Below are positions 1 to 38,237 of a stretch of DNA of 38,237 bases, one piece after another. The DNA comes from Candidatus Woesearchaeota archaeon CG_4_10_14_0_2_um_filter_33_13 (GTDB lineage: Archaea > Nanobdellota > Nanobdellia > Woesearchaeales > GW2011-AR9): contig PFNQ01000016.1 in NCBI GenBank assembly GCA_002792115.1, positions 1-38,237 on the forward strand, read 5' to 3'. The position numbers and the translations under genes are program-made. Every line of letters begins with the position of its first letter. Position 1 is the first letter of the stretch. The notes beneath the pieces were generated by a model. It saw only the letters and a program-made list of their open reading frames with translations. It was not told where the DNA came from and did not search any database.

Positions 1-7
1 ACTAAGA

Positions 8-15
8 TTTATAAA
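8..15 (+). promoter_or_regulatory. TATA box of the first membrane-protein gene
   Basis: The octamer TTTATAAA is centred about 26 nt before the ATG at 38. Archaeal transcription starts about 25-27 nt after the TATA centre, so the mRNA should begin at or next to the start codon and be leaderless. No Shine-Dalgarno sequence is visible. Confidence 0.7.
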
Positions 16-37
16 TCTTAAAATTATCCTGAATTAC

Positions 38-709
38 ATGAAATTGTTAATCTCACATAAAAAATTAGATCGAGCAGATAAAGTTCAATTAGTTGTTTCT
101 TACACATTACAAATAATTATTCTCATCACATCAATTATTGCATTACTCCAAAAACAATGGCAAACTGGTTTTTTTGCTTTAAGTATATTGTTATTAACTG
201 CCCTTCCTGGATTAATACGAAGAAATTATAAAATATACATGCCTGTAGAGATTGACCTGATTGTGATATTGTTTGTTTTCTTTGCAATTTTTCTTGGTGA
301 GATTCATTCATATTATACTATATTCTGGTGGTGGGATATAATGTTACATATTAGCTCTGGTTTCTTATTAGGAATTGCTGGATTCTTTTTAGTCCATATA
401 CTTAATGAAGAAAGAAAGTTATCTATCCAACCAAAACTAGTAGTGTTATTTGCTTTTGCCTTTGCGGTGGCTTTAGGGGCAATCTGGGAAATTTTTGAAT
501 TCTCCATAGACCAAATATTAGGATTAACTATGCAAAACTCTAGTTTAGTAGATACAATGTGGGATTTAATTGTTGACACTTTAGGAGCAGTAGTCATTTC
601 ATTTTTAGGTTACTTCTATCTGAATAGAAAAACTAAATCTTTGCTATTTGAAAGACTTTTAAAACGCTTTTTATCCAGAAATAGAAAGTTGTTTAAGAAA
701 AAAAAATAG
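38..709 (+). CDS. Six-helix membrane protein, DUF2238/YjdF-like
   Basis: The 223-residue protein has about six hydrophobic helices (near residues 17-38, 42-60, 70-93, 101-124, 132-157, 172-195) and a basic Lys/Arg-rich C-terminus, so it should sit in the cytoplasmic membrane. The conserved-looking parts are the WWDIMLHISSGFLLGI segment (helix 4), AIWEIFEFSID (helix 5) and DTMWDLIVDTLGA (helix 6). This Asp/Glu/His pattern resembles the DUF2238 (YjdF-like) family of unknown function, which is my assignment by eye. The gene stands alone with its own TATA box and is convergent with the next gene. No substrate can be named. Confidence 0.7.
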   Translation: MKLLISHKKLDRADKVQLVVSYTLQIIILITSIIALLQKQWQTGFFALSILLLTALPGLIRRNYKIYMPVEIDLIVILFVFFAIFLGEIHSYYTIFWWWDIMLHISSGFLLGIAGFFLVHILNEERKLSIQPKLVVLFAFAFAVALGAIWEIFEFSIDQILGLTMQNSSLVDTMWDLIVDTLGAVVISFLGYFYLNRKTKSLLFERLLKRFLSRNRKLFKKKK

Positions 710-726
710 ATAACTTATTTAGTTAA

Positions 727-1704
727 CTATTCCCTTTCCGCCCTGCATAATTCCATAGACTCACGTAAAAATTGAACAGGATCATACGTATCAATCTGCC
801 TTTTCAAATTATCCCAAAAAACTGCTTGCTGATCTGCACTAAGAGTTGGGTTCATTCTATAAACAAGACCAGAAGTAATTCTGTCAGTATCATCTGCTAA
901 ATGTTTTTTAGAGTAATCCAAAATTGTTTTGTATACCTCTCTACGAACGACTGAATCTTCAAACGCACTAATACCTGTCTTAATGGCCGTTAAACAGCTA
1001 GAAGAATGATCAATATCATAGTCTGCAACAAATGCTGTTAATTCTTGATAAATCTGATCTTGATCATCAAGCTTAGCACAAATTTCCGCAATTTGAGTAG
1101 TATTTCTCAAAATATTTACATTACTATTAGAAGGTGCACTTTGATACATTTCAATATTCCTAACAAGAGTATTATACAATTGTTCAGGAGACACGTCCAG
1201 ATGTGGAACCTTTGTTGCCAATTCTTCAAATTTTTCTCTTTGCAAGCCCTTTGTTTCCCATAAGGCAACAATATCAAGAGCATCTTTCTCTCTAGAAGTA
1301 TGAGGTAATGATTCTTCTTGTGAACCCATCCAACTAGTAAGTTTTGAAACCGCAATAAACTCTGGACAAAGTACTGGTACAAGTCTTCCTTCAAGAGAAA
1401 CATCGACAACATAATTAACAATAACATCTTGAGATGACATGCTTATAGAACCGAAATAACTTTCAGGAGATTGCATATCTATCTCAAATCTACGGTCGTG
1501 TGCTTTCTCAAAATCAATACTTCTTTCTGCAAAAGCCTTCCAATCATCTCCTAAATATAAAATATCAAGATCAGAAACTATTCTATCATTATTAGCTAAC
1601 AACTTTACTGCTGCACCACTACCAACAACATATAACCTAGAACCATCGCTATTAAAAGGACTAATTTTATCAATTACTTCAACTAAATCAGAGCGGTCAA
1701 GCAT
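727..1704 (-). CDS. Nucleotidyltransferase-fold protein
   Basis: The 325-residue protein has an N-terminal pattern like AbiEii/MNT-type nucleotidyltransferases: VVGSGAAVKL (residues 26-35) followed by SDLDI (44-48), whose two Asp would bind metal. A later segment, VSKLTSW then REKDALDIVALW, resembles the Lys and Asp positions of the same superfamily. The rest is helical and unrecognised. Known members transfer nucleotides to proteins or RNA, often as toxins. No antitoxin partner lies beside it, since the neighbours are a membrane protein and the S10 gene, so a toxin role is not supported. The gene appears leaderless. Confidence 0.6.
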   Translation of the reverse strand: MLDRSDLVEVIDKISPFNSDGSRLYVVGSGAAVKLLANNDRIVSDLDILYLGDDWKAFAERSIDFEKAHDRRFEIDMQSPESYFGSISMSSQDVIVNYVVDVSLEGRLVPVLCPEFIAVSKLTSWMGSQEESLPHTSREKDALDIVALWETKGLQREKFEELATKVPHLDVSPEQLYNTLVRNIEMYQSAPSNSNVNILRNTTQIAEICAKLDDQDQIYQELTAFVADYDIDHSSSCLTAIKTGISAFEDSVVRREVYKTILDYSKKHLADDTDRITSGLVYRMNPTLSADQQAVFWDNLKRQIDTYDPVQFLRESMELCRAERE

Positions 1705-1728
1705 ACCTACTCCCCAGTGGCAAATACA

Positions 1729-1735
1729 TTATAAA
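1729..1735 (-). promoter_or_regulatory. TATA box of the nucleotidyltransferase-like gene
   Basis: Read on the minus strand this is TTTATAA, centred about 28 nt before the ATG whose first base is 1704. The spacing fits a leaderless transcript. Confidence 0.6.
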
Positions 1736-1782
1736 GGTTTCTATAAAATAAATTATATAAAGAAATTAATTAAAACAAACCT

Positions 1783-2097
1783 TTAAACATCAACCATTTC
1801 GATTTCGATGTTTAAGTTTTCTGGAATTGGAACCCTCATCACTAATCGTAAAGTTCTTTCATCAGCAGAAAGATCAATCAAACGTTTGTGAACACGCATC
1901 TCATAACGTTCCCAAGAAGCCTTACCATCCCCACAAGGACTTTTACGGGTAGTAACTTTTAATTTTTTTGTAGGCAAAGGAATAGGACCACGTAAATCAA
2001 CACCAGTCTTTTGAGCGATATCTTTGATGTCACCACAAATCTGATTGATTTTACTAATATCAGTACTTGCTAATTTTATTCTTGCTCTTTGTGCCAT
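1783..2097 (-). CDS. rps10: Ribosomal protein S10 (uS10)
   Basis: This 104-residue protein of the small subunit head matches archaeal/eukaryotic S10 (S20e) in length. It has the motif GPIPLPTKKLKVTTRKSPCGDG and the RYEMRVHKR segment of the tRNA-proximal loop. It follows the EF-1A gene in the same direction, the classical archaeal tuf-rps10 order, but a 119-nt gap holds its own TATA box (2165-2172). Its leader has an AGGAAAAG stretch as a weak Shine-Dalgarno and a small hairpin. The identification is secure. Confidence 0.95.
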   Translation of the reverse strand: MAQRARIKLASTDISKINQICGDIKDIAQKTGVDLRGPIPLPTKKLKVTTRKSPCGDGKASWERYEMRVHKRLIDLSADERTLRLVMRVPIPENLNIEIEMVDV

Positions 2098-2116
2098 ATT
2101 TCTTTTCCTGTAACAT

Positions 2117-2133
2117 GATAATTTTTGATTATC
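2117..2133 (-). promoter_or_regulatory. Small hairpin in the S10 leader
   Basis: Perfect 6-bp arms GATAAT/ATTATC flank a 5-nt loop, between the S10 TATA box and its start codon. It is short and AT-rich, so a regulatory role is only a possibility. Confidence 0.3.
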
Positions 2134-2164
2134 GTGCTTATTGTCTTGCTTTCACAAGCGGTTA

Positions 2165-2172
2165 TTTATAAA
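2165..2172 (-). promoter_or_regulatory. TATA box of the S10 gene
   Basis: TTTATAAA is centred about 71 nt before the S10 ATG. It would start transcription near 2141 and give a leader of about 44 nt, so S10 can be transcribed apart from the upstream EF-1A gene. Confidence 0.6.
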
Positions 2173-2190
2173 CGTTTTGGTTCTTCTTAA

Positions 2191-2215
2191 TAATAAAAGA
2201 AGAAAAATAAAAAAA
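2191..2215 (-). terminator. Oligo-T terminator after the EF-1A gene
   Basis: On the minus strand this is a run of T-stretches broken by single bases, directly after the EF-1A stop codon. Archaeal RNA polymerase terminates at such T-rich tracts without a hairpin. Confidence 0.6.
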
Positions 2216-2216
2216 T

Positions 2217-3509
2217 TTATAGTTTTTTCTCAACTATGTCCATACACATACCAGCTGCTACAGTAACACCAGAGTCACGAATAGCAAATCTGGACATCTG
2301 TGGAATAACGGAATTTCTCTCGATAACAACTGCTTGTGTAGGTCTTAATCTAACAATAGCTGCATCACCGTTTCTTAAGATGTCTTTGTTTTCAGTAACT
2401 TCTTGACCATTAGCTGGATTAATTTTCTTGATAATCTCAACAAATTGGCAAGCTACTTGAGAAGTGTGGATATGGAATACTGGAGTGTATCCGACAGTAA
2501 CAACACTTGGATGTGACATAATAACAATCTGCGCGGTAAATTCACTTGCCACCGTAGGTACGTTATCAGACTTACCTAATACGTCTCCTCTAGCAATGTC
2601 TTTCTTACCGATACCTCTTACGTTAAATCCAACGTTGTCTCCAGGTTCAGCTTGTTGAACTTGCTCGTGATGCATTTCAATAGATTTAACGTCACCAGAA
2701 ACACCCTTACCTTCTCTTCCAGGAACAACAGTTACTTTGTCACCAATTTTCATGACGCCAGTTTCGATTCTTCCAACAGGAACAACTCCAATACCAGTGA
2801 TGTTGTAAACATCTTGGATTGGCAATCTTAAAGGTAAAGCAGTTGGTTTTTGCGGAACATCAAACTTATCAATTGCTTGTAATAAAGAGTCTCCAGTCCA
2901 CCAGGACATCTTCTCAGATTTTTTAACAATATTCTCACCAGGTAAGGAAGCTAAAGGAATGAATCTTAAAGCATCAACTTTCCAACCAGCTTGAGCTGCG
3001 TGTTTTTTAACATCTTCAACAACTGCTTTGAATCTTGCTTCACTGTAATCAACACCAGAGATATCCATTTTGTTAACAGCAATTAACAATTGTCCTACAC
3101 CAAAAATCTTAGACAATTTTAAATGTTCAATAGTTTGAGCGTTAACACCGTCGTTAGCAGCTACAACTAAAACAGCACAATCTGCTTGAGCAGCACCAGT
3201 AATCATATTCTTGATAAAGTCTCTGTGCCCAGGCGCATCAATAATTGTGAAGTAATACTTTTCGGTATCAAATCTTTTGTGAGCTAGATCAATAGTAACT
3301 CCTCTTTCTTGCTCTTCTTTCAAGTTATCCATAACGAAAGCGAACTCGAAACCACCTTTACCTAATTGTTGTGCTTTCTCTTTAAGCTTTCTCATTGTTT
3401 GTTCGTCAATATTTCCTGCATCGAACAATAATCTTCCAACTGTTGTAGATTTCCCGTGGTCAACGTGACCAATGAAAACTAAGTTAATATGTTCTTTTGT
3501 TTTTGCCAT
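2217..3509 (-). CDS. tuf: Translation elongation factor 1-alpha (aEF1A)
   Basis: This GTPase delivers aminoacyl-tRNA to the ribosome. The 430-residue length is normal for archaea. The G-domain motifs are intact: GHVDHGKST (14-22), the ERGVTIDLA switch I segment, DAPGHRDF (G3) and NKMD (G4). The two beta-barrel domains follow, with the typical RPTQAVVIE segment near the C-terminus. The gene starts with ATG 7 nt after a strong Shine-Dalgarno (AGGAGG) and has its own TATA box about 69 nt upstream. It lies between EF-2 and S10, and an oligo-T terminator follows directly, which suits a highly expressed gene. Confidence 0.97.
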
Positions 3510-3516
3510 TTTATAT

Positions 3517-3522
3517 CCTCCT
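3517..3522 (-). promoter_or_regulatory. Shine-Dalgarno sequence of the EF-1A gene
   Basis: AGGAGG on the minus strand lies 7 nt before the ATG. It is among the strongest ribosome binding sites in the window. Confidence 0.8.
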
Positions 3523-3574
3523 AATCTACCTCTAATCGAGTATTATTTATTATAGTGCCTTTGTTCCTATTTTG

Positions 3575-3582
3575 TTTATAAA
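3575..3582 (-). promoter_or_regulatory. TATA box of the EF-1A gene
   Basis: TTTATAAA lies in the 197-nt gap between EF-2 and EF-1A and predicts a leader of about 42 nt that contains the Shine-Dalgarno. The gap otherwise holds only AT-rich sequence and the EF-2 terminator. Confidence 0.6.
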
Positions 3583-3673
3583 GATTTCGGTGATAATCCA
3601 ATAGAGAAATGAACATAATCCCCAAAATTACAAAAATCTTACTAAAAAATTACAAACTTACAACCAAAAATCA

Positions 3674-3705
3674 TAAAAAATAAAGTTAAAAAATAAAAAA
3701 GAAAA
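3674..3705 (-). terminator. Oligo-T terminator after the EF-2 gene
   Basis: The minus strand reads several runs of four to six T's immediately after the EF-2 stop codon, the usual archaeal termination signal. Confidence 0.55.
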
Positions 3706-3706
3706 T

Positions 3707-5899
3707 CTAACTTACTTCATTAGGACTTAACCCTTTTCTTTGGATTATTTGTGCTTTAACCTTATCCTGTAATTCTCTTGGTAAAGGTTCGAAACTTTGA
3801 TCCACAAGTGAAGAATTTCCTCTACCAGTGGTAGCGGATCTTAAATCACTACTCCAACCCAACATTTCTCCTACCGGCAACTTAGCAATGACAATACTTA
3901 AATCTCCTTCTTGAGTCATATCCAATAGTTGACCACGCTTTGAAGAAACTAACTTAGAAACATCACCTAAGAAATCATGTGGTGCTTCAATTCTCGTAAC
4001 TTGTAAAGGTTCAAACAACATAGGACCTGCTTGCGCCATCGCTCCTCTAATACCTTCACGTACAGCAGGATACATCTGTGCTGGCCCTCTGTGAATAGCG
4101 TCCTCGTGTAAAGTACAATCCATCAAACTAACTTTAACACCCATACATGGTTCTCTTGCTAATGGACCTTGACGCATAACGTCTTCAAACATGTCTAACA
4201 CAAGTTCAATAATCTCACCAATGTGAACTTGACCCCTAGTTTGTTCTAAAAACATGTTTCCGTTATAGACTGCCTTAACTTGAGTAGCAGCTTTAGCATC
4301 CCAACCACATTCATCTCTTAAGAAACTGATTACGGTATCGTCTTTTTTCTTGAACCTTCCTTCTGGTAACGTACCTTCTTTAATAGCAGCAATAATTTGT
4401 GGTTCAAGCGGTTCAACTACAAAATAAAGTTTGTTGTGTTTGTTAGGAGATTTTCCTTCCACTTCCGGACTTTTTCTGGTAATAGATTCACGGTATACAA
4501 CAATAGGAGGAGATGTTTTAACTTCAACATTCTTTTCAGTAATGATCCTATTTTCAACAATCTCTAAATGCAACTCGCCCATACCATGAATTAAGTTCTG
4601 GCCAGTCTCTTCATTAATCTCAACTTTGATAGAAGGGTCTTCACGACTAACTTTTCTTAATACCTCAATTAGCTTTGGTAAATCACCAGGCTTTTTAGCT
4701 TCAATTGCCTTTGTGATAACTGGTTCAAAGATATGTTTAAGCTCTTCAAATGGTTGTTCAGGTTCAAGAGTGATAGTTTCTCCAGCTTGACCAACAATAC
4801 CAGAAATAGCTAAAACGTTTCCAGCAGGAATTGATTCAATCATTTCTGGCTTTATTCCATTGTAAATGTAAACATTCTGGATTCTCTGCTTTTGCTTAGA
4901 GTTGTTAAGATAAACTTCCATTCCACTCTTAACCGTTCCACTAAACAATCTTCCTGCAGAAATGTCTTTTCCTGAACGAGGATCAATAACAATTCTAGTA
5001 ATAACATAAGCTAATTTTCCCTTAGGATTACAAGTAATTAAATCCTTACCTAACTCAGAATCTTTATCACCATGCCAAATCTTTGGAATCCTATACTTTT
5101 GAGCTTCAACTGGATCGGGATGATGTTTAATAATCATATCCAAAATAACTTCATTTAATGCTGCATTTTTCCAAACCCATTCCTTACGCTCTTCTTCTTC
5201 CATCTCATAAATTCTTAAAATGTCAGAAAATTTTATATTCTTCTTCTGCATGTAAGGAAAAGATAAAGCCCAATTCTCTCTAGCGGAACCAAATGCAACA
5301 CTTCCGTCCTGAACATTAACTTTCCATGCTTCTTTGTAGGCTGGTTCAGCAATCTTTTCGATTAAATCATTGAATTGTTTCATTAAACCCATAACTCTTT
5401 CAGCAATCTTTTCAGGAGACAATTTCAACTCTTTAACCAACCGATCCATTTTGTTAATGAATAAAACCGGTTTAACTCTTTCACGTAAAGCTTGTCTAAC
5501 AACCGTTTCTGTCTGAGGCATAGCCCCCTCAACAGCACAAATTAAAACGACTGTTCCATCAACAGCCCTCATTGCTCTAGTTACGTTTCCACCAAAATCA
5601 ACGTGGCCAGGAGTATCGATCAAGTTAATCAAGTATTCATTACCATGAAACTCGTGCACCATAGAAACGTTAGCAGAATCAACAGTCATCAATCTTTCTT
5701 GCTCATCAGCATGCTGCCAAGTCTGCATACCCTGTTCTAAATCTCCAGCATATTTAGCTGCCATCTTACCAGAAGCAGCTAATAAGTTATCGGTAAAAGC
5801 AGTTTTACCGTGATGAATATGTGCAGACGTACAGATGTTACGTATAAATTTAGGGTTTTGAGTAATTTGCAAAACCTTCTCAGTCATTTTATCAGCCAT
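3707..5899 (-). CDS. fusA: Translation elongation factor 2 (aEF2)
   Basis: This GTPase drives ribosomal translocation, and 730 residues is the normal archaeal length. The G3 motif IDTPGHVDFGG and G4 NKMD are intact, and the domain order GTPase, barrel and alpha-beta domains is complete. The C-terminal loop reads HEDAIHRGPAQ, so the His modified to diphthamide is present. The G1 loop is odd: AHIHHGKTAF (26-35), where the family normally has AHIDHGKTTL, so the Asp is His and the second Thr is Ala. Switch I reads ERLMTV where ERGITI is usual. An AGGTGA Shine-Dalgarno lies 6 nt before ATG. The adenylate kinase gene precedes it by 72 nt, so cotranscription is possible. Confidence 0.96.
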   Translation of the reverse strand: MADKMTEKVLQITQNPKFIRNICTSAHIHHGKTAFTDNLLAASGKMAAKYAGDLEQGMQTWQHADEQERLMTVDSANVSMVHEFHGNEYLINLIDTPGHVDFGGNVTRAMRAVDGTVVLICAVEGAMPQTETVVRQALRERVKPVLFINKMDRLVKELKLSPEKIAERVMGLMKQFNDLIEKIAEPAYKEAWKVNVQDGSVAFGSARENWALSFPYMQKKNIKFSDILRIYEMEEEERKEWVWKNAALNEVILDMIIKHHPDPVEAQKYRIPKIWHGDKDSELGKDLITCNPKGKLAYVITRIVIDPRSGKDISAGRLFSGTVKSGMEVYLNNSKQKQRIQNVYIYNGIKPEMIESIPAGNVLAISGIVGQAGETITLEPEQPFEELKHIFEPVITKAIEAKKPGDLPKLIEVLRKVSREDPSIKVEINEETGQNLIHGMGELHLEIVENRIITEKNVEVKTSPPIVVYRESITRKSPEVEGKSPNKHNKLYFVVEPLEPQIIAAIKEGTLPEGRFKKKDDTVISFLRDECGWDAKAATQVKAVYNGNMFLEQTRGQVHIGEIIELVLDMFEDVMRQGPLAREPCMGVKVSLMDCTLHEDAIHRGPAQMYPAVREGIRGAMAQAGPMLFEPLQVTRIEAPHDFLGDVSKLVSSKRGQLLDMTQEGDLSIVIAKLPVGEMLGWSSDLRSATTGRGNSSLVDQSFEPLPRELQDKVKAQIIQRKGLSPNEVS

Positions 5900-5971
5900 T
5901 GTTTTTCACCTATGTTATTTATTTTTATTTCTATTTATTATCAATTAACACAAAATCATTTGCATTAATCA

Positions 5972-6616
5972 TTAGTTTGCGTCAATCAAATTAAAGATTC
6001 TGGCCATAATACTTTCTTTACTTGCACCAAAATCCTCATTAATAGTTATTTCTCTTAACAAACCTTTTTCTTGATAGTAACCAATCAAAGGTGAGGTCTG
6101 CTGTTCGTAAACTTTTAACCTTTCCTTGATTGATTCCGGTTTGTCATCATCACGTTGGTAAGTTTCCCCACCACAAACATCACAAACACCTTCAATTTTT
6201 GTCTTAATGTTTACAATATGAAAAGTAGTCCCACACTTACGACAAATTCTTCTACCACTTAACCTTTGAATTATAATCTCATGATCGGCTTTAAAGTTAA
6301 TCACCATATCAATATCAGAAAAGGTTGCTAAGGCATTAGCTTGAGGAATAGTTCTAGGAAACCCGTCTAACAAAAACCCGTTCTTACAATCTTCCTGTTT
6401 CAGGCGATCTTTAACCATTTCAATAGTAACTTCGTCAGGAACTAATTTTCCGGCATCAATATAACTCTTAGCTTTCTTTCCTAAATCTGTTGCTGCCTTA
6501 ATATTATCTCTAAAGATTTGACCAGTAGAGATATGTAAGATGTTATATCTTTTAACTATTTCAGTAGCGTAAGTACCTTTCCCTACACCAGGAGAGCCTA
6601 AAGCAATTATCTTCAT
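5972..6616 (-). CDS. adk: Adenylate kinase with zinc-binding lid
   Basis: It interconverts ATP + AMP and 2 ADP in the cytoplasm. The 214-residue protein is of the bacterial long type, not the archaeal trimeric type. The P-loop is GSPGVGKGT (7-15), the AMP-site segment is STGQIFRDNI, and DGFPRT is present. A lid carries two CxxC pairs (CRKC and CDVC) that should bind zinc. It lies 53 nt after NDK, also a nucleotide enzyme, on the same strand. A GAGGT Shine-Dalgarno precedes the ATG. The bacterial type suggests old transfer, and this type is found in other DPANN genomes. Confidence 0.95.
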   Translation of the reverse strand: MKIIALGSPGVGKGTYATEIVKRYNILHISTGQIFRDNIKAATDLGKKAKSYIDAGKLVPDEVTIEMVKDRLKQEDCKNGFLLDGFPRTIPQANALATFSDIDMVINFKADHEIIIQRLSGRRICRKCGTTFHIVNIKTKIEGVCDVCGGETYQRDDDKPESIKERLKVYEQQTSPLIGYYQEKGLLREITINEDFGASKESIMARIFNLIDAN

Positions 6617-6669
6617 TTTTTAAACAACCTCAATTTTTATCATTTTCTTATAACACAATAATTTAAAGA

Positions 6670-7251
6670 TCAATATTTGTGCATTACTTTCCAATGTTGA
6701 ATGTCCCAACTAAAAATCTCTTCTGGTTTAAACCAAAGAGCAATTTCATTTTCTGCTTCTTCTTTATTTCCAGAAGCATGAACAAGATTTCTTAATGGTC
6801 TTTTTAGATTATCAGCCATGGCATAGGATTCTACACTAAAATCCCCCCTGATCGTTCCAATTGGTGCACCCTTAGATTCTGCTGGTCCAACAATCTTTCT
6901 TCCAATTTCAATGGCATGGAAACCTTCCCAGATCATAGCTACAACAGGACCTTCCGTAAGATATTTCATGTTCCAATTTCTAACCCGAGTTGCAATTTCT
7001 TCATTAGTCTCTGTTAACTCAACACCTTTTTCTTTGGCTGCTCTACGAGTATTCTCTCCCAATTTCTGAATAAATGCAGGAGTTAAAACATAATGTTTGT
7101 CTGCAACCTCTTCAGTAGGTAAAACCATTTTCAAAGCAACTAACTTAAGTCCTCTTTGTTCAAAACGCTTTAAAATCTCGCCGACTAAACCACGTTGTAC
7201 ACCATCGTGTTTAACAGCAATAAAAGTTTTTTCAATAAGATATTTAACCAT
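6670..7251 (-). CDS. ndk: Nucleoside diphosphate kinase, extended form
   Basis: It transfers phosphate from NTPs to NDPs through a phospho-histidine. Hallmarks are AVKHDGVQRGLVGEI near the N-terminus (usual K-P-D-G becomes K-H-D-G), GPVVAMIWEG, GTIRGDFS and the catalytic His in RNLVHASG. At 193 residues it is about 40 longer than the usual 150. The extra length is an insertion before GPVVAM (about 25 residues) and another between GDFS and the catalytic His (about 12). It follows L24e in the archaeal L7Ae-S28e-L24e-NDK order. A GAGGAG Shine-Dalgarno lies 11 nt before the chosen ATG. Confidence 0.93.
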   Translation of the reverse strand: MVKYLIEKTFIAVKHDGVQRGLVGEILKRFEQRGLKLVALKMVLPTEEVADKHYVLTPAFIQKLGENTRRAAKEKGVELTETNEEIATRVRNWNMKYLTEGPVVAMIWEGFHAIEIGRKIVGPAESKGAPIGTIRGDFSVESYAMADNLKRPLRNLVHASGNKEEAENEIALWFKPEEIFSWDIQHWKVMHKY

Positions 7252-7311
7252 TTTTATGAATTCTCCTCAGCAATGATAATAATAATAACAATAAATAAAA
7301 GCTAGATGATC

Positions 7312-7602
7312 TTAAGCTTTTGTTGATTGTTCTACTTTCTCTTTTTTAACTGCAGCAGTTTTCTCTTTCTTCTCAGTTTTAGCAACTACTTTTTCTACAG
7401 GAACTGATTTTTCAGATACATCTTTCTTATGTTCTTTCCTATAAGCTGCAGTCCATTTTATCTTCAATGGTTTTCTTTTTAGATGTAAAAGATTTTTCTC
7501 ACATCTATTGGAACAGAAATGATTAATCTTACCGCTGGTAAAGATATACATTTTACCTGTTCCCTTATCGATTTGATCACCGCAAAAAGCACATGTTGGC
7601 AT
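7312..7602 (-). CDS. rpl24e: Ribosomal protein L24e (eL24)
   Basis: This small zinc protein of the large subunit has C4-x2-C7 and C30-x3-C34 as the zinc ligands, with the FCSNRCEKN and KWTAAYRK segments typical of eL24. At 96 residues it is longer than the usual archaeal form of about 60-70, because of a C-terminal tail rich in Lys, Glu, Val and Ala. The gene lies 48 nt after S28e and has a GGAGG Shine-Dalgarno 7 nt before ATG. Confidence 0.94.
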   Translation of the reverse strand: MPTCAFCGDQIDKGTGKMYIFTSGKINHFCSNRCEKNLLHLKRKPLKIKWTAAYRKEHKKDVSEKSVPVEKVVAKTEKKEKTAAVKKEKVEQSTKA

Positions 7603-7650
7603 TTTAATTCCTCCGATTTACCTTAATAAACTAATTAAGGTTAGTAATAT

Positions 7651-7938
7651 TTACTTTCTACCGCCGCCCCTTCTGCCACCACCGACACGTTGAGCTTCGA
7701 TTTCAGTCTCTAATAGCATTAATGTGTCTCCTACTCTTACTGGACCTTTAACATTTCTACGAATAGCTTTGTTTTTATCTCGTCCGTCTAATACCTGACA
7801 CATTACTTGAGTGATTTCCCCACGACTACCTGCTCTAGCAACAAGTTCTTTTACTTCTGCAGGAATGCCGTTGGTGAATCTTACTTCACCTTCTACCTTA
7901 GACTCTTCCTCTTGTTTACCCTGCATCTTTCGAGCCAT
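7651..7938 (-). CDS. rps28e: Ribosomal protein S28e (eS28)
   Basis: This small subunit protein has the family core VMCQVLDGRDKNKAIRRNVK and GPVRVGDTLMLLETE. The full length of 95 residues exceeds the usual 70 because of a charged N-terminal extension of about 18 residues and a Gly/Arg tail (GGGRRGGGRK). Such a tail is likely to contact rRNA, which is an inference. It starts 2 nt after the L7Ae stop, and its Shine-Dalgarno GGGTGA lies inside the end of L7Ae, so the two should be translationally coupled. Confidence 0.94.
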   Translation of the reverse strand: MARKMQGKQEEESKVEGEVRFTNGIPAEVKELVARAGSRGEITQVMCQVLDGRDKNKAIRRNVKGPVRVGDTLMLLETEIEAQRVGGGRRGGGRK

Positions 7939-7940
7939 GT

Positions 7941-8267
7941 TTATTCACCCTGTCCTTTAGTAATAGCTTCGATTGCAGCTTTAGCATCTCCTTCTTTAAC
8001 AACAGCAACAGCAGCAGTAGCAACACTTAATCCTGCAGCAGCTCCTAAATCTTCCTTTTTAGTAATTTCAACACAAGGAATATTTTTTTCTTTGCATAAC
8101 AAAGGTAAGTGCATGATTACTTCCTTAGGACTTACATCACTTGCATAAACTACAAGTTTAGCGTTTCCTTTCTCGATTGCTTTAGTAGCTTCATTAGCAC
8201 CCTTTCTAATCTTACCGCTAGTTCTAGCGATTTCAACAATTTCCAAAATTTTTGCTTCATCTGCCAT
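7941..8267 (-). CDS. rpl7ae: Ribosomal protein L7Ae (eL8)
   Basis: This 108-residue protein binds kink-turns in 23S rRNA, and in archaea also in box C/D and H/ACA guide RNAs and in RNase P. The family signature GANEATKAIEKGNAKLVVYA is present in the N-terminal half, followed by DVSPKEVIMHLPLLC, VEITKKEDLG and AAAGL. It is the first gene of the minus-strand translation block. A GAGGGT Shine-Dalgarno lies 8 nt before the ATG. The leader contains a hairpin and an orphan Shine-Dalgarno. Confidence 0.95.
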   Translation of the reverse strand: MADEAKILEIVEIARTSGKIRKGANEATKAIEKGNAKLVVYASDVSPKEVIMHLPLLCKEKNIPCVEITKKEDLGAAAGLSVATAAVAVVKEGDAKAAIEAITKGQGE

Positions 8268-8321
8268 ATTTATGAACCCTCACTTCATTTATTTTTCAGT
8301 TATATTTTTTATACCTATACC

Positions 8322-8346
8322 GTAACAATTTAATTAGAATTGTTAC
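8322..8346 (-). promoter_or_regulatory. Perfect inverted repeat in the L7Ae leader
   Basis: Arms GTAACAATT (8322-8330) and AATTGTTAC (8338-8346) pair perfectly over 9 bp around a 7-nt loop. It lies 55-79 nt before the L7Ae start. If transcription starts from the TATA box at 8395-8402 it is an RNA hairpin in the leader. If it starts from the weaker TATA near 8306-8314 it is a DNA palindrome just upstream, as an operator would be. Confidence 0.55.
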
Positions 8347-8352
8347 CTCCTT
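8345..8352 (-). promoter_or_regulatory. Orphan Shine-Dalgarno sequence upstream of L7Ae
   Basis: AAGGAGGT on the minus strand is as strong as any Shine-Dalgarno in the window but has no ATG or GTG at a usable distance. Its last two bases are part of the adjacent hairpin arm. Confidence 0.45.
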
Positions 8353-8394
8353 CCAACGAAAGTCATTGGTAATAGTGTCTAAAACTATGGGCCC

Positions 8395-8402
8395 TTTATA
8401 AA
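8395..8402. promoter_or_regulatory. Palindromic TATA box between L7Ae and glmS
   Basis: TTTATAAA lies in the 254-nt divergent region. For L7Ae it gives a leader of about 104 nt, while for glmS it lies 120 nt from the start. A second candidate for glmS is CTTAAAT at 8493-8499, placed for a leaderless transcript. Apart from these and the L7Ae leader elements, nothing else is seen in this gap. Confidence 0.5.
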
Positions 8403-8521
8403 GATATGGGTCGATTTCAAATCATATCACAAAGGTTTATATCAAAAATATTTTTTACAAAAGTAAATTCTCTATTGAAGATTCATAAACTTCTTAAATC
8501 AAATTTACACAAAATAAAACT

Positions 8522-10264
8522 ATGTGTGGAATAATCGGATATATTGGAGATAAAGAAGCTAACGACATCCTGATAAAAGGATTAGAACAATTAGAATATC
8601 GTGGTTATGATTCTGCAGGAATTGCCATCATTGATAATAACCAAATAAGAATAAACAAAGTTCTTGGTCGAGTCCAAAATTTAAAACAAAGAAAACTAAT
8701 TGGGAATATTGGCATTGGCCACACTCGCTGGGCCACCCATGGCAAACCTTCAGATAGAAACGCCCATCCTTTCTTAGATCAAAGGAACAATTTTGTGGTT
8801 GTCCATAATGGGATTATAGAAAATTATCTAGAACTTAAAGAAAAATTAAGAAAAGAGGGAATAACCTTCACTTCCGATACCGATTCTGAAGTGATCGTTC
8901 ATTTAATTTCACAAAATTATCACGGAAATCTTAAGGAAGCCGTCCTAAAGACTGTTAAAGAACTAATTGGAAGTTATGCTTTTTGTGTAATAAAGAATGA
9001 TTGGCAAGAACTGGTTGCCGCTAGAAATGGTAGTCCATTAGTTGTTGGTTTAGGAAAAGATGAAAATTTTCTAGCTTCTGATGTTTCTGCATTAGTAGAA
9101 CATACTAGAGATGTGATTTATGTTAATGATTTTGAGATTGTTAAAATTAAAAAAGATCAGGTAAAGATTTATGATTTTGAAGGGAACAAGAAAGATTACA
9201 ATATTAGAACTATTGATTGGGATCTAGAACAAGCACAAAAAGATGGATATAAACATTTCATGCTTAAAGAAATCTTTGAACAGCCGAAAGTTGTAGAGGA
9301 ATCAATAAAAATTAAGTTTGGCCTTAAAAAGGAATATTCTAGAATAATTATTGTAGCTTGTGGAACTGCTAGTTATGCTGGTTTAGTCGGCAAATACTTA
9401 ATTGAAAGAATTGCCAGAATTCCTGTAATTAATGAAACCGCGTCCGAGTTCAGATATAAAGATCCCATCATCAATAAAAATGATTTGATAATTGCTATTT
9501 CTCAAAGTGGAGAAACTGCTGACACTCTTGCAGCAATAAAATTAGCTAAAGAGAAAGGCGCAAAAACTTTTGGACTTATTAATGTGATAGACAGCACTAT
9601 CGCTAGAGAAGTTGATGATGTTGTTTATACTAGAGCTGGACCAGAGATTGGAGTGGCCTCTACTAAAGCATTCATCTCTCAATTAGTTACACTTTACAAA
9701 TTGGCCTTTTACTTAGCTAATAAAGACACAGAAAGCGACGATCAATTAAAAAGATTAAAACCAATAATTATAGAAGCCCTTTCTTTAAATGAATCAATTA
9801 AAAAAATTGCAGAACAATATTACACCCATAGTAACTTTTTGTATATTGGTAGAAATTTAAGTTTTCCTTTAGCTTTAGAAGGTGCATTGAAATTAAAAGA
9901 AATATCTTATATCCATGCCGAAGCATATCCTGCTGGAGAACTAAAACATGGACCAATCGCTTTAGTTTCAGAAGAAACCCCCACGGTAGCAATTTGTCCG
10001 CAAGATCAAGTTTATGATAAAACCAGGAATAACATTGAAGAGATTAAAGCAAGGTTGGGCAAAGTTATTTCCATCGCTACAATTGGAGATGAAAGAATCA
10101 AGGAGATTTCTGATAATATAATTTACATTCCAAAAGTTGAAGAAATATTTTATCCATTAGTTATAACTATCCCATTACAACTACTAGCATATCATATCGC
10201 CGATTTAAGGGAATGTGATATTGATAAACCCAGAAATCTAGCAAAAAGTGTTACAGTAGAATAA
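8522..10264 (+). CDS. glmS: Glutamine--fructose-6-phosphate aminotransferase
   Basis: It makes glucosamine-6-phosphate from fructose-6-phosphate and glutamine, the entry to UDP-GlcNAc and surface glycans. The 580 residues are slightly short of the usual 600 but complete. The N-terminal Ntn glutaminase domain (about 1-215) starts MCGIIGYIG with Cys2 as nucleophile, followed by EYRGYDSAG and GHTRWATHG. Two SIS sugar-isomerase domains follow, with SQSGETADT, EIGVASTKAF, and LALEGALKLKEISYIHAEAY near the C-terminus. The gene stands alone on the plus strand, divergent from L7Ae. A heavily sequon-bearing surface protein nearby is a plausible consumer of its product, which is inference. Confidence 0.97.
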   Translation: MCGIIGYIGDKEANDILIKGLEQLEYRGYDSAGIAIIDNNQIRINKVLGRVQNLKQRKLIGNIGIGHTRWATHGKPSDRNAHPFLDQRNNFVVVHNGIIENYLELKEKLRKEGITFTSDTDSEVIVHLISQNYHGNLKEAVLKTVKELIGSYAFCVIKNDWQELVAARNGSPLVVGLGKDENFLASDVSALVEHTRDVIYVNDFEIVKIKKDQVKIYDFEGNKKDYNIRTIDWDLEQAQKDGYKHFMLKEIFEQPKVVEESIKIKFGLKKEYSRIIIVACGTASYAGLVGKYLIERIARIPVINETASEFRYKDPIINKNDLIIAISQSGETADTLAAIKLAKEKGAKTFGLINVIDSTIAREVDDVVYTRAGPEIGVASTKAFISQLVTLYKLAFYLANKDTESDDQLKRLKPIIIEALSLNESIKKIAEQYYTHSNFLYIGRNLSFPLALEGALKLKEISYIHAEAYPAGELKHGPIALVSEETPTVAICPQDQVYDKTRNNIEEIKARLGKVISIATIGDERIKEISDNIIYIPKVEEIFYPLVITIPLQLLAYHIADLRECDIDKPRNLAKSVTVE

Positions 10265-10324
10265 TTATAGAATACTCTTTCTACAATCAAAAACAACTTA
10301 AAATACGGCCATACTCAAAAAATT

Positions 10325-10984
10325 ATGGATAAATTAAGTTTAGTCGCAATCTTACAAGCAGAAAATAAATGTGGACTTGCTTTGGATATTGATGAAACTC
10401 TTTCCGCTACCAATGTTTATTGGTTTACAAAGTTACAAGAGTTATTTGGCAACCCCGAAAGTTTAACACCAAAAGAGATGGCTATGAAATATCATTATAC
10501 TCAAAATGTACCATATTGGCAAACCCCGCAAGCATTAGCTTGGATGAAAGAACAATGTAACTCAGATGAATTACAAAAAAATTTATCTGTCATTGATGGT
10601 GCAGTTGAATATGTTTCTAGAGTAAATGAAATAATTCCTATTGTTGCTTATATTACAGCAAGACCAACTATTGTCGTTCCTGGAACAGAATATTGGCTAA
10701 AAGTAAATAATTTTCCAAAAGCACCAGTAATTGCTAAACCATTAGATATAACTGAACATTTTACCTCTTGGAAAGCAGAAGTGCTACAGTCTTTATATCC
10801 ATGGGTATTAGGTATTGTTGATGATCATCCAGGAATGGTAGACCAATTACCAACAGATTATCACGGAACAATCTTTTTAATAACTCATCAAGACCATCCA
10901 AGAACAGATATAACAGTTGTTTGTGGAATGGATTGGCCAAAGATGTATGAACAGATACAAAAACATAATCCATTACAACAATAA
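10325..10984 (+). CDS. HAD-superfamily hydrolase-like protein
   Basis: The 219-residue protein shows all four HAD motifs: LDIDETL (Asp21 nucleophile and Asp23), Thr at about 111 in ITARPT, Lys at about 150 in SWKAE, and the acidic pair Asp166-Asp167 in IVDDHPG. It should therefore be a phosphotransferase or phosphatase. The substrate is not deducible. The ATG lies about 25 nt after CTTAAAATA (10297-10305), so the transcript is probably leaderless. It lies 60 nt after glmS and 29 nt before the Mre11-like gene. Confidence 0.8.
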   Translation: MDKLSLVAILQAENKCGLALDIDETLSATNVYWFTKLQELFGNPESLTPKEMAMKYHYTQNVPYWQTPQALAWMKEQCNSDELQKNLSVIDGAVEYVSRVNEIIPIVAYITARPTIVVPGTEYWLKVNNFPKAPVIAKPLDITEHFTSWKAEVLQSLYPWVLGIVDDHPGMVDQLPTDYHGTIFLITHQDHPRTDITVVCGMDWPKMYEQIQKHNPLQQ

Positions 10985-10993
10985 ATATAAACC
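10985..10993 (+). promoter_or_regulatory. TATA box of the Mre11-like gene
   Basis: AATATAAAC follows the HAD gene stop directly, and its centre is about 26 nt before the ATG at 11014, giving a leaderless transcript. Confidence 0.6.
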
Positions 10994-11013
10994 TTCCCTT
11001 CCTTAAAGATTCT

Positions 11014-12249
11014 ATGAGATATGCCCATTTAGCAGATTTGCATTTAGGCTCTTGGCGAGACTTAAAAATGCGTGATCTTTCTACAAAAGCCTTCATAAAA
11101 GCGATAGATGATTGTATTCTAAATCATGTAGATTTCGTTCTCTTCTCAGGAGATTTGTTTAATACGTCTCTACCTTCTCTAGATACATTAAAAATAGTCA
11201 CTAAGAAGCTTAAAGAATTAAACAACCATAACATCCCCCTATATGCAATCGCCGGTTCTCATGACTTTTCACCGAGTGGAAAAACCATGTTAGACGTTTT
11301 AGAAAATGCTGGGTTGTTAAAAAATGTCTGCAAAGGTTATGTTAATCAAGATGACAAGATGCTACATCTTAACTTTACTACTGATCAAAAAACTGGCGCC
11401 AAGATTACAGGCATGTTAGGTAAGAAAGGTCTTCTTGACAAAGTTTATTATCAAAACTTGTTTCTGGATAATTTAGAACAAGAACCAGGATATAAAATAT
11501 TCCTGTTCCATACTACCCTTTCGGAATTAAAACCTAAACATTTGGAGATGATGGAATCACAACCACTTTCTTTCTTGCCGAAGGGATTTAATTATTATGC
11601 TGGCGGACATGTGCATCACCCTACAAAACTAGAACAAGAAGACTATGGCACTTTAACCTACCCCGGAGCATTATTCCCTAATAACTTTGCTGAGATGGAA
11701 AAATATGGGGATGGCGGTTATTATTTAATAGAAGATAACCAAACAGATTTGCCAAATAATCAAACTATAGACTGGATTAAATTAAACACAACAAACCTCA
11801 TTTCATTTTCTTTGAATTGTAACCATAAAAGCCCGGAAGTTATTTCGTTTGAGATTGCTAATCACTTTAATAACTTAGATCTAACTGACAAGATTATCAC
11901 TATCAGGTTATATGGGAAAATTGATTGTGGAAAAATCTCAGACATAGACTTTAAAGAAATCTTTAATCAATTATACAAACAAGGAGCTTACTTTGTGATG
12001 AAAAATGCTGCGCAACTAAGTTCGGAAGAATTTTCTGAGGTTAAATTATCACAAACAAGCCCTGAAACTATTGAAGAAGAAATCATTTCTGAACATTTAC
12101 AACAGATTAAATTATTTGATAAAGAAACAGAATTACATCTTACTAAATCATTGTTACATTCTTTAAACACAACTAAAGCAGAAGGAGAAACTATTGCTGA
12201 CTTTCAGAAAAGAGTTGAGGAAGAGATTGATAAATTGTTGAACCTCTGA
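11014..12249 (+). CDS. mre11: Mre11-type DNA repair metallophosphoesterase
   Basis: The 411-residue protein is a calcineurin-like phosphoesterase of the Mre11/SbcD group, nucleases that process DNA double-strand ends with Rad50. Metal motifs in order: ADLHLG (7-12), SGDLF (about 46-50), GSHD where GNHD is more common (about 88-91), FHTTLSE (about 168), and GGHVHHP (about 202-208). The last 130 residues are charged and helical, where Mre11 binds the Rad50 coiled coil. No rad50 gene lies in the window, although archaeal mre11 is often next to it. A generic SbcD-like nuclease is the alternative. Confidence 0.85.
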   Translation: MRYAHLADLHLGSWRDLKMRDLSTKAFIKAIDDCILNHVDFVLFSGDLFNTSLPSLDTLKIVTKKLKELNNHNIPLYAIAGSHDFSPSGKTMLDVLENAGLLKNVCKGYVNQDDKMLHLNFTTDQKTGAKITGMLGKKGLLDKVYYQNLFLDNLEQEPGYKIFLFHTTLSELKPKHLEMMESQPLSFLPKGFNYYAGGHVHHPTKLEQEDYGTLTYPGALFPNNFAEMEKYGDGGYYLIEDNQTDLPNNQTIDWIKLNTTNLISFSLNCNHKSPEVISFEIANHFNNLDLTDKIITIRLYGKIDCGKISDIDFKEIFNQLYKQGAYFVMKNAAQLSSEEFSEVKLSQTSPETIEEEIISEHLQQIKLFDKETELHLTKSLLHSLNTTKAEGETIADFQKRVEEEIDKLLNL

Positions 12250-12301
12250 TTGGTAATGTTTTAATTAAATATAATATCTAATGTACTCTTTGAGGTAATC
12301 T

Positions 12302-12613
12302 TTAATGTAATTTACGATATGTGTCTCTAATTAAGTCCTCTGCCTTAGGACCACAAACATCACAAGGTGCATCAAGTTCATCACAACAATTTAATGATAC
12401 TGTACAATTGGTACAATAAACCCAGCCAGATTTATCTTCTGGAACTTCTTCTTTACAAGCAGAACAATAATACCCTTCTTCTGTCAATAATAGTTGGTTT
12501 CCTGGTTTAATTAACCTACAAACATCAGAGAGATACCATTGTACAAACCGATCTAATTCTAACGGATGAACATCTTTAAGTTTCATCTCTAAATCAGCAA
12601 TAGTTCTAACCAC
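12302..12613 (-). CDS. Small zinc-ribbon protein
   Basis: The 103-residue protein has a helical N-terminal half with no known motif. Its C-terminal half carries CSAC, CTNC, a CC pair and CDVC, enough cysteines for two zinc sites. The function is unknown; nucleic-acid or protein binding is typical of such ribbons. The start codon is GTG at 12611-12613. The TATA box rule supports it, since GATATAAAAG read from the other strand is centred about 25 nt upstream, making the mRNA leaderless. It is convergent with the Mre11-like gene and follows the giant surface gene with its own promoter. Confidence 0.65.
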   Translation of the reverse strand: MVRTIADLEMKLKDVHPLELDRFVQWYLSDVCRLIKPGNQLLLTEEGYYCSACKEEVPEDKSGWVYCTNCTVSLNCCDELDAPCDVCGPKAEDLIRDTYRKLH

Positions 12614-12633
12614 GATATTAACTTAAAACCAGG

Positions 12634-12643
12634 GATATAAAAG
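12634..12643 (-). promoter_or_regulatory. TATA box of the zinc-ribbon gene
   Basis: The minus strand reads CTTTTATATC, centred about 25 nt before the GTG start, so a leaderless mRNA beginning with GTG is expected. Confidence 0.55.
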
Positions 12644-12693
12644 ATTTATTGTAATCATATCAAACATTTTTAGAACAAGAATCAGAAAACAAT

Positions 12694-12716
12694 TAGAAAA
12701 AGAAAAAAAGAAAAAA
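12694..12716 (-). terminator. Oligo-T terminator after the giant surface protein gene
   Basis: The minus strand reads TTTTTTCTTTTTTTCTTTTT directly after the stop codon. Only the elongation factor genes and the small Cys-rich gene have comparable tracts here, which hints at strong expression. Confidence 0.6.
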
Positions 12717-12717
12717 T

Positions 12718-15700
12718 TTATTTGCGTTTGGTAATGATCGCTTTTTGAGCCTTTCTACGATTAACCACAAAGGAAACTATACCAGCAATAAGTGCTAACA
12801 CAACTATTCCTAGCGCGACCCATAAAGCAGTTGCCCTACTCGGAGATGCATCAGTTTCGGCTAAAGCATCACCAAGGGCTTCCCCAGGAGTATCTGCGTT
12901 AGTTTGCTCAGTTTCTCCAATAGTATTTGGCTCAGCCTGTTCTGCATTTGCTGAAACTACTGGAACTAACTCGTGAACTATTTTTATAGTTAGATTAGCT
13001 TGACTTCCACTTAAGTTAATTGAGTTTAATTTAACACTAAGATCATAGTATTGGTCACCATCTAACTCAACCAGTACTGTTTTTCCAGTGTAAACAACTA
13101 AAGTTTGCGGCGTACTCTCGACTATTACCTTGACTCTATCACTATAAGTTGCGTTCAAAGTTAAATAATGCATCTCAGCACCTACAGCAAACTTAAATCG
13201 ATCACTCGTTCCTAAACTTTTAGTGTAACCAGCCTTAAACTGTTCCTCACTAACCAAATAAGTCATACCTGCAACAGCACCACCACCAGATCCACCTCCA
13301 CTACCAGAACTTCCTCCATCAGGAGATGCAACCGCAGCAGCAGTTATAGTGTAAGCAGAAAATCCCATTGAAACAGGAATTTTACAGATGGTATTAGAAC
13401 TTCCACCATCTCTACATTCAACATAATCATCTACATCCTGTCCACTTGTTCCATCATCATCTGTCCAACTAAGACTATTACTTGCGCTATACGCAACAGG
13501 AATTGTTACTTCAACATAATCCGTAGCACCACCGAGATGCAAATCATCTATCAGTTTATTCCACTTCTTTGATGTTGAATTCATCCCCATTAGATCGTTT
13601 AAAGCATCACAGACAAATGCAGAGCTTAGATCAATCTTTGTAGGACTTAGCATGTTTATACCAAAGAACCCAATAGCTAAATCTCCACAATGAATAGTCA
13701 TGTTCATATTCTTAGTAACAGAGGTGTTAGTTTTTATTCCTACATCAAAAACAGTAGGAACTCCATTGATATCAAATGTTTCAGTAAAGTTGTAACCTAC
13801 TTTACCAAGTGCAGGGATATCAACGGTGTAACCGCCTTCATCTGGAAGCTCTATCTTAAAGATAAACGTCTTCTCTTCTGCTGTTGCTTTAGTGGTAAAA
13901 TTGGAACATGCTGAAACCCCACAATTACCAGAAGGATCACACACTGTTATTTTGTAGTAATATATGGTATTGTTAATTAAAGCAAATCCAAGATTATCTT
14001 CCATCAGATCAATGCTATGGAATGGTTTGAAATTGGCATTTGCTTGATATCCTTCACCAATATCTACTAAAGTCATGTTCAACGTTTTACAGGTAGAGTC
14101 ATTTGTATAAAAACCAATACTCAGATTAGATGGTTCACTGGTATCAACCTTTAAAAAAGCGGCATCAAATAATTTCTCAACCTTACTAAACATCACAGTG
14201 GGAGCAGTTTTATCATTACTATCCGCAACAAAGTTGAAACCCGTTCCACCATTACAGTCCGGAATGAAACTACAGAAGGGGTCATCACAATCAATTAACC
14301 CATTCTCATCGTCGTCAACACCATTTTTACATTCTTCAAATACATTAAATCCAAACTTCTGAAAGTTCTTACATTTAGGATCTTTTGAGTTTGAAGGATT
14401 TGAACAATCAACAAATCCAAAGTCAACAGTTCCAGGAGTATAATAACCTGGACCAACACTGTCTGAAGGACTTGTTCTATTGGTACTATCATTTGCACTA
14501 GACATAAATATTCTTAAATTTGCAGTTTTATTGTACTCTGAAAAGGATTCTAAATCCTGCTTTGCAATTGCAATCATCGGCCCACCAATTTCACCACAAC
14601 TTAACATTTTACTTGTTGTAACGAGTGCATTTGTAGGATTCCAATTTCCTTCAGAACATCTCTTCATCTGCTTAGTCTCAACAATCCCATTACTAGTGTT
14701 TGTTGAAACGTAACCAACCATAAATTCAAATCCGGTTAAAGTTGAACCAAGTTGGTTAACAGCAATACACCCATTGTTTGAAATTCCATCAGTATCCAAA
14801 TACCAATAAAATTTAGTTGTTTCGATTCCATTACCCTGGACTTTCTGGGCCATAAAATCGTCTTTATTTCCGATCATATAACCGTTGCACATTGCAGTAG
14901 AAGTGATGTTGAAAATGCCCGCACCGAAATCAAACCCGGTATCTGTAACCCTCATTCCCATTCCAAGAATATCAACCCAATCATCAACACCGCTTTCGGC
15001 TTCAGGACCATATTGCCCAAAATTGTTGCCTGTATCCATCGCTAAATCAATAACATCTCCTTCCATCTCTCCAAAATGTTCAAACTCAGCTTTGTTCACA
15101 CACCAACCGGCCTCATTAGCGGGAGCAACACCATTGTTAGCAAACCCATCCTGTTTGTAAACACAAGTAACGTTGTTATTATTACAAGCAGTTAGATTAC
15201 CATCATACTGTCCACATCCAGTCTTCCCCCCAAATCCACCATCAGAAGATGAACCCATCATCATAAAATTTTCTGGCTGACAAGTTGAGCTCATATCTCT
15301 CCATCGACATAAACTACCAGAAGCAATACCCTCACAACTAGATTGGTCTAACTCTGGATTCATACAAGCAACATCACACCAACCACCACCATTTGCAGAG
15401 TAAGTATCTTCTCTCCAACTACAATTCGAGTTTAAACTGCAAGTATCACTAGTTAAACTCTTACAACTTGCAAAAATAGTGTTATCACAGAAACCAGAGC
15501 CGGCCGGAGCACCAGGCCAGGTGTTATTTGTCCACTGACATCCAGACAACTCACCACAAGCAACTTCAGTTGAACCACTCCAACAATTTGATGCTTGCAT
15601 AATGGATTCATTGATTTCGCACCAGGCATTATTACCCATTGAACTGGAATCATTAGTACACCCAGGAGTTGCCCCACAAGTAGATAAATCATTATTGAAC

Positions 15701-18111
15701 CTCCAACAATTAGCTCCCGGCATATCACACCAGCCAGTAGGATTCCAAGTGTCGTTTATCCAAGTACAATTCAAATCTCCAAATGCAACAGTCGTGTTAC
15801 AATTACCGGGAGTAGTTTGTGCAAAACAATCTCCTCCAAAAGAACTTCCCCCACAAAAGTTGTCAAAACCACAATCAGGGTCAGCACAATCCATCAACGT
15901 ATCTGAATCATCATCAACACCATTAAAACAAACCTCACCAGTAAAACCATTAGCCTTACACAGATTAAAAGTTGGATCCCAAATGCAATCTAATGAACTA
16001 GCATCACAAGAAGTTGTATCATAACATGAGAAACAATCTGAGTTACATGTTTTCTTACTCTTATCAACACAAAATCCTCCCTTAATCAAATCATTAGTAT
16101 TATTTTCCCATTTACATCCAATACCATCATTTGCCATGCTTCCTAAGCAAGCTGCTTGAGGATTATTCATAAAATTACAACCTTCACACTGAAAATTGCA
16201 ATCTTTAGCCCCGCCATTCTCCATTTCTTTAGGATAATCACAGAAACCGAATCCATTAAATGCGGAAGAATCCGTTGTCCATTGACAATTACCTAGTGCT
16301 GATCCTTGACATGCTGATTGAGCGGCAGCAACCCCCCCCCATGCGGATCCGTTGTTTTGAAATTCACATGCCCAACAAGATGTATCGCAATTAGCTTTGT
16401 TATTGGTACCTTGACCTTGATCAATATTAAACATTCCAATCATTTCACACCAAGAATCCTGCTTGAGAATATCTCCATCAATGTAATTCTCTGTTGTCCA
16501 AGTTCCACCCGCTGAAGTACAAGAAAACTCACTATTAATTAGCCCAAAGTCCATCTCTCCACCAGAACCACCAAAAACAGCGTTTCCATTAAAAGTACAA
16601 TTTGTATATGGTATAGTGGTATTTTGCCATTTACAAGGCATCATGAACTCTTCAACTAATTGCATACAGATAGTATAATTGTTCTTAGCCATTGGGTCTT
16701 CACAATATTGTGCTGGCGGTGCTGACTTTTTCTCAGACTTTGCCCCCGCTTCACAAAATGCTCCGATAGTAGTAGAACTATTAGTCCATTTACAATTAGG
16801 CAAAGGACCATAATTACAAGCTGATTTTATTTGAATATCAGTACAAGCCAAGTTTGCACTGTTGTTTGCGTTAGAGTAAGTCGGATCACCTAAAGCATGC
16901 CCTTCACAAAGCCCAATCTCCTTATCCTTACAAATATTATCATTACTAGAATTATCAATACCAGTTGCACCATCTCCAGCAACACAGTATGCACACCCAG
17001 TGAGGTTTCCACAAACACTAGGATTGTTATCAGCAAACCAGCAATGAGCTTCACCAGCAAACATAAATCCACCCGAGCCCCCAGAGATACCACCATCTGG
17101 CATCACACAACTTCCAGTAGAGTTGTACCATCCGCCTTTATTTAAACAGGAATCAGAATCGTTATAAAAAGCAAATCCCCCCATGCCGTTTCCTCCAAAG
17201 TCTTCACAATGATCAACATTCCAATTACAAGGCATCATCAAATTTTGTTTTGCATAAGTACAATTTGCTTCTGTAGTAATTTCATTACAAGACTTAGTGT
17301 TACACCATCCTCCACCATAACTATTGTTAGTATAAAAGCAATTTCCCTGGAATGCAGCCAAACAATTACTTTCATTATTATCATGCATCCAACAACCAGT
17401 TTGTTCACAACATCCAATATCTGTAGTTGTTGCCGCAGGGTTTTTCTTTTGTGCGTCTGTAAGAGTTTTAATTATACACCATGGTTCTTGATTTTGATCG
17501 TTGGCAGTCCAGCGACAAGTTGCACCCTGAGCGTTACAAGAAGCTTTATCCCCCTCATATTGCCAACAACCTTCAGCAACTCCTCCCCAGTCACCATCAC
17601 TAGACATCCAGTCCATCACGCATCCACCCATATCTCCTTGAGTTCCATTAGGATACCACATAGCCATGTAAGGATCCCAGGTACAGTTCATGGTTCCATC
17701 ATTAGCTAGACAAGTTGAAGAATCTGTTCCAGCATATAACCAACACCCTTTATCCATACAGCAGCCATTCGGATTATATTGAGAATCACAGAAAGGATCT
17801 TCGGCGGTAGTTCTCCAAATACAATTTTCTCCACCAGAAGTGACACAAGTAGCATTGTCAGTGTTACTATAAGCCCAACAATTAGCAAAATCAGAAACCC
17901 CTAGATTTGAAGAGCTTAATTGCACTTCATCAGATAAAGTTGCCTCTTGCACTCCGATTGCCGCACCAGTTAACAAACTATTAGATTTCTTTTGCAAAAT
18001 ATTTCCAGAACTATCAGTTTGGAAATTCTCTCCAACATAAAAATTCAGTCCCACAATACCCAAAAGTAATAGAACTGCAACTATAACCAGTGTTTTCTCG
18101 GAATGTTTCAT
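12718..18111 (-). CDS. Giant cysteine-rich repeat surface protein, membrane-anchored
   Basis: The 1797-residue protein has an N-terminal hydrophobic helix (about 7-25), then LTGAAIGV and an extracellular part. About 88 of roughly 106 Cys fall in the first 1030 residues. There I count about 17 diverged modules of the form C-W...C...C-x-W...W-C, 30-45 residues each, with very many N-x-S/T sequons (often NCTW). Two NGVDDD...DC.DP.C motifs (728-753, 1261-1286) look calcium-binding. Then come a Cys-poor beta-rich part, a fibronectin-III-like stretch (about 1290-1400), a Gly/Ser linker, a further beta domain, an acidic linker, a transmembrane helix (about 1762-1784) and a basic tail. The start has a GAGGT Shine-Dalgarno. 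No family is recognised. An adhesin, envelope or host-contact role is inference. Confidence 0.85.
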   Translation of the reverse strand: MKHSEKTLVIVAVLLLLGIVGLNFYVGENFQTDSSGNILQKKSNSLLTGAAIGVQEATLSDEVQLSSSNLGVSDFANCWAYSNTDNATCVTSGGENCIWRTTAEDPFCDSQYNPNGCCMDKGCWLYAGTDSSTCLANDGTMNCTWDPYMAMWYPNGTQGDMGGCVMDWMSSDGDWGGVAEGCWQYEGDKASCNAQGATCRWTANDQNQEPWCIIKTLTDAQKKNPAATTTDIGCCEQTGCWMHDNNESNCLAAFQGNCFYTNNSYGGGWCNTKSCNEITTEANCTYAKQNLMMPCNWNVDHCEDFGGNGMGGFAFYNDSDSCLNKGGWYNSTGSCVMPDGGISGGSGGFMFAGEAHCWFADNNPSVCGNLTGCAYCVAGDGATGIDNSSNDNICKDKEIGLCEGHALGDPTYSNANNSANLACTDIQIKSACNYGPLPNCKWTNSSTTIGAFCEAGAKSEKKSAPPAQYCEDPMAKNNYTICMQLVEEFMMPCKWQNTTIPYTNCTFNGNAVFGGSGGEMDFGLINSEFSCTSAGGTWTTENYIDGDILKQDSWCEMIGMFNIDQGQGTNNKANCDTSCWACEFQNNGSAWGGVAAAQSACQGSALGNCQWTTDSSAFNGFGFCDYPKEMENGGAKDCNFQCEGCNFMNNPQAACLGSMANDGIGCKWENNTNDLIKGGFCVDKSKKTCNSDCFSCYDTTSCDASSLDCIWDPTFNLCKANGFTGEVCFNGVDDDSDTLMDCADPDCGFDNFCGGSSFGGDCFAQTTPGNCNTTVAFGDLNCTWINDTWNPTGWCDMPGANCWRFNNDLSTCGATPGCTNDSSSMGNNAWCEINESIMQASNCWSGSTEVACGELSGCQWTNNTWPGAPAGSGFCDNTIFASCKSLTSDTCSLNSNCSWREDTYSANGGGWCDVACMNPELDQSSCEGIASGSLCRWRDMSSTCQPENFMMMGSSSDGGFGGKTGCGQYDGNLTACNNNNVTCVYKQDGFANNGVAPANEAGWCVNKAEFEHFGEMEGDVIDLAMDTGNNFGQYGPEAESGVDDWVDILGMGMRVTDTGFDFGAGIFNITSTAMCNGYMIGNKDDFMAQKVQGNGIETTKFYWYLDTDGISNNGCIAVNQLGSTLTGFEFMVGYVSTNTSNGIVETKQMKRCSEGNWNPTNALVTTSKMLSCGEIGGPMIAIAKQDLESFSEYNKTANLRIFMSSANDSTNRTSPSDSVGPGYYTPGTVDFGFVDCSNPSNSKDPKCKNFQKFGFNVFEECKNGVDDDENGLIDCDDPFCSFIPDCNGGTGFNFVADSNDKTAPTVMFSKVEKLFDAAFLKVDTSEPSNLSIGFYTNDSTCKTLNMTLVDIGEGYQANANFKPFHSIDLMEDNLGFALINNTIYYYKITVCDPSGNCGVSACSNFTTKATAEEKTFIFKIELPDEGGYTVDIPALGKVGYNFTETFDINGVPTVFDVGIKTNTSVTKNMNMTIHCGDLAIGFFGINMLSPTKIDLSSAFVCDALNDLMGMNSTSKKWNKLIDDLHLGGATDYVEVTIPVAYSASNSLSWTDDDGTSGQDVDDYVECRDGGSSNTICKIPVSMGFSAYTITAAAVASPDGGSSGSGGGSGGGAVAGMTYLVSEEQFKAGYTKSLGTSDRFKFAVGAEMHYLTLNATYSDRVKVIVESTPQTLVVYTGKTVLVELDGDQYYDLSVKLNSINLSGSQANLTIKIVHELVPVVSANAEQAEPNTIGETEQTNADTPGEALGDALAETDASPSRATALWVALGIVVLALIAGIVSFVVNRRKAQKAIITKRK
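14254..14331 (-). other. Second NGVDDD-type acidic Cys motif in the surface protein
   Basis: Residues 1261-1286 carry C-x-NGVDDDENGLIDC then DDPFC and DC. The evenly spaced Asp/Asn resemble calcium-binding loops common in bacterial and archaeal surface proteins. It stands apart from the four-Cys modules. Confidence 0.5.
15853..15930 (-). other. First NGVDDD-type acidic Cys motif in the surface protein
   Basis: Residues 728-753 carry C-x-NGVDDDSDTLMDC then ADPDC and FC. It shares the pattern of the copy 533 residues later, although the modules around it differ. It splits the Cys-module array in two. Confidence 0.5.
16332..16340 (-). repeat. Nine-base G tract inside the surface protein gene
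   Basis: The coding strand reads nine consecutive G's, encoding the end of Trp591, Gly592, Gly593 and the first base of Val594. Gain of one G leads to a TAA at 16289-16291, and loss of one leads to a TAG at 16293-16295. The present length keeps the frame open. Confidence 0.9.
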
Positions 18112-18128
18112 TTTTTCGCCAACCTCTT

Positions 18129-18157
18129 TTAAATTGAAATTAAATTGAAATTAAATT
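18129..18157. repeat. 11-bp tandem repeat upstream of the surface protein gene
   Basis: The unit TTAAATTGAAA occurs twice in full and then partly (29 bp). It lies between a TATA-like TTTAAATAT (minus strand, near 18193) and the Shine-Dalgarno of the giant gene, so it is probably in its 5' leader. Confidence 0.55.
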
Positions 18158-18220
18158 TATCTCAATGTCTGGAATCAATACTTAATGATATTTAAAGATT
18201 ACTCTTTTCCAAGATAAAGT

Positions 18221-18228
18221 TTTATAAA
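18221..18228 (+). promoter_or_regulatory. TATA box of pgk
   Basis: TTTATAAA is centred 27 nt before base 18252, where the Shine-Dalgarno begins. The predicted leader is then only about 13 nt and consists almost wholly of the ribosome binding site. Confidence 0.6.
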
Positions 18229-18251
18229 TCACAAACATATACTTAACTAGT

Positions 18252-18260
18252 AAAGGAGGT
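18252..18260 (+). promoter_or_regulatory. Shine-Dalgarno sequence of pgk
   Basis: AAAGGAGGT precedes two consecutive ATG codons. The GGAGG core ends 2 nt before the first ATG (18262) and 5 nt before the second (18265), so the second is the better start. Confidence 0.75.
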
Positions 18261-18264
18261 TATG

Positions 18265-19464
18265 ATGAAAGCATTTTCGTATTCACAATTTCATTTAACA
18301 AACAGAACAGTGCTCCTTAGGGTAGATTATAACATTCCATTAATTAAAAACAAGGTTGCAGATGCAAGCAAGATTAAAACATCAATTCCAATAATAAAAT
18401 TTTTATTAACAAAAAAGTGTAAAATAATTATAGCTACTCATTTAGGTAGACCAAATGGTAAGATTGTTAATGATCTTAAGTTAAATGCAATTAGTTCTAT
18501 ATTAAAAAAGCTTTTGCCGCAAGAGATAATAATTAAATTAAATGACTGCATTGGCAGAGACATTAAAAATAAAATTGAAAAGGCGAAGAATGCAAGAATA
18601 TTTTTGTTAGAAAACTTAAGATTTTACAAAGAAGAAGAAGAAAACAATCCTGCTTTTGCCCATTCTCTTGCTAATTTAGCTCAGATTTATATCAATGATG
18701 CCTTCTCAAATTCTCATCGAGCACATGCTTCAATGGATGCCATTACTCACTTTCTTCCCAGTTTGACTGGACCACAATTAGAAAAAGAAGTATTTTATTT
18801 AAGTAAAGCGTTAAAACCAAAAAAACCAGCAATTTGGATTATGGGCGGAGCAAAATTAGATAAAGTTGATTTAATTAATCAAGCTTTAAAGAAATCAAAC
18901 AAAGTATTAATTGGTGGAGCACTAGCATTTCCATTTCTCAAGGCCAAAGGATACAAAGTAGGAATGTCAAAAAGTGATTCTAATTCAACAGAGATTGCTA
19001 GAAAGATATTAAAAAAGTTTTCTGCAAGAAAATTAGTTTTGCCATTAGATTTTGTTGTTGCCGATTCCTTTAAACCAAATGCTAAAACATCAATTGTAGA
19101 TTACAACAAAATTGGATTAAATCAAATGGCATTAGATTTAGGACCAAAAACAATTGCATTATTTAAAAAACATTTACAATCAGCAAAAACAGTTGTTTGG
19201 AACGGCCCATTAGGATATTGTGAATGGGCAAAATTTGCTCAAAGTACAAAAGAAATAGGTAGGTTCTTAGGAAATCTTGAAGTGATTAAAATTGCCGGAG
19301 GAGGAGAAACAGCCGAAGTTATTAACAAATTTTATCTTTCCCATAACTTCACTCATGTTTCTACCGCTGGCGGAGCAGCCCTAACCTTTTTATCTGGAAA
19401 AGAACTTCCAGCATTAAAGGCTTTAGAAAAAAATTATAAGCAATTCTCTAAAAGAAAAAATTAA
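18265..19464 (+). CDS. pgk: Phosphoglycerate kinase
   Basis: It transfers phosphate between 1,3-bisphosphoglycerate and ADP in glycolysis or gluconeogenesis. The 399-residue protein has the substrate motifs RVDYNIPL, THLGRPNG, ENLRFYKEEE and DAFSNSHRAHAS in the N-terminal domain. The C-terminal domain has GGAKLDKVDLI, VWNGPLGY and GGGETAE (GGGDT is the common form). No other glycolytic gene is in the window. The start at the second ATG is chosen from Shine-Dalgarno spacing; the first ATG at 18262 would add one Met. It is divergent from the giant surface gene and ends 4 nt from the stop of the convergent coiled-coil gene. Confidence 0.96.
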   Translation: MKAFSYSQFHLTNRTVLLRVDYNIPLIKNKVADASKIKTSIPIIKFLLTKKCKIIIATHLGRPNGKIVNDLKLNAISSILKKLLPQEIIIKLNDCIGRDIKNKIEKAKNARIFLLENLRFYKEEEENNPAFAHSLANLAQIYINDAFSNSHRAHASMDAITHFLPSLTGPQLEKEVFYLSKALKPKKPAIWIMGGAKLDKVDLINQALKKSNKVLIGGALAFPFLKAKGYKVGMSKSDSNSTEIARKILKKFSARKLVLPLDFVVADSFKPNAKTSIVDYNKIGLNQMALDLGPKTIALFKKHLQSAKTVVWNGPLGYCEWAKFAQSTKEIGRFLGNLEVIKIAGGGETAEVINKFYLSHNFTHVSTAGGAALTFLSGKELPALKALEKNYKQFSKRKN

Positions 19465-19468
19465 ACAA

Positions 19469-20764
19469 TTAAATCCGCACTTTGATCTCTTGGCTAAAAA
19501 TCTTTTGAAAGGTGTTCTCAAAAAGTTCCAGTTCTTGTTTTAACTTTTCTTTTCCAGAATTTAGTGTTTCTTGCGATTGAACAAAGTCTTCTTGAATCTT
19601 TAATGCCTGCTTAGTAAAATGGTCTACCCGATACTTGGCATCTTCTAACCTTAAAATAAAGTCTTTGTCTGTAGACTTAATTTGAGTAACTTCCTTCTCT
19701 TGCTGTAATAAATAGTGATACTCATCTCTCCACTCCTCTAACTTACCTCGCTGTGCTAACTTAATTTGCTGCATCATCAAATCATTCTGTTCAACTAACA
19801 AAGTAATCTTTCCAGCAATAATTTGTTCCTGCAAGTTTCTTAAAATGCTTAAAATTGCTAAACCTTCATCTTTAAATAATGATCCTGACGGATCGTTTAA
19901 ATATTCTTGAACCAGAGTCTCAGCAGGATTTTTCTCAGCATAATTACTTAATGCCGATTTAAACTTTGAAAAGAAAATGATTATCTGGTCCGATAACTCT
20001 TCTATTTTGTGATCAATCTCAACCTTTTTGTTCTTATCAATAACAATTTGAGCATTTTCAGGATTATTTCTTAACAAATCTAATTCTTCCTCTTTTTCTT
20101 TCTGTTTAGCTTGAACTGCTTGTAAACGTTGAGCTTTATTATTTACTTCTATCTGCAATTGCTTAATTTGGTCTTGTATTTGAGTTAAAGCAACAATCCT
20201 TTCCCTTAATGGTCTGATATGATAATACCCACTTTTACTTAACAAAGACTGAAATTCCTCTCTTGCAAGATTGATTTCTATTAATTCTTTAGCTAAAGGA
20301 TTAATGGCAACTTGTTTTTCTTCTCTTGGCAAGATGAAAGAATAATTATAAGAAAATGAACTTGATCCAATAACCTCTTGTAGATGATCTAAACTTTCTT
20401 GCAATTTAACATTAAGTAATTTTATTTTGTTTAAGTCCTTAACTTCATAAAAAGCCATTAACTCCAAGAACTCTCTGGTTTCATTAAAGATAAGACTAAT
20501 CTCTTGAGAACGATAATCAATACCTAAATATTTAATCTTCTTCTCCCAATCATCAATCTTACACTCTAACTGCCAACGTTTATCTTTAAGTTTGTTAGTA
20601 TAATTTAACATTTCTTCTTTAAGATTATAACGAACTAGTAATTCCTGCTCTTTAAGATCAATTAATTCATCTAAATCATTAAAATGAATGGAATCAATTT
20701 GTGTAGAAGCTTCTTCTACTTGTACCACCCCTAATTTTTCTAGAAATTTTATCAGCCACCCCAT
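19469..20764 (-). CDS. Long coiled-coil protein of unknown function
   Basis: The 431-residue protein is almost wholly charged heptad helix, especially residues 40-110, 150-260 and 290-425. There is no ATPase motif, transmembrane helix or signal. A short hydrophobic start (GWLIKFLEKLGVV) could be an amphipathic membrane-binding helix. I do not recognise a family. SMC or Rad50 fragments are alternatives, but Walker motifs are lacking. The TATA-like TTATAAATT on the minus strand (20784-20794) is about 25 nt before the ATG, so the mRNA is leaderless and separate from the GTPase gene upstream. Confidence 0.7.
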   Translation of the reverse strand: MGWLIKFLEKLGVVQVEEASTQIDSIHFNDLDELIDLKEQELLVRYNLKEEMLNYTNKLKDKRWQLECKIDDWEKKIKYLGIDYRSQEISLIFNETREFLELMAFYEVKDLNKIKLLNVKLQESLDHLQEVIGSSSFSYNYSFILPREEKQVAINPLAKELIEINLAREEFQSLLSKSGYYHIRPLRERIVALTQIQDQIKQLQIEVNNKAQRLQAVQAKQKEKEEELDLLRNNPENAQIVIDKNKKVEIDHKIEELSDQIIIFFSKFKSALSNYAEKNPAETLVQEYLNDPSGSLFKDEGLAILSILRNLQEQIIAGKITLLVEQNDLMMQQIKLAQRGKLEEWRDEYHYLLQQEKEVTQIKSTDKDFILRLEDAKYRVDHFTKQALKIQEDFVQSQETLNSGKEKLKQELELFENTFQKIFSQEIKVRI

Positions 20765-20816
20765 AAATACTTTTTAAGAAGACGAATTTATAAGGATTTC
20801 TGTACAGCAATAGGCA

Positions 20817-22022
20817 TTACTTACCGGCTACAATCTCATAAATATCTAAGTGTTTAAGCAGACGTTCCTTACCAACAGCCCTTTTTGTTCTTACATCAAC
20901 TGCTCTAATAAAATTCTTACCAAAATCAGTATGTAACTTATACGCAAAATCTAATGCCGTGGTCTTAGGTGGCATCAAAAAACAGTCTGGTAAGCATCTT
21001 CCTTCAGAATCTTCTAATTTAGAAACGCCTCCAGGAAAGATAGCCATATATTCTAATAGGTCAAATACCGCCTTATCCAATGTCGCCTGTACACCGGTTG
21101 TAGAAAAATTATCCAGAATATTATTCTTTATAAAATTCAATGCCCCTTTTTGTTTATCATTAAGTTTACTTTTTCCTAACTCAGTAATCTTAAACTCTTT
21201 ATCTCCAGGCACATACTCAATCAAACCTGCTTTAGAGGCTTCTCTTAAAGCCAACTCTGACTCCGCTGAACAAGGAATAAAGGTTTGTTCAGGAAAAAGT
21301 TGTTTTAATCGTTCTAAGTTTTCTTTTGCGATTGGAATATCAATTTTGTTACAAGCAATTAACATTGGCTTAGTTCTCTTACGTAAAGCAGTTGCCACTC
21401 TTTTCAAATCATCGGCAGTCCAAAATAAAGGTTGGTCTTTGTCCAACTTTAGTTCGTTAACTACATCTTCAATCATCTCTTCACTAACCCCTAAACCAGA
21501 CAATTGTTTGGCTAAAGGAATATAAACTCCCTTTTTCTCTTGTTGAACTGCTCTAGCAAATTTCTCCCAACCCTTGTTTAAAATACCTAAATACCACATG
21601 TCTAATTCTACTTCTAAGAAGCGAACATCATTAGCAGGATCGTAAGTTCCCGGTTGGATAGATTCACCTTTCTCATTAGTCGTTCCAGCAAGATCAATTA
21701 CATGAATCAATACATCTGCTTGTCTAAGATCATCTAAAAATTGGTTACCCATTCCCTTACCTTCATGCGCTCCTGGAACTAAACCAGCTACGTCAATCAT
21801 CTGTACCGGGACAAATCTAAATTCTTTAAGTACAAAGCCATTCCGAGGGTGAGATATTTTGTTGAAATCTCTGGCTGGATCCTTTACCTTTAAATATCCA
21901 ACACCATTGTTTGGTTTAATAGTAGCGAAAGGATAATTAGCAATCTCAACTTCTGCTAAAGTACTGGCTTTAAAGAAAGTAGACTTTCCTACATTTGCTT
22001 TTCCAACAATTCCAACAATCAT
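20817..22022 (-). CDS. ychF: Obg/YchF-family translation-associated GTPase
   Basis: The 401-residue protein is a TRAFAC GTPase with G1 GKANVGKST (7-15), switch region NYPFATI, G3 DVAGLVPGAHEGKGMGN and G4 NKID. The canonical NKxD suggests GTP preference, while bacterial YchF has an altered G4 and prefers ATP. The C-terminal part ends in a TGS-like domain (about 335-400), with KTTALDFAYKLHTDFGKNF, as in the archaeal members of this family. The likely role is ribosome binding. The ATG lies about 26 nt after a TATA-like CTTAAAAA on the minus strand near 22048. It is divergent from the HD gene. Confidence 0.9.
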   Translation of the reverse strand: MIVGIVGKANVGKSTFFKASTLAEVEIANYPFATIKPNNGVGYLKVKDPARDFNKISHPRNGFVLKEFRFVPVQMIDVAGLVPGAHEGKGMGNQFLDDLRQADVLIHVIDLAGTTNEKGESIQPGTYDPANDVRFLEVELDMWYLGILNKGWEKFARAVQQEKKGVYIPLAKQLSGLGVSEEMIEDVVNELKLDKDQPLFWTADDLKRVATALRKRTKPMLIACNKIDIPIAKENLERLKQLFPEQTFIPCSAESELALREASKAGLIEYVPGDKEFKITELGKSKLNDKQKGALNFIKNNILDNFSTTGVQATLDKAVFDLLEYMAIFPGGVSKLEDSEGRCLPDCFLMPPKTTALDFAYKLHTDFGKNFIRAVDVRTKRAVGKERLLKHLDIYEIVAGK

Positions 22023-22066
22023 AACATAATCAATCTTGAGGTTGTTTTTAAGTGTTTCTTTAGTAA

Positions 22067-22076
22067 ATTATAAATA
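22067..22076 (+). promoter_or_regulatory. TATA box of the HD-domain gene
   Basis: AATTATAAAT is centred about 27 nt before the ATG at 22099. This supports that ATG and argues against the longer reading from 22036, which would begin upstream of the TATA box. Confidence 0.65.
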
Positions 22077-22098
22077 TCCCCAATCAATTAATCTAAAT

Positions 22099-22659
22099 AT
22101 GCAAGATCTCAACAAATTACGTAAATTTTATCACCTTAAAAATATTAACAGAGAGTGTTCTGTTGGGCTAAGAAAAGAAAGTTCTGCGGAGCACTCTTGG
22201 AGTTGTTTAATCCTAGCAGATTATTTTCTGACAATAATTAAAAATAATCACTTAAATCGTTTAAAGGTTTATGAATTATTGATGTATCATGACGTTGTTG
22301 AGATTGAAGCAGGAGATATTCCGATTCACCATGAAGAAAAAAGAAAAAATAAACAAGAATTAGAGTTAAAAGCTGCGCAAAAGCTTAAAGAAGATTTTCC
22401 AGATAAGATTAAAGAAAAGTTTATTGCTCTTTTTATTGAATTTGAAGATCAGAAAACAAGAGAAGCAAGATTCGCTAAAGCCATTGATGCCCTCGATTCT
22501 TTGATGCATGAATTAGATTATAAAAAAGATTGGCAAGGATGGAGTGAAGAACAAGTTCGTAGATATCATGGAGCATACGTAAAATTATTTCCAGAACTTG
22601 CAGAATCTTTTGATAAAATGTTAAACTTTTGTAAAGAACAAGGATATTTTGATCAATAG
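22099..22659 (+). CDS. HD-domain hydrolase, YfbR-like (HD_3)
   Basis: The 186-residue protein has SSAEHSW (first metal His), YHDVVEIEAGDIP (HD pair and a following acidic stretch) and a later Asp in AIDALDSLMHELDY, matching the HD_3 group that includes 5'-deoxynucleotidases such as YfbR. It probably dephosphorylates nucleotides. The open frame continues 21 codons upstream to 22036, but that start would precede the TATA box and overlap the GTPase promoter, so MQDLNKL is taken as the N-terminus. It lies 52 nt before the PIN-like gene. Confidence 0.8.
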   Translation: MQDLNKLRKFYHLKNINRECSVGLRKESSAEHSWSCLILADYFLTIIKNNHLNRLKVYELLMYHDVVEIEAGDIPIHHEEKRKNKQELELKAAQKLKEDFPDKIKEKFIALFIEFEDQKTREARFAKAIDALDSLMHELDYKKDWQGWSEEQVRRYHGAYVKLFPELAESFDKMLNFCKEQGYFDQ

Positions 22660-22679
22660 TGATACACAAGCAAAATTCT

Positions 22680-22690
22680 TTTAAATAAAC
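22680..22690 (+). promoter_or_regulatory. TATA box of the PIN-like gene
   Basis: TTTAAATAAAC is centred about 27 nt before the ATG at 22712, giving a leaderless transcript. Confidence 0.55.
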
Positions 22691-22711
22691 TCAACTAAAT
22701 CTGTTTTTCTG

Positions 22712-23389
22712 ATGGGAACAACAAAAAGATTGTACCAAGCGATAAGAGATTCAGATTTAGTTTTAGTAGACACTTCTATTTTTGGTTCTTCTAATCATAT
22801 TGCCAGAACAATTTATAATGCCAAAACTCCATCGGAATTAGTACCTTTACAAAGAGAATTATCAGAATGCCATAATATCTGGGATTTACAATTAAGATTA
22901 ATCAATAGAGCAGATAACGTTTATACAATTCCAGAAGTGGTAACAGAACTTCAGGAATTTGAAAGAATCCTTTCAGAATCATTAAAGTGGCATCAAACAA
23001 AATTAAAAGTAAAAAGTAGGGTAAGAAGTAAAGCAAAAACCGGGTTTAGGCAAAGACAATTAGCCCTGTCTGGAGAAGCCCCGATTTATCAAACTCCAAC
23101 TGCAATGTGTTTATTAAATTGTTTAGCTAGAGACACACAAAGAACAATTTCCTCAATTCCAATTTATCAGGGACCAATTGTAAGATATCCAGCAGACGCC
23201 CCTTTAGAAACTGATTTCCGCCTTGTTGGAGCAGCGATTGGTTATGCTGAAGCAAATCCAGATAGATCCGTAACATTATTATCTAATGATCATGAGATTA
23301 ATGATTACGTGCGACAATATGTATTAGAACGAGTAGTTGATACAGTAATGAAAAGAACTGGATTGGCTGCTATGCTTTCTCAATCTTAA
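22712..23389 (+). CDS. PIN-domain-like ribonuclease candidate
   Basis: The 225-residue protein begins with VLVDTSIFG (Asp at about 18), the usual first strand of PIN nucleases. PEVVTELQEFE gives a possible second acid, ETDFRLVGAAIGYA the third, and LLSNDHEIND the fourth, with the strand-helix spacing of PIN domains. The middle holds a basic stretch (KVKSRVRSKAKTGFRQRQ) that could bind RNA. No antitoxin gene is beside it, so a stand-alone RNA-processing nuclease is more likely than a VapC toxin. Its 3' end overlaps the convergent epimerase gene by 20 bp. Confidence 0.65.
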   Translation: MGTTKRLYQAIRDSDLVLVDTSIFGSSNHIARTIYNAKTPSELVPLQRELSECHNIWDLQLRLINRADNVYTIPEVVTELQEFERILSESLKWHQTKLKVKSRVRSKAKTGFRQRQLALSGEAPIYQTPTAMCLLNCLARDTQRTISSIPIYQGPIVRYPADAPLETDFRLVGAAIGYAEANPDRSVTLLSNDHEINDYVRQYVLERVVDTVMKRTGLAAMLSQS

Positions 23390-24014
23390 CACTATCATCG
23401 GGAATACCAATATCCATTACAATAATTTTTTCTTTTAACTTTTCTAACCCTTTCTTTAGATCATGAAAACAAACAATTAGTTCAACTTCACAACATTTAT
23501 CTTCAATTTTTCCAGTGTCCCCATTGATTCCAGAAGGAATATCAATGGCAACTTTTACTGCATTTTGAGAATTAAATAAATCCATTCCATAATCAAAGGG
23601 TTCTCGGACTATTCCTTTTAAACCAGTGCCTAACAAACCATCAATAAAGAGGTAATCTAAACTTTGTTGTAAGTGAAACTTCTCTAAATCATCCTTACTC
23701 CTAATTTCAAATATAGGGATATGTTTCTTAATCCGATTATAATTTAGTTCTGATTCTTCAGACATTTTTTCAACATCGCCAAAGAATAAAACAACTACGG
23801 GGTTCTCTTCAGCAAAGTATCTTGCTGCCACAAACGCATCTCCCCCATTGTTTCCCTGTCCAGCAAAAACAACAATTGTTTTGCCAATAAGGTCGTATCT
23901 TTCAGTTACTGCCTCAAAAACTGCTTTGCCAGCGTTTTCCATTAACTCTTCAACAGAGATACCTTGATCAGCAGCTAATTCTTCCAATTCTCGCATCTTT
24001 TTGATGGTAATCAT
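23370..24014 (-). CDS. nnrE: NAD(P)H-hydrate epimerase
   Basis: It interconverts the R and S forms of damaged hydrated NAD(P)H as part of nicotinamide nucleotide repair. The 214-residue protein is the YjeF N-terminal domain alone, with ELMENAGKAV, VFAGQGNNGGDAFVAARY, DGLLGTGLKG and AIDIPSGINGDTG. The matching dehydratase NnrD, often fused in archaea and bacteria, is absent here and must be elsewhere or missing. The start is leaderless from a TATA box shared with the divergent ABC gene. The last 20 bp overlap the PIN-like gene. Confidence 0.9.
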   Translation of the reverse strand: MITIKKMRELEELAADQGISVEELMENAGKAVFEAVTERYDLIGKTIVVFAGQGNNGGDAFVAARYFAEENPVVVLFFGDVEKMSEESELNYNRIKKHIPIFEIRSKDDLEKFHLQQSLDYLFIDGLLGTGLKGIVREPFDYGMDLFNSQNAVKVAIDIPSGINGDTGKIEDKCCEVELIVCFHDLKKGLEKLKEKIIVMDIGIPDDSVKIEKA

Positions 24015-24036
24015 AACGATTTATGATAAAACAAAC

Positions 24037-24044
24037 TTTATAAA
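24037..24044. promoter_or_regulatory. Shared palindromic TATA box for nnrE and the ABC exporter
   Basis: TTTATAAA is a perfect palindrome. Its centre is 26.5 nt from the nnrE ATG (minus, 24014) and 27.5 nt from the exporter ATG (plus, 24068). The 53-nt gap has no second TATA box at a suitable distance on either side, so one element appears to serve both leaderless genes. Confidence 0.7.
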
Positions 24045-24067
24045 CTTTCTGAACATAATATATACCA

Positions 24068-25879
24068 ATGGCAAGAACGTTTGATAAGTTTGAAGAGATT
24101 GATTTAAGATATAATCTCAAGGTACTTTGGAGCTTCTTGCGCAAATATAAGCTAGTGTTTATAGGAATAATCTCTTTGATAATCTTTAGTGAGTTAGCAG
24201 GTTTTTTTGATAACTTCTTGTTCAAATATTTAGTTGACAAAGGAACCTTGATGATCAATCAAGATATTACAATTGAATCATTTGGCAAGATCATTTTTTA
24301 TTCCGTTCTTGTTTATTTAGGAGTGCGCTTACTCTTAGCCATGACTTGGTTTTTCATTATTAGACTTGCAAATATCCTAGAATCAAATTTGATGCAAGAT
24401 ATAGAAAGAAAATCATTCTGGCACATCCTTAATTTATCATATCGTTATCACATAAACAAAAAGACCGGTGCAATTATTTCAAAGTTTACAAGAGGAGTTA
24501 ACAAAGTAGAATCTTTTGCAGATTCGTTCATCTTTAATTTTGTTCCTACCACATTCAAGATTGTATTATCCATTGGAGTCATTCTTTACTTTGATGTTGC
24601 TACTGCGGTCTGCCTTAGCGTGATGACAATTGCATTTATTTTTACAGGGGTGTACATCACTAATCTGCAAAAATCACCGCAAAATACTGCTAATTTTAAA
24701 GAAGACATGTTAAAGCAAAATTTAGGCGACACCTTACTTAATATTGAAACAGTAAAGTATTTTGGCAAGGAAAAAAGAACGTATAGTAACTTTAGGAAAT
24801 TATCTGAAAAATTAAGATTAGCAAGAAAAACATTTTGGGATTACTTCTCCTGGCATGCTGGAATTCAAACTGCTATCCTTGGTTTGGGTATTGGAGCAAT
24901 ATTTTATTTCAGCTTTACAAATTTTAAAAATGGTGGTTTAACTTTAGGTAGTATTGCCTTAATTTATGCAGCAGTTTGGAAATTAATTCCCCAACTATTT
25001 GGTTTAATTCAAGGTTATCGTGAATTCATAAGAAGTAGTGTTGATGTTGATGCATTATTTAAGATATTTAAAGAAAAAAATGAGGTTAAAGATATACAAA
25101 AAGCAAAACCTCTTCGTGTTAAAGATGGTAAGATTGAGTTTAAAAATGTTTATTTTTCTTACCCAAAACACAAAAAAGATTTAGATGATTCTCTGTTTTT
25201 GAATGATTTCAATCTCAAGATCGATAAGAATAGTAAAGTTGCTTTGGTTGGTCCATCTGGTAGTGGAAAAACAACAATAATCAAAATACTTTACCGCTTG
25301 TTTGATATTGATAAAGGAAAGATTATTATTGACGAACAAAACATCAGCAACGTAACTCAAGAATCCTTAAGGAACAGCTTAAGTATTGTGCCACAAGAAC
25401 CAATTTTATTTGATGATACTCTTTATTTTAATATCGCTTATGCCAATCCAAAAGCTAGCAGAAAACAAGTCTTTGCTGCAATTAAGTTTGCCCAATTAGA
25501 TAAATTAATTGCACAACTACCAAAAAAAGAGAAAACGGTTGTTGGGGAGAGAGGAGTAAAACTGTCTGGTGGAGAAAAACAAAGAGTTTCTATTGCTCGA
25601 GCCATACTTGCTAATAAAAAAATTTTGGTATTAGATGAAGCAACTTCCGCTCTTGATTCTCATACAGAAAAAGAAATTCAAAGAGATTTAGAGTTGTTGA
25701 TGGAAAATAGAACTACTATTATGGTTGCCCATCGGCTCTCCACTATAATGAAAGCAGACAAGATTGTTGTATTAAAGAATGGTGGAATTGTAGAAGTTGG
25801 AACGCATAAAGAACTAATCAATAAAAAAGGTGGGTTATACAAAAAGTTATGGAGATTACAACAAGGAGAACAATTATAA
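24068..25879 (+). CDS. ABC half-exporter, Atm1/MsbA type
   Basis: The 603-residue protein joins a six-helix exporter membrane domain (about 25-330) to an ATPase domain (about 355-600), and would work as a homodimer. Walker A is GPSGSGKTT (about 396-404), the signature is LSGGEKQRVSIARA, Walker B is ILVLDEATSALD and the switch His is in VAHRLST. The loop IETVKYFGKE resembles the ETVKYF segment of Atm1/ABCB7 exporters, but this alone does not fix the substrate. Lipid, peptide or thiol-compound export are all open. It precedes, by 63 nt, a separate ABC-2 transporter. Confidence 0.9.
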   Translation: MARTFDKFEEIDLRYNLKVLWSFLRKYKLVFIGIISLIIFSELAGFFDNFLFKYLVDKGTLMINQDITIESFGKIIFYSVLVYLGVRLLLAMTWFFIIRLANILESNLMQDIERKSFWHILNLSYRYHINKKTGAIISKFTRGVNKVESFADSFIFNFVPTTFKIVLSIGVILYFDVATAVCLSVMTIAFIFTGVYITNLQKSPQNTANFKEDMLKQNLGDTLLNIETVKYFGKEKRTYSNFRKLSEKLRLARKTFWDYFSWHAGIQTAILGLGIGAIFYFSFTNFKNGGLTLGSIALIYAAVWKLIPQLFGLIQGYREFIRSSVDVDALFKIFKEKNEVKDIQKAKPLRVKDGKIEFKNVYFSYPKHKKDLDDSLFLNDFNLKIDKNSKVALVGPSGSGKTTIIKILYRLFDIDKGKIIIDEQNISNVTQESLRNSLSIVPQEPILFDDTLYFNIAYANPKASRKQVFAAIKFAQLDKLIAQLPKKEKTVVGERGVKLSGGEKQRVSIARAILANKKILVLDEATSALDSHTEKEIQRDLELLMENRTTIMVAHRLSTIMKADKIVVLKNGGIVEVGTHKELINKKGGLYKKLWRLQQGEQL

Positions 25880-25911
25880 TCTTACTAAACATCAAACATA
25901 TTTAAAGAATA

Positions 25912-25922
25912 ATTTATATATA
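25912..25922 (+). promoter_or_regulatory. TATA box of the ABC-2 operon
   Basis: ATTTATATATA is centred about 26 nt before the ATG at 25943, so the first gene of the ABC-2 set is probably leaderless and separate from the exporter upstream. Confidence 0.6.
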
Positions 25923-25942
25923 CTTTTCTTTTAATTGTTTTA

Positions 25943-26956
25943 ATGGCCGCTATTATCAAAGTTGAGAACATTTCTAAAGAATTTCGTATTAAAGAAAAAG
26001 AACCTGGATTAAAGGGCAGTTTGAAGAGTTTGTTCACCTCTAAATATAAATCAATTGATGCAGTAGATAATATTTCTTTTAATGTTAATAAAGGAGAGGT
26101 TGTTGGTTTTATTGGACCTAATGGAGCAGGAAAAAGTACCACCATTAAAATGATGACTGGAATTTTATTTCCTTCATCAGGAAAGATAAACGTTATAAAT
26201 TATGATCCACAAAAAGAACGTAAAAAACTAGCTTTTAAAGTTGGCACGGTCTTCGGACAAAAACCACAATTGTGGTATCACTTACCTGCAATAGACACAT
26301 TCAATCTTTTTGCTAAGATTTATGAGATTCCAGAAAAACAATATCAACAAAGATTAAAGGAGTTGATCAAAACTTTTGAAGTTGAAGAAGTAATAAATCA
26401 GCCGGTACGAAAACTTTCTTTAGGACAAAGGATGCGTTGTGAGATGATTGCTTCATTATTACATAATCCTGAAGTCTTGTTTTTAGATGAACCAACAATC
26501 GGCATGGATATCGTTGCTAAGAAAAGAATTAGGGAACTGATCAAAAATCTAAATGAAAATGACGGAGTTACAGTAATTCTTACATCACACGACCTTGAGG
26601 ATGTTGAACAAGTATGTAAACGATTAATTATTATCAATAATGGCAAGATTGTTTATGATGGTTCAACAAAAGGAATAAGAGAGAAATACCTTAATTTTAA
26701 GATTATACAAGTAATATTAAATGAGAAAACTGAATCTCTAAATTTAGGATTAAAAAATGTTAAGGCCGTCTTTAAAGGAAAGTTTCGCCATGTTATAGAG
26801 ATAGATACAAGTAAACATCCAATACAAGAAGTCGTTAAAAAAATTGTTTCCAAGTATAATGTTGAAGACATTAACATCTTAGATCCCCCAATAGAAGAAA
26901 TCATCAGTAGAATATATCAGAATAAGACGGATCATAAGGATCAGAAATGGGATTAA
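25943..26956 (+). CDS. ABC-2 transporter ATP-binding protein
   Basis: The 337-residue ATPase has GPNGAGKSTT (Walker A, about 68-77), signature LSLGQRMR, Walker B VLFLDEPTIGMD and LTSHDLEDVEQ. The N-terminal stretch with GLKGSLKSLF before the first strand and the C-terminal domain of about 90 residues resemble ATPases paired with DUF990-type permeases. It overlaps the next gene by 10 nt, so the two are translationally coupled. The substrate is unknown; polysaccharide, lipid or drug export are typical of ABC-2 systems. Confidence 0.92.
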   Translation: MAAIIKVENISKEFRIKEKEPGLKGSLKSLFTSKYKSIDAVDNISFNVNKGEVVGFIGPNGAGKSTTIKMMTGILFPSSGKINVINYDPQKERKKLAFKVGTVFGQKPQLWYHLPAIDTFNLFAKIYEIPEKQYQQRLKELIKTFEVEEVINQPVRKLSLGQRMRCEMIASLLHNPEVLFLDEPTIGMDIVAKKRIRELIKNLNENDGVTVILTSHDLEDVEQVCKRLIIINNGKIVYDGSTKGIREKYLNFKIIQVILNEKTESLNLGLKNVKAVFKGKFRHVIEIDTSKHPIQEVVKKIVSKYNVEDINILDPPIEEIISRIYQNKTDHKDQKWD

Positions 26957-27738
26957 CAAAATATTGGGAATCCTGTAAGATTAGTTTGTACAATAGCTTA
27001 GTTTACAAAGCAGACTTCATATCTAACTCTTTGTTTATCGGTCTAATTATTTTCATTTTTGTTTACCTCTGGAAAGCAGTTTATGGTTCCGGCCATGGGG
27101 TTATTGAAGGATTTACCATCAGTATGATGGTCTGGTACTTTGTCATGACTGAATCTATTGTAACTGCACCAGGAAGATTAATTGAAGAGATTGGAGAAGA
27201 TGTTCAATCCGGAGAGATTGCTACAAAGTTGAACAAACCTTATAATTCTGTTCTGTTCAAATATGCGTATAATATGGGCCAGACACTTTTACGATTTATC
27301 TTAACATTTCTAGTTGGCGGGATTATTGCTTTCTTATTCTTAGGAGGTGTAGAAATAAATTGGTTAACACTTCCTTTAGTAGGAATAGTAATTATTTTGG
27401 CTTTAACATTACACTTTTGCATGATGATGTTATTAGGCATCTTTACATTTTGGTTTGAAGATGCTAAAGCATTAAATTTCTTATACAACAAAATCATTTT
27501 TGTATTTGGAGGAATGCTTCTCCCTTTAGAGATTTTTCCACAATGGTTAGCAAAGATTAGTGCAGTAATGCCCTTTAGTTTTGTTGCTTATCATCCAGCC
27601 AGATTATTTGTAATCTTTAATCTTAACAATTTCATCAGGACAATATTTTTAGAATTGATATGGATTGCTTTATTTTCTGGATTAATCGCCATTTTTTATA
27701 AATCATTTATTAAAAAGATTAGTATCAACGGGGGATAA
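26947..27738 (+). CDS. ABC-2 permease subunit 1 (DUF990-like)
   Basis: The 263-residue protein has about six transmembrane helices and no signal. YWESCKISLYNSLVYKADFI at the start and VQSGEIATKLNKPYN after helix 2 are typical of DUF990/ABC-2 permeases, where the latter forms the coupling region to the ATPase. The start overlaps the ATPase gene by 10 nt. The partner permease follows after 49 nt, so the working unit is likely two different permeases with an ATPase dimer. Confidence 0.85.
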   Translation: MGLTKYWESCKISLYNSLVYKADFISNSLFIGLIIFIFVYLWKAVYGSGHGVIEGFTISMMVWYFVMTESIVTAPGRLIEEIGEDVQSGEIATKLNKPYNSVLFKYAYNMGQTLLRFILTFLVGGIIAFLFLGGVEINWLTLPLVGIVIILALTLHFCMMMLLGIFTFWFEDAKALNFLYNKIIFVFGGMLLPLEIFPQWLAKISAVMPFSFVAYHPARLFVIFNLNNFIRTIFLELIWIALFSGLIAIFYKSFIKKISINGG

Positions 27739-27787
27739 TAAAAACTAATAGAATATAACAAAAGAACAACTTCAATTACAAAATCAA

Positions 27788-28585
27788 ATGAAACAAACAT
27801 CAAGTATCAAAGGCCATTGGGAACTTTTTAAAGAGTACGTTAAATTAAACTTAGCCACTGCGTTGGAATATCGATTTAGTTTTGTAGTGCAAACAATAAC
27901 CATGGTTCTTAATGATATCACCTGGTTAATTTTTTGGTGGATATTTTTCACTAAGTTTGGTTCTTTAAATGGTTGGCAAATTGAACATATTCTGGTTTTA
28001 TATGCACTATTAAACTTATCTTATGGATTAGCAGGAATGTTTTTTGGAAATAAAAATCATATTTCTTCAATGATTTCTGAAGGAAGATTAGATTTTTATA
28101 TTAACTTTCCAAAAAATATTTTATTTCATGTATTAATTAGTAGGTCTAACTGGTTTGGTGTAGGTGATGCCCTATTCGGATTAATTTTAGCAGCAATTAC
28201 CTTAAGCTTAAAACAATGGCCCTTATTCCTTTTGCTAACACTCAGTTCAACAATAATATTTGTATCCTTTGCAGTTCTCGCACATTCTTTAGCCTTTTAC
28301 TTTGGGAACTCTTCTGAAACTTCTAGAAGCTTGAATATGGGGATTGTTACCATGTCTAGTTATCCCAGCCAGATGTTTGGTGGAGTAGCTAAGTTTTTGA
28401 TGTTAACGGTTTTCCCAGCGGGTTTTATTTCTGGTATACCTGTACAACTGTTGTACCAATTTAATTGGTTCTGGTTAATATCAACGATACTTTTCTCTCT
28501 GATGTTCTTAGCTACTTCAATATATTTCTTTTACAAAGGTCTAAGAAAATACGAAAGTGGCAGCATGATTACAAGTAGAATATAA
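27788..28585 (+). CDS. ABC-2 permease subunit 2 (DUF990-like)
   Basis: The 265-residue protein has about six transmembrane helices. FKEYVKLNLATALEYRFSF at the start and ISEGRLDFYINFPKNILF match the same coupling pattern as the first permease, so the two are paralogs. The GATATT-like sequence AATATAAC lies about 33 nt upstream, but cotranscription with the two genes before it is more likely. It is convergent with the DUF212 gene. Confidence 0.85.
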   Translation: MKQTSSIKGHWELFKEYVKLNLATALEYRFSFVVQTITMVLNDITWLIFWWIFFTKFGSLNGWQIEHILVLYALLNLSYGLAGMFFGNKNHISSMISEGRLDFYINFPKNILFHVLISRSNWFGVGDALFGLILAAITLSLKQWPLFLLLTLSSTIIFVSFAVLAHSLAFYFGNSSETSRSLNMGIVTMSSYPSQMFGGVAKFLMLTVFPAGFISGIPVQLLYQFNWFWLISTILFSLMFLATSIYFFYKGLRKYESGSMITSRI

Positions 28586-28626
28586 AAGTAAAATACTAGC
28601 TACTTCACTAACCGCCAATTAAACAT

Positions 28627-29037
28627 TTAAAGAAAGTAATGTACCAATAAACTAACCACAAAACCAATGATTGAGCCAATCGTTACTTGTAAAGGTGTGT
28701 GGCCAAGGGCGAAGTGTGTTTCTTTCTTCATCTTTAACTTCTTCATCATCTGGTTAATAACAATCCCTTCCTCTCCGGCAGTTCTTCTAACACCAAATGC
28801 ATCTCTTATTACAACCATAGCTAACACTAAACTAATCGCAAAAGCAGTTGTAACACCATCTTCTAAATAAATAATTGTAGCTAAGGATATTACAAACGCT
28901 GAATGTGAACTTGGCATTCCTCCCGTGACTATTAAATCCTTAACAGTTAAAGACTTATGACGAAAGAATAAAACAACCAATTTAATTAACTGAGCTCCAA
29001 ACCCAGCCAAAATTAAAGTTAATACAACCTTGTTCAT
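28627..29037 (-). CDS. DUF212 (divergent PAP2) membrane protein
   Basis: The 136-residue protein with about four hydrophobic segments carries GGMPSSHSAFVISLA, RDAFGVRRTAGEEG and LGHTPLQV. These are the phosphatase-like motifs of the DUF212 family (YuiD-like), related to PAP2/acid phosphatases. A membrane lipid phosphatase is possible but unproven for the family. The ATG lies 26-27 nt after TTTATATAT-like sequence read on the minus strand (29057-29067), so it is leaderless. Confidence 0.85.
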   Translation of the reverse strand: MNKVVLTLILAGFGAQLIKLVVLFFRHKSLTVKDLIVTGGMPSSHSAFVISLATIIYLEDGVTTAFAISLVLAMVVIRDAFGVRRTAGEEGIVINQMMKKLKMKKETHFALGHTPLQVTIGSIIGFVVSLLVHYFL

Positions 29038-29108
29038 AAATAAAGAATATTTTTAGGCTTTATATATTTTGTTTATTACCATCGGGGAGAAACCAGCATC
29101 TCCGAAAA

Positions 29109-29118
29109 GTATAAATAC
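29109..29118 (+). promoter_or_regulatory. TATA box of the VTT-domain gene
   Basis: GTATAAATAC is centred about 27 nt before the ATG at 29140, giving a leaderless transcript. The 102-nt divergent gap also holds the DUF212 TATA box. Confidence 0.6.
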
Positions 29119-29139
29119 GCAAATTCTTTACCATACAAC

Positions 29140-29985
29140 ATGAAGCAGAAGCATCGAATTGGTGGATATATTGTTTTAGTGTTAATTTTGTTAGCCTTAG
29201 GAGCAGTTTATTACTTCCTTCCAAACTTAAAACAATTTGCTTCTCCCGATTTTATTAGAGAGTATCTTTTAGGATTCGGAATATTAAGTTATCCTCTCTT
29301 TATATTATTGCTTCTTTTATCGATACCTCTTCCAATTCCTAGCTCACCAATTGTTGTAGCCGGTGGGTTTCTTTATGGAACATTCTTAGGAACAGCCTTA
29401 GCAGTTTTTTCGGTTGCAATCGGTGCATCCGTGTCCTTCTTATTAGTCAGATATTATGGCAAACCATTATTAGAAAAGCTGGTTGATAAAAAACATTTAG
29501 AACACTTTCATTTTTTGTTTGAACGCCGTGGACCAACCTTAGCATTTATTTCATATTTAGTACCAATATTTCCAAGCGACGCAATTAGTCTAATCCTGGG
29601 ACTAACCAAAATGAGATACAGACAATTTATTGTTTTAGTTATCTTAGGCCACATCCCAAGATATCTGATTGTTAATTCCTTCGGAGAAGATTTATTTCTT
29701 GGATTCAGTATGAAAACTGTTTTTGTCCTTGTGATGTTAATAACATTAATATTAATCGCTTTATTCCGAGAAAAGATAAACAAGTTTTTCTTTAAAGAAC
29801 TGCATGAATTAGAAGCAGAAGCAATTAAAGTAGAGCAAGGTATTAAAAAAGAAGCTAAAATTATAGAAAAAGGTTTAGAAACGGAAATAAGTAAGATTAG
29901 AAAAGGATCAAAAAAAGAGTTAACTTTAGTTGAGAAAGAATTGCAAAAAGATTTAGAGTCAATTAAAAGAAAAAAGAGATATTAA
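29140..29985 (+). CDS. VTT/SNARE-associated-domain membrane protein with coiled tail
   Basis: The 281-residue protein has an N-terminal helix and a VTT (DedA/TVP38) core. PIPSSPIVVAGGFLYGTFLG is the family's re-entrant segment, followed by ERRGPTLAFISYLVPIFPSD and GLTKMRYRQFI. The family moves or scrambles lipids in known members. After the last helix (about 205) comes a charged helix of about 60 residues with repeats of the kind GLETEISKIRKGSKKEL, probably a cytoplasmic coiled coil and unusual for the family. It ends 8 nt from the convergent EEP gene. Confidence 0.85.
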   Translation: MKQKHRIGGYIVLVLILLALGAVYYFLPNLKQFASPDFIREYLLGFGILSYPLFILLLLLSIPLPIPSSPIVVAGGFLYGTFLGTALAVFSVAIGASVSFLLVRYYGKPLLEKLVDKKHLEHFHFLFERRGPTLAFISYLVPIFPSDAISLILGLTKMRYRQFIVLVILGHIPRYLIVNSFGEDLFLGFSMKTVFVLVMLITLILIALFREKINKFFFKELHELEAEAIKVEQGIKKEAKIIEKGLETEISKIRKGSKKELTLVEKELQKDLESIKRKKRY

Positions 29986-29993
29986 ATTCAGAC

Positions 29994-30824
29994 TTATTTT
30001 TTCTTGTTAATTTCCCCAATCTTGCTTACATAAGACTTTTTACCATGGCTTTTATTCTTAAACTCAAACTCAATCATTATTGGCAAGTGGTCGGAAAAGT
30101 TAAAATGTAAGATAGTATATTTCTTAACATTTAGATCCGATGAAGTAAGAATATAATCCAATCTTTTAGTTGGATGCCAGGCTGGTTCAGTAAATGGCAC
30201 AGATTCTTTTTCAAGTGCAATCTTATCTCTTAGATTGGTTTTAGTCAACAATTTTTCAATCTCTGCCACTCCATTAAAAGTATTAAAATCACCCATTAAG
30301 ATAACGGGATTTTTTATAGAATTAACAATCTTGACCAACTCATCAACTTGCTTAGCTCTAGTTTTCTTTCCCAATGCAAGATGAGCCGCCAAGAGAGTAA
30401 CTGGTTTGGGGCAATCAATTGTCGCTTCTATAATAACTCTCTTTGTTCCCTCATGTAAGACATGATATTTAATCTTTCTCAACTTGTACTTTGAAACAAT
30501 TGCGTTAGCCTGTTTATCTAAAATGGGAGTATGATGAAACAATTTAAGCCAACCAGTTAAAGGATACTTAACCCGTTCCACAAAAGACTTTAACCCCATC
30601 TTTTCTTCGATAAATCGTACTTCATCTGTACCTCTACTTCTAAAAGACCCAGTATCAACCTCTATTAAAGTCAAGATGTCTGGTTTAAGTTTTTTAAGCT
30701 CATCAACCATTCTTTGATCTAATTGTTTTGGTGGAAAAAATATTTTCCAGAATTCCAAGTATTGATACCATAGCCCGGGAATGCCTTCGCAATACTCAAT
30801 ATTATAACTAATTATTCTTACCAT
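29994..30824 (-). CDS. Endonuclease/exonuclease/phosphatase (EEP) family protein
   Basis: The 276-residue metal-dependent phosphodiesterase has the active-site set ISYNIE (Asn8), LTLIEVD (Glu at about 59), LLAAHLALGKKTRAKQVDEL, MGDFNTFNG (Asp and Asn), RLDYIL and NFSDHLPI (final Asp-His). It has no signal peptide and should be cytoplasmic. DNA, RNA, phosphoinositide-like lipid and nucleotide substrates are all known in the fold, so the target is open. The minus-strand TATA CTTTTATACTC (30843-30853) is about 24-26 nt before the ATG. Confidence 0.85.
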   Translation of the reverse strand: MVRIISYNIEYCEGIPGLWYQYLEFWKIFFPPKQLDQRMVDELKKLKPDILTLIEVDTGSFRSRGTDEVRFIEEKMGLKSFVERVKYPLTGWLKLFHHTPILDKQANAIVSKYKLRKIKYHVLHEGTKRVIIEATIDCPKPVTLLAAHLALGKKTRAKQVDELVKIVNSIKNPVILMGDFNTFNGVAEIEKLLTKTNLRDKIALEKESVPFTEPAWHPTKRLDYILTSSDLNVKKYTILHFNFSDHLPIMIEFEFKNKSHGKKSYVSKIGEINKKK

Positions 30825-30894
30825 ATTAATATCATTATTTAAGAGTATAAAAGTGTTATTAATTACTAAGAAGAAGTATCTAATTAATCAAACA

Positions 30895-31272
30895 TTAATT
30901 TAACTTAAACACTTTCAATAATTTTTCTCTATAAAAATAAATTGCTATAGTCACAATCACGGCCCCAAATAAAGATGGAAAGGCCCAATATTCTCTATCT
31001 TTACCTCCACCCAAAAGTAAGAAGATAATCTGGTCAATCATTAACCCTAATCCAAGAGCCAGCAAGATTATTTTTATTACTCTTAACCTTGTTGGTAATA
31101 AAAATATCATCAACGATAAAATCAATCCAAACCAAAAATGATGAATCACTATTCCAAAAAAAATGATATCCACTTCTGGAACAAGATAGACAAATAGACG
31201 CATAAGGAAGACTGTTAAAACAAGTAAAAGATAAAACCAATTCTCAGTTCTTTTAAAAAACCATTCTGACAT
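30895..31272 (-). CDS. Small four-helix membrane protein
   Basis: The protein of 125 residues has about four transmembrane helices (near 10-28, 36-58, 63-82, 90-111) and a basic C-terminus. I do not recognise a family. The open frame can be read from a TTG at 31278, but the minus-strand TATA GATTATATAATTG (31291-31303) is centred 26 nt before the ATG at 31272, so MSEWFF is the likely N-terminus. The neighbours, EEP and aIF2-gamma, do not suggest a role. Confidence 0.6.
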   Translation of the reverse strand: MSEWFFKRTENWFYLLLVLTVFLMRLFVYLVPEVDIIFFGIVIHHFWFGLILSLMIFLLPTRLRVIKIILLALGLGLMIDQIIFLLLGGGKDREYWAFPSLFGAVIVTIAIYFYREKLLKVFKLN

Positions 31273-31345
31273 AATCAACTAGAGAAGTAATCAATTATAT
31301 AATCATTCCGTTAAAATAGAAGAGTGGAGTTGCTTTTTTGAACAT

Positions 31346-32674
31346 TTACTTTAAAATACCATAACCAATAAGTCTAAATCTATCGCCAACTCTTCTAGAG
31401 ATAGTAATTCTCTCTCCAGGATTAGCTGCAATTGGTTTCTTCAATACACAAGTAGTATTCTTCTTAGAAGGATCAATAACTACACCAACAGTTGCCGCAG
31501 AGTTAACATTCAGCATTAGAACTTCGTTCTTAGCTAATGGTTTAACTTCTGTTTCTTCTTTAGCCCCTACAACTCTATCTAACAAATTTGTTGTTAAAGA
31601 AATTTGATAATGAACGGGAGGCAATTTTCCGGCTAGACCAACTAAGGAACCAGTTAATGAATCCGATTTAACAATGCTAGGATCAAGAGTAGTAGAGATT
31701 GCCATACTTCCACCAGGCCCAATTTGTCCAACTGGGGCTCCACCAGAAAATATTTTCACAATCTTAGTAGAGATTGGTTTCCATATTTTCTTATTCTTTT
31801 CTTCTACCATATATCCAGGAACAATCTCAATATTTTGACCTTCTCTGAAAATGCCCTCTTTAACTGTTCCTCCCAAAACTCCACCTAGCATGATACCTGG
31901 TTTTGCCCCAGGTTTATTGATATCAAATGATCTTGCCACTAACATCACTGGATCAGCATCAACTTTTCTTTCAGGTGTGGGAACAAATTCTTGAATTGCA
32001 TTTAATAAGGCATCAATATTAACGTTAGCTCTAGCAGAGATTGGAATAATTGGAACATCGGCGTAATCATTCTCAGCCAAAAACTCTTTAATTTGTTGAT
32101 AATTTTTTATTGCTTCTTCATGAGAAACTAAATCAATTTTATTTTGTACAACAATAACATTCTTTATTCCAGAAATTTGTAAAGCCATTAAATGTTCTTT
32201 TGTTTGAGGTTGCGGACATTTCTCGTTAGCCGCAATTAATAAAAGAGCACCATCAACAATCGCTGCACCAGATAACATAGTAGCCATTAAAGATTCGTGT
32301 CCAGGAGAATCTACTAAAGATATTTTTCTTTGAAAAGTAGTTGCCCCGTTACACTTAACACACTTTTCCTTAGCAGTATAATAATTACATTTGTCACATT
32401 TGTAAATAGAAAAGTCCGCATAACCTAATCTGATTGTAATGCCTTTCTTTAACTCCTCTGAATGAGTATCAGTCCATTTTCCAGAAAATCTTTCTGTAAG
32501 GGTAGTTTTACCATGATCAACATGCCCAACTAAAGCCAAGTTTAATTCTGGCTGGATAGTTTTTGCTTTAGAAACTTCTTTTTTTACGTTTTCTACAGCC
32601 TTATCTTCCTCGACAAGTTCTGGTTTAGCTTCTTTTTTTGCTGCTTTTGGTTCTTTTACTGCTCTCTTAGCCAT
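31346..32674 (-). CDS. eif2g: Translation initiation factor 2 gamma (aIF2-gamma)
   Basis: This GTPase subunit binds initiator tRNA and the start site. G1 is GHVDHGKTTL, G3 is VDSPGHESLM and G4 is QNKIDLV. The zinc knuckle CDKC...CVKC, unique to this family, is between switch I and G3. The barrel domains follow to the end. From MAKRAVKEP the protein has 442 residues with a Lys/Glu/Ala-rich extension of about 40 before the G domain. An ATG at 32710 would add 12 residues with a hydrophobic character (MFFKETSF), and a GAGGGT lies 12 nt before it, so that start cannot be excluded. Confidence 0.94.
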   Translation of the reverse strand: MAKRAVKEPKAAKKEAKPELVEEDKAVENVKKEVSKAKTIQPELNLALVGHVDHGKTTLTERFSGKWTDTHSEELKKGITIRLGYADFSIYKCDKCNYYTAKEKCVKCNGATTFQRKISLVDSPGHESLMATMLSGAAIVDGALLLIAANEKCPQPQTKEHLMALQISGIKNVIVVQNKIDLVSHEEAIKNYQQIKEFLAENDYADVPIIPISARANVNIDALLNAIQEFVPTPERKVDADPVMLVARSFDINKPGAKPGIMLGGVLGGTVKEGIFREGQNIEIVPGYMVEEKNKKIWKPISTKIVKIFSGGAPVGQIGPGGSMAISTTLDPSIVKSDSLTGSLVGLAGKLPPVHYQISLTTNLLDRVVGAKEETEVKPLAKNEVLMLNVNSAATVGVVIDPSKKNTTCVLKKPIAANPGERITISRRVGDRFRLIGYGILK

Positions 32675-32746
32675 GTAAATGTGTAGAAAAGAGGTTTCTT
32701 TAAAAAACATTCTGTTTTTTTAACCCTCTGAAAAGATCTCAGGGTA

Positions 32747-32754
32747 TTTATAAA
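32747..32754 (-). promoter_or_regulatory. Likely TATA box of the aIF2-gamma gene
   Basis: TTTATAAA predicts transcription from near 32724, giving a leader of about 50 nt to the ATG at 32674 or 15 nt to that at 32710. A weaker AT-rich TTTTTTAAAG (32698-32707) could give a leaderless start at 32674. Confidence 0.5.
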
Positions 32755-32885
32755 GTTTTGAGATTAAACAAGCAGATGAGAATAATTTAACTTGATTGTT
32801 TGATAGGCCTTATCAAAAGAATATTTTAGGATACAGAAAAACATTTAATTACCATCCCCCCATTGAAAAATACATTTAATCTCTT

Positions 32886-32891
32886 GGAGGA
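32886..32891 (+). promoter_or_regulatory. Shine-Dalgarno sequence of the small Cys-rich gene
   Basis: GGAGGA lies 6-7 nt before the ATG at 32898. This is strong compared with the leaderless genes around it. Confidence 0.75.
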
Positions 32892-32897
32892 AATAAA

Positions 32898-33167
32898 ATG
32901 GTTTTAGAACAATTGTTAAAACAGGTAAAAATGACAGCCGGAACGTTAGCTTTAGGAGCAGGATTAACACTAGGAATAGGTTATCTAACTTCTGGATGTG
33001 ATTCAGATGGATCTGAAGAAACCTGTAAAGATTATTGCGTACAAATATTTGAATGCATTAGTGCCGATAAAGGAGGGCAACCAACCGAAAATGACTGGAA
33101 AAAGTGCCTTGAGAATTGTGAGAGATATCAATTAAACGGAACTGGCTACTATCCACAGTGCGAATAA
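32898..33167 (+). CDS. Small exported twin-CX3C protein, lipoprotein-like
   Basis: The 89-residue protein has Lys at positions 8 and 11, a hydrophobic core (about 12-30) and a possible lipobox TSGC ending at Cys34. The -3 residue is Thr, so the lipobox is not ideal. After cleavage, six Cys remain: C43-x3-C47, C53, C70-x3-C74 and C88. The twin CX3C pattern implies a disulfide-linked helical hairpin. I recognise no family. A strong Shine-Dalgarno and a T-rich terminator suggest it is well expressed. It is a single gene between the divergent aIF2-gamma and the downstream dihydrouridine synthase. Confidence 0.75.
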   Translation: MVLEQLLKQVKMTAGTLALGAGLTLGIGYLTSGCDSDGSEETCKDYCVQIFECISADKGGQPTENDWKKCLENCERYQLNGTGYYPQCE

Positions 33168-33196
33168 TTCAACTGGATTAAAAAGACTTACTACCT

Positions 33197-33228
33197 CTTT
33201 TTTACCCATTTTCATTCTTTTTTTATTT
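33197..33228 (+). terminator. T-rich terminator after the small Cys-rich gene
   Basis: T runs of six and seven, separated by short C/A-containing stretches, start 30 nt after the stop codon. Confidence 0.5.
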
Positions 33229-33308
33229 AATTAGAGATTTTCTAATCCCGCAATTAACAAAAATTAAGACAAATAAATTTAAAATAACTAAATCTTTTTA
33301 TGATAAAG

Positions 33309-34265
33309 ATGAACTTACCAAAATTACCTTCAGATACAATCTTGGCACCAATGGCCGGAGTGACTGATGTGGCTTTTAGACTTCTTTGTAAGAAATACGG
33401 TGCTGGACTAACCGTAACTGAGATGATTTCTGCTAATGCTTTGGCTAGAGAAAATCAAGCCACCATCAAAATGATTGATGTAGTAGAAGCAGAAAAACCT
33501 AGAGTGATTCAACTTTTTGGACAAAATACAGACAGTTTAGTACAATCTGCCAAGTATTGTGAAGACAAGTGTGAAATTTTAGACTTTAATCTTGGTTGCC
33601 CTGCCGCTAAAATTATCAAACAAGGTGCCGGCTCTGCTTTATTAGAGAGACCAAATAAGATTAAAGAAATTGTTCAAGCTTTGTCACAAGCAGTTAGAAT
33701 TCCAGTAACTGTCAAGATTCGTTTAGGAATTAGAACGGGTTCTATTAATGTAATTAAAATTGCTCAGATTTGTGAGGAAGCTGGAGCAAAGATGATTGCT
33801 GTACATGCCAGAACACAAAAACAAGGATATACTGGTAAGGCTGATTGGAATTGGATAAAAAAAGTTAAAGAAAATGTTTCTGTCCCTGTTGCTGGAAACG
33901 GAGATGTTAAATCAGTAGAAGATTATGTCAGAATGAAAACTGAGACTGGTTGTGATTATGTCATGATTGGTCGAGGAAGTCTCGGAAATCCTTACTTGTT
34001 TAAACAAATTGCAGATTATAATAAGACCGGCAAGTATACAGAAAGAAGTAAAGTGCAACAAGTAAAAGATTTCTTTGCTTATTTAGAATTAGCACAAAAA
34101 TATAACATCCACTTTAACAATGTTAAATTTCATGCTCAAGCTTTTACTAAAGGAATTCCAAAATCCACACAACTACGAGATAGTCTTTCACAAATTAAAA
34201 ATATTCCCTCTTTAAAAAAAGAAATGTTGACTTTTTTGTCTCAAGTAAAAGAGTTAGAAAAATAA
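33309..34265 (+). CDS. dus: tRNA-dihydrouridine synthase
   Basis: This FMN enzyme reduces uridines in the tRNA D-loop. The 318-residue TIM-barrel protein has LAPMAGVTDVAFR, MISANAL, QLFGQ, DFNLGCPAAKIIKQGAGSALL (with the catalytic Cys), TVKIRLGI, HARTQKQGY, GNGDV and GRGSLGNP, and it is full length. An ATG nine bases earlier (33300) is open, but ATTTAAAAT (33277-33285) is centred about 27 nt before 33309, so MNLPKLP is preferred. The next gene follows after 35 nt. Confidence 0.93.
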   Translation: MNLPKLPSDTILAPMAGVTDVAFRLLCKKYGAGLTVTEMISANALARENQATIKMIDVVEAEKPRVIQLFGQNTDSLVQSAKYCEDKCEILDFNLGCPAAKIIKQGAGSALLERPNKIKEIVQALSQAVRIPVTVKIRLGIRTGSINVIKIAQICEEAGAKMIAVHARTQKQGYTGKADWNWIKKVKENVSVPVAGNGDVKSVEDYVRMKTETGCDYVMIGRGSLGNPYLFKQIADYNKTGKYTERSKVQQVKDFFAYLELAQKYNIHFNNVKFHAQAFTKGIPKSTQLRDSLSQIKNIPSLKKEMLTFLSQVKELEK

Positions 34266-34300
34266 GTAAGTAAATCCTTTTTCTATCTTGTGATTTAAGA

Positions 34301-34699
34301 ATGTCTCACTATGAACTACCCCTAGAAAAAACAGTAAAGTACACTTTAATGTATCAACAAGATAAAGGCCAACCACTAAGTTATGTGCCAACAGATAATT
34401 ACCTGCAAAGATTCATGCAACATAGAACTGACGTAACTAGATTTATTCCTAATCAAGGAATGAAAAAATTTCCTAAAAGTGGAAATGAAGGATTGTATGG
34501 ATGGACTTATAAAAATAAAGACGGAGCCATTAGAATAAGAGACGATTTGATGGGAGCAATGAAAATGGAAGTTGATATTCATGAATCAATTCACACTCCC
34601 GATGAATATGAAACTAGAGTTATAACTTGGTGGATTATGGCTGGTATGTTTAAACGTAGAACAACTTACCATAAAGGAGTAAAAGAATATTTCCGCTAA
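34301..34699 (+). CDS. Small protein with HExxH motif, unknown function
   Basis: The 132-residue protein has no signal and no transmembrane helix apart from a Trp-rich stretch (WWIMAGMF, about 109-116). Its one striking motif is HESIH at residues 94-98 followed by Glu104, an HExxH-x5-E arrangement that could bind zinc as in metallopeptidases. The N-terminal part is polar and the C-terminus basic. The small size is below that of most metallopeptidases, so activity is unproven. It lies between dus and another unrecognised gene on the same strand. Confidence 0.55.
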   Translation: MSHYELPLEKTVKYTLMYQQDKGQPLSYVPTDNYLQRFMQHRTDVTRFIPNQGMKKFPKSGNEGLYGWTYKNKDGAIRIRDDLMGAMKMEVDIHESIHTPDEYETRVITWWIMAGMFKRRTTYHKGVKEYFR

Positions 34700-34736
34700 A
34701 ACAAAATTATTATAAACTTCAAAGTATTACCTTCCT

Positions 34737-35468
34737 GTGTCATCATTGGATGAAACGTTTTTTGAACTTCCCGGTTCTTCCATCAGAGGTATCCCGCTCT
34801 GTTCTAGTAATAATAAGCGTCTAAGACTTGGTTTTATAGAAGTTGGTTGTCATCCAAAAGGAAAGTACGGACAATTAAGAGATAAGAGAAAATTCTTAAA
34901 ACAATTCTGGCAAGAAGAATACAAAAAACCATACGGACTAAACTGGACCCCACAAATGTATCGGGCATTAGTTCATTATGATCCACATAGAAATACTCAA
35001 CCACCAATAGGAGAACTTCAAACTGATTTAACTATAACTTATCAATATATCACTCCAGAAATGTTAGCATCGTTAAGCGAAGATGAACGTAGAACAATCG
35101 CAAAGTATGTTACACATGTACACGATGAAAGAAGAGCAAAAGATTTGTTACACACGTTAGAAGGAATATTGCACACAAATGATGCCGAAAGATTACATCG
35201 GTTAATAATAGAAAGAAACGGAACCAGATTATCTAGAATAAAAGGTAAGATGGCTGAAATATTGGGATTAAAAGACTTTGAAAGATCTATACCTTCAGGA
35301 ATGAACTTATATCAAAACGGAGAAATTGAATACTTTACAGAAAGATACAGAAATGGAACTGAAATCGATGGCATTCTAACCTTCTATGCCCAAGAAAGAT
35401 TTATTGAGTTAACAGAAAATCTTAGAAAATTAAATCATTTAGTTGTAAGAGATCGTTGGCATCAATAA
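34737..35468 (+). CDS. Unknown protein resembling a PD-(D/E)XK nuclease
   Basis: The 243-residue protein is charged and helical for the first 165 residues. The C-terminal third reads GKMAEILGL with Glu174, then Asp211 in EIDGILTFY, then IELTE with Glu224. The Asp-x12-Glu-x-Thr spacing resembles the core of PD-(D/E)XK nucleases (Asp...Glu-x-Lys), with Thr226 where Lys is usual, so it could be a degenerate or diverged nuclease fold. The start is GTG. ATTATAAAC (34708-34717) is about 24 nt before it, supporting a leaderless GTG-initiated mRNA. Confidence 0.5.
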   Translation: MSSLDETFFELPGSSIRGIPLCSSNNKRLRLGFIEVGCHPKGKYGQLRDKRKFLKQFWQEEYKKPYGLNWTPQMYRALVHYDPHRNTQPPIGELQTDLTITYQYITPEMLASLSEDERRTIAKYVTHVHDERRAKDLLHTLEGILHTNDAERLHRLIIERNGTRLSRIKGKMAEILGLKDFERSIPSGMNLYQNGEIEYFTERYRNGTEIDGILTFYAQERFIELTENLRKLNHLVVRDRWHQ

Positions 35469-35497
35469 TAAACATAATTTTCAACTTGTTTTTTTAG

Positions 35498-36691
35498 TTA
35501 TCTAAAAGATTTCTGTAAAAACTTTGTCCAAAATCTTTGATCATAACCAACTAACTCAACGTAAGATAACCCTGTAATTTTCTTCTTACCTTTACTACCT
35601 TGAACATCACAAGCACCTTCCCAATAAGCCAGGGGTGTAGCCATCACTCTTTCCAATTCTTGATCCTTTACTGCAGGAATTACCCTCAAAGAAAGGTCTA
35701 ATTTAGGAATATTAATTTCCCATTCAGAAGGATATATTATTTTTGTTTTATCACTTTTCCAAGATCCTAAAGGATTAATTTTAAAATCCTTAATAGAAAG
35801 ATTGATTGCATTGGAATCCTGATCAATATAAGTTCCGCCCATTTGATGAACTACTCCCCTTTTATTCTTAAGAACAAATAACATTAACTCTGTTTTATCA
35901 TCAAGAATAATACTAAACCAGTCCCATCCCTTTAATGGAGAATGATGTGGAAGATTCATTTTTTGGTGGTCAAACCAACTTAAACCGGAAAGCTTATACT
36001 TTTGACTACCAAAATTTAGAGTACCATTAGTCTTTAATCTGCTAAAAGTAAGGTAATATGTTCTTTGTTCAGGATTCTTAACCATTACAGAATAACCCTC
36101 CTCAAAATGTTTGACGATTTTCTTTAACGGAATTAACTTAAGATTTAAATGAACTAGATCATTATTACTTTTAAGATTAAAACTTTTATTGAAAGAAAGA
36201 TTTGTTTTTTCCAGACCTAACTGAAGTTTATCATAATTAATTTTCTGTGGGTGCTTTAAACCCGTATCTTGATAAGTATAGAATTCTCCGGAATTTTTAT
36301 CTGTAAGTGCAAAATGAAAAACTAGGAATGGCTCTGTTCTTATTTTAGAAAACGGAAACGGACCAATCCTTAAAACAGAAGGATGAAACTTAAAGATACA
36401 AAATTCATAACCAAACCTCTGCTTTTTCCGTTTGCCCTTGTTTTTAGTTTCTTCTAAATGTCCAGTGAAGTACCACCATTCTAAAGGTATATTCTCCTTA
36501 GGCAAAACATCTTGAGGAAAAGTAACTTTTCTTTTTTTAATTGGATCTAATCCTATATTATTTAACTTAAACTTTTTACTTAATTGCCGGTTAAATTTAA
36601 GTTCTTCCTTCTCCATTAAATTTAATAAAGAGTCTTCAGCAGAAATTAATCTTTTACTAACAATATTTAATGCTGTTCGTATTGACATCAT
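35498..36691 (-). CDS. CrtC/AttH lipocalin-like protein
   Basis: The 397-residue protein shows the tandem lipocalin pattern of the CrtC/AttH family: PLEWWYFTGHL (about 71-81), LSWFDHQKMN in the middle, GWDWFSIIL, and YWEGACDVQG then GLSYVELVGY near the end. Family members include carotenoid 1,2-hydratase and secreted AttH-like proteins. Here there is no signal peptide; the first 60 residues are charged, so the protein should be cytoplasmic unless exported otherwise. No carotenoid genes are nearby. A second ATG follows directly at 36688. GTTATAAAAG (36711-36720, minus) gives a leaderless start. Confidence 0.8.
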   Translation of the reverse strand: MMSIRTALNIVSKRLISAEDSLLNLMEKEELKFNRQLSKKFKLNNIGLDPIKKRKVTFPQDVLPKENIPLEWWYFTGHLEETKNKGKRKKQRFGYEFCIFKFHPSVLRIGPFPFSKIRTEPFLVFHFALTDKNSGEFYTYQDTGLKHPQKINYDKLQLGLEKTNLSFNKSFNLKSNNDLVHLNLKLIPLKKIVKHFEEGYSVMVKNPEQRTYYLTFSRLKTNGTLNFGSQKYKLSGLSWFDHQKMNLPHHSPLKGWDWFSIILDDKTELMLFVLKNKRGVVHQMGGTYIDQDSNAINLSIKDFKINPLGSWKSDKTKIIYPSEWEINIPKLDLSLRVIPAVKDQELERVMATPLAYWEGACDVQGSKGKKKITGLSYVELVGYDQRFWTKFLQKSFR

Positions 36692-36778
36692 TAGAAATAA
36701 ATTGGTATTGCTTTTATAACTTTGTCACTGCGACTAAAAGAAAATTATTATAAAGTTAAAAAAAGCTTGAACGGTACT

Positions 36779-36967
36779 CTATTCTTCTTTTCGCTTCAAA
36801 CGAGTCATATAACCAGATACAACATTACGTAACTTTTTACTACCTACATCAGTGTATTGATTAGTTATAGCCTTATTTTGATCGAAATCAGCAGAGAACT
36901 TGTCTCCGTGTTTAGCTAAAAGTTCCCTTGTTTTCCTTTTGATGAATGTGGTTTTAATTCTTCCCAT
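36779..36967 (-). CDS. rps17e: Ribosomal protein S17e (eS17)
   Basis: This 62-residue protein of the small subunit is typical in length for archaea. RIKTTFIKRKTRELL at the N-terminus, then DFDQNKAI, SKKLRNVVSGYMTRL near the C-terminus match eS17. It stands outside the translation block and has its own TATA box, TTTATAAA (36993-37000), about 29 nt before the ATG. The leader is at most a few bases. Confidence 0.93.
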   Translation of the reverse strand: MGRIKTTFIKRKTRELLAKHGDKFSADFDQNKAITNQYTDVGSKKLRNVVSGYMTRLKRKEE

Positions 36968-36992
36968 AATATGGACTAAATAAAGGGGGTGT

Positions 36993-37000
36993 TTTATAAA
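36993..37000 (-). promoter_or_regulatory. TATA box of the S17e gene
   Basis: TTTATAAA is centred about 29 nt before the S17e ATG. The divergent gene uses a separate TATA box at 37046-37056. Confidence 0.6.
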
Positions 37001-37045
37001 TCTTTCTCTCTAAAATGGGAACTACCTCAGTATACCATTTAGTAA

Positions 37046-37056
37046 TATTTATATAC
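37046..37056 (+). promoter_or_regulatory. TATA box of the winged-helix-like gene
   Basis: TATTTATATAC is centred about 27 nt before the ATG at 37078, giving a leaderless transcript. Confidence 0.6.
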
Positions 37057-37077
37057 TAATCTATACATCTCCCCTTT

Positions 37078-37470
37078 ATGGTAATACTCTTTGATCAATT
37101 TAATTTACCAGAAGATATCTACAAGATAGTTTTTGCTACAGAACAACAAGAAGTAGTAGCTAAAATGTTAATAAAATATATGTGGGACAACGGCGGAGAA
37201 ATTGGTAAAACTGAGATGAGTCTTTTCGCTAATAAACTTCATGATGGTGAAACTATAAAAGATAAGGGCAGATCCCCCCTTGATAAAGAGACCATGATAT
37301 CTTATAACAAAAGACAATTTTATGACCGTATTCTAACTCCAATGCGAGGTATGGGTTTGATTGATTATGATTTATACAAAAAGACGTACAAAGTTTCTGA
37401 TAAGTTTAACAAACTAATGATTAAGATTGGTTTAACTTGGTTAAGAGAATTAGAAAAAAATAAAAAATAA
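37078..37470 (+). CDS. Possible winged-helix protein, unknown function
   Basis: The 130-residue protein is mostly helical, then RQFYDRILTPMRGMGLIDYDLYKKTYKVS near residues 80-108 looks like a recognition helix followed by the hairpin wing of a winged helix. The last helix ends in a Lys-rich tail. It has no metal or catalytic motif. A DNA-binding regulator is possible, but the fold is read by eye only. It has its own TATA box and is convergent, by 5 nt, with the LRR gene. Confidence 0.5.
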   Translation: MVILFDQFNLPEDIYKIVFATEQQEVVAKMLIKYMWDNGGEIGKTEMSLFANKLHDGETIKDKGRSPLDKETMISYNKRQFYDRILTPMRGMGLIDYDLYKKTYKVSDKFNKLMIKIGLTWLRELEKNKK

Positions 37471-37475
37471 AGACT

Positions 37476-38237
37476 TTAACAGTTCGTTTGAAATCCTGCC
37501 GGCAAACCTGCACCGGGGCTAAACTTGTTATACAATTGTGTACGCATTTCACAAGATTGGGTGTTTAACTGGTTTCCTCTCAAGTCCAAGTTTAATAAAG
37601 CCCCCAAATTCCAGTGTTGCATAACTACAATGCTAGAAATATGGTTGTTTCTTAGTTGCAGAGTTATTAACCTTGGCACATTCCAGTCAACAAGCAAGTT
37701 TGTAATCTCATTATCATTTAGATAAAGAGAGACTAAATTGCTAGCATGGCGCAACCCAACAAGATCAGTTATTTGGTTATTAGATAGGAAAACTGTTTCT
37801 AAAGAGGTAAGCATACTCAAGCTGTCGATTGAACTAACTTGATTTGTTCTCAGATTTAAATAGGTTAAATTTGTTAAGTTTGATAATGCAGAGAGGTCAG
37901 AAATGTGGTTGTCTTCTAAATGCAAATTTTCCAATTGGGTCAAAGAACTCACTGGAGAAATGTCAGAAATATTTTGGTGCATTAATTGCAAGGTCTTTAA
38001 GTTTGAAAACTGTTCTATTCCAGACAAGGACTTAATTTTCTGCCACGAAGGCTTATCTTGACCATTCACAATTAAACGCTCTAATTGCATTACGTTCTCA
38101 GAATTAATCTCTTGCGATGAAGACAATCCCAGTTCTTCCTTAATTGCTGATTTCAGATAAGGATCCAACTCAACTGCGGATTGCTGTACTGCAAGAATTG
38201 CAACTTTGTTCTCAAGCAACTGTATCTTTTTCTTAAG
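37476..38237 (-). CDS. Leucine-rich-repeat protein, 5'-truncated by the window edge
   Basis: At least 253 residues are visible and the frame is open to the end of the window. The apparent start TTG at 38219 has no promoter, and LKKKIQLLENKV upstream of and across it continues a coiled coil, so the true start is outside. After the coil comes a cap of about 60 residues (DPYLKSAIKEELG), then about six 22-residue repeats of the form LxxLxLxxNxISDISxLSxL. A C-terminal cap ends with two Cys (CEMRTQL and the last residue). The repeats are of the internalin/SDS22 type common in bacteria. A protein-binding role is likely. Confidence 0.85.
   Translation of the reverse strand, partial: LKKKIQLLENKVAILAVQQSAVELDPYLKSAIKEELGLSSSQEINSENVMQLERLIVNGQDKPSWQKIKSLSGIEQFSNLKTLQLMHQNISDISPVSSLTQLENLHLEDNHISDLSALSNLTNLTYLNLRTNQVSSIDSLSMLTSLETVFLSNNQITDLVGLRHASNLVSLYLNDNEITNLLVDWNVPRLITLQLRNNHISSIVVMQHWNLGALLNLDLRGNQLNTQSCEMRTQLYNKFSPGAGLPAGFQTNC

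Follow-up and report, generated by a model that had tools for sequence, protein, structure and literature searches.

The window, that is, the whole stretch of 38,237 nucleotides analyzed here, is contig 31 of a 1.33-Mb genome. The host is a Nanobdellota (Nanoarchaeota) archaeon, and named relatives of the protein described below, at 53 to 61% identity, come from Nanoarchaeota (Nanobdellota) MAGs, in agreement with the DPANN cell suspected in a first-pass annotation made from the sequence. On the minus strand lies the gene of a giant Cys-rich protein (hereafter, the giant), flanked by genes for a calcineurin-like metallophosphoesterase (11014-12249) and phosphoglycerate kinase (PGK, 18262-19464). 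Both neighbors are also found near the giant in genome G011, and one of the two in G005, G032, G038, and G040. The features of the giant, ordered along the protein, are as follows.

12718..18111, minus strand: gene for the giant Cys-rich surface protein, 1,797 aa (ATG start; orthologs)
18031..18096, minus strand: N-terminal hydrophobic segment, signal peptide or signal anchor, aa 6-27 (sequence and hydropathy)
15091..17880, minus strand: module region with 15 to 16 four-Cys CxW modules, aa 78-1007 (profile; Cys conserved in orthologs)
16447..16521, minus strand: conserved two-Cys module variant with Cys2 and Cys4 kept and without Cys1 and Cys3, aa 531-555 (same variant in relatives)
15853..15936, minus strand: acidic double-disulfide repeat, copy 1, aa 726-753 (NF033662, E=6.1e-9; teneurin-4 C-rich domain, 9.7e-5 with profile A2)
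14407..14994, minus strand: conserved beta domain (...FYWYLDTDG...) of no named family, aa 1040-1235 (AlphaFold pLDDT mostly 85-95)
14254..14337, minus strand: acidic double-disulfide repeat, copy 2, aa 1259-1286 (NF033662 in 18/21 members; teneurin-4, 4.5e-5)
13867..14229, minus strand: fibronectin III-like domain, about aa 1295-1415, boundaries approximate (Foldseek FN3/Ig chains)
13342..13866, minus strand: last beta domain, including the anchor-split site (after aa 1584) and the last strand AYTIT (aa 1586-1590), aa 1416-1590
13264..13326, minus strand: Gly/Ser-rich linker, aa 1596-1616 (sequence; aligned linkers in relatives)
12907..13263, minus strand: juxtamembrane domain, aa 1617-1735 (common to two other surface proteins of the host genome)
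12760..12822, minus strand: C-terminal transmembrane (TM) anchor followed by a Lys/Arg-rich tail, about aa 1764-1784 (sequence and hydropathy)

The translation contains 106 Cys, exactly 88 of them in aa 1 to 1030, where the first-pass annotation had placed roughly that number, and the dense N-glycosylation sequons that it described were confirmed as well (43 N-x-S/T versus 26 expected). C-x-W occurs 13 times in aa 71 to 1040, against 3.2 expected, a number reached by 0 of 2,000 shuffles, while CxC is absent and CC motifs are few. The TM anchor that had been claimed is present at the C terminus together with its basic tail, and in many orthologs the end of the signal peptide directly precedes the first module. 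The giant is an anchored, disulfide-rich, and probably N-glycosylated surface protein. The host genome has a second Cys-containing surface protein of 2,101 aa with 80 Cys (G000:C57:40084-40158, L139:8111-14416), which has one weak module match at most.

The modules have the form C-W-x-Y..C..C-x-W..W-C (consensus CWNYTNQTACNNNSGCTWNNDSWGGWC), with four invariant Cys, one nearly invariant Trp, and a C-x-W with no Cys directly after it. In the giant, 15 modules scored above 12 bits, compared with 0.05 in shuffles keeping every Cys in place, and 16 domains scored above 5 bits, plus one two-Cys variant; the profile was built from the giant and its relatives and was thus partly trained on the modules counted, so these counts are descriptive and the independent support comes from the recurrence of the module in many other genomes. 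The earlier figure of about 17 modules is fair as a count by eye (16 to 17), but the profile gives only 15 above 12 bits. Over 19 proteins, 275 modules exceeded 12 bits, versus 2.2 in Cys-preserving shuffles, and among orthologs at 53 to 61% identity, Cys and Trp were conserved in 98.7 and 90% of cases, compared with 59% overall. A conserved irregular stretch lies midway along the module region of the giant and contains the two-Cys variant and the first acidic repeat. The AlphaFold model of the region is poor (pLDDT, 59.5; pTM, 0.25), and at this low confidence it displays a helix-helix-strand-strand repeat in register with the modules.

Profile searches and Foldseek against the PDB returned no Pfam, NCBIfam, or PDB entry matching the module, nor was a description of it found in the open-licence papers searched. 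The PSI domain (PF01437) matched 1 of 58 modules (E=0.21) and none of six whole giants in a Pfam scan, and hhalign gave it a probability of 1.9% in a comparison with only three PSI sequences; the module, with its four Cys, has neither the profile nor the C-x-W-C core with seven to eight Cys, and PSI membership was rejected. Trefoil (PF00088) gave sub-threshold matches to 6/58 modules (best E=0.008) and an hhalign probability of 0.6%, and was rejected on these grounds and on the number of Cys, only four. The Paramecium surface antigen family (PF01508) likewise matched 6 of 58 modules below threshold (best E=0.031; 13.9 bits versus a cut-off of 21.2 for the member shown) and was not found in the Pfam scan of six whole giants. 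The CxW module therefore remains without a named match, as had been proposed, but the elements inside the giant are not all new, since two probable copies of the NCBIfam repeat NF033662, which is teneurin-like, are among them.

If all ectodomain Cys were bonded within the protein, their number would have to be even. With the N-terminal cut placed directly after the most hydrophobic 12-residue stretch, 54 of 61 proteins had an even number of ectodomain Cys (p=2e-10), and without trimming the count was even for 45 of 61 (p=1.3e-4); these p values are too small, because the proteins are related, although the even counts nonetheless span 44 to 262. A hydrophobic-window cut that clipped Cys1 of the first module gave 33/61. 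Among 148 other ORFs used as a control, 61% had an even number. The predominance of even counts suggests that nearly all ectodomain Cys of the family are probably paired. As for which Cys bond with which, Cys1 and Cys3 are both missing from one regular module of G009 (GSWEFDTNETCVTAGFNWKVDNWGWC), and the two-Cys variant, which keeps only Cys2 and Cys4, was present in 25 proteins among the matches listed. Such joint losses fit bonds between Cys1 and Cys3 and between Cys2 and Cys4, and suggest this connectivity for the module. The Cys could instead bind metal ions, as a surface store or sensor, an idea that draws on the very high Cys content and on the acidic repeats, which could bind calcium judging from their teneurin-like motif. 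We regard it as very improbable in view of the even counts, the paired loss of Cys1 and Cys3, the scarcity of CC and lack of CxC, and the presence of DsbA-like or VKOR genes near the giant in three genomes.

A protein with so many Cys had been taken to imply an oxidizing exterior and an export and disulfide machinery, of which nothing was seen in the window. The host genome does encode such a machinery on other contigs: a VKOR gene directly follows a DsbA-like gene on C22, two further Thioredoxin_4 genes are present, and STT3/AglB is found on C19. Immediately downstream of the giant lie a DsbA-like gene in G009 and G058 and, in G032, a small multi-TM gene and then VKOR (L119:6308-6904, L041:8535-9197, and L141:4297-4791). 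We estimate that this proximity, seen in 3 of about 45 genomes, is unlikely to have arisen by chance. Across the phylum, VKOR was not more common in genomes with modules (32/62) than in those without (145/309; p=0.58), and VKOR as a required partner of the giants was rejected for this lack of association. DsbB as a general substitute for VKOR is unsupported, being found in only 3 of the 25 giant-bearing genomes tested. Neither enzyme accounts for disulfide formation in about half of the genomes.

For Asn residues within sequons, 85% of comparisons showed conservation, as against 42% for Asn elsewhere. Sequons were above expectation in 59/61 proteins, with a median excess of 2.1-fold. STT3 was found in 48 of 55 giant-bearing genomes. 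The giants of G250 and G139 (L131 and L152) are sequon-depleted; the prediction that sequon-poor giants would lack STT3 failed, as both genomes have it.

What follows the modules had been described as a Cys-poor beta stalk. It is indeed poorer in Cys and made of beta structure, but it is no simple stalk: it contains 18 Cys, most of which are conserved, and several beta domains. AlphaFold modeled aa 1005 to 1620 well (pLDDT, 78.5), with matches to FN3/Ig chains, and a weak FN3-type Pfam match in two relatives supports the FN3-like domain at about aa 1295 to 1415, while for the beta domain at aa 1040 to 1235 no Pfam match was found. NF033662 matched the giant in two stretches with 35.5 bits, against a cut-off of 41, and 18 of 21 relatives with a best E of 1.2e-11; for this acidic repeat, the teneurin-4 C-rich domain was the sole sensible Foldseek match in the PDB. 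The juxtamembrane region is 50 and 33% identical to ORFs on contigs C10 and C55 of the host genome. These two proteins (G000 C10:2026-2583 and C55:3561-4121; L003 and L004) have only this region (aa 1581 to 1784) in common with the giant. It also occurs in many relatives and thus appears to be a widely used stalk module close to the membrane. A short cytoplasmic tail pattern (...I..AL...GW....V...L...), possibly an intracellular handle, ends the giants L123, L129, L130, and L122 as well as another surface protein (L161:7058-10927).

Eleven giants lack a membrane anchor of their own, and their conserved C-terminal motif is ...VPAEWGC, with minor variation, or ...CQVPVSLGF. For all 11 giants that end at VPxxWGC or VPVSLGF, the next gene on the same strand, at -33 to +5 bp, is small and encodes a stalk protein with a signal peptide; that of G026 is broken by N's in the assembly. 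The encoded partner has a signal peptide, a mature N terminus such as AYGP or GYN(V/I)V, a stalk of Ser/Gly or similar low complexity, and usually a detectable TM segment. Among giants with their own TM, a small ORF with signal and TM was found at this place in 2 of 56, both of them multi-TM and without a stalk (p=3.7e-7 over all giants). The fused giants read ...IPVSMGF|SAYTIT... at the corresponding site, which in the AlphaFold model and sequence of the window giant lies after aa 1584, directly before the last predicted strand (aa 1586 to 1590), and the tree of the C-terminal core requires two independent splits. A split just before the last beta-strand suggests that the partner docks on the giant by a donor strand. 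Its mature N terminus (AYGP or GYN(V/I)V) would probably be inserted in the giant's last beta domain, and the docked partner, carrying the last beta-strand, the Ser/Gly stalk, and the TM anchor, would hold the giant on the cell. Five genomes also have a gene for a PEMT/ICMT-like membrane methyltransferase close to the giant (L033:5182-6144, with homologs in G011, G026, G033, and G040). We dropped it as a candidate modifier of the C-terminal WGC cysteine because it also adjoins TM-anchored giants.

The first-pass annotation had proposed a search of genomes with a profile of the module, and this detected modules in 62 of 371 sampled genomes of Nanobdellota, while the C-terminal core was found (E<1e-50) in 71 sampled genomes, both in the order of the host and elsewhere in the class. 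We define the family by CxW modules together with the C-terminal core (aa 1005 to 1600), both of which the window giant has. Its members are mostly about 1,200 to 3,300 aa long, with 1 to 43 modules and 44 to 262 ectodomain Cys; there is usually one long giant gene per genome, and the distribution is patchy even within the host's own family. An 8,970-aa open frame in G116:C3 (L150/L151) combines the C-terminal core with many further segments and far exceeds the rest of the family in length.

In the C-terminal-core tree, taxonomic order has to change at least 10 times, no fewer than with shuffled labels (11 versus 11.9), and the window giant falls among proteins of organisms that do not belong to its order. 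Since order labels fit no better than shuffled ones, the simplest reading of the tree is that the gene has moved between orders of Nanobdellota, although old paralogy with loss could mimic such transfer. Relatives were not found among viral contigs, and we rejected a viral origin for this reason. Cys-rich repeats on this scale are known mostly from eukaryotes, which might raise the suspicion of eukaryotic contamination or of a chance low-complexity ORF. No computed result spoke in its favor, genes of an ordinary cellular kind, among them PGK, a GlmS-like gene, and one for an Obg-like GTPase, lie on the contig, and synteny is conserved with relatives; the occurrence of the family in dozens of independent genomes, together with the tree, refutes this explanation, to which we give a negligible probability.

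The same distribution bears on what the giant may do. It could be a structural, S-layer-like glycoprotein, forming an anchored, disulfide-hardened, and glycosylated protective coat without partner-specific binding. In its favor are the large size and N-glycosylation of this single protein, its stalk and C-terminal membrane anchor, the strongly conserved C-terminal core, and the usual number of one long copy per genome. However, a more even distribution would be expected of a coat protein than that of the family, which is found in no more than roughly a fifth of the genomes sampled, is patchy in the host's own family, varies greatly in length, and does not follow taxonomy; we consider this explanation unlikely, if still a serious one. 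A variable shield or decoy, following the logic of Paramecium or Giardia surface antigens, in which a coat of glycans and disulfides blocks viruses or predators, would account for the Cys-rich modular architecture, the sequon density, the variation in module number, and the apparent gene exchange. Antigenic variation would nevertheless predict many copies, and there is usually one gene per genome, with no silent gene family seen in the host genome and the whole C-terminal core conserved, which makes a shield quite improbable in our judgment.

The features of the giant suggest a protein that is exposed and durable and faces a partner. Considering the architecture, the lifestyle of the carriers, which are tiny and probably host-dependent archaea, and the distribution, the role best supported for the giant is to contact a partner or host cell. 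A module number that varies from 1 to 43 and a gene that apparently moves between orders are what would be expected of a surface protein that determines specificity. We propose that the exported and N-glycosylated giant acquires its disulfides outside the cytoplasm and so folds into a chain of small, independent modules. Each module would have the CxW tryptophan in its core and would probably be kept together by Cys1-Cys3 and Cys2-Cys4 bonds. The chain would form a stiff, protease-resistant rod, borne above the membrane by the FN3-like domain and the other beta domains, and its most likely role would be to contact the partner or host cell. Taken as a whole, a membrane-anchored, adhesin-like surface protein with a disulfide module chain for partner or host contact and, where split, an anchor docked by a donor strand has in our view slightly better than an even chance of being correct. 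A bolder possibility, which we find rather doubtful, is that these proteins represent a new class of prokaryotic surface receptor with up to 43 modules, a separate strand-donating anchor, and exchange between orders, in which the partner could be changed by swapping one gene.

For the question of how DPANN archaea recognize and hold their partners, the giant offers a defined candidate gene, with a sequence signature that can be used for searching, expression, and labeling. It also reveals archaeal proteins with an extensive disulfide-based architecture, the scale of which has its other known examples mainly among eukaryotic microbes, and raises the biochemical question of which oxidase would form as many as 131 bonds per protein where a genome has neither VKOR nor DsbB.

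Several known systems share single traits with the family. At the level of the module, the first Cys of the integrin PSI domain pairs with the C-x-W Cys, a bond that the joint losses of Cys1 and Cys3 may suggest for the module as well. PSI (Plexin/Semaphorin/Integrin) resembles the module as a small disulfide domain with a C-x-W core, but it has C-x-W-C and up to eight Cys in about 50 residues, compared with four in about 30. Trefoil (P-type) has a similar second half with the W-C end but needs six Cys, including a Cys-Cys pair. The NF033662/teneurin C-rich element, probably present in two copies inside the giant, is a separate small element and not the CxW module.

At the level of the whole protein, eukaryotic microbes already provide examples of giant modular Cys-rich surface proteins, and other DPANN archaea have surface proteins of giant size (SPEARE, PMC10266531). 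The surface antigens of Paramecium, which are GPI-anchored and show Cys periodicity (PMC9788069), are likewise giant, periodic, and Cys-rich, but they are eukaryotic and encoded by many genes per genome. The SPEARE proteins of Nanohaloarchaeota are giant, membrane-anchored, extracellular proteins of DPANN cells with a proposed role in host contact, and the cultured examples, of 8,880 to 9,409 aa, have tandem Ig-like domains and a VirB4/TraG-like ATPase domain (PMC10266531). The present family, in contrast, is mostly 1,200 to 3,300 aa long and Cys-rich, with Cys modules as its bulk; six of its giants had no ATPase match in Pfam, and we do not count it among the SPEARE proteins. For the split anchor, the closest parallel in mechanism is provided by the Sulfolobus threads (Saci_0406), in which a subunit lends its N-terminal strand to the beta-sheet of a second subunit and so completes it (PMC11607397). 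Such donor-strand complementation is what we propose for the anchor partner, although the threads are homopolymers with isopeptide bonds, whereas here one anchor would dock one giant.
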